From Sordariomycetes sp. S80-01Y (lineage: Eukaryota > Ascomycota > Sordariomycetes), in NCBI GenBank assembly GCA_037042185.1, contig JAXQJY010000030.1, positions 744,001-808,000 on the forward strand: DNA of 64,000 nt, in the 5' to 3' direction. The notes beneath the pieces are model-generated. The model was not told the origin of the DNA. It searched no databases and saw nothing but the letters and a program-made list of their open reading frames with translations. Numbering within the stretch: the stretch's first letter is position 1; every line of letters begins with the position of its first letter. A program made the translations under genes and the position numbers. Below, one piece after another: positions 1 through 64,000 of the stretch.

Positions 1-418
1 CGACGAGGCCCCAGAAAAAGTAGGTTGAAATGGTGTTGAACCCGGCAGCTTTGAGCTTCTGGAATACCTCTAACCACGACGAGGCTCCGGGATACCTGTT
101 ACGGCGCAGCCTGGGTCAATATTTCGCGGGGACGATTCGCTGGTCAGGAACAATACCGGAAGCCGTGGACCTCGGCGGAGTATATCATGACGCGCTCGTC
201 GTTGATCTTGACGGAATATTCATCCCAAGAGACCTACGCACGAGCGAGATTTAGAAGTACTCGTGATGTCAGGGGGGGACATCACATGAGGAGTGGTCCA
301 TGGCTTGACTGAGACTTACCATGGAAGAGTTACCACATGAAGACGGCGCAGACAAGGAAAATGCGCCGCGAACCAGACCGGCCGCTGCGAGGAACAGCGT
401 CAAGAACAGGAAACGCAT
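1..418 (-). CDS. GH35 beta-galactosidase, secreted (5' part only)
   Basis: This is the N-terminal part of an extracellular beta-galactosidase that removes terminal beta-galactose from plant polysaccharide side chains. Exons on the complement are 418-320, 233-157 and 95-1, with introns of 86 nt (donor GTAAGT) and 61 nt. The first 33 codons begin with a clear signal peptide (MRFLFLTLFLAAAGL). The second and third exons then read VSWDEYSVKIN, RVMIYSAEVHGFRYP, WLEVFQKLKAAGFNT and STYFFWGLV, which is the diagnostic start of the GH35 barrel (family pattern W-D-x-x-S, I-x-S-x-E-x-H, W-x-D-x-x-x-K-x-K-x-x-G-x-N). Only about 90 residues of a roughly 1000-residue family lie in the window, so the catalytic glutamates are not visible. 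It is divergently placed from the Zn2Cys6 gene at 1179. The family call is firm and the exact substrate is unknown. Confidence 0.85.
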
Positions 419-1178
419 GCCGGGGACAGGGGTTCAGATGAAATCACAGAAGCGCTCCCTCGGAAGTTGCAACAGATTTGCAGACAGCCGGGGGCGTGCA
501 AACGCACGTGTTTGGTATTTATAAAAACCACTGTATATCTACAAAACCCTAGCACAAGATTCAAGGCGCGGCAATTCAAAAAGACCCGACGGCTCGGGCG
601 AGCAATGACTGAACCACAGAGCAAATCCGCCTTTCCAGAAAAGCTCCACCAGGTCGGAGAAACGATCGGGGTTTGTGCCGCGAGGTGCAATGCGAAATTA
701 TCCGCGGGAAACATTGGGGCAACACAGATCCAGATTTTCACACGCTGTGACAAGCAGTACAGCTAGTTACGAGTATCTTATGTAGAAGGCGGACCTCCCT
801 GCCTGAGAGAAGCAAACCTGATATGTACCCGATGCTGTAGCGACTGCTCGTATCTGTAGACCACTGCCCACCTAACATCACCACTACTAGACTAGTAGCA
901 ATAGGCAAAAGGGATCATGTAGAAAACTCACTGGTCAAACGAACCCCGCTTCCCCGCATTACGGTACAACAAGACCAAGCACTAGATGGGACGGGTCGGG
1001 GTAAATACGGGGTTGTGCTTTTCATCTGTCTTGGTCGCATCTCAATCAGTCTCATCTCGTCCAAGTCCACCGTCATGCGCTTCCCCATGTAGACGCTTCA
1101 CCCCGGAGGCACACTGCCCCTCATCCCGTCGTCGCCAATTGACAAGCAAGCAGTGACGGGCTTCAGCAGCGCCTGGCA
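419..1178. other. Shared divergent promoter between GH35 and Zn2Cys6 genes
   Basis: 760 bp with no supported coding frame. It separates two divergently transcribed genes of the CAZyme cluster and probably holds both promoters. Apart from the TATA box of the GH35 gene I see no confident motif. Confidence 0.5.
516..523 (-). promoter_or_regulatory. TATA box of the GH35 gene
   Basis: TATAAATA on the minus strand, 98 nt upstream of the GH35 start codon. Spacing and sequence fit a core promoter. The call rests on sequence only. Confidence 0.45.
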
Positions 1179-3511
1179 ATGCCCATGACCTCCCCCCCGT
1201 TGGAGGCGGCCGAGGGCTCGACAGCCTCTGGCCGGCCGCACAAGGTGCGCAAGACGCGAGCAGGTCGCGCCGCCCCCCAGCAGCAGCAGAACCAGCAGCC
1301 CACGTGGAGCCCCGAAGGTGTCGAGGATGCTTTGGACAGCGCAGGCGAGGAGGCGGCGGCGTCTGAAGTGCGCTCCTGTGAGAACTGTCGCCGCAGCAAA
1401 CTCAAGTGCTCGCGATCGAGCCCGTGCAGCAAGTGCGCACTCAAAGGCGTCCCGTGTGTCTACGAGCCTACCGACAAGAAGCGAGGGCCTCGTCCAGGGT
1501 ACATCGAGGAGCTTTACCGCCGCATCGATGCCCTCGAGCACATGGTGCTGGGCCAGTCGCTCATGCTGAAATCCGAGCACATGACCCCGTCTGAATCGTC
1601 AGCTCCAACCACCATTCGAGAGGCGCTCGACCTGGAGCGCCACCGCCTCGGCGAGCGTGCTCTCAGCTACTATCGTGGGGAGCAAGGGGAGCAGAGACAG
1701 CAATTCCAGCAGGGCAAGTTCGGCGCTCAGCGGCAAGACTTCTCACGCCTCCAAGTTGCTTCTTCGGCCCAGCAGCAACAGAGCCCTACCAGCTCCGCGC
1801 CTTCTGGAAACCGTGAGCGCACGCAGCATGACGCCAATCTGTAAGTCAAGATTTTCTCTCGCTCGCCGCAAGGGCGCTGCTGATACCGACGCCGTCCAGT
1901 CCAGCCAACCAAGTGGCCTCCCTGTCCCACGACCTTTTACAACAGCTATCTATCGCCTTCCGTCACCAGATTCAGCCATGGGTTCCTATTCTGTGCGAAC
2001 GGGACGTGACGGCAATGCTGAGGAGGTACGAACCTGCACACGCTCTCGAACCGCTTCTCCAGGCCATGTTTGCCGCCACAAGCCCTTATGTCACTCCCCT
2101 CCGTAGCAGTCACGAGCAGTACTTCGCAGCTTGTCTCGAAACCGACACTCGAAACGTATTACAGTCCGCCGGGCTGAACCAGCTGCGTTCCTCGGTCATC
2201 TTGATGTTTCTTCTCTTTGGGAAGGGGTCCATCGACAACCACTGGGGACTGATAACGTATTTGCCGCAGCTTGCTCAACGCGCCGGCCTTCATCTAGAGA
2301 ACCATCATTTGACGAGCGAGCATCGCGAGTTTCGGCGGATGAGCAAATTTGACGATGGCAGCGACCAGGGCTGGACCAGCACCGAGACGGCGCGACGACT
2401 GTTTTGGAACCTCTTATTGCTCGACCACTTCGCTGCAGCCTTGTCTGGGACGCGGCCCGGCTTCGACGTGCAGGCCATCCGTCGCCTACTCCCCTGCGAC
2501 GGCCAGCACTGGCATGACGGAACCCCCGTGCACACGCGCGAGTTTGTCCCAGCTTCTCTCGTCACCCAAATGCAAGCGTTCGCCGACACCTCCATCGGCG
2601 GTCTGGCCTACCTCATAGAAGCCACTGACATCCGTGCCATGGTCATGGCTTTCGTATCTGCGCCTCGAGATGCGCTCGCCCTGAAACGAGATGCCCGGGC
2701 ATGTCTACAGGAGTTTCTCAATCTAGACCTCGTCATGACCAGCTGGAAAGCACGGCTTCCCGTTAGATATCAGCAGGCAGCATACGATGAAAACGGCTAC
2801 ATGGACCACAATGTCACCCTTGCGCATCTCACCCACAACACCTCGGGCATCTTGCTTTACCAATGGCCACACGCCATCGACTGCGCAACCGCCGCCGGGG
2901 CCAACCTGCAAACAACACTGTTGCCTCAGCTATCCTTGATAAAACAGGTCGCCAAGGAGATATCGAAAATCTGCATTCGCTTTCTGCTCCACCGACATTA
3001 CCTCCTGTCTCCGCAGTTCTCCTTCTGCCCCTTCATTGCCGCTCGCGCCCTGCTGGCCTATGCAAGCTGGATGATAGAGCCCGTCGATGAGGACTATGGG
3101 ACGCTCTGTTCCGTGCTGGAAGAGGCAGGGAAGCGTTGGGATGGCGCCTTTTCCGGCGCCACACCTGGAGATGACTTTAGTGCTACGATCCCGCACGGAA
3201 ACTTTGCTACGATGCTGCGCCAGCGCTTGGAAGTAGACGCCAAGAATCCTTCGTCTATCGACCTTACAGCTCCTACTATTCACCTGCTACGGGAGATAGG
3301 TTGCATTGATGGCCTGGCGGGGGAACTGGAGATATCGGCTGCGGCAGACGGAGAGCTTGCGGTCGACGCGAGCGGCAGCACCATCGAGTCCGGTATGCCA
3401 ATGATTCCCTCATCAATAGGCATCTTGGACGACCTCAATGGTGCCATGTCTTTCCATTTGTCGACAAATCCTGGCAACCCGGATGCTCGCTTCTTTGCTT
3501 GGCCGGATTGA
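1179..3511 (+). CDS. Zn2Cys6 transcription factor of the CAZyme cluster
   Basis: Predicted fungal-specific transcription factor of 757 aa, exons 1179-1840 and 1900-3511 (59-nt intron, donor GTAAGT). The DNA-binding binuclear zinc cluster is at residues 67-93 with spacing CX2CX6CX6CX2CX6C (C67, C70, C77, C83, C86, C93). It is followed by a basic linker and a short heptad-like dimerisation segment (YIEELYRRIDALEHMVLGQ, about residues 108-126). A Gln-rich stretch lies near residue 190. The rest has the length and helical character of the fungal middle-homology region, including the segment around LFWNLLLLDHF. The protein lies between the GH35 gene and the sugar porter, so a pathway-specific activator of this cluster is the natural inference. 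I cannot assign it to a named regulator (GaaR, RhaR, AraR types) from sequence alone. Confidence 0.85.
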
Positions 3512-4559
3512 TCGCTTTAGCAAACCCTCGCCGAGCCTCGAGATGGCTGGTAAATGGGTGGCATCTTATATAGCACTATGTACAGGACTGGGCGTTTTTA
3601 CGCTGCCCCTTGACTTGATCTTGGTGTTGACGCAATGATCCGCCGAGCTGACTTTACTCATCGGAGTATACTATCCAGTCGGGACTTTCGAGCATCGAGA
3701 GTATTGGGAGTTTCAGGCTATCGTCAAGGGGCTGTCGAGTCTCTACGCCGCTGTAGTGCACCGTGTTGATAACATTAGCAGGTCAAGGATTATCACTTTG
3801 AAATAATCAAGAAGGGAACTAAGGTCGAAGCCCCGACCCGTTCCGAATTTCTGACAAATATGCTCCACGTTGCTACGAAGGTCGCTACTCTTTAGAGCAT
3901 GGAACCGAAGAACCTATCTATAGGCAGCGTAATCCCCACGGAGCTGAATTGAAGTTTGCGTTTCTTAGTTGGTCATAGCAGAGTAACTCTGACTTCATAC
4001 GAGAAGCGAGAGAAGCGAGAAATAAGAACATTAGAGAGTCCGTACTACTCACTTTGTCTGAAGGGTTTGGAAAAAGCCTCCGGACGGCAACCCAGACGTG
4101 GCAACGGAGCACCCCACGCAACTCGCGCCCTAGTACTTGTAGCCACGGCCACCCCAACATATCGGAAGAACCCTCGGAAATGCCCCGTACCAACCTCTTC
4201 GTTAACCACAGAGTCCCCCGCAGTCTCCCCGCACACCTGGAGACGCCCGCGCTGGAACTCAGGTCGACCTCGAAGGGCCATTCGACGCCTGCATGGTACC
4301 CTCCCCTGCCCCGGTGGGTCCCTACTTGAACTATCAGACCGTCAACAGTGTTGAGCGACATCCGAGGATGCGAGTTCAGCGCGATCCCGTGCTGCTTAAG
4401 AAGCTGCTTTCTCCTCGTCTCGTCTTCTTCTGCTCCTCCCAAATGAGCTACTCACTTCTCGGCTAGTGTCTGGTCCCGCTCGCACAGCAGCTTCATATAT
4501 CTTCAGTGTCTTGGACTTCTTGATTCGTCCTTGGCTCCTTACCCCTGCCTGTTTCTACC
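3512..4559. other. Gene-free stretch, promoter of the sugar porter
   Basis: About 1 kb without a supported gene. It holds the 3' end region of the regulator gene and the promoter of the porter, including a pair of CreA-like sites and a TATA-like ATATAT about 60 nt before the porter ATG. Confidence 0.5.
4216..4232 (-). promoter_or_regulatory. Paired CreA/CRE1-type sites (GCGGGG x2)
   Basis: CCCCGC occurs twice, at 4216-4221 and 4227-4232, i.e. GCGGGG on the minus strand. This fits the SYGGRG consensus of the carbon catabolite repressor CreA/CRE1. Closely spaced pairs are the usual functional arrangement. The pair lies about 330 bp upstream of the porter ATG, which fits glucose repression of the cluster. 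Function is inferred. Confidence 0.35.
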
Positions 4560-6227
4560 ATGGATGAGCCCAAGACACGTTCTGCCGACCCTGTGGCGAA
4601 GCTGATCGAGAACTCCGAAAAGGGTTACGCTGCCTTCAACATTGATGCCGAAGTTACGCTTCCGTCCGAGGATGGCCCCTGGCTACCCTTTCTGCGCAAG
4701 CGACTGCCTATGATCCTCCGCATGGCCATAATCTATGTCGCCGTACTGAACGTTGGCTTCGATATGTCCATCGCCAACACCACGCTGGGCATGCCGTCGT
4801 TTCGAAAGTACTTTGGCCATGAGCAATCCCCTGGCGAGTACGTTATATCCTCCGTTCACCAAGCCGGCTGGACGGGTGGCACGGCCGCTGGCCAGGTCAT
4901 CATGGACATCCCGGGAGGCTGGTTGGCCGATCGGTACGGCCGCAAGTTCACCCTCACTCTCTCGGTCATCATCATCATCATCGCGTCGACGGTGCAGGTC
5001 ACGGCTCAGAACATCGCGGCAATCATCGCCGGAAAGGTTATCTTCGGCATGGGCTGCGGGCTCTACATCTCCTTCTGTACCTCATACACGGCCGAGCTCG
5101 CCTCCCCGCGTCTTCGAGGAATTGCTTGCATGGCGGTCAACTTCTGCATCCAGGGCGGCATGTGGATTGGTTCGGGCACGGCGCTGGGACTGACCACCAA
5201 CTACCCCGACGTCAACGACACTCGCTCATTCCGCTACATTTTTGCGTTCCAGTACCTGTTCGCGGGTCTCTACCTGCTTGGCGTGTACTGGCTGACCGAG
5301 TCGCCGAACTTCTATATCCACCAAGAGAAGTACGAGAAAGCGGAGTGGTCGATCCGTCAGCTCTACGGCCCTGACTATGATGTACAGCGGCATCTATCCT
5401 TTCTCATCAAGACGTCCGAGGTGGAACGGCAGACACGCCAGGCTGGGAAGTCTATCAGCTACAAGGAGCTGTTTCAGGGCCGCAATTTGATCCGCTTGAT
5501 GATCTCAGCCTGTATCATCGGGCCTCTCTTCATGGGAACTGCCTTCTGGCCCAACTACCAGACCTACTACTTCGAGAAGGCCGGTGTCGCCAACCCCCAA
5601 GCCATGAACTATGGAGCCACTTCGGTGGCCATCGGTACGAGCATCCTTGCTTGGTTCCTCATTGAGCCCGTCGGTCGGCGTAAGCTGTGGCTTCTTGGCG
5701 CGGCTGGTATGTCCATCTCGAACCTGATCGGCGGCTTGATGTGGATTCCAGCCACTCGGGGTCAAGAGAAGCTGGCTGGTAAGGTTGCAACCGCCTTCGT
5801 ATTCATCTGGAACGGCTTCTACGACATTGGCCCCGCCAACATGGGCTATGCCATCACGTCAGAGGTGCCATCTAGTCGCGTGCGGGTCCGCAACAACGCC
5901 TTCGTTCATGTCTTCAGCCACCTCTCCAACCTGGTCATCTCCTACGTTGTTCCGTATCTGTACAATGACGACTCCACCTCTCTCGGTCTCGGATACAGGA
6001 TGGGTTTCATCTGGGCGGCTTTCGGCTTCGTGATCGTTGTCTGGGGTTGGTTCTTCATCCCAAACGTGGCCGGCTTCAACGCGTACGAGATCGATCAGCT
6101 CTTCGAGAGCAAGGCTCCGCCTCGTAGGTTCCACAAGGCCAAGTTTGATGAGCACGATCTGCTCATTTCTGGTTCCATGGACAAGAGCTACCGCGGCGGA
6201 TCCGGAGGCTCGACCTTGGCGGTCTAA
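4560..6227 (+). CDS. MFS sugar porter (oligosaccharide/hexose permease type)
   Basis: Single-exon 555-aa proton-coupled sugar transporter of the plasma membrane. It has twelve hydrophobic segments and the sugar-porter signatures GGWLADRYGRK (loop 2-3, about residues 119-129), the ELASPRLRG and YWLTESPNFYI motifs (after TM4 and TM6), and a long central loop with the SYKELFQGRN segment typical of fungal permeases. The N terminus is cytosolic and lacks a signal peptide. General appearance is closer to alpha-glucoside/lactose-type permeases than to high-affinity hexose carriers, but substrate cannot be read from sequence. It sits directly downstream of the cluster regulator on the same strand. 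Because the neighbouring GH88 and GH39 proteins look cytosolic, an oligosaccharide cargo is plausible. The first helix region contains a run of isoleucines encoded by ATC repeats. Confidence 0.88.
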   Translation: MDEPKTRSADPVAKLIENSEKGYAAFNIDAEVTLPSEDGPWLPFLRKRLPMILRMAIIYVAVLNVGFDMSIANTTLGMPSFRKYFGHEQSPGEYVISSVHQAGWTGGTAAGQVIMDIPGGWLADRYGRKFTLTLSVIIIIIASTVQVTAQNIAAIIAGKVIFGMGCGLYISFCTSYTAELASPRLRGIACMAVNFCIQGGMWIGSGTALGLTTNYPDVNDTRSFRYIFAFQYLFAGLYLLGVYWLTESPNFYIHQEKYEKAEWSIRQLYGPDYDVQRHLSFLIKTSEVERQTRQAGKSISYKELFQGRNLIRLMISACIIGPLFMGTAFWPNYQTYYFEKAGVANPQAMNYGATSVAIGTSILAWFLIEPVGRRKLWLLGAAGMSISNLIGGLMWIPATRGQEKLAGKVATAFVFIWNGFYDIGPANMGYAITSEVPSSRVRVRNNAFVHVFSHLSNLVISYVVPYLYNDDSTSLGLGYRMGFIWAAFGFVIVVWGWFFIPNVAGFNAYEIDQLFESKAPPRRFHKAKFDEHDLLISGSMDKSYRGGSGGSTLAV

Positions 6228-7198
6228 AATACCACTTTGAGCCACGGCCTTACGACTTAGGGGCTTTACTGTGTGAAATGTCATCCCTGTCTACGTTGAA
6301 TCAGTCACAAGCCCATATGGAAGGTAATCTCACTTCCTTCTATAACAAGATGAGCCACGTTTATAAGTATCATCTTACGTTATCACCATCCCACACATAT
6401 ACCAAGCAATGTTTGTAGGAGTGCAGCGAGGTGGAGAGCAAGAGATGAGGGAGGGCAGTGTAATCAAGTTCGTCGACATCTCTGATCGCTCAGTTGGAGA
6501 TTGTCATGGGAAGTAGCCTTATGACTAGTAGCACCGAAACAGTACCCGCCTCTGTGTGCACAATATTTGCTTGACTGTATTTGTGCATACATGACAGGCT
6601 CTGCTGTTGTCTCTAGTCGTGATGTTTTTCCAGTTGACTTGGCGTGAAGGCTCAGCGTTTTAGGTGTCTTCCTTCGGAACGCAATGACCCAAAAGTATCT
6701 GCGATGACTTAGGAGATCTCATGAGACGCCAAGACTAGAGCGTCATCGTAGCCATTCAACCGCTTTCTCTGGATAGTGAGTACACGATGAATGGACATGT
6801 GAGCAAGTGCATCCCGAGCGGACCACTGCAGCGGCGCCCTGACGGTGAATCCTTTCCTCTATTGAACCTCTCTCGTTACTCTCACCCTGAAACAATCTGC
6901 CTCTTACTTTCCTTTCGTCATTTCCTGCACATTATTCTGGTAATTTCATGACCCTATGAGATCGAACATTGTCTTCCAATGTTACGAGTGGGGTATGGAA
7001 GAGTTTATCACAGCATCTGTGCCTATCACCATCCCCCATACAGAAATATTTGTGTCTAAATCATTGTATTTAAAGTGATGCAAAGCTGTATGAGTCTCTA
7101 GAATGGGTACGTAGGCCATGAGGAGAGCTGGTTACACAACGTTGACCTAGAAGTCACAGGCGCATGGCTCCGCATCATTTTCTCTAAGCCCCAGCCAT
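6228..7198. other. Gene-free stretch between convergent genes
   Basis: About 970 bp between the convergent porter and GH88 genes. No coding frame with recognisable protein, RNA gene or repeat was seen. It probably contains both 3' UTRs. Confidence 0.5.
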
Positions 7199-8464
7199 TC
7201 ATATAGACATCGCTTGACTCAACTTCAAAAGACGGTTGCCAGCTTCGAGGAAATAGTAGTCAGCGTACACACATCCATGCTCCACCAGGCGGAACAGAGC
7301 ATTTTCGTTGTCATTGCTCGTGCTGCGCTCAAACAAGGCGTCACCGCTACTGGTGGCGTGGCGCACCACCGTGTCGAGAATTCTCAGAGCCGCGTCGAAG
7401 TACCTCTCGCATCCCGGTGCTAGAGTGTGCAGTAGGAGCAGGCCCGAACTGGCACACGTGGCCGCTGAGACGTCCCAGACACCGGGCCTAGGAGCATCAA
7501 AATCCCAGTAGACTATGCCATCGGCCTCGACGCGCGAGATAAAGTAGTCGGCGATCCGAATGGCCGCGTCGAGGAATTTCTGGTCTTTAGTCCACTGGTA
7601 GACACTGGCAAATCCGTACAGAGCCCAGGCCTGACCACGTGCCCAAGTAGACTCGTGCGCGTAGCCCTGGTTCGTTAGGCGGTCGCGCACGGAGCCGTCG
7701 ATGGCGTTGTAGTTGACCAGGTGGTACGATGAGTAGTTTGAGCGGATGTGATTCTTCAGCGTGGTTTCGGCGTGGGCTGTAGCGATGTCAGCGAGGCGGT
7801 GGTCCCCGGTGTACTTGGCAGCGTAGTAAAGAAGATCAAGGTTCATCATGCTGTCAATGACGACGACGAAGTCTACGTCCTTTTGGTTTAGGTCGTACTC
7901 CTTGGTGCGAGCACCAGCCCAGGACCGGATAACGCCAGTGGTCGAGCTAAAGCGATTGGCCATAGAGCGCGCAGCATTGACGATGACCGAAAGGGCCTCC
8001 TCGGAGCCCGTTATCTGGTGGTCTCTCGCAAACGACGGCATGATCATAAAGCCCAAGTCGTGGTTGTCGGTCTTGAACTGCTCCTTTGCCATCTCAATTT
8101 GCCATTTTCTTGCAGCCTCGAGAATGCTATCGCTTGGCATGGAAAGCGGCTTGATCAAGCTCCGCTCGTAGAGAAGCCAGACACTTCCTGGGAAAAAGCC
8201 CGAGGTCCAGAAGCTCGAATCGAAATACACGTAGTACGGTAGACCAGGCGGGGTGTAGTGTGGAAACAAGTCGGGGGCATCGTGACGCGTGAGGACCTTG
8301 CTGGCAATTTTCCAGATGCCGTTGACGTATTCTGCTGAGAGCACCCCATTGACCAGCTCTGAGGCGGCGGATGTCTTCGTTGCATCTACTTCAAGGACGC
8401 TGTCCGTTCCGTTCCCCAACAGCGGATCCGACCGTGGCCCTGGGAGTTGCGTCAAGATACTCAT
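7199..8464 (-). CDS. GH88 unsaturated glucuronyl hydrolase, cytosolic
   Basis: 421-aa intronless enzyme that hydrates the 4,5-double bond of an unsaturated uronic acid at the non-reducing end of lyase products, releasing it by the vinyl-ether mechanism. Family landmarks are FDSSFWTSGFFPG (residues 81-93), HDLGFM with Asp136, VVIDSMMNLDLLYYA with Asp204, and GYAHESTWARGQAWALYGFA. The two aspartates correspond to the catalytic pair of bacterial GH88 enzymes (established for the family). The first ATG in frame gives an N terminus with no signal peptide, so the enzyme should act inside the cell. A TATAAG element lies about 40 nt upstream. It heads a run of four minus-strand cluster genes. Presence of GH88 implies that a polysaccharide lyase feeds this pathway, and none is visible in the window. 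Confidence 0.88.
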   Translation of the reverse strand: MSILTQLPGPRSDPLLGNGTDSVLEVDATKTSAASELVNGVLSAEYVNGIWKIASKVLTRHDAPDLFPHYTPPGLPYYVYFDSSFWTSGFFPGSVWLLYERSLIKPLSMPSDSILEAARKWQIEMAKEQFKTDNHDLGFMIMPSFARDHQITGSEEALSVIVNAARSMANRFSSTTGVIRSWAGARTKEYDLNQKDVDFVVVIDSMMNLDLLYYAAKYTGDHRLADIATAHAETTLKNHIRSNYSSYHLVNYNAIDGSVRDRLTNQGYAHESTWARGQAWALYGFASVYQWTKDQKFLDAAIRIADYFISRVEADGIVYWDFDAPRPGVWDVSAATCASSGLLLLHTLAPGCERYFDAALRILDTVVRHATSSGDALFERSTSNDNENALFRLVEHGCVYADYYFLEAGNRLLKLSQAMSI

Positions 8465-9611
8465 GGCAACAGGAGGCACGGGAAATGAATATAACTATAA
8501 CTTATAGAGTTGCACGACACCGAAAACCCTCCGCATTTGCGAGGGTGGGAGGTGCTGGGTGTGAAAAGGAGGAGGGTTAAAGCAACGGATTCCAAATAGC
8601 CGTTGAACGATTGCTCAGCGACAAAGTCCTCCTTTATCAAGCTGCCAGCGCGTGGACCCATGGTCTCGTGAGTGAGTCCCCATGGTGTCCTTCTTCTTGT
8701 CTGGCTTTGCTGCGCGCGTCCACCTTAGGTAGGATTGAGACCAGTTCGGAGGCGATTCCGAAGGTAGTTCCGAACCCGTCGCCGATGGTACTCCCGATCC
8801 CCCAAGCTAAGTCAACACCGCTTTGGAGTGGTAGGTACAATGAGGGGACATTCGTGACGGGACAGCCCCGTCAATATTACGTGTGGCCTATGAGACTACG
8901 TGAGAACTCCCCCGAGCCTCAACAATGATGAGATCGAGCCGAGCGCGGTGCTGCACGGCTCGCATTCTACCGGTGAGGGCAACTCAGGTAATGGTCATCT
9001 CTAAGTTGTATGATCATGAAAAGGATTCATTTTATCGATTTGTTGTTGATTATGATATGATACCTTGGGCAGTGGTAAGCATGTAGAACGAGGCATTCTG
9101 ATCAGGCGACTTGTTCATCAAGACACCAATTCATAATACCCTTTGCGAATTTTAAGTTCCCACAAGGATAAAAGTCATTCTTGCCATAGATGACGCGCCC
9201 ATAGTCATCACACATCAATACGCATGTGGTTATCCTTGACTAGCAGAGTGAATAGTTGAAAGGTCCGGACAGTGAGTGTGCGGTATCGTATCGTTTGGGG
9301 CACGGCTCCTGAAAAGAGTACATCACGGACGAGTTATTACTTCTTACTTCCAAAATTCCAAAAGCCACTCATTTCACTTATTAACTTGGGACGAGTGTTC
9401 TCAAGTCATCGCAGTCTTTTCCAAGCGCGAGTCGATTGGTGGTCTGTCTACCCGGAGAGCTTAGGCCGAAAGTTGTGCAGGGCCTACACGCGAATGAGCA
9501 ATTTGATCAGCTATCATGATGCGGCAATACACTTAGTTCTTCTGTTATCATAGAGTGTATTGTTCTATACAAAAGAACAGTATGTAGGCTTTATGATTAT
9601 TTGACAGGATA
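8465..9611. other. Gene-free stretch upstream of GH88
   Basis: About 1.15 kb holding the GH88 promoter and the 3' region of the GH39 gene. Open frames here are short and resemble no known protein. AT-rich around 9000-9200. Confidence 0.45.
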
Positions 9612-11532
9612 CTATCGGGCTGGGACCTGTAACACGGCAACCAAGGTCCAAGGCGCAAGGCTCTCCTCGAACACCAGCACGCCATCTTCGTTGGCACTTA
9701 TGTAAGTGGTTTCAAGGCTAGAGGCGTATTCATTGAGGTCTTTGGCTGTTTCACGAGCCAGGTTCGAAGGCGAACCCAAGCGCCTCCATGCAGACACCGC
9801 ATCGCCTCGACCACCTGGTGATAGCTTCTCGACCTTGAAGCGCGCTCCGGACCTCAGGTTTTCAAGAACGAGTCGGGCTCTCCGCGGGCTTCCGATTTTG
9901 AGTACATCCTCCGCCCCTTGACGATCCAGGTAAGCCGGCGGCGGTGACGTCTTCAGCTCGGGCGGATAGTGGAACATCAAGGCTGAAATCTGACCAGTTT
10001 GAACGTCGCGACTAACAATACCATAGTCATCGTGCCGCTCCAGTATCTGTGAGTAAAGACCGTGGAGTAATCTAAAGGCATGAAACACCGGCTTGGGAAT
10101 GCCCTGAAGGTTGATCAAGCCAAAGCCACCATCTGTTTTCAAGAATGAGCCCATTAGTCACCTCACCAAACGAGTAATTGACTTAGAAGCACTTCAGGGC
10201 GCAGGAAAGTAACTTACGGAAAGGCGTGGCGCCAGCACCCTCCTCTTCGAAAACGTCAGTAAACGTCCAGTAGGCGAGTGTGTCGACCTGGTTCAAAGAC
10301 GCGAGCATAGTGCGTGCAACGTATATGGCTGCCGGTACCTCGTCGTGGCTGTGATCTCTAGACGACGGGCTCGAACTCCACTCGGTAAGATGAATCTCAG
10401 CCGAGGAATAGGCGCTCTCGGCCACCAGCTTGCGAATCTTAGCCAGGTCTTCAGGGGTTGCCTGGATATTCCGCACACGTTTCGCCATGTTTCCTGAAGT
10501 ATCCAGGGCCCAGTCCGTGGGATAAGGATGGCAGGAAACAAAATCAACGGGTAGATTGCTTGAGTGACACCACTTCAGGAAATGCTCAATCCAAACGGGT
10601 CGCCAGTGAAGAGGATCTATGTCTTGTACCTGTTGAAGAGAACTGTAAGCCTAGGGCACGTCAAAAGCGCGCCCCTGTTGAGGTGAAGAGCTTACATTTT
10701 CAAGCGTCTTCTGCACCTCATAGTCCTCCCACTCGTCGTCAAAACGGGTGTCTGGCACGAAATTGCTGGTAGCCGGGCCACCCACGCGGAGTCTGGAGTC
10801 CGCCCTCTTGACTGCTTGGACGGTTGTCTTGTACAAGTCGTAGTACTGCGACCTGCTCCCAGTAAAGAAAGGGTGCAAGTTTGGCTGCACGGCCTGATTA
10901 GTGCATGTCGTTGATTCTTTGTGGGTGCAAAAGCTTACCTCGTTCCAACACTCGAAATACCACGTTCGAACTTCATCGAGCCCATAGCGGCGGATCCAGT
11001 GTTCGACGGTGGCGTACACAAGCTCGTTCCATTGACCAAGATCTTGTGGGGGGCTAGCATTTGCCTTCCACCAGAATACCTTCGGAAAGCTTTAGTAAGC
11101 TTGATACAGAAGGCATGGACCTGAAAATTGGATAGTCCCACGAAACACAACGTGAATCAAGGATCGGGTCAAACGTACTGTACCCAGCTCAGAGGCTATG
11201 GGCGCGGGACAAAAGCCAAACTCGACGAATGGTCGCACGCCAATATCCAACATAGAGTCAAAAAGGGCATCTATGTATTGGAAGTTGTATGCATGCTTGC
11301 CGTCTACGACGTGCACCACGTGCATATCATCGTGATAGAGTCCATGGAAGCGAACATACTTAAAGCCGCACGCTGTGCTTGCCAGCTTCAGATGGTTCTG
11401 CCAGTCAGCGCGGAGGCCCTCATGAGCCCGGCCGGCCCCGACAACTTGTGACCAAAACTGGTTGAGAGTGCCAGTCGCTGGCCCGTTGGCCGATACATGA
11501 AGATGGCCACGGCCCAAGGAATCATTCACCAT
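9612..11532 (-). CDS. GH39 glycoside hydrolase (beta-xylosidase-like), cytosolic
   Basis: 538-aa GH39 enzyme from five exons on the complement: 11532-11179, 11079-10939, 10884-10696, 10629-10218 and 10132-9612 (introns 99, 54, 66 and 85 nt; total 1617 nt). The catalytic barrel starts at once, without a signal peptide. Landmarks are FKYVRFHGLYHDDM, the acid/base in YFECWNEPNL (Glu165), VDFVSCHPYP, the nucleophile in IHLTEWSSS (Glu311), and the C-terminal GGFGLINLQGIPKPVFHAF that precedes a small beta-sandwich domain. GH39 includes beta-xylosidases, alpha-L-iduronidases and alpha-L-arabinopyranosidases, and the exact specificity is open. In this cluster it likely completes degradation of an imported oligosaccharide. 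The first ATG after the upstream stop is at 11532. The longer frame above it begins only with TTG. Confidence 0.87.
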
Positions 11533-11889
11533 AGTGGTGACGATCCAGGACTGAGTGATTTGAATAAGTAGCTTCGGCAGAATATATTCAAGAGTAGTTG
11601 GAACAAATTGCAACTCTAGAAACTTTTATATTTTATGTCATTCTGGAGCTACATCGTGCCCGGGGTCGAGGCGGGAGCTTCCTCCGATGGTTCTGCCGAA
11701 GACCGAGAGAGGCCCTGTCAGTTGTGTCGTACAATCTCCATTATCTCACGAATGTTGAGGCAAGATATCGAAGAGGCCGAAAGACTAGTGACATTCATGA
11801 ACTAAAGCTCTTCTACTATGCCCACAAGCCTCGACGGCGCTTCCATAATGGTCATCCAGCTATTGTGGAAAGCACAGGACTCTGTGGCA
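11533..11889. other. Spacer between GH29 and GH39
   Basis: 357 bp between two genes transcribed in the same direction (minus). It should carry the GH29 3' UTR and the GH39 promoter. No other feature recognised. Confidence 0.5.
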
Positions 11890-14262
11890 TCATGAACCAC
11901 AACTACCGCCGTGGTACTCTATCTTAAAGACCCAGCAGTACTTGTCACCAGAAATAACATCATCCGTAACTTCGATCCATAGCTTGCCATCACTCCCAAG
12001 TCCCCATTCAACATCAGCCTCTCCTTCCATACCCACCGCCACAACTCGATCGCCCTTCAGCACAGGAAGTTCAGATTCAATCTCAAGACGACCCGTTCCG
12101 GGCTTGCTCAAACTCAAAACATAGAAGGCATCGTTGTTTTGAGTGAACCTCAGGTCCTTCTTGCCTGAGGTTTCCTGAGGCGTGACATACCAGTAGGTCG
12201 AGTTGTGTACGGCTTCGCTGTGAGCATGAATCCAGGCACCCGCCTCCCTGAGGTTCTCGGCCATGGTGTCGTGAATCGTGCCATCGGCCTTGGGTCCAAT
12301 GTTGAGCAGCAGGTTGCCATTCTTGCTCGTCATATCGACCAGGTTATGGATCAAGGTAGTGGCGTTCATGATCTCATCATCCTGGGTGGCACGGTTGAAA
12401 CCATAGCTGTACGGGTCCATGCCTTGGTTGCTTTCCCACTTGCGTCGCTGCGGGACGCTAAATGTTGCGTACTCTGGCGTATCAAAATCCGAGGCCCAGG
12501 GGCTCCCGCACCGGTCGTTGATGGTGACTTGGCGGCCCTGGCTTCTTGCCCAGTTGAACCAGTCTGCAGCAAAAACATCAGTGCCGTTCGAGGCACCAGC
12601 ATCGCACCACATGATATCGGTGTCATAGTTGTAAGCCAGAATCTCCATCTGAGGCACCATCAAGTCCTCAATGAAGTCACCGATCGGCAGCCGACCAGTA
12701 TAGGGTTCCTCGAGTCCGGTATAGGGATTCCGAGCGATGATACCCGGATGCGACGTTGATGTGACTCGGTCGAACTGGGTGAAGCCGTACTTGCCCCAGT
12801 CAGGGTTGAACCACTCAGGTAAAGAAAAGTACGTCCCTCTCTTCAAGTGAGGCTGATGTGTCTTTGCGGCTTCAAACAACTCGCCAAGTACATCGCGCTT
12901 GGGTCCATAATGAAGAGATGTACGGTTTGTCGTGGCGCCCGCGTCAAAGAGACTGAATCCGTCGTGGTGTTTCGTAGTGAGGACGAAGTATTGCGCACCC
13001 GAATCCGAGATGAGATCTACCCATTCCTTGGGGTCATACGCCGACGCAGTGAAGTTGTCAAAAAAGTCGTCGTAATTCAAGTCTGGCCCGAATGTCTCAA
13101 GACGGTATGCATTGAACCCGGACCGGTCAGCAGCAGCGTGCTCGTTGATACGCGTGCTGTACCACCAGAACCACTCAGCGTAACTCTCAAAAGGTGTTGA
13201 GTTACCCCATCCCGGTACGGAATAAGGGCCCCAGTGTATAAAGATACCGAATTTGGCCCCATCATACCAGTTTGGTGCCTCGTGAGTAACCAAGCTTTTT
13301 GAGTCGGCGGTCCAGTCCTCGAGACCGATATCAATATCATCGAAGGTTTGGGAGGCGGTATGGCCTTTGGGCGTGCTTATGTGGACAGTCACGTCACTAG
13401 TTGAACTGCCGTCAACAACGACATCAATTCTCTTCTGGTCACCAGGGCAGAACCTCTTGACCACGGCGGGCTCTACTGTTGTGACCCCCTCAGCTTCAAT
13501 GGAAACCTTGACGTTAGACGCACACTTCGTCCCAGCATGGTTGGCTACAACCTCCACAAGCTGCTTGCCGTTCGCGTCGATGTTTTGAGTGGGCCTGACA
13601 GTCTGAACGTCGACGCCATTATTGTCAGACTCCCACAAAGATAGAGAAAAGACGTGTAGACGACCTGTCGTGGAGTTTGTTGTGTTGGGCAGCATAATGC
13701 CGCTCAGTGTCTTCCCACTATCGATGTGAGCATAGCGCTCGTAGATATGCGAGGCGTTGTGATTGGTGTCGTTGTGTGTGAAGAAATAGGGGTAGGCAAC
13801 CTCGCCCCTTCGGATAGCCAAGAACCACCAGAAGGCATGGGCACGGACTTCGGCGGTGGAGGTGGTGTTATCCGTGTAGAGGAAGGTCAGGTTGCCCGAG
13901 ACAGTTGTGGATCGCACATCTGAGGTGAGGAGGACCGAGGCAGCGAAGTAATTATCCGAAGGAGGGACGTCAATGACCTGTCCAGCACAGATGACATTGT
14001 CCGATGCGTCAGGATCGGGATTGTACCCAGGGTAGAGATAGTTGATGCCGCTCGTGGACGATGTGAAGATGCCGTCTTTGCCAACAGGATCTGCCGGGAA
14101 AGCTTGTCCAAGAGCATCAAGACTTGCCTCGCCCGGACGAGAGCCGAACGCTTTGTTGTTGAAATAGTCGTCGAGGGGAATTCGAACACTTCCGTGGTCG
14201 CCGGACCGGGCCAAGCCCAGGGGCAAGGCCCATAGCAAGGCTACAAGACTACCCAGTCTCAT
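11890..14262 (-). CDS. GH29 alpha-L-fucosidase, secreted, with N-terminal extra domain
   Basis: Intronless 790-aa secreted retaining alpha-L-fucosidase. Residues 1-19 form a signal peptide. Residues about 25-320 form an N-terminal beta-rich region with many N-glycosylation sequons (NLT, NTT, NHNAS), not part of the catalytic fold. The GH29 barrel runs from about 330 to 690: WYDGAKFGIFIHWGPYSVPGW, YFVLTTKHHDGFSLF, and DTDIMWCDAG containing the nucleophile Asp554, then NGNLLLNIGPKADG. A C-terminal beta-sandwich completes the protein. Fucose caps xyloglucan, RG-I galactan/arabinogalactan and arabinogalactan proteins, so the enzyme fits a side-chain trimming role beside GH35. Homologous fungal proteins of about 800 residues share this long N-terminal extension, as far as I know, so the length is not an artefact. 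Confidence 0.9.
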   Translation of the reverse strand: MRLGSLVALLWALPLGLARSGDHGSVRIPLDDYFNNKAFGSRPGEASLDALGQAFPADPVGKDGIFTSSTSGINYLYPGYNPDPDASDNVICAGQVIDVPPSDNYFAASVLLTSDVRSTTVSGNLTFLYTDNTTSTAEVRAHAFWWFLAIRRGEVAYPYFFTHNDTNHNASHIYERYAHIDSGKTLSGIMLPNTTNSTTGRLHVFSLSLWESDNNGVDVQTVRPTQNIDANGKQLVEVVANHAGTKCASNVKVSIEAEGVTTVEPAVVKRFCPGDQKRIDVVVDGSSTSDVTVHISTPKGHTASQTFDDIDIGLEDWTADSKSLVTHEAPNWYDGAKFGIFIHWGPYSVPGWGNSTPFESYAEWFWWYSTRINEHAAADRSGFNAYRLETFGPDLNYDDFFDNFTASAYDPKEWVDLISDSGAQYFVLTTKHHDGFSLFDAGATTNRTSLHYGPKRDVLGELFEAAKTHQPHLKRGTYFSLPEWFNPDWGKYGFTQFDRVTSTSHPGIIARNPYTGLEEPYTGRLPIGDFIEDLMVPQMEILAYNYDTDIMWCDAGASNGTDVFAADWFNWARSQGRQVTINDRCGSPWASDFDTPEYATFSVPQRRKWESNQGMDPYSYGFNRATQDDEIMNATTLIHNLVDMTSKNGNLLLNIGPKADGTIHDTMAENLREAGAWIHAHSEAVHNSTYWYVTPQETSGKKDLRFTQNNDAFYVLSLSKPGTGRLEIESELPVLKGDRVVAVGMEGEADVEWGLGSDGKLWIEVTDDVISGDKYCWVFKIEYHGGSCGS

Positions 14263-15230
14263 GATACACCAATTGACTGGTCGAGATGAGCCGAAGCTTA
14301 CCAGAACGAGTTTGTATAGACATTGTGCAGTTCATGGCTCTATTTGTACCCAAGCCAAGGATCAATTGTCGACTGTTGAGGAGGGGAACCCTACCAGATT
14401 CCTTCAACACCCTCGCACTTCAGTCCGAAATGCGGAGTCTGGGATCAGCAAATTGTCGATAGCATCATGGTCCAAGTGGAGTTTACCGCACCCACGGAAC
14501 TCGCTATCACCGAGCGAATCGAAACATCTGCCGGCTCCACTCCATGCAATACGGTCCCTTAAAATATGCAACGTTCCAACGGCGATGGTAGAAAGCCGAT
14601 GGTTATGATAACCGACGGCCAATTCCTGAGACCCGGGACCGGGCCCTGACTCGTGAGTTCACTGCCACATGGCAGCAGTCCGTCGTCTAATCGCGCGTCC
14701 CATCCGCATAGACTGTCAAAAAAATACTCGATCTAGTTAGCGTCATCGTTATCACTCGTCGTTCTGCCTAGTCTATGCGGGGTCAACCGGCATACTCCTT
14801 CAGGCTACTCTGATTGTTGGAGCACGAGATGGGTAGCTTCAAATGACTCTATGATTCGGCGAACGAGGGGATTCACTCACAAAAATAGGCATCCATCGAC
14901 TGGAGGCATCTTGCGAAAAGTCGGCTTGCTGGTCCTACAGGCTTCGTCATACCTTGACACCCGAAGACGTAAGCCTCGAAGGCGTAGATCTTAAAGGGTA
15001 GCTACAGATATGGAGCCCGTCGAACACATACACGACTGCTCTTTTTGTGACGCGAGGAGATCTAAAGATATTAGGCGAATTGCGACATATAAATTCACTT
15101 GGAAACCAAGGTTTCTCTACACTGCACGGTGATCGAGGTCGAAAACGAACAACACGCTTACGTCCATTTTGGCTTCGAAACGGTAGCTTCTTGACTGCCT
15201 TTTTAACTGAGTTCAACTCATCCTATTCGA
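14263..15230. other. Gene-free stretch, promoter of GH29
   Basis: About 970 bp containing the GH29 promoter and the 3' region of the CE12 gene. No coding frame or RNA gene supported. Confidence 0.5.
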
Positions 15231-16038
15231 CTATCTGATGAAAGGCTGCAGGCTTGTCGTACCGTTCATCCCCGAGGCGATAGCCTCCGCAAAGGCCCCG
15301 GCAATAGCATCAGCACCCTCAGGACTGGTGTGCGTATGATCATTGGGATAGAACGCATTGACCGCGTCGGCGCCCAGCGCCAAGTACATGTTGCTGACGG
15401 CCTGGAAGTTGTCCACAAAGGTAACGTCGGGGCTCCCAATCGCATCCGCAGCGGTCTTCTGGTACCCGACGAAGCGGCTCGGCGCACCCTGGTAGGTGCC
15501 TGTCTCCCACTGGTTGTTCGGCGTCTGAGAGCTCAGGATAACGGTGGCGCCCTTGTTGAGCATGAGCTGAGCGGCTTGGATGACGTAGAAGACGAAGGTG
15601 TAGACAGTCTCGCCCGTCTTGTCCGAGATGCACGTTTGAGTGCCAGCACCAGGACAGTCAGAGCGGCCGTTGTCGTTGGACTCGGGTGAGCCGCCGTCGT
15701 TGTGGCCGAACTCAATGACGACGATGTCTCCGGACTGGACGAGGTCGGCGACAGCTTGGAAACGGCCTTCGTTGGTGTAGGACCGTGCTGAGCGGCCGCC
15801 GATGGCTCTGTTGACGGCGGGAATGGTCAGGTAGTTGCCGATGTAGGCACCCCAGCCTTGATTTGGATCAGCCACGAAAGTAGCCACTCCCTTGGGCAGA
15901 ATAAATACCGTCTGTATCACCGTCGTTGGCGCCCGCTGCCGCCATGGTACTGTCACCACAGAAGTAGGCTGTCTGCGCTGTCGCAACCCGCAGGCCACCC
16001 AGCATCAGGGCCGAGAGGGACGGAATGGAGAACTTCAT
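15231..16038 (-). CDS. rgae: CE12 rhamnogalacturonan acetylesterase, secreted
   Basis: 251-aa secreted SGNH esterase that removes acetyl groups from the galacturonic acid backbone of rhamnogalacturonan I. Exons on the complement are 16038-15909 and 15856-15231 with a 52-nt intron (donor GTATTT, acceptor CAAG); total 756 nt. The signal peptide ends near residue 21 (VATA-QTAYF). CE12 motifs are all present: GDST with the nucleophile Ser30, GWGAYIGNY, NRAIGGRSARSY (block II), IEFGHND (block III, residues 91-97) and NDHTHTSPEG with Asp216 and His219 completing the triad. The open frame alone would start inside the protein, and the upstream exon is required to supply Ser30. It closes the CAZyme cluster; the next gene is the repair gene rad14. 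Confidence 0.92.
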
Positions 16039-16719
16039 AGTGAGGCAAAATATTTACAATTATGACAATATATACAGTAGTGTCGAAGACGGGTGGACTT
16101 GGTTGGTCGCGAACGATTCAAAACGAGCACCCCCAGGTTTATATATCAGAGCCCAGGCTATGATCTAACCCACGATCGGCTCTCCGGCATCTTGCAGGAT
16201 ACCAAGACACGGGGCATTGACTGCCGACATTTCTTCTTAAAGAAGTTGTCGTATATAGATGAGCTCCGCTCGGCCGAGCTTGGCTATTTTCCCGCCCCTA
16301 GTCCCGCTGTCGTGAAACAGGGGTATTCCCACCAGTCATGGGGCGATATCCCCCAACTCCCGTTCCCGGTTCTTCTGAATAGTCTGAAGGGTTGCAAGTC
16401 CGCGGGGGCTCGTTGTGAAATGTGCCGAACACTTGCATGCTCGGATTGGTTCGCTTAGTGTTCGCTCCTCACAACCCCAGATCCCGAGGATGCTTCCCCG
16501 CAAAACGTCGCCGCAGGGGTCTTTCATCAACGGAACAACACCCTGATCGCCTGAAACCTCCGAAAGGTCGAGAACAGCGCACTGCACAAGGTTTAAAGTG
16601 GAAATAGTGAACCTCTCGACGAAAAAGGGTCACCATCTCGCCGTGCTTCCTTGGTTCACATTGGTTGCACATGCCGATAACACTTCTGTGCAGAGCAAAG
16701 CAATCAACACAAACGGGTT
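16039..16719. other. Promoter of CE12 and right border of the CAZyme cluster
   Basis: 681 bp without a supported gene. It holds the CE12 promoter and the rad14 3' region. No repeat or mobile element marks the border. Confidence 0.5.
16138..16145 (-). promoter_or_regulatory. TATA box of the CE12 gene
   Basis: TATATAAA on the minus strand, 100 nt upstream of the CE12 ATG. This is almost the same distance as in the GH35 gene (98 nt). Strong TATA boxes are common in inducible fungal CAZyme genes. Confidence 0.45.
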
Positions 16720-17976
16720 TCACATGACGAGCTCCTCGACCTCCATTCCGCAATCCGTGCACGTCTTCACCGTCATCCCATCCTCGTTGACAACAGCTCT
16801 CCCCCAGTCGTGCACGTGCTTCCCGCTACCACCGATCGTGTCTCCGAATTTGCTCGCGCCGGTCTTGGCAGCATGGCCCGCTTGTCTCCTGAAGGCGTCC
16901 GTCCTTGTCTTGCGCTTCAGATCGAGCAGCTTCTCCTTGAACTTTGACTCCTTGCGCGCCTTCTTCTGCGCTTCTCGCCTCTCGTACTCGGCGTCGAGCG
17001 CTTCTGCTGAGCCCCATTTCGTGTTGATGGCGTATTCCTCGACTTGGAAGCGAAGGAAGAGCATCATGTCGTGCCAGTGAGATTTGTGCGGGTTGGGTTT
17101 GTTGAGATGTGGCAGTAATTCGGGATCGCGGAGTTCAGCTGAATCGGTCAGATAAAGACTTACATAAGACAAAGAATACTCACGGTCGGTGAGGAGATAG
17201 TCCTCCTTTGCTTCTGTTTTTGTCAGAAGCGAGTACTTCTCGGGCATCTTGTCCTTGCAATTCTGGCAGACAGCGATGTGAAAAACCTCCTCCCAGACCC
17301 AGTCAACCTCATAGCTATTACACTCTCGACATCGTTTTCGCTCCTTCGGATCGTCTAGAACGCTCAAACCAGGCTCGTACGGGCCGGTCTTGTGCCTCTT
17401 GAGGTTCTTTATAAGCTGCAACCTTTCCCATTCTTGCACCGTCATGTGCTTTGGCCTTTGGTCCTCCTCTTCTTGCTTCTTAGAGCCCAGCGCGTAGTTA
17501 TGGGGATCATCTTCGGTCGACAGGAAACCACCCTTCGTATCGGTCATTGAGCTCATGTTGTAATCCACAAACTTGGTGAACTTCTTCGCCGGCCGCAGCG
17601 CGCCCTCGTCGCCTCGATTCGTTCCATCTCGGTTCGTCTTCGTGTCCTCGGATATCGCATTGTGCGGTCGCTTCCCGTTCGCGGGCTTAATGACGTGCAC
17701 ATCCTCCGTCGGAACAAAGCCAGACGCAGTCTTGGGTATCTGCGGCGTCGTCCCGCTCGCGCGCTGCTCGGCCTCTCTCTGATCGCGAATCGCCTTTGCT
17801 CGTAGCCGGTTCTCTTCCTACCGTGCCATGAAGAAGTCAGCCTAACCAGCCACCCCCAAAAAGTCCCAAAGATAAATCATGAGGCTACCCACGATGCGTC
17901 GTGTCACCTCGGGCGTCGGTGGCGACGTCGGAGGGCCCGAAGACTGTTGCGGTGGCGGCGTCGAGCGCTGCACCAT
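16720..17976 (-). CDS. rad14: Rad14/XPA, DNA damage verification factor of nucleotide excision repair
   Basis: 378-aa nuclear scaffold protein of nucleotide excision repair. Exons on the complement are 17976-17893, 17817-17184 and 17138-16720 (introns 75 and 45 nt; total 1137 nt). After a Pro-rich start comes the conserved helix RLRAKAIRDQREAE. The XPA zinc finger is at C191, C194, C212 and C215 (CX2C-X17-CX2C) within RCRECNS and VCQNCKDK, followed by EKYSLLTKTEAKEDYLLTD and PELRDPELLPHL, the DNA-binding core. Splicing at 17184/17138 restores the DPEL junction, which supports the 45-nt intron. A long basic coiled-coil helix leads to the C-terminal KTCTDCG motif, which matches the TFIIH-contact end of animal XPA. 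The start at 17976 is preferred over an in-frame ATG further upstream because homologs begin close to the STPP segment. Confidence 0.93.
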
Positions 17977-18489
17977 GTTTGCCGCTGTCGCGATGCAGGA
18001 GATTGAACCCGCAGCGCGGTAGATCAGGGTGATTTTGGATGCGCGAGGAGTGTATGTAGGCAAGCAAGGCGCAGGGGGCAAATTTGAGGTTGGCGCAGTT
18101 GAAGGGTTGAGTTTGATGATTCACGGTGTTGGAGGGGCCCATCGTGGCACGGCTGATGTCACTTTGCACACGCGAGTCCCGGAACCCTGAATCCGGGGTT
18201 CGGCTGACCCCGATTGGTAATAGCATCATGTCTTGCATGTGAAGACTGTTTATAGATTATTCTAGATCTTGTAGATCGGAATCCTCCTGGGAAGTAAGGC
18301 AGATTTGTAATAAACAGAACCAGAACCATATGCTGTGTTCTCGTCAAGGCGCCGGCGCATGCAAAGGCTTCACGCAGGTCTATCCATCCCAGCATGTATA
18401 TTGTACATCCTACACATGATCACTCCGTGTACAGAGTCAAGCCATGACCCGTGATTCTGATTAGAACCGCCGCAGGCAATTATCCCCCT
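17977..18489. other. Spacer between pho88 and rad14
   Basis: 513 bp between two minus-strand genes, carrying the rad14 promoter and pho88 3' end. No other feature seen. Confidence 0.5.
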
Positions 18490-19248
18490 TTACTCCTCCT
18501 TGGCGCCACCGCGGCCAGACCTCTCAGCAGCCTCGACAGCCTTCTTGTCGCTCTGCGCCGCACCACCCTGCATAGCCGACATGAAGCCAGCAGCAGCCTT
18601 GAAGGGGCGCTTGAGGTCGCCGGAAGCAGGTTGGCCGTAGACGTGGATCTTGACGAGGTTGTTCTCGAAGGCGCTCTTGAGGGGGATGATGGACTGGATG
18701 CACAGCGGGTTGGTGTACTTGAGGTAGAGGTGCATGAAGGCCATCATGGCAATGCCCATAAGCTGGCCACGGAAAGCAGTCTTGAGCTGAGCGGTGTCGT
18801 AGGCGTGGATAGTGGTGGTGACGAGCTTGCCCTCCTCGCTGGAGCCAACGGGGGCGGGCTCAACGTACTTGAGGGTGGTCATATCTGTTGCGTGTCAGCG
18901 GATTTGGCGACTTTACAGGCCTGGACAGAAGTGATAACCATACCCTTCTTCTTGTTGATTTGCATCTGGACGTAGAGGTAGAGCAGGGCAATGAGGACGT
19001 TGCTCGCGATGTAGGTGCCGCGAACGCAGTTAAGCACGAAAGGGTCGTCGAATGGGATGCGCTTCGAAACCTGCATCATGCCAAGCATGATGACAAGGTT
19101 GGTGCTATCGTGAACAGTCAGTCACCGCTGTCTGGCCGAAGCCATGCGCGTCGAGAGGCAGCCAAAGGTGGCGGGCCACTTCGGGCATTTGCGCCCTTTG
19201 CGATTGCGCACGGGAGATCACATACATCTGAGGGCTAAGGCCGGCCAT
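18490..19248 (-). CDS. pho88: Pho88/SND3 ER membrane protein
   Basis: 192-aa ER membrane protein. In yeast Pho88/Snd3 belongs to the SRP-independent targeting (SND) route and was first described in phosphate uptake. Exons on the complement are 19248-19226, 19104-18944 and 18884-18490 (introns 121 and 59 nt; total 579 nt). The first coding exon has only 23 nt, and the spliced start MAGLSPQITNLVIMLGMMQV matches the family start. Then follow KRIPFDDPFVLNCVRG, two hydrophobic helices, the NKKKDMTTLKYVEPA junction rebuilt by splicing, and DLKRPFKAA near the end. The C-terminal Ala/Lys/Gly-rich tail is polar. The exon structure is firm because both junctions recover conserved sequence. Confidence 0.93.
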
Positions 19249-20100
19249 TGTTGCGGTTCTGGATGCAGTGACTCGGACAAACGGGCAAGGGAAAGAGACG
19301 CTCGGGCTGCGAACAGGAGATGGCGAGGGAGTTGAGGTCTGGTGGGTTGGTGCGGCGGGATGGGGAAAATATCTGGCCTCTGGAGCGCGCGGAAAGCGAT
19401 CGAAATTCGGAGTCGCCAACAGTCGGGGTCCCCCTCGTAACAGCATTTTTCCGCGCCGAGGGACCCGCCAAACCCTCCTGAGCCTGAGAGTAAGACCGGA
19501 TATAAGCTGTTCAGTGCTAGCTTCAACTTCACCATAGGTTACAAGTATCGGCCTTTGTTCACTTATGCTGCCGAGCCCATCATCCGTCATGTATTACTTT
19601 GTTCTCCTTACGTTGAACCTCTTCTGAAATGCTTGCAGGATGCGCTCGAGGCACCTTGAGATCAAGCTCTGATCGACGGCCACAAAAGGCATGTTTGTTG
19701 CTTGGTATCTAAGCGCGAGCTCCAAGTAGAAGTCTCTCGGCAGGACTCGAGCTCAGGTCATCAGGCGCGCAACGCATTGAATATGTTTCTAAGACAGCTG
19801 ACTCGCCCCCCCTGTATGCTACATAGAACAAGTTCACAAGACAAAGGTCTTCCCTTGCAGGCTTCAATCCCAAAGAGGCAACACACACCATGGTCCGTAG
19901 GTTCAGAGATCTTCTGTCTTTCACAGAGACCGCCGAGACGATCCTTGTACTTGCGAGTGCGACCTACATATAACGTGTACCCCAAAGCTTCGAGATTCGG
20001 TTGCCCACCAGCATTAAGAACCACAGTCTTGTCGATCATAAGTGTAATTGATGAACTTTCTCGGGAATATATTTCACCAAGCGAGTAGGCACTATCCAAG
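19249..20100. other. Gene-free stretch between divergent genes
   Basis: 852 bp between the starts of pho88 and the orphan gene at 20101. A 112-codon minus-strand frame at 19761-20099 exists but resembles nothing and sits in a promoter position, so it is not called. Confidence 0.4.
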
Positions 20101-20940
20101 ATGCACTGCTCTCATCGACCCACCGACCGGTACTCCAGCGAGTGTCAGCCAAGCAGGCTCTATCGACGAAGCGATCATGGGTCTGCCACTAACTCCCGAT
20201 CTTGGAAAGAACATCGACCGTATCGCCATTACTCGCACCGTAGCAGCGAATCCCACGATCGGCGTGCACCGCCACCTGCGTCTGCAATGGATGATGAGTA
20301 CGACTTTGTTCCAACCTATGGCTCCTATATTTATGATGCTAGCAGTCGCCCGAGCAGTGCAAGTCTATGCAGGTGTGATTGCTGTCCGCACTCATATGAA
20401 GGCGCTCGGCGTGCGTCCGAAGGTCATCCACGTCGCTCATCGACTTACGGGCGCGAGTTGCCCTGCGACCACAGATACCCTCATCGGGAGCGACACTCAT
20501 TCTCGCTTAAAGATGATATGACGCATGACTACCAAGACAATGCAGATCGTCGCACCTCAACCTACAGGACGGGGCGATCCCGCGACCACCGGACCTCGGA
20601 GAATGATTCCCGAAGCAAGCGCTCGGGGAAGTCAGGGGAGATCAACGTAGTCAACATGACCAACGGTCTTCTGTTCCGTGATAAGGGTTCTGAATTCTGG
20701 CTCCATTACAGTCGAAACGACATCACGTCCGATGTACTTAACCGCCTCGTGAGCGATCCCACGCGCTTCAGGGTAGTCGTTCAGTGGGATGACGGTGTAA
20801 GAGAGCGGTTGACTCCCGACCAGGAATGGAGGGATGTCCGAAAGTACGCCATGCACCTCAGGCTTGAAGAGATGAAACAAGGGGGGAATAAGCTCAAGAT
20901 CGCGAAGAAGAGGGCCAAACATGTTCATTGGGCAGATTAG
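20101..20940 (+). CDS. Arg/Ser-rich orphan protein
   Basis: 279-aa protein of unknown function, intronless. The N-terminal two thirds are low-complexity and rich in Arg, Ser, His and Tyr (SHRSSESHDRR, RRASEGHPRRSS). There is one Cys cluster (CRCDCC, about residues 90-95). The last 100 residues look folded: INVVNMTNGLLFRD, RFRVVVQWDDG, YAMHLRLEEMKQGG and a basic end KKRAKHVHWAD. No signal peptide or membrane helix. Proteins with this layout occur as uncharacterised, lineage-restricted genes in Sordariomycetes. A nucleic-acid-associated role is possible from the charge but is not shown. The ATG is followed by uninterrupted coding sequence and stops cleanly at 20940. Confidence 0.6.
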   Translation: MHCSHRPTDRYSSECQPSRLYRRSDHGSATNSRSWKEHRPYRHYSHRSSESHDRRAPPPASAMDDEYDFVPTYGSYIYDASSRPSSASLCRCDCCPHSYEGARRASEGHPRRSSTYGRELPCDHRYPHRERHSFSLKDDMTHDYQDNADRRTSTYRTGRSRDHRTSENDSRSKRSGKSGEINVVNMTNGLLFRDKGSEFWLHYSRNDITSDVLNRLVSDPTRFRVVVQWDDGVRERLTPDQEWRDVRKYAMHLRLEEMKQGGNKLKIAKKRAKHVHWAD

Positions 20941-21593
20941 AAGGCCTCAACCAAGTAGAATAGGACACATTTCTATAAGCGTTGTAACAACCTCAGCATC
21001 TGGTGCCAGCGCACTTTGAGTCTTGATTCTGAAGTTTCAGTATGAACCATAACTCTATTTGAGCTCAGGCGATGCTGTATGCATGGTGGCGTTTATCCAA
21101 CGCTGCCATAGCTCAATACAGATTGAAGTCATTGACACTCAGAGGTCCTTACGCCAACACAAGCTGTGCGACAACTGAGAAAACCACTCGAGGCGGTTTT
21201 CCATCGGTTATTATTAAATACCGCGTGAGATTTATTGCAGGTTGGATCCCTGGCAGGAGCTTGGGCTGTTCGCAGTGAAGCACACCAGCAAGTTCAGGCG
21301 CTGATAAATACGATGGCCATTACGTGGTCCGTTCTGTTCCAATGATAATATCTCAGGCCGGCGCCACTCTAGAATGCCGCCATCGAAGTAACTGTATTGA
21401 CCAGATGCATATGAAGTCATTTAGTTCCCGGGGGAGCAGGCCCTCGAAGCCCACGAGCGGTTCCTGGTTCAATTTCTTGCATCTTCCATCATATGTCATC
21501 GGAAGCTCGTGCCGTTCAAAGAAAACATCACCAATCAGGTTCTGGCCCCCATTACTTCCCCCAATTCGGATATCGCAAGACTCCAGACTGAAT
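20941..21593. other. Gene-free stretch, promoter of the secreted DUF7707 gene
   Basis: 653 bp. The frame of the downstream gene remains open upstream to 21324, but those codons do not resemble protein and would bury the signal peptide, so the region is read as promoter/5' UTR. Confidence 0.45.
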
Positions 21594-22172
21594 ATGCTAT
21601 TTGCTACTATGCTCGCAATCGCTGGCCTGGCCTCCGGTGCCATCGAAGAAGAAACGGAAGACGTGAACGTTGCACCGGGCGATGTCGGTACGCCACTCTT
21701 CAACAGCTCCTACGAGATGTACATCAACCCCGACGACGTTATTTTAGGCATTCGCACCAATTGGTGTCTGAGGCACACAGAAGTTTGCAGTGTTCTTTGC
21801 AAATTTGAGACAAAAGTCAACGAATGCAAGCCTGTGGACTTGACGTGGAAGTGTATCTGCAACTCGGACAACAAGATGCCCGCCATGAACAAGTACATAC
21901 AGTCGATACCTAGCCTTGTATGCTACACGCTCGCCTCCCAGTGTGTGGATCGCTACAAGGAGATTCATTTGTTTTGGGGAGGCTTCCAGGATGAGAACCA
22001 AGCCTTGCTCAAACGCTGCTGGGATGAGATTGATGTGCATTGCGGCACGCGGGATCTGGGAAAGGTGCTGTTGGGGGGATACGGATCAGTGAGGAAGGAA
22101 AGGGGAAGGATGCATATTCTGCGGGATCTGGAGGCTAAGGGCTTCTACAACGATGGCTTTTGGGATGATTGA
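21594..22172 (+). CDS. Small secreted cysteine-rich protein (DUF7707-type)
   Basis: 192-aa predicted secreted protein. Start at 21594 gives a standard signal peptide (MLFATMLAIAGLASGA), then a short acidic stretch. The body carries regularly spaced cysteines in NWCLRHTEVCSVLC, NECKPVDLTWKCICNS, SLVCYTLASQCVD, plus two later (KRCWDEIDVHC). The pattern NWC...C..C....C......C.C followed by a YxxxxPxxxC segment resembles the fungal DUF7707 family of secreted, often GPI-linked proteins, although no GPI signal is visible here. Role unknown; an apoplastic effector or wall protein are the usual suggestions for such proteins. Single exon. The C-terminal third (LRDLEAKGFYNDGFWDD) is not part of the cysteine domain. 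Confidence 0.7.
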   Translation: MLFATMLAIAGLASGAIEEETEDVNVAPGDVGTPLFNSSYEMYINPDDVILGIRTNWCLRHTEVCSVLCKFETKVNECKPVDLTWKCICNSDNKMPAMNKYIQSIPSLVCYTLASQCVDRYKEIHLFWGGFQDENQALLKRCWDEIDVHCGTRDLGKVLLGGYGSVRKERGRMHILRDLEAKGFYNDGFWDD

Positions 22173-25100
22173 TTAGGGGTGGTCCAATGGTTGAGGGCGC
22201 TGGCTGACAGTTGCTCAGCGCGCCGCGGCTGTTATGCGTGGTTCGAGAGATAGTAATAAGGAGAAGGAGTCTAAGAAGGGTCGCTCAAATTCCTGATAGG
22301 TTTTCCAGCAATGGTCGAAACTAAGTCCTAATTCAGATGCCACGAAGGGGAAAATGAGTCCTTTCTGCACGATCTTTGGGTTGGAAGATCAATCGTAGCC
22401 GTTGCCCGGTCGAAGCGACTAATGAGTTGACTATTCTTTCTAGGAGACCCATTCAATGGCACTGCAAGCTTATGATGTGCTCCGTGGTAGGGTTACCCTG
22501 AGATGCCGGCTACGTAGTACTTAGTAGTACCTTCCTGAAGATGTCTACGGCACGGCAGAAACGCGCTTGAAATGCACGGCGCGCGTATATGCACGTTGGG
22601 TCGCAATCCGATTGACTGGTACTCATCGCTGAGAGGTCATTGGAATAGGTAGTGCAGCATTCCTCCCTGCCAGAAAGATGAGCCTGTGATATCGGGCAGC
22701 TTGACTGCTTCCACCGTCCAAATTGCAGCTGGTCACGTTGAGCCCTAGGTTACGCCCGGCTTCGGGGGGCTGCAACTGCTGCGCCTCACGCACACACCCG
22801 TCGCAAGTTGACTCTGCGCTCTTGGCGATGTAATTGGGGTATTGGAGAGCGAAGTTTGGAGGCTTGGTATTTGGAGCAGATCCATTTGGCAGGGGTTGTC
22901 GCGCGGATGTAGTACTTCTGACACCGACCCAGAATTCCTGGGCTCGTCCGCAGCGCAACAAATCCTCAGCTGATGAATCCACGCTTTCAAAAACCATTCT
23001 TTCAGCAAAAAATGCTGCCTTCTAGAAGCTTTGGTAGGACAATGTTACTGCGCATTGTTCGCCAAATGTATTGATCTCCACAGGGCATCGCGCTGCTCGA
23101 GAACCTGGCCGTCGAAGACGTGGTTGAAGTGATCATCAACGTCGGAGCTCAAAGCGTGCGCTCGGTAATGGCGAGGCCAGATCTCCGGTCAGAAGATCAT
23201 TAGGTCATCGGAATCAGGGGGGAAGGGACCTCGTCGACACTAGCTCCGCCTGTGGTCGCGGCGCAGAAGATCAGACGGCGGCGTAGGTGCTCACGGGGCT
23301 CGGCAGTGGAAGTAAGGTTGACAGACATCAAGATGCTTGAGCAAGTATTGTGGAGTGCAGACCGGTAGAATACCATGTCCCCCCTCGCCCGGGATCTTGG
23401 CTGGGTCGGACAATATTTGAGAAGACTGCCCAATTGGAAGAAGCTGTTTGACGACAGCTGCCTGTTCGTGAAGTCGTGCAATTGGGAGGATTTGACGCGT
23501 CGCCTATTTCTGTCTGTTGCTAATCGGGAAGTCTTGCCGGAGCACGGAGGGCCCCACAACAACGTCGGCTCCGAAACAAGGGCCCGGCGCCTGGAACTAA
23601 ATCGCCAGGCACCCTTGGGCAATGGGTAACGGTCAACGAGCAACGAGCAACGATCAACGGAAAACCTGGAAGGTGAGCAATCTTGCAATTATCCACGGGA
23701 GTTCCCTCCGCCATGATAAGCCACCGGTCGTCACCAGTGAGCATGCATATATGAGCCAAGAAGCGCGGGAGTAGTCGCCCTGTAAGGCTTAGTACGGCAC
23801 AGCTACAGACCTCTTTCGGCCGGGTGCCGCGGCGGGGCGTGCATCCAGCGATATCCAGGCCGGAGGGGGGGCCAGGGCCGCCAAAAGCAAAGCGACGTTG
23901 GAAGCAGACGGTCGGTGAAGCAGCGTCATTCGTCCAGCGCATTGGAACCCGTTGCGGACAGAAACCAATACCCGCCGTTTCGAGACCCTCGTCGGGCGAG
24001 GACCTGGTCGAAACGGCGGAGGCAGCAACGACTCGGAGGGTTCCAGCGAGCAGCAGGCCGGTGCGGGACGGTCTCGCGGGGGAAGAAGGCGGTGCAGCAG
24101 CGATCATGCCCCGTCGAAACAGCGGGCGCCTGGTTTTCCCCAGGGAAGGATTTCGATAAAACTGAGCATAGCCACGATGCAATGGACAAGGCTGCAAGAA
24201 AGGTGAGGCAGGTATTCAGGCGAACGATAGTCTTTGAAACATGCGCCCGCGCAGTCTTAGCTCAGGGCCATAAGTGACGAAGCTGTCTGCGATCTGGTGT
24301 GTGCGACAACTTTACGGCGCAGCAGCAGACGATTGAAGCTCACGTTTTCGGCTGTCGGAGGGCCTCCCGCCCCCTGGGATGCAATTTTCAGTGTCATCAC
24401 GTCTTCTCCAGTCTGGACATGATTGGGATATTGGGGGTCTCGGCGCTTTGGGGGCATAATGAATGAGTGGTTGCACAAGAAGTCACTCTGCCGGTGAGCA
24501 GGTGGTCGCAGGCAGGCACTGCGGGCAAGTAGCATTCAGTAAAAAAGGATCAGCCAGGTTGTGGTGCATGTTCGGTCATGAGTATCTGCGGTGTTATTTT
24601 GGCGGCACCACAGGCGCCCACAGGAACCTTGGAGTGCAGCCCCACCAGCGTTGTGGGCTACATCTGGATTCTTTAACATGTGATTGGCCAATTAGCGGGC
24701 GGTCGCCGACTCGCTCACAGGAAGGCGCGACTGTTGACTCTTCACGTTGCACGTTTCCCATCACTGGAAGGATCACGACAACTGCCAGTGGAACACTCAC
24801 CGCCCCCAGGCAGGCAGGCGCAAAGCGTGAAGAGTCGACCATCTATACATGCCATCATAGCGCGCCCAGGCAGTCTTCCGATCCCGCTTCCTAAACTTTG
24901 TCGCTCCTTGTCGGGGCTCCCCGACCGTGATGCCGGCTCCTGTCGCCACGGTTCTGCCTGGCTCGCCACGCACGCTTCCGCGCATCCAATCCTCGATGCG
25001 CATCTTGATTTCAACCCATCGTGACACCGCACACGCCGCCCGCGGACGTGGCACATGAGATGCCATGCCATGCAGCCTTTTCCCTCGATGCTGCCAGCGC

Positions 25101-25673
25101 ACGGTGAACGCTTTTCTTGTCGTCCTTTTGCAGCGGGTGCATCCACCGCTGTCCCTTCTCGGCGACTCCCCCGGCTTCATGGGCGCAGGGCGCATACTAT
25201 TCAGTTTATCCTTGCCAACATCCAAATTACAAGCCACGAGTGGCTGGTGACGCTGAGGTGCCACGAAGTAGACATCAAGCACCGACTAAATCGAGAATGC
25301 TCCGGCACCAGGGGTCGGACTCGCTTGCCTTGGCGATCACCCATCCTGGTCGGAGCTGTGCCCACTGGCCGGCAGCTCAACTCCCTCGGACTCAACCTCT
25401 AGGCACGCTTCATCACATACTTCGTACCGCAGGGCACAGCCGCGAAACGCTCCTCTTGGCTGTGGGGTGTGGGGTCCAAGAAAGCTACCCTATCCTTCCC
25501 CTAGGCTTGCCGTGCGCCCCTAGCGTTGAGCTCCCAATTCCCACTCCCACCCTGCAAACATTGGCTTTCTGCCCTCCCCCCGGTCGAGGCTCCGTTCCAC
25601 CATGTGGATTGGTGGGGATGGATCTCAAGTGACAGCCCGACTTGCATCATGTTGGCTCGTGCCTGGACAGCCT

Positions 25674-25736
25674 TAGCCTGGCAAGCCTGGCAGTGCGGCT
25701 GGATGTCCCGCGCATGCGGCGCGGAACGCCAGGCTA
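25674..25736. repeat. Nested inverted repeat upstream of the Zn2Cys6 gene
   Basis: Outer arms TAGCCTGGC (25674-25682) and GCCAGGCTA (25728-25736) are perfect complements. Inside them CCGCGC (25708-25713) and GCGCGG (25719-25724) form a second stem with a 5-nt loop. It could fold in DNA or in a leader RNA about 270-330 nt upstream of the ATG. Confidence 0.4.
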
Positions 25737-25871
25737 GCAGGGGAAAGGCCAGAGTGTGAAGGCCAGGGGTCTTTGTTCTTTCTCGATCGCGACGCCCCAT
25801 CTGTCCCATTACGCTGTCAAAGGCGCTTGTCGTTTAACCCCTGTCTGGATCTGGTTGCCTGTTGGGGCCAT

Positions 25872-25877
25872 TATAAA
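25872..25877 (+). promoter_or_regulatory. TATA box of the short Zn2Cys6 gene
   Basis: TATAAA 128 nt upstream of the ATG at 26005, in the spacing seen for other genes here. Suggests that transcription starts near 25900, unless a more distant promoter is also used. Confidence 0.4.
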
Positions 25878-26004
25878 GAACGTCCCTCTCCGTATGATTC
25901 ATCCTCTTGGCCTGAATGGTTCGGGCGTGAGACAAGTGTACTATACAAAGGCCACTTTTCCTTACACACCTTTTTCCACTTCACAATCACCAACACTAGA
26001 CGCC

Positions 26005-26889
26005 ATGTTCCAAACATGGAAGTACGATCCTGAGACCGACGAGGTTCAGAGCCTCCGTCAGGCCTTCGACCCTATCACCGCTCGTTCAAGCCAACACCAG
26101 GCATGCAATCGATGTCATGAGAAGAAGGTATGCACAACAGCTTGGCTGGATGTCTGACTATACCTTCGACGAACCGGCTGCATCCCGTAGATAACCATCT
26201 GACTAACTATGTCACAGTTGAAGTGTAGCGGCGACAAGGATGGCTGCGAGCGCTGTATTGCCAACCAGCTAATGTGCGAGTACACAAGATCGAACTCGCG
26301 TGGCTCCCGCCGCAAGAAAAAGGACCGCCGCCGCTCTGAAGAGGACACAAGGAGCGACGTTAGCCCTGGGCCGGCGGGTCGGACAATGTCAGGTTCAAGA
26401 GAATCTCAAAAACGCAGCCCTACAAGCCAGACCCGATATCTCTCTCCGCAACAACGACACTCGCCCTTGCCCCGACCTTCCCCAGGTAGCTTGTCTTATC
26501 AAAGCGCTTACGATGAGTCGCAAGCCCCCGCACTGGACTCAATCGACTTTTCAGTTTTCACGGATGCAGACGCTTTTGATCTGGGCTCGCTCACCCAGTC
26601 AGTCGATCAAACACGACTGGTGACCTGCGGAGCGACGAGCGCAAGCTATCTGGCCCCGGTGACGAGCTCGCCAGACTCCTACGACCAGCGCTACGACCCA
26701 AGCTTCAGAGGTTACTACCAGCAAACTCAGTTCGATCATGTCACATCATCTACAGCGGGCCATCCGCAAATGGCAACCGCCGGACAGGGATACGCGGGAG
26801 ACCACGAGGACGCCTATATGCAATACCAGCATCATCAACACGCCTATCAGCACAGCTACTGGGGCAGTCAACGAGGCGGAGGGCGTTGA
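26005..26889 (+). CDS. Short Zn2Cys6 DNA-binding protein
   Basis: 264-aa nuclear protein with exons 26005-26127 and 26218-26889 (90-nt intron, donor GTATGC, acceptor CACAG). The binuclear zinc cluster is formed across the splice junction: ACNRCHEKK joined to LKCSGDKDGCERC and LMCEY, spacing CX2CX6CX6CX2CX6C. Immediately after it a strongly basic segment (RGSRRKKKDRRR) can serve as nuclear signal and DNA contact. The remainder is low-complexity: Ser/Pro-rich, then acidic/aromatic (DSIDFSVFTDADAFDLGSL, a likely activation region), then Gln/His/Tyr-rich (QYQHHQHAYQHSYWG). It lacks the large middle-homology domain, so it is much shorter than usual family members. Target unknown. An intron within the zinc cluster is common in this family. 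Confidence 0.85.
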
Positions 26890-27933
26890 TAACCAGGCGA
26901 TATGCATCCAACGCTCTGGGACCTGCTCATCGGAAATTTCTTGGTCTTGCCATTGAGCTACTGCGCCTCGTTGATACACCCCCAGGAGGATAACGCTATA
27001 GGAGAAATGACGTTGGTTGGAGCTGATTATACCCTTGGTAATGAATGTCCTGTTCGCGGCACGCAATTCAGGTATATCTGGGCATTTGTTGGCCGGTTCG
27101 TATGTGTGGTTGGATTTCGCACGGGTTTCGTGCATTAGACTCATCAGGGGGATAGACCAATAATTCTGTTTGTCTCTGTTAGGAAGACTTAGTTCCATAC
27201 GTATCGTTCTCGTGTGGTGCGGTCCGGTTTGAGAATACGGCCGCACGTATAATGAAAGAGCCTTTTCTTCAAACAATGCCCTCATCACGAGCCTTTTTCC
27301 AACCGACATTGCCGTATACGGAAGGCCTTTCGATGCTTCTGGGAGGCAGTGCACCCGCCTGGGGCTTGAGTCACGATGCCGCAGGCCAAGATGTGACTCC
27401 AAGCTCCCGTATCCAGCCCTCGGCTCTCTGCAGGGACTCGCTGCGCACAGTGAGCATCCGTACAGACGACTATGAGGGGAGGAAAGACAAAAGTCCATTA
27501 GCATAGCCCGGGCGACTCCATCTGATTCCGAACCCCTGCGTGACAAGCAAAAGCTAGACGCGCCGCGTCTTGGGGGGCGTGCCTGATCTGCGCACTAAAA
27601 AGAGCCTGGCGATATGCCTTGGACCCTGGGTGCGTGAGACTGGGGGGATGAAACGGAGGTTGAGGGAGGCAGTGCTGGTTACCTAAGCCGGTGAGATGTT
27701 TCGGGACCGCGACTCGGACGAAACAGGGTCAGGGTCAGGCTCAGACGGGCTCCGGCAGCGTCACCGTGGGGTCGGAGAAACAGCTCTTCCGGGATCAGAA
27801 CGGACGACGTCACGTTTGAACTTCTGGGCGACCTCTCATCCTCACGATCCGTTATTGAGGCTGAGCACCGTGAAATTCGCGCTTTTCGCTGTCGTCGGTG
27901 AAGCGTTTCAGAAGATTCACTACATAAGATCCA
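26890..27933. other. Gene-free stretch
   Basis: About 1 kb containing the 3' region of the Zn2Cys6 gene and the promoter of the small membrane protein gene. No coding frame supported on either strand. Confidence 0.45.
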
Positions 27934-28522
27934 ATGGATCCTGAAACGGAGAAGAAGGCCGAGGAGACGGGGAAGAGCGTCCTCGGACGGCTCAAGGATT
28001 GGGGCTGTAAGTGATGCTTTTCCATCCCATCACACTCCCCCCATGGCGACATGAGATGCCGACTCGCGCGTGAGCTCCCAAGGGGACTCCGCCTCGCACC
28101 CAACCTCGACCCATATGCACCCTCCCACGGGAAACACGGGACACCCTCAGCTAACGAGCACAGCCAGTGCCATCCCGCCGTCGGTCCTCGCTACGCTCAT
28201 CATAGGGCTCCACGCGCGGCCGCGGCAGACGCTGCCGCTGCTGCTCTTCCCCATCCCGCTGTTCGCGAGCACCTACCTCAACCTGGCCGGGTTCCCGACC
28301 GCGAGCGGCGGCATCACGGCTGCCTGGTCCGGGCTGTACGCGCTCACGGCCATGAGGAGGCGCCAGGGCTTCAGGGGCAAGATGAGCGTCAGGGGCGGCG
28401 TGCGGGGCGCTGCCATCGGTGTGGGTGTCGTCAATGCCGTGGGCGGTGGGCTGGCGTACGCGATGGGCAGCTGGGAGGAGGACGAGAGGGAGAGGGTGAA
28501 GAGGAACCGATGGGGCCAGTGA
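27934..28522 (+). CDS. Small conserved membrane protein, function unknown
   Basis: 143-aa protein, exons 27934-28006 and 28164-28522 (157-nt intron, donor GTAAGT, perfect CTAAC branch site 12 nt before the acceptor CACAG; total 432 nt). A charged N terminus (MDPETEKKAEETGKSVLGRL) leads to two or three hydrophobic segments: SVLATLIIGLHA, TLPLLLFPIPLFASTYLNLAG and GAAIGVGVVNAVGGGLAYAMG, and a charged tail ending KRNRWGQ. No signal peptide. I recognise no family. The arrangement resembles small organellar or ER membrane proteins of fungi. The downstream frame alone has an in-frame ATG at 28070, inside the intron, but the splice signals and the conserved-looking first exon favour the spliced model. 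Confidence 0.7.
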
Positions 28523-29187
28523 GGTCCGAGTCAAGGGGGGCGGAGGAGCTGGAAGCCGTTGTACAATGTGTACCATAAATAAATGGGATCTGGGTCACAG
28601 AGCGAGCATTATCTGTCAAGGATTGGGGACAGCTGCCTCATTAATAGAATGGCCAAACTACCTCGCTTTAGACGAGCCCGATGGTAACTGCTGCATTGGC
28701 ACAAAAGCAGCACGATGAGACATCAATCCGACGATGCTGCCTTGACTAAAAGACCTGGGCTTTTCATGCCATGTTATGTGCTGTACTCAGCAGTCAAAAG
28801 AAACCGAGCTTGAGCGTACACGTCCGAACTCATCCCTGCGCAGCAATCCTGATCATTATTCGAGTATGTTCGCTGTGCAAAACCGTTGTTCGATTTCCAG
28901 ATTACAAGGTAAAGCTCTATTCCTTACTGCCCTTGTGTCCTCAGCGCCGTAACCAAATGCCATTAGCTTTGACAGAAGAAATTAAGCGCGGCCGCAATCC
29001 ACCTCGGCCGAGGGGAATAGCCGCCTCTCTAGAACCCATAACGCCATACCATTCAGACGGTCTCAGCACTTGATCCGTCCCCGAACATGTGCTCCAAAGG
29101 TGATTGAAAATACAAAGAACAGCACTCCTTCACCGTGCGCTCCTTGGCGGTGCCAGTGGGCTTGCGACTCCCTAGCACAATGCAAGT
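28523..29187. other. Gene-free stretch between convergent genes
   Basis: 665 bp between the 3' ends of two convergent genes. A polyadenylation-like AATAAA lies shortly after the stop at 28522. Nothing else recognised. Confidence 0.45.
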
Positions 29188-30190
29188 CTAGGCTGTTAGC
29201 CCAGACGTGTAGTAGTAGTGAAACAGGAGGCAGAATATCCCCCAGAGCCCAAAAGCGAGGTAAATCGACCTAACGTGGGCACGCTTCTGCACAGGTGTCG
29301 TGATGCGGCGCAGTTGTTGATATCCGACAAAGCCGAGCGACGTGGGCTCGAAAGCCGAGATGTACTCGACGTCGACGTCGCGGATCTTGGGCTCGGCATA
29401 CGAACGGTACTCGTCAACTGTGCGACCTAGGTTCCAGCCGGCAAGCTTGCGCATGACTCCGACGACGCAGCCAGTTCGATGCTTGCCGTGACTGCAGTGT
29501 AGCATCAAAGGGTAATTGCGTCGGTCAAGGACATGCGTAAGGATTCCCTTCATGGTAGCATGAGGAATCGCTTCCTTTTTTGTGCCTTTCATCGGAACGA
29601 CAACGTGGTTGATGCCGTTGGCAGTCACGAAGCTGCTAAGATCCCGATCGCCCTCTTCCTTCACAACCAGTGTGCTGCGGCCATTAGGAACGAGGCTTGT
29701 GAGCGTTCGTGAGTGAAACATACACAAGGGTTTTGAGCTTTAGCGTCTCCAGATAGGCGTAATCTTCACGCTGGGGATAGCTGCTGCGGTAGACGCCTGG
29801 GACAACAACTCCGAAGTTAACTGGGCGACCCGTCAGAGGAGCCTCAGGGTATTCTTCGGGAAAGGTCGAATCAAGTGAGAGGACTAGATCCGTTAGCACA
29901 ACCCTTGAACTAATTGCAAGCAGTCTGCCCTTACCGTGAGCCTTGTTGGCTTTGTGTATGGCGGCAAGGGTGTTCTCTTTGGCAGAAGAGGGGTGGTCGT
30001 CATCCTTCTTGTTGTGCTGACCGTCCTCCATTTCAGGGCCTATAACGAAGTCCTCTCGGGAAGAAGAGCTGCGCGAGCTGCGGCGAGACCGGTAGGACGA
30101 AGATGAATTGGAAGTCGTGGTCGAGCTGCTCTCGCTAGGGTAGCGGCCCTTTTCTGCAGCATAGACTCGGGAGTTCCGTTTCGAAGTCAT
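29188..30190 (-). CDS. Siw14-type dual-specificity/inositol pyrophosphate phosphatase with membrane tail
   Basis: 307-aa phosphatase of the Siw14/OCA family, which in yeast cleaves the 5-beta-phosphate of inositol pyrophosphates. Exons on the complement are 30190-29935, 29883-29724 and 29695-29188 (introns 51 and 28 nt; total 924 nt). The N terminus is a Ser/Arg-rich disordered region (SSSTTTSNSSSSYRSRRSS). The catalytic domain begins NFGVVVPGVYRSSYPQREDYAYLE and holds the CX5R loop HCSHGKHRTG (Cys206, Arg212), with the family GKHRTG signature, then VVGVMRKLAGW. After the domain comes a hydrophobic segment SIYLAFGLWGIFCLLFHYYY just before the stop, predicting a tail-anchored protein. The 28-nt intron is exceptionally short. 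Without it the frame stops soon after LKTLV, and with it KTLV joins LVPNG as in relatives. Confidence 0.83.
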
Positions 30191-32468
30191 GGCGTGATGT
30201 GTCGCGTGGGCTCGAGGACGTTCAGTCCTCGTGAGTAGAAAGTGCGGAAGGCCGGCTGTTGCAGAATGAACTCGCACGGCGTGTCTCGTTATGTTGAAGA
30301 GTATCGAGAACGATGATCGAAATTATATGGGTGCAGCACCGCAAGGGACAGGCTCTTGACGGAGCGGCTCAATCGTCTCCGGGAGGGATGGAACCTGGCG
30401 AGTGACCTACAAGAGGTCGGAGGGAGCCTCGTTACGCTGATGACGGTCGAAGAGGGCCATTTTCAGAGCATTGGATGGGTTGTTGGAAAGAGAGGAGGGC
30501 GTTGCTGTGGGAAGGGTTGAAGGGAGAGGAAGAAAGGTTAAGGCGTGGAAATGGCAGTGGCCGGAGTAAGGAAAACCAGGGACCACTGTGGTGACGATGG
30601 AACCTGGAACTTGGAAGCCGCAGGCTCACTCAGCAGCTGCTGCAGGCGGGCTGCAACCCCCAAATTCTCCTCGGAGATTCCCCACTATTTTCCCTCGCGG
30701 CTTCCCAGCTGGGCAACCGCGATCCAGGGTTCGCCCAGCATCGCGTGAACGAGCGTCGCACTGTGCTTCGTCTTAGTGGGGGTTGGTGAATAGGTATGCC
30801 CATTCCCCCCCCGCGCGCTGACAAAGAGTATCAGGACGATGACAGGGAACCGAGGAATTCCAGCTGGCAATGATCGGTTTCATGAAGTTCCACGAATTGT
30901 CTTGTCTGTGATCAGGGGAGCCGGACTCCGGCCGTCAAGACCACAGTATCTCCGCCGTAATCCGTGAGAGGCGGAACGAATTGCGGCACAGTGCGATCGC
31001 GGCTCTCGAACCCATTTCCTCACCAATCCTGCCCTAGCTCACAAACAGACTTCTCCGCCTCACAAACTATCGACGCCGTAATTAATCAGCTCTTCTACTT
31101 CAAGTTTCCAGTCTCATGCTTTTACGCGTTCAAGCCTTGCATCACTCTATTTCAATCCGTCCCCCGGTCCACGTACTGCTTCATGCCTCACACAGGATCG
31201 ACGAGGCTGACGAGGCGTCCCGGGTTTCGTCGCCCTCATTACGTATCCGTGCCGCAGATCGCGGATCACCACAATCCCTCGACATGCCAGATGTCCCTGC
31301 TAGTAACGCAACGCGGCAGGGAGCACACAGTAGTCGGCTGGAATCTCCAATCACAACAGGAACTCACCCAACAGAGCTTGGTCCCTGACCGTTCTGCAGC
31401 GCCAATGTGAAGCTGTGCTGGCGCCTCCAACTCTAGAACAGACTGAGTCACGCTACCAACACTGTGCCTTGTAGCGGAGGTGACCGGGGCTCGCCGCGCC
31501 GCGTCTGACCTTGCATGTCCGCGACCATGGAGCAGGGTGATCCTGGTGTCGGACGAATGCCCTATGAACATCAAACAAGATCCCCTATACTCATTTCGTC
31601 ATCAGGCTGCATCTTTGGAACTTGGACCAGTGTTGCGGAAGGTCTTTGGCAGAGGAAAGCAATAATCTTGAGCCTGTAACCTGAAGCGAAAGGAAGCTTC
31701 TAATGGATTGCTTGCGTTAGCTCCAAGTCATAACGCCACCGCACTCTCCGCGAACAAGCGCGGAGCCCAAGGTTGCATCGACACTTCGCTTCGCTCGACA
31801 CTTTCCAGCATGGTGCTCGAACGCTCGAACCTGTGCTCAATCTTAGGACCCGCCTCGCGACCACTTCCCCGCCAGTTGAAGACAGCTTGTTCGGCGATCT
31901 TGAACAAGTGGCACGAGTCGTGTGCATGAGATCTACTCTACCGCAGGGGTGAGACCGCGGCCGCCAAACCAGTAAAAGTTGTCAACCATGGAAGACTTGT
32001 TCACAGCGCAAGCGGCTGGCTCCTTACGAGCCAGTTGCCCCATGGAGGGAGCATGCCAGCACTATGCTTACCCAGGCTGATTTTGGCGGTCTTTTCGTGC
32101 GGCAATGGCGTTGCTAAAATTCTAGAGGAACATGGTACTATCTTTGCAATTTTGGTTAAGGGTTAACCCCTTCGCGAAGCTGAACTTCGCCCACTGGCTC
32201 CCGCTACATGGGAGATAAGCACGATTCTGCCCGACAATCAATGCGAGTTGTGGGTTTCATTTCAATCTGAATGAACAGGCATTCCTAAGGTCGTCAACGG
32301 GCGTTTTCGACCCGACGAATCGGGTTGACCCAGCGTTGGAACTGTAAACGTGCATCCCGCCCATGTCAGACCCCGCTCAGTCGCAATGAGTAGATACTAC
32401 AAACAACCTCGTCCAACCTCTCGTGTTGGGTGCGACAGGCTATTTAGTCCTCCCCTCCGCGGCGTGCT
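30191..32468. other. Gene-free region between Siw14-type and NACHT genes
   Basis: 2.3 kb between divergent genes. No convincing protein on either strand. Two adjacent perfect palindromes occur at 32160-32179. It contains the promoters of both flanking genes. Confidence 0.45.
32160..32179. repeat. Two adjacent 10-bp perfect palindromes
   Basis: GGGTTAACCC (32160-32169) is directly followed by CTTCGCGAAG (32170-32179); each is its own reverse complement. Located about 290 bp upstream of the NACHT relic. Could bind a dimeric regulator, or be chance. Confidence 0.35.
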
Positions 32469-34847
32469 ATGGACCCGGCTAACGTCATTGGCATTCTCGG
32501 CGTCGTCGGCCAGATCATCAAGACTATATACCAGTACAGTGATGGTGTGGCCGAGTGCCGAGCAGAAGTTGCTCGTCTACGTGTGGAGCTATTCGGCATG
32601 CAAGCAGCGCTGAAACAAGTTGAGTGGGGTCTTCAATCCTCTGTAGCCGGGTTGGGGACATTTGCGTCTCCTAACCTTCACTCTGAGGAGTCCTGCCAGG
32701 TCTTGGAAGAGGCCCCTAACTTACTCCTACCACTTGCGAAAGCATTGGATGAGGGCATCACTCGCTCGAGTCAGTTAGCAAAGCGGCTGTTATGGCCCCT
32801 GAAACGCCAGAATGTTCAAGACATTGCGACTCATCTCGAAAGACTGAAGACATACTTCACCTTGGCCGCCACAAATGACTCCCTAAAGGCGACCCAGGAG
32901 GCGTTGCAGTCGCTTCGAAAGCTCCAGTTATCAATTGAAGACGCGAAAGCCAATGAAGAGCGACAGACCACCGAAACCGAGGTACACGAGTGGCTCGATA
33001 CCTACGATTCTAACCCGACTCACCACGAGGTCCTTTCTGTTCATACGGAGGGCACCGGCAGCTGGTTCATTGATGGAGTCATCAGTGACTGGATGCTGAG
33101 TAATTTGCGGCTACCTTGACTGACAGGGCAATCTGGGTCTGGAAAAACCTGCCTAATGGCTACTTCTGCAAACAGGTAAGAGGTAAGACCTACAAAGATT
33201 GATTCGGGGTTTTCCAGCTGATCGGCGGCCTCAACAGCGCCATTGAAGCATGGCATAATAGCTTTGTGGCTTACTTCTACTGTTCCTCAAATCACACCTC
33301 CTCACGGAGTCCTCGCGCTATCTTCGCGTCTCTCATCCGTCAGCTTTCCGACAGGGAGGCAATAGCTCGGGATCACATAATCAGCTTCTATCGAGAAGGC
33401 CGAGCAACAAGCAAAGGACGGCCTCAAATCTTGGATACGACCGCCCTTGCCATTCTGATCCAACAAGTGTGTGCACTAACCCCGAAGATGCTTGTCATAT
33501 TCGTGGACGCCGTAAACGAATGCGAAGAGAACTCTCCTGACACAGTACGGGCACTGTTACATCTCAAAGGACGATTAAAGAAGGCAAAGATGTTGATATC
33601 CAGCACTGAAAGCGTAGGAGGGTTGCGTTCACACGGCATGTTTCCCGTTGACTTCAATACAAGGCAGATCGTGATGCGAACCGCAGAAGTGACCTATGAT
33701 ATCAACCGGTATAGTGAAGTTCGTTTTGAAGAAGCAACAAGACTCAAAAGACTTCGAGAGCCTCTTCAAAAATTGGTGAAGCGGGAGCTCCTGGCAAAAA
33801 GTCATGTTTCTTTTCGCTGGGTGCATTGTACAATCTATGATCTAGCCCGTCTAGCTACTCCAAAGGCTATCAAAGAGGCACTAAAAGGGGATTACACCCA
33901 GTCTCAGTGACAACTACAAAGCAACCTTAGCTTCTGTACCTGACGACGTCGTTAGTATTGCACAGTCAATGCTTTTGTCTCTAGTGTCTTCTCACGTTAG
34001 AGAGATGACGCTTGAAGAGCTAGCAGAGGCCGCAATCTTCTCTTCCGCCGATTCGTTCTGCGAAGACAATCGCCTCATTGAACCGGGGTCTGTTATGCGC
34101 CATCTCCGAAATCTAGTCCGCCCCGATCCGCTAAGCTCTGTCGTGCAACTCGCGCATTCCTCAGTCAGGGATTTTCTGACGCTCCGCGAGCTTTATGGCG
34201 ATTATTACATCAACCCGGTAGCAGCAAAGACATTCATGACACGCACATATGTCGAGCATCTTACAAATTCTGCATCTGGATCGTTGTGCTGAGATGATGA
34301 GACTTTGGCCCAGCGCAAGCGAGACTGGGCTTTATTCCGGTACGCGTCATTGTACTGGACTCGTTACATACGGACGTTGGAAAGCCTTCCGGACAACGTC
34401 TGGTACCCAGCGATCAGACTGATGGGCTCTGCAGATCTTGACGCAGAGAAACTTTGGGCTTCATGGTATCAATGCATCTATCCCGTTGGTGGCGAGCTCA
34501 TATGATCCACCCGGCCACTTTACATGTGCGCTCGCGAAGGCATTACTTTTCACTTGAGGGAAGTTTTGGCTACCGATGACACTTCAGAACTCGAAAAACG
34601 CGGGGGCGGGTGTGGATCTACACCTATTAATATTGCAGCTACATACGGAAGAACCGAGTGTGTCAAACTCCTGCTGGCTGCCGGTACTGATACAAACGAG
34701 CGAAATGACGATGGAGATGTCGCCATACAATGGGCATCACTAATGGGACACGAAGAAACCATGAAAGCGCTTCTAGAAGGGGGCGCAGATCCTACTTGGC
34801 TGGAACATCCCGTAATCTTCGATGTGGTCCTACAGTACAAGGGCTAG
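32469..34847 (+). pseudogene. Decayed NACHT-ankyrin (fungal NLR-like, STAND) gene
   Basis: Remnant of a fungal STAND receptor of the type linked to self/non-self recognition. The first frame (32469-33116) is intact and gives a 216-residue N-terminal effector-like helical domain (MDPANVIGILGVVGQIIKTI, Helo-like) up to GTGSWFIDGVISDWM. A TGA at 33117 then replaces what should be Trp just before the Walker A loop GQSGSGKT. A possible intron (33176-33217) joins in the wrong phase to SFVAYFYCSSN. The NACHT core continues with Walker B LVIFVDAVNECEE (about 33490). A frame change near 33890 follows, then TLEELAEAAIFS and HSSVRDFL, further TGA codons at about 34290 and 34503, and ankyrin-like sequence TPINIAATYGRTECVKLLLAAG to 34847. 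At least five interruptions make a functional full-length product unlikely. The N-terminal domain alone could still be expressed. Confidence 0.8.
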
Positions 34848-35608
34848 ATAAGAGGCCACCGACAGGCTTGAAGGAACTTGGAAACGGCACACGCCAACGA
34901 CGCCAACCAAGGGTTCAGGTTTGCCATCATACGTCGTGGCCTTGGAGACGTGGCTGCTGACGACCGGTCAAGATGCTCGATCCGAAACCACTGGGTGCGC
35001 GGCCCGCGTCTGGCAATCAGCGCCGGCAAGTGGAGGTGCTGCCCGCTGTGCCTGGACGGATGTCTTGCGCCATCTTTGTCCAGTAGACCCGGATAGATTT
35101 CTCATCTTGAGGCGGTCAGACTTTTTCCAAAAGTCAACCACTACTTCGCGCCGAACTCAGTGTCAGTATAGGAAGTGTCCCTTTCTGCCCCTTTACCCCT
35201 TTTCACACTAGCGTGTCAGCCGTTTGGCGTGGACCCACCCTTTTTTCACGTTACTCTACTCTGCACGTTTTGTACTTCGTGCATCTCAAAACTTTTGTTT
35301 GTGCTTGTGAACGGTTTTCACAGATCATCATGCAAGGGAAAAAACAAGTTAGCGTAAACGAGACTGGAGCAGAGCCTTGTGGCCATGGCTTAAGAAGCCA
35401 CGCCTCAGTGTTGACTCTGGTCGAGATTGCGCAATCGGAGCGGGTCCTTGGCTCGGCGTTGGACCCTTTCCTCATTCCGCAATCTTGCGATAGGTTTTTT
35501 AACCCAAAACACATCTCACAAATCAGCGAACAGTCGAGATCAACAACTCAGTTTGTTCTTGATTCGTTTCTCGCGATTCTTGAGTTGACAGAGTGAGAGG
35601 CGCCGGAC
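34848..35608. other. Gene-free stretch upstream of the DUF1275 gene
   Basis: 761 bp, partly pyrimidine-rich. It may contain further unrecognisable ankyrin remnants at its left end and the promoter of the DUF1275 gene at its right. Confidence 0.4.
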
Positions 35609-36397
35609 ATGGGACTCGCCAACTCGGGATGGCGTAAAAGCCTTAACCAGCAGATTGATCACACCAGGGGCGATGTTGTACTGCTTCTATGTTACATCGT
35701 CACCGGACTGCTGGATAGCGCTTCGTCGCAAGGTTGGAATGCCTTCGTGTCGATGCAGACAGGTATGACGCACCAGCCCCATTGAGAATCCTGGCTCATG
35801 ACTCTAGGCAACACGGTCTTTGTCGGGCTGGGCATAGCCTCTGCCGCCTACCCACCGGTCAATATCCGTCTCTATCGATCAGGAATATCTCTTCTATCAT
35901 TCTGTGTTGGCTGCTTCATCTTTGCCCGCTTCCATCGCTACTTCTCGCCCAAGCGCCGATGGGTCCTATGCGCTTCATTTTGCATCCAGACCATCCTCAT
36001 CATAATCGCCGCCTGCCTCGTCACCTTTATCTCACAGCCAGACGCAACCTCTTCGAGCGCCTGGGACTATCGCGTCCTCGTTCCCCTGGCGCTAATTTCG
36101 TTCCAAAGCTCCGGTCAGGCCGTGACGAGCCGTGCACTCAAGTGCAATGGTTTGACGAGTGTTGTCCTCACGAGCATCTACTGCGACTTGTTCATGGATC
36201 CGGACATTTTCGGTGTGAGGAACGTGGAGAGGAATCGAAGGGCATTGGCTCCGCTTCTGCTGCTGATTGGTGCCATTGCTGGTGGCGTGTTTGTGCATAG
36301 TTGGATTGGGATCATGGGTGCACTGTGGTTGGCTGCCTTTATGAAGGCTGTCATGACCTCGGCCTGGTTCTTCTGGCCTGCTGAGAGCGAGGACTAG
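35609..36397 (+). CDS. DUF1275 (YoaK-like) membrane protein
   Basis: 247-aa integral membrane protein, exons 35609-35762 and 35808-36397 (45-nt intron, donor GTATGA, acceptor CTCTAG; total 744 nt). DUF1275 features are clear: GLLDSASSQGWNAFVSMQTGN across the splice junction (family pattern G-x-x-D-A-x-S....F...QTGN), then FVGLGIA, SFCVGCFIFARFHRYFSPKRR, and later QSSGQAVTSRALKCNGLTSVVLTSIYCDLFMD (family R..G...T....G). Six or seven hydrophobic helices. The family is widespread and uncharacterised, often near secondary-metabolite genes in fungi. It is followed at 118 nt by the convergent SnoaL-like gene. The intron is required because the first exon supplies the conserved QTGN motif. Confidence 0.87.
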
Positions 36398-36514
36398 GTG
36401 CGCAATCCTTAAGATAGATTCAATTTGACACGGCGTATCACAATGGAGCAGAAAATGTTCTGTTCTAACAGCATTAACGATATCGTTCAGTGGGTTCTTC
36501 TCTACCTTTCAGCT

Positions 36515-37357
36515 TCATGACGATTTCTTCAAATGACGGAGATCCAGGACCACCCAGATCTGCTCAACCTTCCCTCCGTTCAGCTTGTACATGGCAATCT
36601 CACCAAACTTGACCTGTTTCCCATCCGCAGGAACCCCATGAAACTCCTTAAGCGGTATTGCCGTCAACTCCAACACCACAGCAACATGCTGTCTCTCTTC
36701 GTCGACCAATAAATGCTTCATTTGCAACTGCACGTCCTTCAAGGCCGACCAATTCCACTCAATCATCTTGGTGAACTCTTCCCGAGTGTTAGACTTGCCA
36801 TTGTTCATGACTGTCTCTGCAATGAAGTCTGGAAAGTAGTCCCTGATGGTGTGGTTGTTGTTCGCTTCGATGTACCCCGCATAAGCCTTCGCGATGTCGA
36901 AGCCCGCGGGTGGGGGTATCACAGGAGGGCTTAGGGTCGGTCTGACTTTGACGTCGTTGTCTTCGACTTTGCTGGGACCGTCGAACCCGAAAGCCCCATG
37001 GCAAGTGATAATCTGGCCGGACTCGTTGAACGACAGCACCAAGTGCTCGGGCCACTCGACCTCATCGCCGGTGACCTGCTGGCCCAGATATGGTTCAACA
37101 AGAACGCCTCGGTGGAGTAGGCGTACTGCAAGAGCTCTTTCACCGGAGTCGACAGTAATCATATCGATGGCCACAGTGTGAGGGGATGCAACAGCAAATG
37201 AGGCCACGAGGGAATCCGCGAACTCGGACCCGGAGCGCATAGAGCCATTTGCGTCGACTTCTTCGGCAATGAGTGAAGTGAGGGTATCTTGTTTTCCTTC
37301 AGTCAAAGCAGCCACGAAGGACTTTAGGATTGTAGTGCAACCATTGTAAGACTCCAT
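36515..37357 (-). CDS. Double SnoaL-like (NTF2-fold) protein
   Basis: 280-aa intronless protein made of two tandem SnoaL-like/NTF2-fold domains. The second (residues about 150-278) is typical: IAKAYAGYIEANNNHTIRDYFPDFIAETV, a central MIEWNWSALKDVQLQMKHL and the C-terminal strand pair KFGEIAMYKLNGGKVEQIWVVLDL. The first (residues 1-125) has the same order of elements in a more diverged form (FVAALTEGKQDTLTSLIAEEV ... PEHLVLSFNESGQIITCHG), joined by a Pro-rich linker (SPPVIPPPAGF). SnoaL-like proteins include polyketide cyclases and small ester- or hydratase-type enzymes, and many are uncharacterised. No signal peptide. Neighbours (DUF1275 protein, acyltransferase, MFS) suggest a metabolic role. 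Function not proven. Confidence 0.78.
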   Translation of the reverse strand: MESYNGCTTILKSFVAALTEGKQDTLTSLIAEEVDANGSMRSGSEFADSLVASFAVASPHTVAIDMITVDSGERALAVRLLHRGVLVEPYLGQQVTGDEVEWPEHLVLSFNESGQIITCHGAFGFDGPSKVEDNDVKVRPTLSPPVIPPPAGFDIAKAYAGYIEANNNHTIRDYFPDFIAETVMNNGKSNTREEFTKMIEWNWSALKDVQLQMKHLLVDEERQHVAVVLELTAIPLKEFHGVPADGKQVKFGEIAMYKLNGGKVEQIWVVLDLRHLKKSS

Positions 37358-38993
37358 AGTGCGATGTATGTTCAGAACAGACTAAGTGGAAGCGAGGAGC
37401 TAATAAACTAGGGCGTAGTTCACGGCATAACGATCCCGGACACCTCTTCAATTTAAGCAGTTCTCCGGTCCGTAATACATACATCGAGTATCCCATGCTT
37501 GATGTACGAATGCCGCGCACGCGTGAGGCTTTAGTTTTCCTCCAGACGGCGAGTGATTGATAATCACAGATCTCGTGCATTAACCCGGTTCCAAATTGGG
37601 ATACATGTAGCGCTGCCAGCTGCGGCAACTGCGGAACGGATTCAACGCTTTTCGATCATTTCAGACGTGTGCACTCATATTGCAGCACGGTAACAAACGG
37701 GTTAAATTGGCCTTGCGCGAAGTTGCAACGACCTTAGCGCTGCAACGTCCTAAACGAGGCGCCGCATCTACATTGTATCCCGTTTTGAGACTGGTTCATC
37801 CTAGTAGCCCGCTTTTTCTACTCTATTTGACTTTACAGTCATCTTCAATCATTGAATACATAGAAGACCCTTTCGATTCATCATGCGCACACGTGCAAGT
37901 TGGGATAAGGAAGCATAGTGTCGTAACAAGCCGTTGGTGAGCCCACCGGTTTCACGGGGTGAGTGCAACGATCATATTCATGAGCCAGCTGACTGAACTG
38001 CCTTCATAACAGTCACTTGGGGCCTGATATTTATGAAGAGCGCTTGGCTCGTGCAGACGAAGTTGAAAGGATAGCTATTCACCTCCTCAGCTTTGCGCCA
38101 ATTGGTAGCCTCCATTGAGTACTTCCTTCGGATGAAATCTTTCGGATAGCAGCTCGACTGCCACGTCAACATCAGATGAAGAGCTACGGTCCTTCTGGAT
38201 TGCGATGATGTCTTCCGGTCTCAGACTGCCGAGGAGCTGTGCTAGGTCGGGGCTGTTGGAGTCCGATGGCCTTCGCTTGATGGCATGGGAGGTATGGGAC
38301 GGTTCGTGTGCCTAGCTCTTGAAAGCCTGATCAAGTTAGTACATGACAACATTGAACATTGGTAGAGACGGGTTTGTCGCCGCTAGGCAACAGACGATGC
38401 CATTTGCAACTTAGCGGCCGCTTTCCGATGCACAACTCGGAATGTTCCCATTGCCATCGCCTTACGCCCCTCGATACGCAGGCATCCTTCTCGATTCCCG
38501 CGTCTTGTCAGCTGCAGGTATTTTCCCCTTGGCGTCCCACGTGGGGCACATCCTACAGTCACTATCGACGGCTCGCAGGGGTAGGGCGACGTCTCGAATC
38601 CTGCAGCCGAGAAGTTCGGTGAATTTTGGCCATCCTTCTGCGCGGGATGTGAGTGGCAGCGGCGCTGACAGCCAAGAAAATATATGAGGCAGTGCCTTGT
38701 TCGTGCCGCCGACGTGCCTGCATTATACGCACGGGAGGACGATTGCTAGGGTTCAGTAGGATTCGATGTGGCTGTCCACGCCCCAAAAGCGACCGGATAG
38801 CCAGGGTGTTGGAAGCGCATGGTGAGACCGAGCTCCGCAGCATCTCACAGCACCTAGACTTTCGGCGAATTTTGCGCAGGCGCCCAAGATGATGGCGATT
38901 GTCAGGCAAGGTCTTATCATGGGACGACGTTATTCATATTGAGAGCTCAGGCCAGTTTGCCATCCTAATGACAATAACGACCATTTCGACAAG
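37358..38993. other. Gene-free region with one open frame fragment
   Basis: 1.6 kb between the divergent SnoaL-like and acyltransferase genes. On the minus strand a frame is open from 38311 to a stop at 38087. It includes LAQLLGSLRPEDIIAIQ and VELLSERFHPKEVLNGG, and lies just downstream of a perfect TACTAAC branch-type motif (38335-38341). It may be the last exon of a gene relic. No upstream exon was found. Confidence 0.35.
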
Positions 38994-40595
38994 ATGTCTG
39001 ACCGCCCTGTTTTCCACCCATGGATCAAGTCCGCCAAGTCTCACGAGACTTACACGCGGGCGTTGACGACTCCTGAATTCATCCTGGCCATGCTCAATGA
39101 GCACGCCCAGGGTCACAACTGCCCATACCTTGGGGCGACAATCTCTGTCAAAAACGCGCAATTGGCGCCGCTGGACGCGAAGAGCCTCAAGCAGCGTCTT
39201 GAACAGGCTTTTGTCGCGACTAGGTGGAAGCATCCTGTCATAGCATGCCAGGTCAAGAACAGCAGAGAGGTGGTTTACAAGGTCGAGGACCAACGCGGCG
39301 TGGAGCAATGGGTGAAGCGAACAGTGCGATCTGCCAGCACGACTGGTGGATGGCTTTCCAAACATGAAGATCTCAGTCGCGAGACGCCTTTGCCTACGCA
39401 GGATGGCGACTGCGCACAGCTCTACCTTATCCTTGGCCCCGAACAAAGAGGAGAGGTGACCAAATTTGATCTCTTGCTCCGTGCTCATCATGCTCTGGTT
39501 GATGGCACCGGGCTAAGGTCAATCTTGAACGATATCTTGAGTAATTTGGCGACGCCATGCCAGAAGTCTGCGTTTGCCTGGGGCGAGGAGGAACTGAGGC
39601 TTCCTCCGGCGGCTGTGGACGCCGCCATTATCTCGGAAGAAATAACCAAGCAAATATCACAAATCCCCAAAGAGGTTGGTTCATCAAATAAGTACCCAGT
39701 TGCCCGCTAACCTTACACAGGTCCCACTTCCTCCTTTACCAGCACCCGTTAAGGCAAGGTTTGGTACGGGGGTTGTCGCATACACTTTTGACTCACCCAG
39801 CTTCGTCAACAAGCTGAGGGACGAGGCCAGGGCCCACGGGGTTAGACTAACATCGACTATCCAGGCGGCTCTGGTCTCAACGATACATGAGAGCGTTGCG
39901 CCGCGTGAGGACCACACAGCCACAGTCATATCCGGCTTCGACCTTCGAGCCGCAAATCTAGAAGCGCCATGGCACGAACGTAACAGATACGTTGGTGCAG
40001 CAGTCGGATTGGAGATGATGCAGGTACAGGGATCAACCCTGAGGACTCATGAAATGTGTGGTGATCTCTGGCCGGTGGCGAAGGAAATTCAAAGGCATTG
40101 GGATGCCGTTGCTGAACGGAAAGACGTTGCAGCTGCTGGCGAGCTTCGGAGGGAGGCCACGGGCTTCATTCTGAAGATGGTGCTGTAAGTCCTCCCCTGG
40201 TCCTCACGAGGATTCGCGCTGACGTTTTCCATCACAGGGATGAGGTCAACAAGCCACCATCAGGACTGGGCCTGACCCTCAATTATGTGTCTGACCCGCC
40301 AGGTGAGAACCAGCTCGAAGGCAGATACGACAATGCACAAGGACCATCCTTCGGCTTGGAAGGATATCAGACGGTGACTGATGAAAGCACACCGAGGTTG
40401 TAAGTCCATCTAGCCTCGAGAGGTAGCACCGACGACTAATCCCCCTCTAGGTCCTGCAGATCACATTCCTGGCAAGGCAAGGTAACGCTAGAGATTTCGT
40501 TCAGCTACAAGCATCACACCCAGAGAACGGCGCAGTGCGTGATGGACAAGTGGGCACGATATCTAGGGAGGCTGGTTTTGCCTGATGATGAATAA
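38994..40595 (+). CDS. CoA-dependent acyltransferase-fold protein (HHxxxDG)
   Basis: 483-aa predicted acyltransferase of the condensation/BAHD-like chloramphenicol-acetyltransferase superfamily. Exons are 38994-39674, 39721-40184, 40238-40399 and 40451-40595 (introns 46, 53 and 51 nt; total 1452 nt). The catalytic motif HHALVDG occurs in DLLLRAHHALVDGTGLRSIL (about residue 165), its first-half location matching the family. The second half shows the typical refolded strand segment SGLGLTLNYVSDPPG and the end ISFSYKHHTQRTAQCVMDKW. The first intron has the uncommon donor GTTGGT; the rest are GTAAGT. No signal peptide. Related fungal proteins transfer acetyl or acyl groups onto alcohols in toxin and ester pathways, and the substrate here is unknown. 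It is convergent with the MFS gene, with only 44 nt between stops. Confidence 0.8.
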
Positions 40596-40639
40596 AGCAA
40601 TAGCTAGATCAAACTAGTCGTCTCTTTCACCTAATCTGG

Positions 40640-42069
40640 TCAGTTGGAGTCCTCCGCGGGTTTATCTTCGTCGAGACGTTCGCGTGGACAGTTTGTTCCC
40701 TTCTGATTCCTCAAGGCGCGCCTAGCAAGCAGTATGCGCAACGATAGCATAAGGAGTCCACACATCAGCATGCTTGTTGCCGAAAATAGCTGAACGCCAA
40801 GGTATTTCCCGGTGTTGTCAAGGATAGCGCCAGATATCGGGGGTCCGATGAGAGAACCCAGCCCTTTAAGCACAGAGACCATGCCTAGCCTCGTGCCCAA
40901 ACGACTCAGGTCGATGGTAATACCGGTGAGGACAACGTTTGATAGCGCGACGACCCCTCCGGAGAACAGACCCCACATGACCGCGAAAGCGATGTTGCCA
41001 GCGGCGTTGAACACACTGATCCAGTAGAATATCGTAGCGCTGCTGAGCGTGACAACTATGACATAGGTGTCGAGCGAGCCAACCTTGTCAGCAATGTACG
41101 ACGGAATGAGCCGTCCAGGTATCGTAGAGGAATTCATGATCGATAGTAGATATGCAGTAAGCTGCATGCCTTCCATTCCATGGACAAGCGCGTAGCTTTG
41201 GAGGTAGTAGCTGGGGATGAAGAAGGCCAGATTGTTGAAGAAAATGGCCGCGCAGTAGATCAGGAAGGGCTTCTCCTGGAAAGCGGGAAGGTCAACGAAC
41301 CATCGCCACGAGAAGCCACCCAGCTGCCACGCCGGTTTCTCCGGGCTTTTCTTTGGCTTCAACACCACAAGGGCGAACATACACATGGAGAATGATATGA
41401 ACCCCATGACTCTCATGGCCCAGCCAAACCCGACCTGACGTTGCAAACGTTGAAACATCAGAGGGTAGAGCGTTGCTCCTACACCGCTGCCCACAGTCGC
41501 CGTAGCCATTGCCAATGCTCTTCTTTTGTAGAAATAGAGAGGCACTATAGCCATGGAGGGTATCGATAGGCAACAGGTGCCGAGACCCACGCAGATACCT
41601 TGAGCCAAAAGTATCTGCCAGAACCTAGTGCTGATGCTGGCCAGCATGAAGCCAACGCTCTCGAACAAAGCCCCAGCAAATATGAGGGTTCGGCAATAGC
41701 CCATGTCAAAAAGGGGGCCAATTATCACAGCGATGGTCATGAAGCAGAACGTCTGTGTTGAGCCGATCCATGATATCGTAGAGGGCGATGCCCCCTTCAA
41801 CAACTCCGTCTCATAGTACGTCTGGAAGGCGCCATAGCTGTTGATAATACCCCTGGTCGCGCAGGTGAGCGCAAGCTTCAGATATGGTACGCGAAAGCTT
41901 ACAGATGATTGAAATACAAGGCAAAGGAGCCTGCGACCTGGAGCCATCCCTTGACGCCACCCTCTTCAGGCTCGACAAGAGTCTGTTGAGTCTCGCCAGC
42001 GGTTGGATTGATGGCAATACCAGCATCTTGTCGCGGCGCCTCGCCCAAATTGGAGGATGGCAGTGCCAT
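40640..42069 (-). CDS. MFS transporter, monocarboxylate-porter (MCT/MCH) family
   Basis: 459-aa plasma-membrane transporter, exons on the complement 42069-41903 and 41852-40640 (50-nt intron, donor GTAAGC; total 1380 nt). Splicing restores FNHLGIINSYGAFQTYYE, the family signature in TM1. Further marks are STISWIGSTQTFC (TM2), GYCRTLIFAGALFESVGFM, RRALAMATATVGSGVGA (loop 4-5), and ISGAILDNTGKYLGVQLFS near TM11. Polar N terminus of about 45 residues. Fungal members carry monocarboxylates, riboflavin or secondary metabolites, and many sit in biosynthetic clusters. Its pairing with the convergent acyltransferase suggests export or import of that pathway's compound. Substrate unknown. Confidence 0.88.
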
Positions 42070-42962
42070 AATTGAGGGGAAAGCTTTGCGTGCGAGACTG
42101 CATTCAGTCGAGGCTCCTTATGCCGCCTGTCGTGTCCATGCCTGTGACCTGGATGCCCCGATCGAGAAGTATGGCATTCACGATGGATTCAGATGCTGCC
42201 AAGTATTGGAAACAGAAATTGATTCAAGGCCCTTCAATTCGAAGAAAAAGAGAATGGATGAGCGACGCATCCTTCAACGACCAGGCCTTGGTTGCTCGTT
42301 AGCCAGGGCGATGTCGGAGCGCGGAGGAGAGATCCGAATGGTGTCCTCAACAGCCAACCACTGATGGGCGTCAGGATGAAGATCGCATCACCGAAGCCGA
42401 GCAGACCACATCGTCTTTTTCAAAGAACTTGAGGCTTTTCGCGATGATTCAAAGGCCGGCAACTATTCAATTATGTCTCGGCTAAAAGCGTCGGCCGTGA
42501 AACGCGAGGCCCCGACTTGAACGTTGCCCGCAACGGTTGATGCCTTGTAGCCTCATTCCGTCACAGGCCCTGATTGGCCGAGAACTCGGACGGGCGCCAA
42601 CGCAGCAGGGCAGCCACCAACGGCTGCTCCTTAGTAGAGCTTCTGCAGGAGACCACTGGCAGAGACGCACCTCACAGGCCACGACTGCACGAGAACCCTC
42701 CACATCACCAACCGCGACGACTCTGGAGGACAGTCTCGTCGAGTTCGCGAGCATCACCAGCGCACCGCTTGACGACACGTCCACCTCCACCTCCACCATC
42801 TGACGCGCCCGACCACGACCGGCACCCGCACCGCAGGGCTCGTAGCGCTATCGAGGTCGACCTCCTTGTCGGCTGGGCACCACAGCTCCCCCTTTCCCTT
42901 CGACGTCCGAACCTCCATGAGCTCACCCAATTGATCTTCTTCTTCTCGCCAGGCGCGCCGCA
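42070..42962. other. Divergent promoter of the MCT gene and striatin gene
   Basis: 893 bp. The right part is rich in CCACCT repeats and pyrimidines, typical for a fungal 5' UTR. No separate gene recognised. Confidence 0.45.
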
Positions 42963-45469
42963 ATGGGCCCGAATGCTGGCAACGGCATGGGAGCCATGGA
43001 CAGCATGGGCGCGCAGATGCAGGGCCACGGCCAAGGCCAGCCGCCTGCCACCGAGTACACTCTCCAGGGTGTTATGCGCTTCTTGCAGACCGAGTGGCAT
43101 CGACACGAACGCGACCGGAATGCCTGGGAGATCGAAAAGCAGGAGATGAGGGGCAGGATAGCCAACCTCGAGGGTCAGGCTCGGAGGGCCGATGCCACCC
43201 AGAAGGCTCTTCGGAAATACGTGTCCATCCTCGAGCGCAAGGTCAAGGACCAGGCTAGCCAGCTCAAGGGCGATGCGGTAGAAGATCCAGCAAAGGACGA
43301 CCGCGCATCCAAGATTCAGGAAAAGCTAAAGTGTAAGTGCTCGCGTGCCGCACCCAAGACGCAGCTGACAGCCGCAGCCTCTTCCGAAAAATATACAGCC
43401 CCTGGCGTCGACGGCATCGAACTTGACAAGGCCCCCGAAGACGAAGGCCAGCGACATGACCTCAAGACTTTCCTCGACCAGTGCCAATCCGAATTCATGT
43501 ATCTCATGGTCACGCCTGCGAACCCCCAGCCGCCGCGCGATTCGCCGCCGTTGCCCCTGATGGAGGACCTACGCGAGGTCGACTTTGGGATGCCCGGTGC
43601 TCAAGCCATGGAGCGCCAGTTCCCGGTGCAGCGACCTCAACAAAACCACATGATGGAGAACGAGCCAAGGCAGCCCCCGAACCATGCGCCGCCGCCTCCT
43701 CAAAACTACATGCCCAAGTCTGAGCTCCAGCCGCAGCCCATGGTGCGCTCTGGCAACGAGCCCCTGCTGTATCAGAACAACGACTGGCAAAACCCTGTAT
43801 CCGTGACGACCCGACCGATTGACGAGCCGATGCCCGATCAGCAACAGGCTGCTGAGCAACTGGGTGGCATGAATGACGAGAACAAGAAGCAATCGAACGA
43901 CCCCGAAGGCTGGGACTTCCCCGAGGGAACTTTCCCGGAGCCCGGCTCAAATCAGCCACCATCGAACCGCCCCGATACAGACGTGTTTCCGAACGCAGAG
44001 AATCTGCCCAAGTCCCCTAACAGGATACCCGGACAGCATAGAAGGAAGAGTTCGATGTCGAGGAGGCGGAGCGCCGAACAAGAACTGGCGGCTAGCGGTC
44101 AAAAGACTGAAGCGGGCAACTTTAAGCTCAGATTCGGACTCAGGGGTCACCTCAACGCTGTGCGCACCGTCATTTTCTCCGGCGGCGGCAGTCCAGGTGA
44201 GCCAGAGATCTGCACCGCCGGTGACGACGGCATGATCAAGCGCTTCCATATTCCTCGGTTGGACGGACACAGCTCGCAGAATGCTCCCTCGGATCTGGAT
44301 GTGACTGCGAACTTCACCCACAGAGGTCACGCTGGCGCGGTGCTTAGCCTAACATCCTGGACGCCGGCTCCGAACTTTTCGACCGGGGGTCGTGCTCAAG
44401 GAGATGGGTGGATATTCTCGGGTGGTCAAGACGCAACGATTCGGGTCTGGGAGCGCGGCAGAGTAGACCCCAAAGCCACTCTGGAAGGACACACTGATGC
44501 TATCTGGGCTTTATGTGTTCTGCCCGCCAATCTGGGCGCTGTATTCGGCACGTCAAGTCCTCACGGCAGCTCCGACCGCATCCTATTAGTCTCGGGCAGC
44601 GCAGACGGTTCGGTACGTCTGTGGTCGGTCAGCGCGCCTCCGCAGCTCAGCTCGCCTCAGCCCGGAGCAAATAGGAGTGTTTCTGGCCGAGGCGGACGAG
44701 TACGAGGTAACTCCATGAGCTCAGGCAGCGGATTCTCCAACACACCCCAGCCCACGGTTGCGTCTAACTCGCCATTCAACCACACGCTGGTGCATAACAT
44801 TTCCCGATCAGACGGCTCGAAGGCCAGCCCAACCTCGATCACGCCTTTGGCGCCCTCTGGCGAGAACTTCATTGTATCATACTCAGATGCCGCCATCATC
44901 GTATACGACACGCGGACGGGCGAACAGATCGGCTACATGGATAGCATGGAAACATACGACGGATCCATCAAGACGAGCGTCAATGCTGTTGTCGCTACAA
45001 CCGTCGGCCTAGAGCAAGCTCACCAGCACAACAACATGAGTGAGGAGGATAGCTCTTCCGGCCCGACAGGCGGCGGTCGATCAATGGCAGGGTCTGGAGT
45101 CGAGGGCAACATTATCTCGGGCCATGAAGATCGCTTTGTCCGATTCTTCGACGCAAACTCCGGTAGGTCGTCCTCTTCCGCGAATTCTCATCCCTTGCTA
45201 ACAAGACAGGCCAATGTACATACAACATGCTAGCCCATCCCGACGCCATCTCCTCCCTTTCGCTGTCCCCCGACGGCCAAGAACTTGTGTCCGCCGGCCA
45301 TGACGCCTCCCTTCGCTTCTGGAGTCTCGAGAAGCGCTCCTGCACGCAGGAGATTACTGCTCATCGCGTCATGCGCGGTGAGGGTGTTTGCTCGATCGTA
45401 TGGAGTCAGGATGGAAAGTGGGTTGTCAGCGGCGGTGGAGACGGTGTAGTCAAAGTTTTCGCGCGGTAG
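42963..45469 (+). CDS. pro11: Striatin homolog PRO11/FSR1, STRIPAK scaffold
   Basis: 797-aa B''' regulatory subunit/scaffold of the STRIPAK phosphatase-kinase complex, needed in filamentous fungi for fruiting-body development, hyphal fusion and virulence. Exons are 42963-43332, 43399-45162 and 45210-45469 (introns 66 and 47 nt; total 2394 nt). The N terminus holds [21 protein letters not shown], the caveolin-binding and start of the coiled coil that contacts PP2A and MOB3/phocein, continuing to [13 protein letters not shown] long disordered Pro/Gln-rich centre includes the basic [13 protein letters not shown]40 repeats fill the C-terminal half: [73 protein letters not shown], and the last exon [11 protein letters not shown]. 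The first intron keeps the reading frame and has no stop, so retention would add 22 residues. Confidence 0.92.
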
Positions 45470-46273
45470 TCCACGCCACGAGACGACAGCTCGGAGGGTG
45501 TAGGCAACTCTGGGCTTGGAACATAGATATGCGGGATTGGGCAATTTTTGGCTTTCGTGTAGATGCTAGGGGGGTTTGTGTAACGTAATCAGCGTCGCAT
45601 GGCATGGCAGCGTTGTAAGAAGTATGAGCGTTGAAAGAACATTTTTCATCTGTCAGTCTGTGCACAACGGAAGAGTATCTGCCCCCGCAGGCTGCAGTCT
45701 CAGGGAACATACGGGTGGCTGGCCAGGGAGAGTTGCTGGCTGAATGGTACCGGGCAACAGTATTCGGGGACAATCGCTGGGTTTATCTAGTGGTCCGCCA
45801 CGCGCTGTGAGACTTGCTGGAATCGGTGAGGGGGATGACATATAACACTGATCTTGGGACGAAGCACCTTTATTCGCCTGTAGCTAAGATACCGTCCTTG
45901 CGTTAGCGAGAATATGATCTTCCTCCGAGCAGTGTCGACGACAACTGTTCAGTGGAGTTACGAACGAATCAGACGTAAGGTGAAGCATACGCCTTGCTCA
46001 ACCAGTATCAGCTGCAAGACGGCCTTCAACCCGTTGAGAAGTCAACGGCACAAATTCTGATACTTTAAAACGATCTTTAACATCAGGAAACACAGTTGCT
46101 GTATACTCACCGGAATGAAGTCTGTTCAAGATCTTGCAATGCCCAAAAGTCTGATCGGTTATAGGGTAGTGACTCCCAGCAAGCGAGAAAAGATTTTCTC
46201 AGGTGGGGTATCTATACCAATTTAGCTGATCAACTTCCAACAATCCCTCACTACAGCGGCCCCAGGTCGCACA
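45470..46273. other. Gene-free stretch upstream of the tRNA
   Basis: About 800 bp with the striatin 3' region and the tRNA 5' flank. Nothing else recognised. Confidence 0.5.
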
Positions 46274-46345
46274 TCTTCCGTAGTATAGTGGTCAGTATGC
46301 GAGCTTGTCACGCTCGAGACCCGGGTTCAATTCCCGGCGGGAGAG
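46274..46345 (+). tRNA. tRNA-Asp (GTC)
   Basis: Complete cloverleaf without intron. Acceptor stem TCTTCCG pairs with CGGGAGA (one G-T pair), the anticodon stem CGAGC/GCTCG encloses loop TTGTCAC with anticodon GTC, and the T stem CCGGG/CCCGG encloses TTCAATT. The discriminator base is G, as expected for tRNA-Asp. The internal B box GGTTCAATTCC is close to consensus. Confidence 0.95.
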
Positions 46346-46703
46346 ATCCGCCAACAGTCTAAGCTGTTCATTTTTTTGCACTTCTACCCTCTACCAGAGG
46401 ACTTCCCTGGGCAACAGGTTCCATCACGGATGGTGGAGATGTATACTTTTTTTCCCTTTCTTTTTGTTGGTCTGCAGTGACTGCGACCGCGTGTTGTTGC
46501 TGCACTTAGCGGACGGTGTCTATGTCCCTCGCGACGGCTCTCTTTATACGTGAGAAGCATCTCAGCTGCATGTACCCTCTGGCAAGGTTTCACGGAGGGA
46601 TTCACGTCTGTCCGAGCTCGCTGCAGATAGTATAGATATCGTCATTGTCAAACACCCATCCCTAACGCCAGCTATATGCATCAAACATGTATTTGGCCCC
46701 ATA
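46346..46703. other. Spacer between tRNA-Asp and mre11
   Basis: 358 bp with the Pol III terminator and the mre11 3' region. A second T-rich run lies near 46447. No gene seen. Confidence 0.5.
46371..46377 (+). terminator. RNA polymerase III terminator of tRNA-Asp
   Basis: Run of seven T residues, 25 nt downstream of the tRNA 3' end, the usual Pol III stop signal. Confidence 0.7.
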
Positions 46704-48984
46704 TCATCTCCTTCTTGTCCTTGTCGCCACAGGCGCCGGCTCAAAAGCGTCGTCCTCATCACTAATCTCATCATCACTAATTTCGACTGCTTGAGCCTTC
46801 TGGCCTCTTTGCGTGGCGGCTCTTCCACTTCTCGTCTGCGTGGCTGGCGCCTGGCTCTGCGAGAAATTCAACTTTGTCTGCTTCCCCTTGGCAGCCGGTT
46901 TAGCAGCGGGCGGCTTTCGCGCTGGTCGCTTAGGCGGAGGAGCCTCTTCTTCCGACATCATCACCACATCCTCCTCTTCTTCCTCCTCTTCGCTGGGTGC
47001 GGCGGCTTTGGCACGGCCGCGCGCGGGAGCTTTCTTCGCAGGCGCCGCTTTCTTTGCGGGTGCCTTCTTCGCTGGTGCGGCGCGCCCGGCGCGTTTAGTG
47101 GACTTTGCGGGCGCTTCTTCATCTGACATTTGGACATCTTGCTCCTGATGGGAGGACTTCCCGCGAGATCGCTGACTAGGCTGAGTCGTGGGGGCCATGC
47201 TGCTGTGGCTGGGTGGGACGTCTTCGTATGTCCATGCATCTGGCGCGTCTTCCCATGAACCGTCAAAATCTGAGTCCCAGTGATCTGGCTTTGGTTTGAG
47301 AACTCTCTTGCGTTCCGGCATGTACGATCGACTTTTCACGCCGCTGGCAATTTGTTGCTCGATGCGGGTGCGATAGATGTCCATCGCGCTGTTCAGGTCT
47401 TCGTCGTCCGATTCTAGGCCAAGTAGTTGCTGAACCTGGCCCGTCAGATGCTCTGAGACGAAGAGCTCCATGGCGTGCTTGTCGTCCTTCGAAACAAATT
47501 GATTAACCGCGTCGCCGAAGGGGCCTTGCGGGAGAACCTTGAGGGATTGCGCGGAGAGGAAGTCCGAGACAATGGACTCGACTTTGACCATATCGCCCGC
47601 ATCAGCCATCGTCTCTAGTGCATCGGCGGGGTCGGCCGCATTGGTCTTCCGTTGGGATGTCTTTTTGCGATAGAAATAGACGACATCGTTCGTGTTGGCG
47701 ACTTTGCCTACGAAGCGATTCGAGAAGCGCTGCGGATTTTCGCATTCGAACACGCCGCCTTCTGGGGCTGTATATTCGACCTTCAGACGGATCAGAGGTA
47801 ACGGCCGCTCCTCGAGTGCTTCTTCGTCAGTCTGGATCTCTTCCCAGTCTTTGTTGGCTTCCTCAATCATCTCATCAACCACCTCCATTAATCGGCGGGT
47901 AATCTCTTGCCGATTGTCCTTCTTCTTGTCCAGCCCCCTGAATCGTTTATCCTGCGCAAGGATGAGCTCCCTGGTGACGAATGGACGCACAGTCTTCAGG
48001 GGAATCTTGTCGACCTTGAAATCCCGCCCAGTCACCGTGACGATGGCAACATGTTTCCGTACTGCCTCGCCTGGCACCAGCGATGTAGCGACGGACGAGC
48101 CAGGCTGCATCACATGAAATCCAGTCTCCGGATTCCTCGAGGGATCGATCAAGCATTCGTGCTCATGACCCCAGACCACCAGGTCCATCCAGTCAGGGAG
48201 CACATTCTCCGGTAGATACGACGTTGCTGTGTGTGCATGGTGATTCTGATGTACTGCCAGCAGGTTGAACCATTCCCCCATCTGCATCCCCGGCCGGAAC
48301 CATTTGACCTTATGATCTCTGAATGTACGGAACATGCGCTCATCACGCACATTGCTCAGCCCGAATAACGCCAGCTTCGTGGAACCCTTCTGTAGCAATA
48401 TTGGTTTCGCTTCAATATTGTCCGCCTCGGCTACCCGTCCAAAGTAATTCAGCAAGCCGCTCGCCTGAAGAAGGTCGAGCGAACAGAAGTTCCCTTCACC
48501 CGACGGATCATCGTGGTTGCCGTGAATCGAGAACACGGGGATGGAGACGTTGATGTCCGGGTCTTCGTAGTTGACGTGCGTGAAGGCGCCTTCGAAGACG
48601 GATGCCGCATCGGAGAGGAATTCGAGAGGACAGGGTTTATCGCCGAGGCAGTTCTTACGGAGGGAGCGCATGACCTGGTAGAGGGACTTGCGGGAGGGTT
48701 TGTTGTCGTGGAAGAGGTCGCCACCAAGAAGGACCATGTCGACCTAGTCTGTTAGTCGGCGAGGCATAGGCTGAACCGGAAGAGGGGACGTGCATCTTCT
48801 TCGCGGGCGATGTTCATGCATTCATCGAAGGTCTGCCAACTGTCGTCTTTGCGGATGGGGTCTCGTTCCTCGAAGCCGACGTGGTTGTCTGTTGCCACTA
48901 GGATGCGGATCGCATTCGCCTCTGGCGACGTTAGCAGATGCAGAATCGTGGGAGGAATGCGTGCATACCGTCGACATCCGCCAT
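46704..48984 (-). CDS. mre11: MRE11 nuclease of the MRN double-strand break complex
   Basis: 727-aa manganese-dependent 3'-5' exonuclease/endonuclease acting with Rad50 and Nbs1 in break repair, meiosis and telomere upkeep. Exons on the complement are 48984-48969 (16 nt), 48921-48794 and 48743-46704; total 2184 nt. Phosphoesterase motifs are complete: ILVATDNHVG, VLLGGDLFHDNKPSR, SIHGNHDDP, VHQNHHAH and VVWGHEHECLID. Next come the capping domain (PLPLIRLKVEYT, NPQRFSNRFVGKVAN) and a charged C terminus with PAKK repeats (APAKKAPAKKAAPAKKAPARGR), an acidic run and SRGRA-type basic motifs. The second intron starts with GC instead of GT (GAT|GCACGT ... CTAG). It is the only way to join AREED to VDMVLLGG, which is conserved. 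Spacing to the divergent gene at 49216 is 231 bp. Confidence 0.94.
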
Positions 48985-49215
48985 CTTCGTAAAGCTGGGC
49001 GAACGAGCAACACATCAAAATTTGGCCGCGCGCAGGGGAGATTCGGAAAAGGTGAGACGCGCGGGGTTCGAGGCGAACGCGGTGCACTGACGCGCTTGGA
49101 TGCGTGATCACGTGTGTCCTTGATTGAATTCACCCTTGAATAACGTCACTCACTTGACTTTTCCACAAGTTTGACGTCTACTGACAAAGATCATCCTCGA
49201 CCATGCGCCTTGCCC
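48985..49215. promoter_or_regulatory. Bidirectional promoter of mre11 and the OB-fold gene
   Basis: Only 231 bp separate the two divergent start codons, so both genes must share this regulatory region. It contains palindromic-like TGACGTCT near 49172 (CRE/ATF-type core TGACGT) and TGATCACGTG near 49107. Function inferred. Confidence 0.5.
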
Positions 49216-50337
49216 ATGTCGAAGAACAATGATGATCTCACCATCGCCGACGTGAGGCTGGCCCCAAACCAAGCTCCCTTCACCCTTGTCCCTGTTGTCG
49301 CCGACATTCTCCGCACCCGCTACTGTACACCCGGGTCGGTCTTCTTAGTCGAAAACATTGATGTAGACTCAGTCTCAAAATCAGGACGGTGGCGGGCGAT
49401 ACAGCTTCTTCTCGGGGATGGCGAGCTCTGTGTTCAGGCCTTGCTCAACGGCCCGCTGCATCGGTTTGTCGAGACAGGAGAGCTTTCGGTGGGATCATAT
49501 GTTCGCATCGATAAGAGCAGCCTCAATATCACACAAGTCGAGAAAGATGGGACGCAGGAGAGCATGGTGTACATGACGTTGGAAGACCTGGTCACAATCG
49601 GCTGGAACGATCCGTACAGGCTGCTGTGGGAAGCTGAGAGGGGCGAGGCGCTCGAGGAACTGGCTGCAGAAGCAGACCTTGACTTCGAGGCTATGGAGCT
49701 TGAGTACAGCGAGAAAGAGGTTGAGAAGGCCCAAGCAGCGGATTCACGGCCGGATGGCAAGGCAGTCGAAGCTGAGGAGGCCGACGAGGAGGAAGAGGAG
49801 GCCTTCGAAGATGCCTTTGACAGATTCGAAGCTCTCACTTTCCCCTCAAAGACGAAGCGCACGCAGGAAAAGGCGGAATCTTCAAAGTCCCAGCCCGTGG
49901 CCCTGCCCAAAGACTGGCACGATCTCCAGACCCCGCTGAGGCTCACGACCCTACGCTCAGTTCCCAGACTGCCCTACGCTCAGAACTGGTCCTGCAACGT
50001 TCTGGCCATCGTAGTGTCCCTCTCACCAGTTGAGTCGTCCTACCTGCCACCTTATCGTCAGCGCACGGCCCGGCTGGCCGACCCTTCGACGGAAAAGCAG
50101 ATCCACCTCACCGTATTCCTCGAGCCGGAGAACTTTGAGCCCCAGATCGGCAGCGCAGTGCTCCTTGTTGGCGTCAAGAACCACAGGTTTGATGGGGGGA
50201 GCCTCAAGAAGTACGCGAGTGACGCGGAGAAGACCACCGGCCCGAATTGGTGGTTCGAAAACCCGTGGCACTTGGGGTGGTGTGATGTCGAGGGAATCAA
50301 GAAATGGTGGAATCAACATGAAGCTGCCTCCCCATAG
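49216..50337 (+). CDS. Conserved fungal protein with two probable OB-folds
   Basis: 373-aa intronless protein without a recognised name. The first in-frame ATG is at 49216; the longer frame upstream begins with TTG. Residues about 15-135 have the strand pattern of an OB-fold: PFTLVPVVADILRTRY, GRWRAIQLLLGDGELCVQALL, GSYVRIDKSSLNITQV. A strongly acidic middle (EADEEEEEAFEDAFDRFEAL) follows. Residues about 265-350 look like a second OB-fold: WSCNVLAIVVSLSPVES, QIHLTVFLEP, GSAVLLVGVKNHRFDGGSLKKY, ending with the Trp-rich WWFENPWHLGWCDVEGIKKWW. This layout resembles single-strand nucleic-acid-binding proteins, and the acidic linker may act as a contact site. The head-to-head arrangement with mre11 hints at a genome-maintenance role, which is inference only. 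Confidence 0.7.
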   Translation: MSKNNDDLTIADVRLAPNQAPFTLVPVVADILRTRYCTPGSVFLVENIDVDSVSKSGRWRAIQLLLGDGELCVQALLNGPLHRFVETGELSVGSYVRIDKSSLNITQVEKDGTQESMVYMTLEDLVTIGWNDPYRLLWEAERGEALEELAAEADLDFEAMELEYSEKEVEKAQAADSRPDGKAVEAEEADEEEEEAFEDAFDRFEALTFPSKTKRTQEKAESSKSQPVALPKDWHDLQTPLRLTTLRSVPRLPYAQNWSCNVLAIVVSLSPVESSYLPPYRQRTARLADPSTEKQIHLTVFLEPENFEPQIGSAVLLVGVKNHRFDGGSLKKYASDAEKTTGPNWWFENPWHLGWCDVEGIKKWWNQHEAASP

Positions 50338-51104
50338 TAAGCGAGGCGGGAATTTGACAGGATTTCCCTTAATAAGACGAAGCAGCGGCCGTCGATATCT
50401 ACGCAAGCTCATTTGCAACTCACATACTTTCCAAGTACGATGAGGGATGTTGAGGCTGCTCCTTCACTTTCCTCTCGCCCGGCTTCCACTATCCTACGTA
50501 TTTTGAATGAATATAGTCTTTAGGATCTCCTTAAAACCTCCCAGCTCTTGTATATTCTCGTTCCACCTTGTTGGCCATCGTACGTAGGTTCACAACCCCG
50601 TTCACAAAGTCCTAAGTCACTGTAGCCTACTAACAATGATCAAGTTGAAAATAGATCGTCAAAAATGATAAAGCATTCAGAATGAGATCCATGAACGAGT
50701 CCCAAATCCAAGCCGTGCTGTGGTGAACTCGCCGTTGGGGCGTGAGCCTGCACGGCCAGCCTCGGCTCCCATGTCCCGTCCTTGAGCTTCACCTCACCTC
50801 ACCTCCTTTCCTCTACCTAACTTTCCACGCACCGCCTCCGTCTCATCTGGCTTCAAGGTTTCTCCCCGCCCTCGAATCACCCTCAAACCCTGTTGACGAA
50901 GGTCACGACCACGTTCGAAACGACCTAGAGAGCTGTGCCAATTCTCTCCTCGTTTCTACTAGCGCCTCGGCCAAATCTGAGTCACACGGTCGGCTTCATC
51001 GTCTAACCCTCCCTCATATATCTACACGAGTATTTTTACCGCTCTTGAGATAACCGCTACTGGAAGCCAACTCGCCACTGTTCTTTATCACGGTTACAGC
51101 CATC
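50338..51104. other. Gene-free stretch, promoter of the SDR gene
   Basis: 767 bp with a pyrimidine-rich CACCTCACCTCACCTCC tract near 50790 typical for a fungal promoter/5' UTR. No gene recognised. Confidence 0.45.
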
Positions 51105-52127
51105 ATGGAAGCACCACCCACGCCACCGCCCTTCGACGTGCTCGTCACCGGCTCGTCTGGCCACCTGGGAACAGCCCTCATGCTCGCCCTGCCGACTCTC
51201 AACCTCAAGCCATTGGGTATAGATATCATCCCGTCTGAGACAACACACCACGTTGGCTCCATCAGCGACCGCGGCTTCGTGTCCTCGGTGATCGCCTCGA
51301 ACCCCAGCATCACGCACATCGTCCACGCTGCGACCCTACACAAACCTCACGTTGAGAGTCACTCCCAGCAAGACTTTATTGACACAAACATCACCGGCAC
51401 CTTGGTACTTCTGGAGGCGGCGGCTAGCTTGCCGAAGCTGAAGAGCTTCGTCTTCATCAGCACGACCTCAGCCTTTGGCAGCGTCCTGAGCCCCGCGCCC
51501 GGAAACCCAGCGGCCTGGATCGACGAGACGGTCACGCCCAGCCCCAAGAACATATACGGGGTCACAAAATGCGCCGCAGAGGACATGTGCTTCCTCGCGC
51601 ACAAGCAAAAGGGGCTGCCGCTCATCATACTCCGCACGAGCCGTTTCTTCCCTGAGGAGGATGACGACGAGGACAGACGGAACTCCATGGGCGACGAGAA
51701 CCTCAAGGTCCTGGAGCTGACGTACCGCCGCTGCGACATCGCCGACATCGCCACGGCTGTGCACTGCGCCATGAACCGCGCAGCATCTATCGGATTCGGG
51801 CGGTACATCATCTCGGCGCCCACGTCGTTCCCACGGGACGAGGCCACGCTGAAGATGCTTAACCTGCGTCCCCGCGATGCCTTCGCCCAGGTGTGCCCCC
51901 AAAGCCTGGAGGTGCTTGACGAGAAGGGCTGGAAGTTTCTTGCCAGAATTGACAGGGTGTACGATTCGAGGAAGGCGATCAGGGAACTTGGCTGGGAGCC
52001 CGAGTACACGTTTGAGAAGACGATCGACAGGGTGGCCAAGGGTGAGGAGTGGAGGAGCCAGCTTGCGCTGAGGGTCGGGAAGAAGGGATATCATGCGGTG
52101 ACTACGGGGGTTTATACCAAGCGTTGA
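51105..52127 (+). CDS. NAD-dependent epimerase/dehydratase-like extended SDR
   Basis: 340-aa intronless oxidoreductase of the extended short-chain dehydrogenase family, acting on nucleotide sugars or related substrates. The Rossmann start VLVTGSSGHLGTAL holds the GxxGxxG cofactor motif. Then come a short DI segment (GIDIIPSE), HIVHAATLHKPHV, the NITGTLVLLEAA helix, the active-site serine in FISTTSAFG and the YxxxK pair in IYGVTKCAAE, followed by LIILRTSRFFPEEDDDE. The C-terminal part (RRCDIADIATAVHCAM, ELGWEPEYTFEKTIDRV) matches the substrate domain of epimerases. No signal peptide. The substrate is not evident; UDP-sugar epimerases and uncharacterised fungal paralogs are both possible. Confidence 0.85.
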   Translation: MEAPPTPPPFDVLVTGSSGHLGTALMLALPTLNLKPLGIDIIPSETTHHVGSISDRGFVSSVIASNPSITHIVHAATLHKPHVESHSQQDFIDTNITGTLVLLEAAASLPKLKSFVFISTTSAFGSVLSPAPGNPAAWIDETVTPSPKNIYGVTKCAAEDMCFLAHKQKGLPLIILRTSRFFPEEDDDEDRRNSMGDENLKVLELTYRRCDIADIATAVHCAMNRAASIGFGRYIISAPTSFPRDEATLKMLNLRPRDAFAQVCPQSLEVLDEKGWKFLARIDRVYDSRKAIRELGWEPEYTFEKTIDRVAKGEEWRSQLALRVGKKGYHAVTTGVYTKR

Positions 52128-52471
52128 GGAGATCGCCATGCGCGCAAAAAGCGTGTGCGGAGATTTCGCTGAGGACTTCTCCCTTACCGGAAACCGCGCC
52201 TCGGGGACGGTTGAGATTCTCCCTCAGATATCTGTACGAACGGTGTGTGAAATGCTTGCTTTTCTCTTTGCGGATTTATTAGACAATACAATGAAGAGTT
52301 GCGAAAACCTCATGCCTTTTTCTCCTGGTGCTATGCCATGCCGTGCCCCTTTTTACTTTTGTTGAACCTTTTCTCTGTGCTCCTCGTGATTCGTTAACGA
52401 TGCCGTCCTGGGTAGTAACGAGATGAAAACAGACAAAACTCGGCCATGGTGTGTGGCCTCTCTTACATGCG
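52128..52471. other. Spacer between convergent SDR and nucleotidase genes
   Basis: 344 bp holding the 3' ends of two convergent genes. Nothing else seen. Confidence 0.5.
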
Positions 52472-53590
52472 TCACCCCAGGAACTCCTCGTGGCCCATTT
52501 CCTTGAGGACCGTATGCACCTCAGCCAACACCTTGGAATGCAAGCCCGAAGGGGCAGCGACGAAACCGAAATTCGAGTCCATGGTCCTACCAACGGACAA
52601 GTCGATGTCCTTGCCGTGCACATCGGTGACCTTGCCTCCCGTCTCCTCGAACAGCAGCATCGCGCCCGCGTGGTCCCAAGCCTTGCCTCGCCTCTCCTTC
52701 TTCTTGTATACCCACACCGTCGTGTTGCCCAGGCCCAAAGCCAACGTTGTCCAGCGCAGCACCCAAGGCAGGAGATCGCAGTTTGGGTAATCGACGCCGA
52801 GGCGGGTGGCCAGGGTCTCGTTGACGTTGGCGAGTGCCGAATCAACCCCAGTAATGCAGGTGACGAACTTGACATCAGCGAGGGACAGGGATTCCGAATG
52901 ATCAGGTAACCGCTTAGCATCCAGAATATCCGCCGGGCTTCCCTCTATTGACCTCACGTACGCACCCTCGCCCTTGATGGCGTACACGACGCAGCCTTCC
53001 TTGGCGGTACTCGCGTTGCATAATGGCGCGCTCGCCCCAGCGCTCAGATTCGGACAGGCCACCATCCCCAGCTGCTGCTTCCCATCCACCAATAGCGCCG
53101 CATTCACCGCATACAGCTCCCCTTTTACGTACGTCTTGGTTCCGTCAATCGGATCAAAGACCCAGCACCGACCCCTCTCACTTGGACTCTCCTCTCCGCA
53201 CTCATCAATCAGGTCGCACATGCGCTCTCTGCTATCCGGGACCGTGACACCGGCCGGCAACATAGCCTTGCGCTGGCTCGCCTCCTCGGTGTGGCCATCG
53301 CCAGCCACCCACCTCAGAAGCTCGTAGACGTGCTCCAAGAGGTACAGGTCGTTGCGGAGCTGGCTGGCGTTCTCTTCTCCGACCACTGTGTCGCCCGGGA
53401 AGGCGGCCTTGACGGTGCAGGCGAGGAGGGCTTGGATGGCAAAATCGGCGATGGTGACGGGAGAGAAATCTTCCTTCTGAATAACGCCCTTTGCAGGCTG
53501 GCTGAGGATCTGGCGGGATAGGCGGGACGAGACCTGGAGGGCGCCGTAGAGGACTTCTAGCTCGCGCTGATGCGTCGAGCTGGCGTCCAT
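52472..53590 (-). CDS. 3'(2'),5'-bisphosphate nucleotidase, HAL2/MET22 type
   Basis: 372-aa intronless enzyme of the Li+/Na+-sensitive inositol monophosphatase superfamily. Family members convert 3'-phosphoadenosine-5'-phosphate to AMP in sulfate assimilation and are the classical target of salt stress. Metal-site motifs are visible: SPVTIADFAIQALL (Asp), GEENAS (Glu), WVFDPIDGTKTYVKG (DPIDGT) and KAWDHAGAMLLFEETGG (WDxAG), followed by VTDVHG. The DGTKTYVKG version is typical for HAL2-like proteins (yeast DGTKGFLRG) rather than for inositol monophosphatases. No targeting signal. Fungi often carry two or three paralogs, so a specific symbol is not given. Confidence 0.9.
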   Translation of the reverse strand: MDASSTHQRELEVLYGALQVSSRLSRQILSQPAKGVIQKEDFSPVTIADFAIQALLACTVKAAFPGDTVVGEENASQLRNDLYLLEHVYELLRWVAGDGHTEEASQRKAMLPAGVTVPDSRERMCDLIDECGEESPSERGRCWVFDPIDGTKTYVKGELYAVNAALLVDGKQQLGMVACPNLSAGASAPLCNASTAKEGCVVYAIKGEGAYVRSIEGSPADILDAKRLPDHSESLSLADVKFVTCITGVDSALANVNETLATRLGVDYPNCDLLPWVLRWTTLALGLGNTTVWVYKKKERRGKAWDHAGAMLLFEETGGKVTDVHGKDIDLSVGRTMDSNFGFVAAPSGLHSKVLAEVHTVLKEMGHEEFLG

Positions 53591-54160
53591 GATGGCGACA
53601 GAAATAAGGGACCGACTGGGATGTTTATATCAGGGGTAATGAGAGGAAGTGGCGCGGGGGGTCGAGGTGGAAGACACAGGCCGGGTTTATGTACGCGCGT
53701 TGTCGTGTGAGTGAATGTGGTCAGATGAGACTGCCGCAGTCTGCAGAGGCAGTGGCAGCTGAGCACCACGAGAGGTACGTACACGAGGCTCGACCAGAAG
53801 CGGCATGGCGTCGGGACTGGCCGACCTCGATAAGTGCATGCATATCCGATGGACCCTGCCGATCGATGAGACTGGCAGTTTGAGGCAGGTCCCGGCTGGG
53901 AAAGATAGGGGAAAGTGATCCGGTGTGGTGTGTTGAAGCCATCGTGAGGTGAGCTGAAGACGATGTGACATTTCGCTCTACAGGTGTAGCTCTATCTCCA
54001 ACCTATGTGAATGGATTCCGACCCCTGCCCGCCGAGCTCCAGATTGCCCGTTCCTGAGCCCTGCCCTATGAAATGTGTACGTAATGTATGTAGATGTATC
54101 GTTCCTTAACGCCAAACTATATGAATAATGATGCCCTGGAATATGATAAAAAAATGTCGT
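53591..54160. other. Gene-free stretch between nucleotidase and MCH1-like genes
   Basis: 570 bp with the promoter of the nucleotidase gene and the 3' region of the MCH1-like gene. Short frames only. Confidence 0.45.
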
Positions 54161-55915
54161 CTAGATGACAATGCCCCTCTGCTGCCACCCACCCTTGCCC
54201 TTCCAAGCCCACAGCATCAGCCCGCAGGCCAACAGAACCGTCAGTCCTTGGGCCCAAAAGGTTGGGGCATAGCATTGTTTGCCGTAGCAGAACACATCCC
54301 CGTCATCTGGTTCAGATGAGTCCTGCGTCGAGTGCGCACCGGCCTGGTACACGCTCGAGAAGATGGAGCCCCAGAAGACGGACCCGATGGCCGGAACCGT
54401 GGCAATGATACCAAAGTTGGTCGCAAAGTTCTCAACACCCCAGATAATCGTAACGATAAGGGGTGTCAAGCTGAAAATGGCTCCGTAGCCGGCACCAATA
54501 AGACCGGAGACAACCCAGAACCTCTCCGCGTGGTTTTGCGCTGCCCCAGACGCGAGGAATAGCAAGCCGATTGCTAGCAACGTCGCGAAGAAAAGCATAA
54601 AAACCACGCGGGAAATCGCAATGCGACGGAGCGGCGAAGATGGTCGCGATGGGCCATATTGGAGATGCTGGGTGTGCGGGGAGGGGGCGAGTAGATCCGT
54701 CAGCGTACCGATCAGGAGGCGGGCGATGGTGCTCGTCACGCCAAAGATCGAGACGTGGGTAGCTGCCGCTCCTCGGCTGAGAACATTGGGGCCATCAGGA
54801 GGTGTCAAGGTTCCGAGGACTGTGCCCAAGTTGTTGATGAAAGCCTCGCCGGGCCCGATCATGAGTAGGAAAGCAAGAGCGAAAGGCCACATTGTATGGT
54901 CGCCCAAGAACCGCCGCGTTTCGGCGTTGAGCACCCAGCTCTTCTTCCACTTCGTGTAGTCGTCGTCTTTGGAGGGGTCGAAGGGGTTGCTCCTCTGGCT
55001 CGCGGGTGTGTTAGGGTCGACGGCGCCGTAGCTTCTGTCAGCATGGAAAGACCCTCCGTCCAGCAGCCCGCTGTGCTCCAGCTCCTCAATGGCCTCGTCG
55101 ATAAGATCCTGCTCATCGACGACTCGCAGCGTCAAGCTTCCCAAGACGCCCATCCCAAAAAGAAGCACGGCGAGGAAGACGAAGAACTTGAAGACGTCCA
55201 CGTCGCCGTGCGATCCATCGGGATCCCGCTCGTAGAAGATCTTGCTGCCGGCTTGGCTGAGCCACATGCCACTCAGTCCAAAGCAAGTAATAGGCATAGC
55301 CAGCGCGAGGCCTCGGTATTTCCCCTTGCCAAAATTCTTCGCCACTGTCGACACGCAAGACATGTACCCAGCGCAAGTGCCCGCTCCGATGCAGACGAAC
55401 GCAAACACCATCAACGGATACGTCCCATCCGCCTCTCCATGAGGCTTACCCACAACCCTATATTGCTCGTCCAGCTTGCGATAGATGGCCGCCGCAATGC
55501 CGTACCCGACTCCGAACAAGACACCCGACCCCAACGCCAGCGGCGGAGCTCCGTAGCGGTCGCAGAGGAAGCCCAACACCGAGATGGGAATATAAAGCGC
55601 AATAGACGATGCAATCGCAGCGCCGTTGACTTGGAGCTGTGTATAGTGCAGCCTCGACTGGAACAGTGGCGCATACATGGAGAAGACCATGTTGGACCCG
55701 GCGCACAGCGCAAAGGCATTGGCGACAATGAAGGCCACTATCCTCACGACCTGCTTCTTCCTGCGCTCAAGCCGCCGCCGTTGATAGGCCGAGGAGTTCG
55801 AGTCGTCGGAGTCGTAGTCATATTCGCCGGCGCTGAGAGTCGAGTCCTCATCGCTGCCGGGCGGTTGGATGAGGGTCCGCTGGTCGTCGGACGCTGCGGT
55901 GGCGGGAGCGGGCAT
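54161..55915 (-). CDS. mch1: MFS transporter MCH1-like (NFU/nodulin-like type)
   Basis: 584-aa intronless transporter related to yeast Mch1, probably vacuolar. A polar, acidic N terminus of about 50 residues with a basic RRRLERRKKQ border leads to twelve hydrophobic segments. Family marks are ALCAGSNMVFSMYAPLFQSRLHYTQLQ (TM1-loop), GFLCDRYGAPPLALGSG, CVSTVAKNFGKGKYRGLALAMP, and in the second half FINNLGTVLGTL, VSIFGVTSTIARLLIGTLTD and GAGYGAIFSLTPLIVTIIWGVENFATNFG. A long acidic cytosolic loop (about residues 255-335) separates the halves. Despite the MCH name, yeast Mch proteins were not shown to carry monocarboxylates, so the substrate is unknown. Confidence 0.9.
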   Translation of the reverse strand: MPAPATAASDDQRTLIQPPGSDEDSTLSAGEYDYDSDDSNSSAYQRRRLERRKKQVVRIVAFIVANAFALCAGSNMVFSMYAPLFQSRLHYTQLQVNGAAIASSIALYIPISVLGFLCDRYGAPPLALGSGVLFGVGYGIAAAIYRKLDEQYRVVGKPHGEADGTYPLMVFAFVCIGAGTCAGYMSCVSTVAKNFGKGKYRGLALAMPITCFGLSGMWLSQAGSKIFYERDPDGSHGDVDVFKFFVFLAVLLFGMGVLGSLTLRVVDEQDLIDEAIEELEHSGLLDGGSFHADRSYGAVDPNTPASQRSNPFDPSKDDDYTKWKKSWVLNAETRRFLGDHTMWPFALAFLLMIGPGEAFINNLGTVLGTLTPPDGPNVLSRGAAATHVSIFGVTSTIARLLIGTLTDLLAPSPHTQHLQYGPSRPSSPLRRIAISRVVFMLFFATLLAIGLLFLASGAAQNHAERFWVVSGLIGAGYGAIFSLTPLIVTIIWGVENFATNFGIIATVPAIGSVFWGSIFSSVYQAGAHSTQDSSEPDDGDVFCYGKQCYAPTFWAQGLTVLLACGLMLWAWKGKGGWQQRGIVI

Positions 55916-56951
55916 CGTGCCCTCGTAATTGTAGTTGGAGTTGGAGTTGATTTCAAGAAAGGCGGTTGTAACGAATGGGATGTGGAGGCGCGAAACAATA
56001 CAATAAGAACGGAGGCAGCACGATGCCTAGACACATGCAGAGGTCATGGGGTTGGAGGATGGAAGAGTCCAGGCCGAGGACTCGCAGGTGTTGGAGTCAG
56101 ATAAGAGCTGTTGCAGGTGGCGTGTGACTGGGAGCTGCCTTATCGAGATCGCGGGCCACAATGGTTGACAAAATCATCAGCTTAACACTGCAGACATGTT
56201 TCTCCCCAAATCCGAATGACATGATGGGATTTCTCTCGAAGTAATCCTTCAGCAGTAATTAGGGCTTCCCTACAGCACCAAGAAGCCCATTATTCAACCG
56301 TGGTCTGCAGCCTGCAGCATGACCAGAGCGTTCTGAGACGGTGGTTGTTTTATGTCTACCGCTTACACCACCGCTCGCGATATCGGCCTCGAATGACGTT
56401 TGCATCCAAGGGCACCGGAATGCATGGGATCCTGTCCGAGAACGAGGCATTCGAAAATACTGCATATAATAAGGGTATATAGCCTCGAATAGACCTAATT
56501 TATAGCTTTCATTGCTTGTTGACTGGTTTTCTGGGAGAGCAAGTTCGAATTCGACTTCGTTCTAAGCTTCTCTCATCTACGGCCTTACCACAACATGTCC
56601 AGCCACAGTCACGTAAAAAGAACACGTCACAAGCCTTCTCGTTGCCCATTGGCAGAGAATGATCATCTAATAAGATCGTAATGTTACACTTCAGGGATGT
56701 CAACTGTGCTACAACGGAATTATCGTGCATGGACTATATGTACGCTGTGCGCTGTGGGGATAGTCTGCACTTCCTCCCTGGTCTACTGCGCACATTGCTC
56801 GCCCCGTTAGCGTCATATTTCTTACTTCGATGTTTACTCCGTAGCTTTCTAGCTAACCCTGCTATCCTCAACGTTGAGCCTCATAGATTGTACATCATAT
56901 TTCTGAAATCTGGGGAGGATAGTAGCCACAGAAGCGGAATTAAAATGCGCC
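55916..56951. other. Gene-free stretch between divergent genes
   Basis: About 1 kb between the starts of the MCH1-like gene and the F-box gene. It has a short GTTGGA repeat near 55935 within the MCH1 leader. Nothing else recognised. Confidence 0.45.
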
Positions 56952-58737
56952 ATGTCACCTCCGAGTCACCAAGATGCCCGCCAGGGCAATTCGGATGAAG
57001 CACCAAACAAAGTAGCCGTTGACGGCTTTCTGGCCGGACTGTCGCCCTGGGAACTTATCTATCTCCGCCAACGTCTGCTCAAGATGAATATTGCAGGCCT
57101 CAGATCACTGGAGGACCTGCCTCTCGAGATAGTGTGCCAGATTGCAGAGCATCTTAACCCTGAAGACCTGTTTTGCGCCGCTCAAGTCAGCCAAGGATGG
57201 AGGACGAAGTTTGCCAGTGACGCTGTCATTGAAATGGCTTGTTCGAATCTGTTCCCCGGATTACGCGAAAGCCATGAAGAAGAGACAGGCCTATGGAGAC
57301 TCCTCCAAGAGATATATCGACTTTACGGACGTTTGCCGGCTGCACATCCGGGTCCCTGGCGATTCAACTGGAGCACCAATCCTACCGACACAATAGACGA
57401 TATGCCAGATGGCTCTCAACCCCTGACGTTCTATAGCCACGGAAAGCTAGTCTACCAGTGGGAGGACAGAATGATGCTTGCTGACATTCGCAAATTGCTC
57501 GCCTCCAAGAGCATATCGAGCGCAACCGGCTCCGTCTCATATGGTAGCATCGAACGCTTGGTTGCACCAGCAGATCGTCGGAAGACCCGTGGTACAGAGC
57601 AGATAGTGGCCATGTCAAGAGATCTTCTTGTCATTGCCCAGTCATCCAATCAGGTGAAGACCTTCAGAACTTTAGCAATCTTGCTCCATTCCGCGGAAGG
57701 CAACCCTCAGTGGAAGACAATAATACTGCCCTCGGCGTTGGTTCGATGCTACGCAGAGGCCGAGAGAGTGGTTGTGACCTGTGTAAACGGACAAGCGTTT
57801 CACTGGTACTGGGGTAAGGGCTTGGAGGAGTTGCCGGTGTGGGGGGGAGTGAAGGAGATCACGGAAAACAGGACATTGAAATTGGTCTCAGGACAGCCAG
57901 GTGCGATATTTCATCCACAGAAAGGAAACGTATGCTACCTGGCCTATGTGTATGGGTCGGTCGAACAGGATGGTGAGCTCCTCAATTATGCGCGCTTGAC
58001 TGAAGCAACCGGCTAATAAAGCAATAGAGCCCGACCTAAAGTATTCTTGCCCTGAGGTGCATGTTGTAAAGTATGAACGTGACGAGCTCCATACCTGGAG
58101 GCCCTCCCCGTCAGCCGCACGCTGGACGCTCGATTGCCAGAAATCTCTCGAAAGCCACCACTCAAACCAGATCAAAGGACGCGAGGAGTTCGACGAAGGA
58201 ACTGAGCCCGATATCCTAGGCCTTTTGTGTGCAAAGGTCGATAAAGTGGGTTCATACTCTCTAGCAGTGCATTGCTGCAAGAGTCGACGAGATGCACGCT
58301 ACACTTTGGGCAGCACAGTCTGCTTCAACGTGCTAACAGAGAGCTTTTTCATCGTACCTTGGTTCGGAAAATTCCACCGGAGGATCTCAGGCTTGCTCAG
58401 TCCACTGTCCCGCAGCTCGGCCAGTGGGGAGGGCCAAGTAATGTGTACATGGAACAGGACCATCATAAGTCTTCCCGGCAGCCTCGAACAAGACAACGAT
58501 CCTCACGTGGGGATCACCACAGAAAGGCTCGCCATCGTCGTTCGTCAACCACAAACAGAGGGACTTCACTGGGTGCCCTTTCGTGCTCAGCCGGCGGTAT
58601 TACGCTTCTCGGGACGAGTATGGTCGCCATTCGCGCTTCATACTGACGACGACTTCGTGGTGTACTGCGACCAAAGAGGCTATTATGTACTCGCGAAGGG
58701 GTTTCAGCCTTCGGGGGCAGTGGTGGAATACCCTTGA
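56952..58737 (+). CDS. F-box protein (SCF ubiquitin ligase adaptor candidate)
   Basis: 576-aa protein, exons 56952-57972 and 58028-58737 (55-nt intron, donor GTGAGC, branch CTAAT, acceptor AATAG; total 1731 nt). The F-box is at about residues 50-100: LEDLPLEIVCQIAEHLNPEDLFCAAQVSQGWRTKF. The rest shows repeated strand-rich segments (EQIVAMSRDLLVIAQ, RVVVTCVNGQAFHWYW, RLAIVVRQP, DDDFVVYCDQRGYYVL) that suggest a beta-propeller-like substrate-binding part, not a clear WD40. Read without splicing the frame ends at 58016; the intron joins YGSVEQDE to PDLKYSC in frame and removes that stop. Substrates are unknown. Stop codon lies 13 bp from the convergent neighbour. Confidence 0.78.
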
Positions 58738-58750
58738 TTGACACCAGAGG

Positions 58751-59386
58751 TTATCGAAGCTGTAAGCGGACCACGATGGCCCAGCCAGATTTGCTCTCCC
58801 AAATTCCCATCTCGTTCTCCCTTCTAAACGTAACGTGATCCGCTCGTACATTCATGCCTCTCAGCGACGTTGGTTGTATGTGCTTTGCTAAGCGCATCGC
58901 AAGATCCTCGTCCGCCCACCACAGCGCTTCCTCAGTGTCTGCGCTCGAGCTTGGCTCGTCCCATCGACCCCAGTCGTCAAATTCCTTGCCGGAACTGCTT
59001 TCGGCTTGTGCACTCCCCCAAGGCTTTTCTTTCGAGCATTTTGAGTCTGTTTGCTTGGTGCTCACCCTGATAACCTTTGTGCATTCGCCTCGGTGTTGTT
59101 CCCCTTCATCAGTCAATCTCCACTCTGAAGATACGGCTTCTTCGGGTACGAATGTCCCTTCGACAGTCTTTGAGGCGGGTCTGAGATCAGATGCCTGGTT
59201 AATAAAGTTGTCGATTGGGTCGACGAGAAGAGAGAGGATGTGAGTGTCATTGTCGGTTTGTGGTTGTGAAGATACGGCATTATGGAGATTTGATAGATGC
59301 GACGAGAAGTAATTCTCATGAGCGCTTTCGGTGTAGGGGGGTGGTAGGTCCTCATCAAAGTCCCCCATAGCGTGCTGTTTAGACAT
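58751..59386 (-). CDS. Conserved fungal protein with PPxY motif
   Basis: 211-aa protein of unknown function, intronless. Starts MSKQHAMGDFDED and soon shows LPPPYTES, a PPxY motif that binds WW domains such as those of the Rsp5/Nedd4 ubiquitin ligases. The middle is polar. The C-terminal 70 residues look folded and conserved: ADTEEALWWADEDLAMRLAKHIQP, VTFRRENEMGIWESKSGWAIVVRLQ. No signal peptide or membrane helix. The open frame extends upstream to 59701, but those residues are not protein-like and the ATG at 59386 directly precedes the recognisable part. It may be an arrestin-like adaptor partner or simply a substrate of an HECT ligase; not proven. Confidence 0.68.
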   Translation of the reverse strand: MSKQHAMGDFDEDLPPPYTESAHENYFSSHLSNLHNAVSSQPQTDNDTHILSLLVDPIDNFINQASDLRPASKTVEGTFVPEEAVSSEWRLTDEGEQHRGECTKVIRVSTKQTDSKCSKEKPWGSAQAESSSGKEFDDWGRWDEPSSSADTEEALWWADEDLAMRLAKHIQPTSLRGMNVRADHVTFRRENEMGIWESKSGWAIVVRLQLR

Positions 59387-60331
59387 ACCGACGGTGGTAG
59401 CGTCGTCTCGACCTGATGAATTCAATGTTCTGGACGTGCGATGACGACAAGAAAGCTGAAGGTGCGAGGTGAAGGTGTTTGGGATGCTCAGTGAATCACT
59501 GAAGATCTTCGGCCTACCAATGATCAGATGGCCTAATGCAGCAATGTAGTTCAAAAAGCCAAGGTTCAGTGGCGTGTCACGAGGTCGTGCTGTGGGCACT
59601 CCCAAGCAACGAGGCGGCGCAGCAGGCTGACTCCCCTGAATTGGCCAGCGGCACAGAGCAAACACCAGACCCGCAGAGTAAATGTGATAAACGCAACACA
59701 TGTCATTTCTGGAGATTCAATTGATTCTTGTCCAAAGCCTGGTAGATTTCTAGCTGACGTTCCTAGTGCGTTGGCGAGTCCACGGAGCACTACTAGGCCC
59801 TAAGGCGCTGCTTACCTTATTGCTCCCCGAGTATCAGCAGTCCCAAGTATTATATGTAGCTGGGTGAGGCTGGGAGTCAAACGTGCCGTCGCTGCCTGGG
59901 CGCAGATACACTGCCCATCCCTTTCCATTGATCGGCACCGCTCCTCCTCCCACCCACGGCCGGGCTTCCGTGCGCCAAGGAACCAACACGAAGGGATACA
60001 TGGCCTCCCAGAAGCCCCCAACAGGCGCCCTGCCAGTCACACATTTAGCTCTCGTTCGTGTACGAAGAGGGTGCCTGGAATTGGCTGGACTTTGGTGCTT
60101 CTTTGCACTCATCGAGCCAACGTGCATCCTTCATGCAGACACTCCGCGCACTCCCTATCCGTGATAAACTCAACCGTCATGACATGACCCTTCTCACGGT
60201 CTTTGGCATAATCAATAAAGTGTGCGGTGATACTCATAAATATTTACGAGAAGCGGCGACTTTCGAAAGTACTTAAGGAGATCACCGAGCAAAGGACACA
60301 CAACCCGCCCATCAGAGGTCTCGTATTTATC
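59387..60331. other. Gene-free stretch between divergent genes
   Basis: 945 bp between the PPxY gene and the second F-box gene. No feature recognised. Confidence 0.45.
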
Positions 60332-61939
60332 ATGCCTGGGCTGCTGCATCTCCCAAACGAGGTCCTCGAACGGATCATAATTATCGCCATCGAACCCAAT
60401 CCGTCTCTCGACTTAGACAAGAGCCCCTTCTTCCCGGTGCCAACAAGCCTCATCCGCGAGGCAATCCTTAACATCGCGCTCGTCAGCCGTCGTCTCGGCA
60501 GAGTCGCCACACCCCTACGAACTCGTTACTGGACGGACTCCAGCGATGAAGATGCGGGCCTACTCTCAGCGTACTTCGACCTTGTCGTCGGTCTGCTGCG
60601 CAAGCCAGAGTTGCGACTACGCCTGCGTCGCCTGGAGTTTCATATCAGCGACATCAGCACAGAGCCTCGCGGAGTCGAATCCAGCTACAAATTCAATCAA
60701 GACGATTTGGAAGGACTGACAAGGGTGGCCGAGAACCAGGTGCCAGCGCATAGTCCGGATGGAAAGTTGCGGGAAGACTGGACCAGGGCCATTCGAGAGG
60801 CTTGGACTGATGCTATCCCGGCACTCGCTCTTAGCATGGCGCCCAATGTGAACTCGCTGACTTTTGACATCCCTTTCTTTGCGCCCAGGGAAAACCACAA
60901 CTTTATGCTTTTGAGATGGCTCTCGATGTTGGTGAGAGAGCGCACCAATGCAGATCCTCCGCTGAAGAACCTACAACATGTGTACATGCGCTGGTGGGAC
61001 ACGGAGAACAGCTTCCATCACAAGCACGTCGCCCCTTTTTACAGGCTGCCAAACGTGAAGACACTCTACGCTCATCGCATTGGCGGCCTTGGCCGGCCCT
61101 CTATTCCACATACCGAAGACGAGATGTCGGTGTACGGGGCGCCCGATGCAGCTGATAGCGACGAAGAGGAGGAAGAGGAGGCAGAAGAAGATGCCTTTGA
61201 TGAATCCAGTGATGACATGTCTGAAGAGGTAGCTCTCGGCAATCAGGTGTCCAAGGAGGTCATCCGACAGCGGTATTACACCGAATTCACCATGTCCAAC
61301 ATCGAAGAGCTGCATTTTGACGAGGCAGACCTCGGTACCGCAGCATTGGATACGCTGATATCCCACTGCCGGCGCCTGAAGGCATTGAAGGTTGTCTGGT
61401 GCGCAGTCAGCGACAACTCGCCTGAGATACAGAACGACCTCGCCTGGGGACATCTGCTAAAGCTCCACGCTGAATCTTTGGAAGTCCTGCAGCTTGACTT
61501 CTCAGAATCCGAACACGAATGGATCCGACGGCCTTATAAGGGAAATAAGAAGGATGGCATTGGTCGGGCCATAGCTCACTGTCGCTGTCTCCGGAAGCTG
61601 AGGATCGAACTCTCGTATATCAGCGTTCCCGACCCTAAGACTGGGAGGTGCGTATGGATCAACATCGCTTTCCTGCCGAGGGCGCTACAGGACTTGACTG
61701 TTGTCGACAACATGAGGAGGTACAACTGGAGCCATCATCTCGAGACTGTCGAAGACTACGTCCAGAGAGGTGCGGCGAGGGTTCTGGCTGAATGTAGACC
61801 GAATGGACGACTTCCTAACATCAGGACGCTCAACTTCTCCGAGATGCTTATTGATGATCCTGAAGTCAAAGCTACACAGACTCTCAAATCAGCAGCTAAG
61901 CAGCAGGGTGTAGAGCTGCGTTTGGCAACGAAAGTTTAA
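60332..61939 (+). CDS. F-box/LRR-like protein
   Basis: 535-aa intronless protein. The start at 60332 gives MPGLLHLPNEVLERIIIIAIE, the beginning of a degenerate F-box, followed by LNIALVSRRLGRVATPLRTRYW (second F-box half). Leucine-rich repeat-like segments follow: LRRLEFHISDIS, NVNSLTFDIPFF, NLQHVYMRWWD, NIEELHFDEADLGTAALDTLISHC, LKALKVVWCAVSD, SLEVLQLDFSE, LRKLRIELSYISV and NIRTLNFSEM. An acidic insertion (DSDEEEEEEAEEDAFDESSDD, about residues 270-295) interrupts them. Such proteins act as substrate receptors of SCF ligases. Many lineage-specific copies exist in ascomycetes and the substrate is unknown. The frame continues upstream of the ATG without protein-like sequence. Confidence 0.78.
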   Translation: MPGLLHLPNEVLERIIIIAIEPNPSLDLDKSPFFPVPTSLIREAILNIALVSRRLGRVATPLRTRYWTDSSDEDAGLLSAYFDLVVGLLRKPELRLRLRRLEFHISDISTEPRGVESSYKFNQDDLEGLTRVAENQVPAHSPDGKLREDWTRAIREAWTDAIPALALSMAPNVNSLTFDIPFFAPRENHNFMLLRWLSMLVRERTNADPPLKNLQHVYMRWWDTENSFHHKHVAPFYRLPNVKTLYAHRIGGLGRPSIPHTEDEMSVYGAPDAADSDEEEEEEAEEDAFDESSDDMSEEVALGNQVSKEVIRQRYYTEFTMSNIEELHFDEADLGTAALDTLISHCRRLKALKVVWCAVSDNSPEIQNDLAWGHLLKLHAESLEVLQLDFSESEHEWIRRPYKGNKKDGIGRAIAHCRCLRKLRIELSYISVPDPKTGRCVWINIAFLPRALQDLTVVDNMRRYNWSHHLETVEDYVQRGAARVLAECRPNGRLPNIRTLNFSEMLIDDPEVKATQTLKSAAKQQGVELRLATKV

Positions 61940-63081
61940 GAGTTTGGGCAGCCCTTGTTTTCGGGATAGGGCAGACTCGGGGCGATTCGAACCCGGCGCA
62001 GTGATCAATGAGTAAAGTCTTAACCTCATCGCTTGCTCCAGCATTCCGTTATACCCGGCACCGATGACCAAGTCCTTGAAGTCGGCAAGGCTGATCGGCG
62101 GACTTGGTGCATGCGGCTGGAGAGGCGCAGTCAGCCCGCGCCTGATTGGGCGGACTGGTGGTGGTTGGAACGTCAGGAGAGAATGTTTGCGATATTGAGC
62201 CACCTCGATTCTCCTTGAAATAGTACAATAAGTAACAGCTCTTCGGATGAAAGTACATTGTCAACGTAATGGCGTTGCAACCGTAGTTTTAGGGCGCTGA
62301 AGCGCATGATTGGGGCTGACGGCACACATGTCGACGACGTTAGCCATCGGGGAGAAACACAAAGTTTCCGTTCAACAAGGCCAATCTAACCTCCACATGT
62401 CTTCATCAAACAGTGCGGCATCGTGATGCCGACAAGGGAGATCTCGGAGATGGATAGGAAGGTCATCGGGATCATGTGAGTTGCAACGGTTCAATCAGGC
62501 ACCCAGATTTGGTCACGGGATCGTCCGGGTGGAGAATTAAAGCGTCCGTGCCCCAGGCTCCATTCCTTCTCGAAGGCTTCCGTGCATGGCCTAGCGTGGG
62601 GCACGGCGCCCAGTGGCAGAGCCCATTGGGCAGCCTTGCCCAACCTTGCCGTCAAACCTCCAGCTTACATCTACACTGCCCCCCTAAACCCCCAGACGGC
62701 GCGGCGCAAGTGGGCTGTCAGCCTCAACATGCCAAGTGGCGCTATGGCCCAGCTGCCGCTGTCCAGGCGCAGGTCGGGCGTAATTTGCGGGCTTCAGCAC
62801 CGAGGTGACTCTTGACGCACTGAATCTACCCGAGTAGAGTTGAGCAAGATGACAGCTATGTCCAAGCATAAAAGGCAGCCTTGCCCAGGACTTTCGATCC
62901 TGCATTTTGGCATATCACAAACCACAACAGTCTCTCGCTAATCATAAAGAGCGAGCCACAGCTTCAAAGTCCTTCACAAACCAAGCCTAACCAGATCCCA
63001 CTCAACTGATCACTACTTGGTATCTGGTCGACACTTCCTCACACCAACAACCCTAAGTCTACTCCTACCAACACCGCAGCC
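61940..63081. other. Gene-free stretch upstream of the flotillin gene
   Basis: 1.14 kb. On the minus strand near 61970-62045 a T-loop-like GGTTCGAATC occurs, but no cloverleaf forms. The right part contains the flotillin promoter and a long 5' UTR. Confidence 0.4.
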
Positions 63082-64000
63082 ATGTCCTACAGAATCTCCG
63101 CTCCGGACGAGTACCTCGCCATCACTGGCATGGGTGTCCGCACCGTCAAGATCACAAAGGCAACATGGGTCTGGCCACTCCAGCGCTGCATGCGCTTCAG
63201 CGTGCAGCCACACGACTACGCCATGGATCTGCAGGCCATGACCCGCGAGAAGCTCAACTTCAAGCTCCCCACCGTCTTCACCATCGGTCCGGACGTCAAC
63301 CAGCGCGGCGGCAACGCCGCCCAGTCCGACGGGGATGACCAGCGCGAGGACCGCGGCGACGCCCTGATGAAGTACGCCATGCTCCTGGCGGACGCGGGCG
63401 AGTCCAAGAAAAGCAGCGAGCAGCAAGCCCATGTCGAGTCCATCGTCAAGGGCATCATTGAGGGTGAGACCCGTGTGCTCGTCTCGAGCATGACGATGGA
63501 GGAGATCTTCACGGAGAGGGAGGTGTTCAAGAAGAGGATCTTCCGCAACATCGAGGGCGAGCTCATGCAGTTCGGTCTGAAGATCTACAACGCCAACGTC
63601 AAGGAGCTGCGCGACGCCCCCAACTCGGTCTACTTTGAGTCTCTGTCGCGGAAGGCTCACGAGGGTGCCACCAACCAGGCCCGTATCGACGTCGCCGAGG
63701 CTCAGCTTCGCGGTACCGTTGGAGAGGCCAAGCGTCGCGGTGAGCAGGACCGTGAGCTTGCCAAGATCAGCGCCGACACGGCGGTCCAGAAGACGGATCG
63801 CGATGTCGAGAGGGCGCAGGCCGAGGCAAAGATGCAGACCCAGCAGGCTGCCTTCAACCGAGAGGTTGAGATCGCCCGAGCGGAAGCCACGCGTGCCCTC
63901 GAGTCTCGCGACGAGGAGCTGCGCAAGAACGTTGAGAAGATCCGCGCCCAAGCTGAGACGGAGCGCCTCCGCGCCCAGCACGTCGTCAAGGCCACCATCG
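63082..64000 (+). CDS. Flotillin (SPFH/band 7 membrane microdomain protein), 5' part
   Basis: N-terminal 306 residues of a flotillin, cut by the window end, in one uninterrupted exon. Flotillins scaffold sterol-rich microdomains of the plasma membrane and in fungi have been linked to septa and hyphal growth. The SPFH domain is clear: MSYRISAPDEYLAITG, GVRTVKITKATWVWPLQRCMRFSVQPHDYAMDL, KLPTVFTIGPDVNQ, LVSSMTMEEIFTEREVFKKRI and LKIYNANVKELRDA. It is followed by the long Ala/Glu/Arg-rich coiled coil that mediates oligomerisation (AEAQLRGTVGEAKRRGE, QAEAKMQTQQAAFNREVEI). ATG context GCAGCCATGT is good. The fungal flotillin family runs to about 450-500 residues, so roughly one third is missing. 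Confidence 0.93.
   Translation, partial: MSYRISAPDEYLAITGMGVRTVKITKATWVWPLQRCMRFSVQPHDYAMDLQAMTREKLNFKLPTVFTIGPDVNQRGGNAAQSDGDDQREDRGDALMKYAMLLADAGESKKSSEQQAHVESIVKGIIEGETRVLVSSMTMEEIFTEREVFKKRIFRNIEGELMQFGLKIYNANVKELRDAPNSVYFESLSRKAHEGATNQARIDVAEAQLRGTVGEAKRRGEQDRELAKISADTAVQKTDRDVERAQAEAKMQTQQAAFNREVEIARAEATRALESRDEELRKNVEKIRAQAETERLRAQHVVKATI

Follow-up and report, generated by a model that had tools for sequence, protein, structure and literature searches.

Seven carbohydrate genes lie side by side at the left end of a 64,000-nucleotide stretch of DNA from Sordariomycetes sp. S80-01Y (contig JAXQJY010000030.1, positions 744,001 to 808,000; referred to below as the window), and a preliminary description had read them as a fungal counterpart of a bacterial polysaccharide-utilization locus (PUL), acting as one unit on one plant glycan. 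Which of these genes form a unit, and which glycan do they serve? The window and 50 kb to its left (114 kb in total) were examined within a genome of 30.87 Mb in 16 contigs; coordinates below 1 continue the window numbering leftward.

All seven families were confirmed in the window (GH35, Zn2Cys6 regulator, MFS sugar porter, GH88, GH39, GH29 and CE12, up to rad14), and a codon-bias scan of positions 1–16038 yielded no open frame at score 12 besides the named genes. The grouping of regulator, porter and complementary enzymes that had prompted the comparison with PULs is thus present. GH35 crosses the left edge, with its first exons only (1–418) inside the window. The cluster had been expected to continue to the left and to include a polysaccharide lyase there; the 50-kb flank was found to contain two, together with a second MFS porter, a GH31 gene and a regulator-like gene. 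From left to right, the extended locus and its right neighbor are:

-16020 to -14191 (frame; gene end at -14188), plus strand, regulator-like gene (Fungal_trans, 18.0 bits, cut-off 23)
-14166 to -11623, minus strand, GH31
-10928 to -9179, plus strand, MFS_1 porter, the second of the locus
-7064 to -6248, minus strand, PF14099 lyase (58.1 bits, cut-off 29.9)
-5225 to -3540, plus strand, toroid lyase (fold seen in the structure model of a homologue)
418 to about -3360, minus strand, GH35 beta-galactosidase (PF01301 exons, BetaGal domains, 13-exon model)
1179–1840 and 1900–3511 (exons), plus strand, Zn2Cys6 regulator, 757 residues (PF00172, 33.7 bits; PF04082, 38.6 bits)
4560–6227, plus strand, MFS sugar porter, 555 residues, intronless in the model (PF00083, Sugar_tr, 238.7 bits)
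7199–8464, minus strand, GH88, 421 residues (PDB unsaturated glucuronyl hydrolases and fungal homologues)
9612–11532, minus strand, GH39, 538 residues in five exons (PF01229, splice model, PDB beta-xylosidases)
11890–14262, minus strand, GH29 (Alpha_L_fucos, PF01120, 286.9 bits)
15231–16038, minus strand, CE12-type esterase (PDB 1deo, 1.1e-63)
16720–18142, XPA/rad14, right neighbor of CE12

The directions of transcription are mixed, with three divergent pairs across the extended locus. Judged by eye, signal-like N-terminal stretches are present in both lyases, GH35, GH29 and CE12, and no signal-like start is seen in GH88, GH39 or GH31. Farther right (18.5–64 kb), eleven well-scored open frames were found, which are single frames rather than every gene of the region. 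The ten of these that were scanned (Pho88, SnoaL, two MFS, striatin, Mre11, an epimerase, an inositol phosphatase and two without a family) contain no CAZyme domain. A plasmid search returned nothing.

The sugar porter scores slightly below the cut-off of TIGR00879 (231.1 bits, cut-off 237.8). The CE12 protein is very close to fungal rhamnogalacturonan acetylesterase and contains GDS...HND...DxxH blocks, which we take to be the functional ones. The regulator of the window has an intact zinc cluster at 1377–1457, followed by KKRGPRPGYIEEL; its KKRG...GYI linker may resemble that of AmyR. No Zn2Cys6 pattern is found within -17600 to -15700 at the far-left regulator-like gene.

The GH88 protein is the weakest family call of the seven by Pfam (PF07470, 24.5 bits, cut-off 26.6), and a genome-wide PF07470 scan did not list it. 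Its identity rests on matches to unsaturated glucuronyl hydrolases in the PDB (6.2e-57 for 3wiw and 1.1e-41 for 1vd5, compared with 2.6e-4 for a YteR-like protein) and on close fungal homologues. DLGF and DSMMN blocks, presumably catalytic, were both found. The 20 closest homologues share 64–73% identity and include proteins from Stachybotrys, Fusarium and Clonostachys; among the best 120, the next named ones are from Mucoromycota (Bifiguratus, Umbelopsis; about 48–52%).

The GH39 gene is the single copy of its family by genome scan. In-frame stops part its open frames and had raised the possibility of a broken gene, yet GT-AG introns explain them. Ten beta-xylosidase sequences in the PDB match the protein (2.1e-86 to 8.2e-81), well ahead of the group after them (2e-12), and the WNEPN and TEW blocks are present, whose two glutamates we take to be the functional pair of GH39 xylosidases. 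The protein is thus of the xylosidase type, with the corresponding activity predicted. Its nearest named homologue is from Sarocladium strictum (72% identity), as is that of the toroid lyase (69%), which suggests that the genome belongs to an ascomycete close to Sarocladium. Among the best 120 homologues, nine carry fungal names and the remaining named ones are bacterial. In a tree of 55 chosen sequences, one branch (support 100/100) separates the ten fungal ones; this fits one entry into these fungi, in a direction that cannot be read from the tree because its root is arbitrary. GH39 may have entered these fungi once from bacteria.

Both lyases to the left of the window are divergent. The PF14099 lyase is one of four PF14099 matches in the genome and shares 20% identity with the strongest of them (209.3 bits, contig C16). 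It has the PF14099 domain in common with the PL20 glucuronan lyase of Trichoderma reesei (PDB 2zzj) and differs from it markedly in sequence (a weak match of 0.0029 over 65 residues). One glutamine is conserved in all three aligned PF14099 copies. A glutamine in the cleft of glucuronan lyase is described in the available part of the paper on the related protein Cip1 (PMC3764139) and is a possible counterpart. The domain suggests a PL20-type relative with putative glucuronan lyase activity.

The start of the toroid lyase was taken as -5225, an extra first exon of the splice model being judged false. Its structure was considered through a model of the Sarocladium strictum homologue P0002 (69% identity, one of 14 close homologues) rather than of the cluster protein itself. 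The model of P0002 has an alpha/alpha-toroid fold, as in BoPL38, and a CBM6-like C-terminal part. Its best structural matches are PL17 alginate lyases, PL38 and PL5 alginate lyases (the PL38 structures matched being alginate lyases) and glycosaminoglycan lyases. The cluster lyase differs from the PL17, PL38 and PL5 toroid lyases in its CBM6-like part and in sequence, with 8–16% identity among the matches listed (13–14% for PL38). A search of PDB sequences gave no match at E≤1, and a profile of the family reached 0.046 at best and 0.23 for PL38 chains. This group may represent a new PL family or subfamily.

The promoters indicate which of these genes belong together. A scan of 48 CGG-type dyads over nine promoter regions (7,979 bases, 300 shuffles) found 11 copies of CGG-N9-CGG against a mean of 4.0, a level reached by one of the 300 shuffles and weak after 48 tests. 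Two other candidates for a common element were set aside: the palindrome CGG-N8-CCG (7 copies, 1.93 expected, one of 300 shuffles), whose copies have no inner letters in common by eye, and shared k-mers of 7–9 bases, which stayed near the shuffle level. Reading the CGG-N9-CGG copies gave the direct repeat TCGG-N4-AC-N2-TCGG, a pattern which is hence drawn from the sites on which it is tested. Seven copies occur in five promoter regions of the cluster, marking the PF14099 lyase, the toroid lyase, GH35 and the regulator, the porter, GH88 (twice) and GH39. Those inside the window are:

654–669, plus strand, site in the intergenic region shared by GH35 and the regulator, 236 bp upstream of the GH35 start and 510 bp upstream of the regulator start
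4162–4177, plus strand, site in the porter promoter, 383 bp upstream of the porter
8758–8773, minus strand, site 1 in the GH88 promoter, 294 bp upstream of GH88
8782–8797, minus strand, site 2 in the GH88 promoter, 318 bp upstream of GH88
11684–11699, minus strand, site in the GH39 promoter, 152 bp upstream of GH39

The sites lie 152–510 bp upstream of start codons, and their orientation matches the reading direction of a downstream cluster gene; the sole site of GH35 points opposite to the reading direction of that gene. No exact or one-mismatch copy is found upstream of GH29, CE12 or the pair of GH31 and second porter, and a scan of the 114 kb gave no one-mismatch copy within the cluster.

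The window contains six full-pattern copies (five in cluster promoters and one in the coding sequence of rad14), against 0.20 in shuffled sequence; a count of six was not attained in any of 100 shuffles. The 114 kb contain eight, seven of them in the cluster and one in the rad14 coding sequence. Genome-wide, there are 80 copies, compared with 157 for the pattern read backwards. The Poisson chance of eight copies in a 22.8-kb stretch at the rate outside it is 1.5e-15. As the full pattern was drawn from these sites, a scan of the spacing in TCGG-Nk-TCGG (k from 0 to 20) provides a fairer figure: k=8 occurs eight times in the promoters, with 0.38 expected from the remainder of the 114 kb (probability 7.7e-9, or 1.6e-7 after 21 spacings), and every other spacing occurs at most twice there. 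The inner AC is present in seven of the eight promoter copies of TCGG-N8-TCGG and in one of five elsewhere, the latter being the copy in rad14. Seventy-two copies lie beyond the 22.8-kb stretch. To look for a second locus bearing the site, the surroundings of eight, picked for their likeness to the cluster sites, were retrieved: four are in predicted coding sequence and a fifth is at the edge of one.

Judged from these promoters, the site-marked genes look like a co-regulated unit, and the Zn2Cys6 regulator of the window is the candidate partner of the site. The proposal that all seven genes form one unit for one glycan stands for part of the set: both lyases, GH35 and the regulator, the porter, GH88 and GH39 are site-marked, but the site skips GH29 and CE12, and the claim is therefore unsupported as it was put.

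Co-location in other fungi, a comparison that the preliminary description had suggested, was recovered for just three of the genes (toroid lyase, GH39, GH88). Locations on the same contig were read from identical contig sizes and tag numbers in the homologue tables, rather than from DNA, each table giving the best 120 homologues and the longest contig per protein cluster. In Clonostachys rosea, a 71,668-base contig has the toroid lyase (P0005), a second lyase-like protein (P0015), GH39 (P0125) and GH88 (P0252), and a 34,216-base contig has the toroid lyase (P0007), GH39 (P0126) and GH88 (P0254). Toroid lyase (P0011) and GH88 (P0257) share a 47,342-base contig. In Sarocladium strictum, the toroid lyase (P0002) and GH39 (P0121) share a contig of 1,301,663 bases, which indicates the same contig only. 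On a 435,271-base contig of Fusarium solani, the lyase (tag 011484) and GH39 (tag 011479) are five tags apart, as they are five steps apart here (lyase, GH35, regulator, porter, GH88, GH39); GH88 of this contig is absent among the matches listed. Many homologues are without a same-contig partner among the matches listed (lyases of Plectosphaerella, GH39 of Penicillium and Cadophora, one further GH39 of F. solani and several GH88 of Fusarium). The Stachybotrys matches, from two strains, are on three contigs (25,618, 8,113 and 16,745 bases) and are uninformative on co-location.

Together, these observations make it probable that the locus is a PUL-like, locally regulated catabolic cluster whose target is an acidic glycan containing 4-linked glucuronic acid. 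The two lyases, PL20-type with PF14099 and alpha/alpha-toroid with a CBM6-like C-terminal domain, would be secreted and would cut the chain by beta-elimination, and a secreted GH35 would take off beta-galactose. The MFS porter would take up unsaturated oligosaccharides, from which GH88 and GH39, both presumably intracellular, would remove the unsaturated uronate and a beta-xylosyl-type residue, respectively. The neighboring Zn2Cys6 protein would bind TCGG-N4-AC-N2-TCGG upstream of the core genes and of itself. A contribution may also come from the genes next to this core: GH29, CE12 and, at the far left, GH31, the second porter and the regulator-like gene.

Two uronan-lyase relatives, GH88, GH35 and a xylosidase-type GH39 together favor a glycan of 4-linked glucuronic acid bearing galactose and xylose. 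Such compositions are found in gums, mucilages, arabinogalactan-protein glycan and microbial exopolysaccharide. The gene set suggests as candidates a gum or mucilage, arabinogalactan-protein glycan, Mucorales glucuronan or another microbial exopolysaccharide. Arabinogalactan-protein glycan was the other option of the preliminary description, and may be the substrate. According to the available portions of two papers, Mucorales glycuronan contains fucose, mannose, galactose and glucuronate in a ratio of 5:1:1:6, and beta-1,4-glucuronate exopolysaccharides exist (PMC6433966, PMC7601620). These polymers would fit the lyases, GH88, GH35 and GH29; GH39 is left unexplained by Mucorales glycuronan, since xylose is unmentioned in those portions. 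A more specific reading, that the locus is a self-regulated eukaryotic PUL for a microbial glucuronan-type polyuronide (from Mucoromycota walls or exopolysaccharide), with a GH39 of bacterial origin, a cis-code of its own and toroid lyases that perhaps form a new PL family or subfamily, is conceivable but doubtful.

One of the substrates first proposed was pectin, with the genes acting jointly on RG-I/RG-II: CE12 would deacetylate the RG-I backbone, and the other enzymes would trim side chains and lyase products. The closeness of CE12 to rhamnogalacturonan acetylesterase is the one strong pointer to pectin, and GH35, GH29 and GH39 could act on pectin side chains. However, this reading leans on CE12, which has no site, and is weakened accordingly; GH29 lacks the site as well, and the types of lyase and GH88 indicate glucuronate or other uronans. 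We regard pectin as unlikely. The families named by Pfam scans of the locus genes include no RG lyase, GH28, GH78 or GH105. A core directed at a different uronan (alginate, for instance, or a polymer resembling glycosaminoglycans) and unconnected with glucuronan is likewise improbable. Such a substrate is favored by the structures closest to the toroid lyase, which are those of alginate and glycosaminoglycan lyases, but a common fold does not reveal the substrate, and the PF14099 domain and GH88 suit glucuronate better. That the carbohydrate genes are neighbors by chance, with no common regulation, is very improbable; for the core, this is disfavored by the clustering of the sites, by the spacing scan and by homologues that lie together in other genera, even though GH29, CE12 and GH31 have no site in common with the core and proximity-called CAZyme clusters are common in Trichoderma (PMC8672877, partial text).

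The proposed cluster for a glucuronic acid glycan resembles bacterial PULs in that regulator, transporter, putatively secreted depolymerizing enzymes and putatively intracellular exo-enzymes adjoin, and differs in that its genes are eukaryotic, contain introns and have promoters of their own, as well as in its zinc-cluster regulator and its MFS porter, where bacterial PULs use a SusC/SusD pair. That fungal CAZyme genes are mostly scattered, as had been assumed, is too strong: in the text available of PMC8672877, seven Trichoderma genomes have 26–35 CAZyme gene clusters (CAZ-GCs) each, called where at least three CAZyme genes, or two and a transporter or regulator, lie within at most two intergenic distances. 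By this rule, GH35, regulator, porter, GH88, GH39, GH29 and CE12 form such a cluster. As far as described there, the Trichoderma clusters are called by proximity, whereas here a promoter site marks the members and the core is lyase-based. The MAL cluster of Aspergillus oryzae (malR, malP, malT) similarly groups a zinc-cluster regulator, a sugar permease and a glycosidase (PMC5468973, in the part available), but it comprises three genes for maltose, without depolymerizing enzymes. The same source reports that AmyR and InuR bind CGG direct repeats, CGGN8CGG; the repeat here is CGG-N9-CGG, in which both CGG triplets are preceded by T and the spacer contains AC.

Fungal CAZyme clusters are already known; what appears to be new is the site-marked unit of lyases, porter, GH88 and GH39. 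Literature searches covering part of the matching papers found none on this cluster. Where fungal CAZyme clusters are usually called by proximity, a specific promoter site tells which neighbors belong: it separates the lyase-porter-GH88-GH39 core from the adjoining genes and points to a candidate regulator. The locus also brings out a group of fungal toroid lyases not named by Pfam, and it opens two questions to direct testing: whether genuine PUL-like loci exist in fungi, and what glycan is the target of the present one.

The 2.1-kb gap between the far-left MFS porter and the predicted PF14099 lyase of the cluster contains only short, weakly scored open reading frames, and is a possible border separating the left-hand genes from the core.

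-9179 to -7064: gap L013, possible left border of the core

A second divergent PF14099 protein, L017, is encoded away from the cluster on contig C10 of the host genome (G000). It has a cysteine-rich block in common with the cluster copy, and the two look like a subgroup distinct from the strongest copy on contig C16.

G000:C10:3109664-3110068: L017, second divergent PF14099 protein

The putative regulator binding site (TCGG-N4-AC-N2-TCGG) is also found outside the cluster promoters. An eighth exact copy lies within the rad14 coding sequence, ~0.8 kb from CE12. At one place on contig C8 and one on contig C11, overlapping 12-base tandem copies of it are present; these may be short tandem repeats and not sites for binding.

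16832-16847: eighth exact copy, within rad14
G000:C8:1431377-1431404: overlapping 12-base tandem copies
G000:C11:1843164-1843191: overlapping 12-base tandem copies

Two further observations concern glycosidases of the cluster.

7199-8464: GH88
9612-11532: GH39

Outside the ascomycete group, the closest named GH88 relatives among the matches listed are Mucoromycota (Bifiguratus, Umbelopsis); glucuronate-rich walls are known for relatives of these fungi, according to PMC6433966. Among the best 120 homologues of GH39, fungal names account for nine, the remaining named ones being bacterial. The gene contains four introns, a genome scan found no other GH39 copy in the host, and the cluster protein forms one branch with other fungal copies in an arbitrarily rooted tree. 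With these features, GH39 is a candidate for a single old transfer from bacteria.
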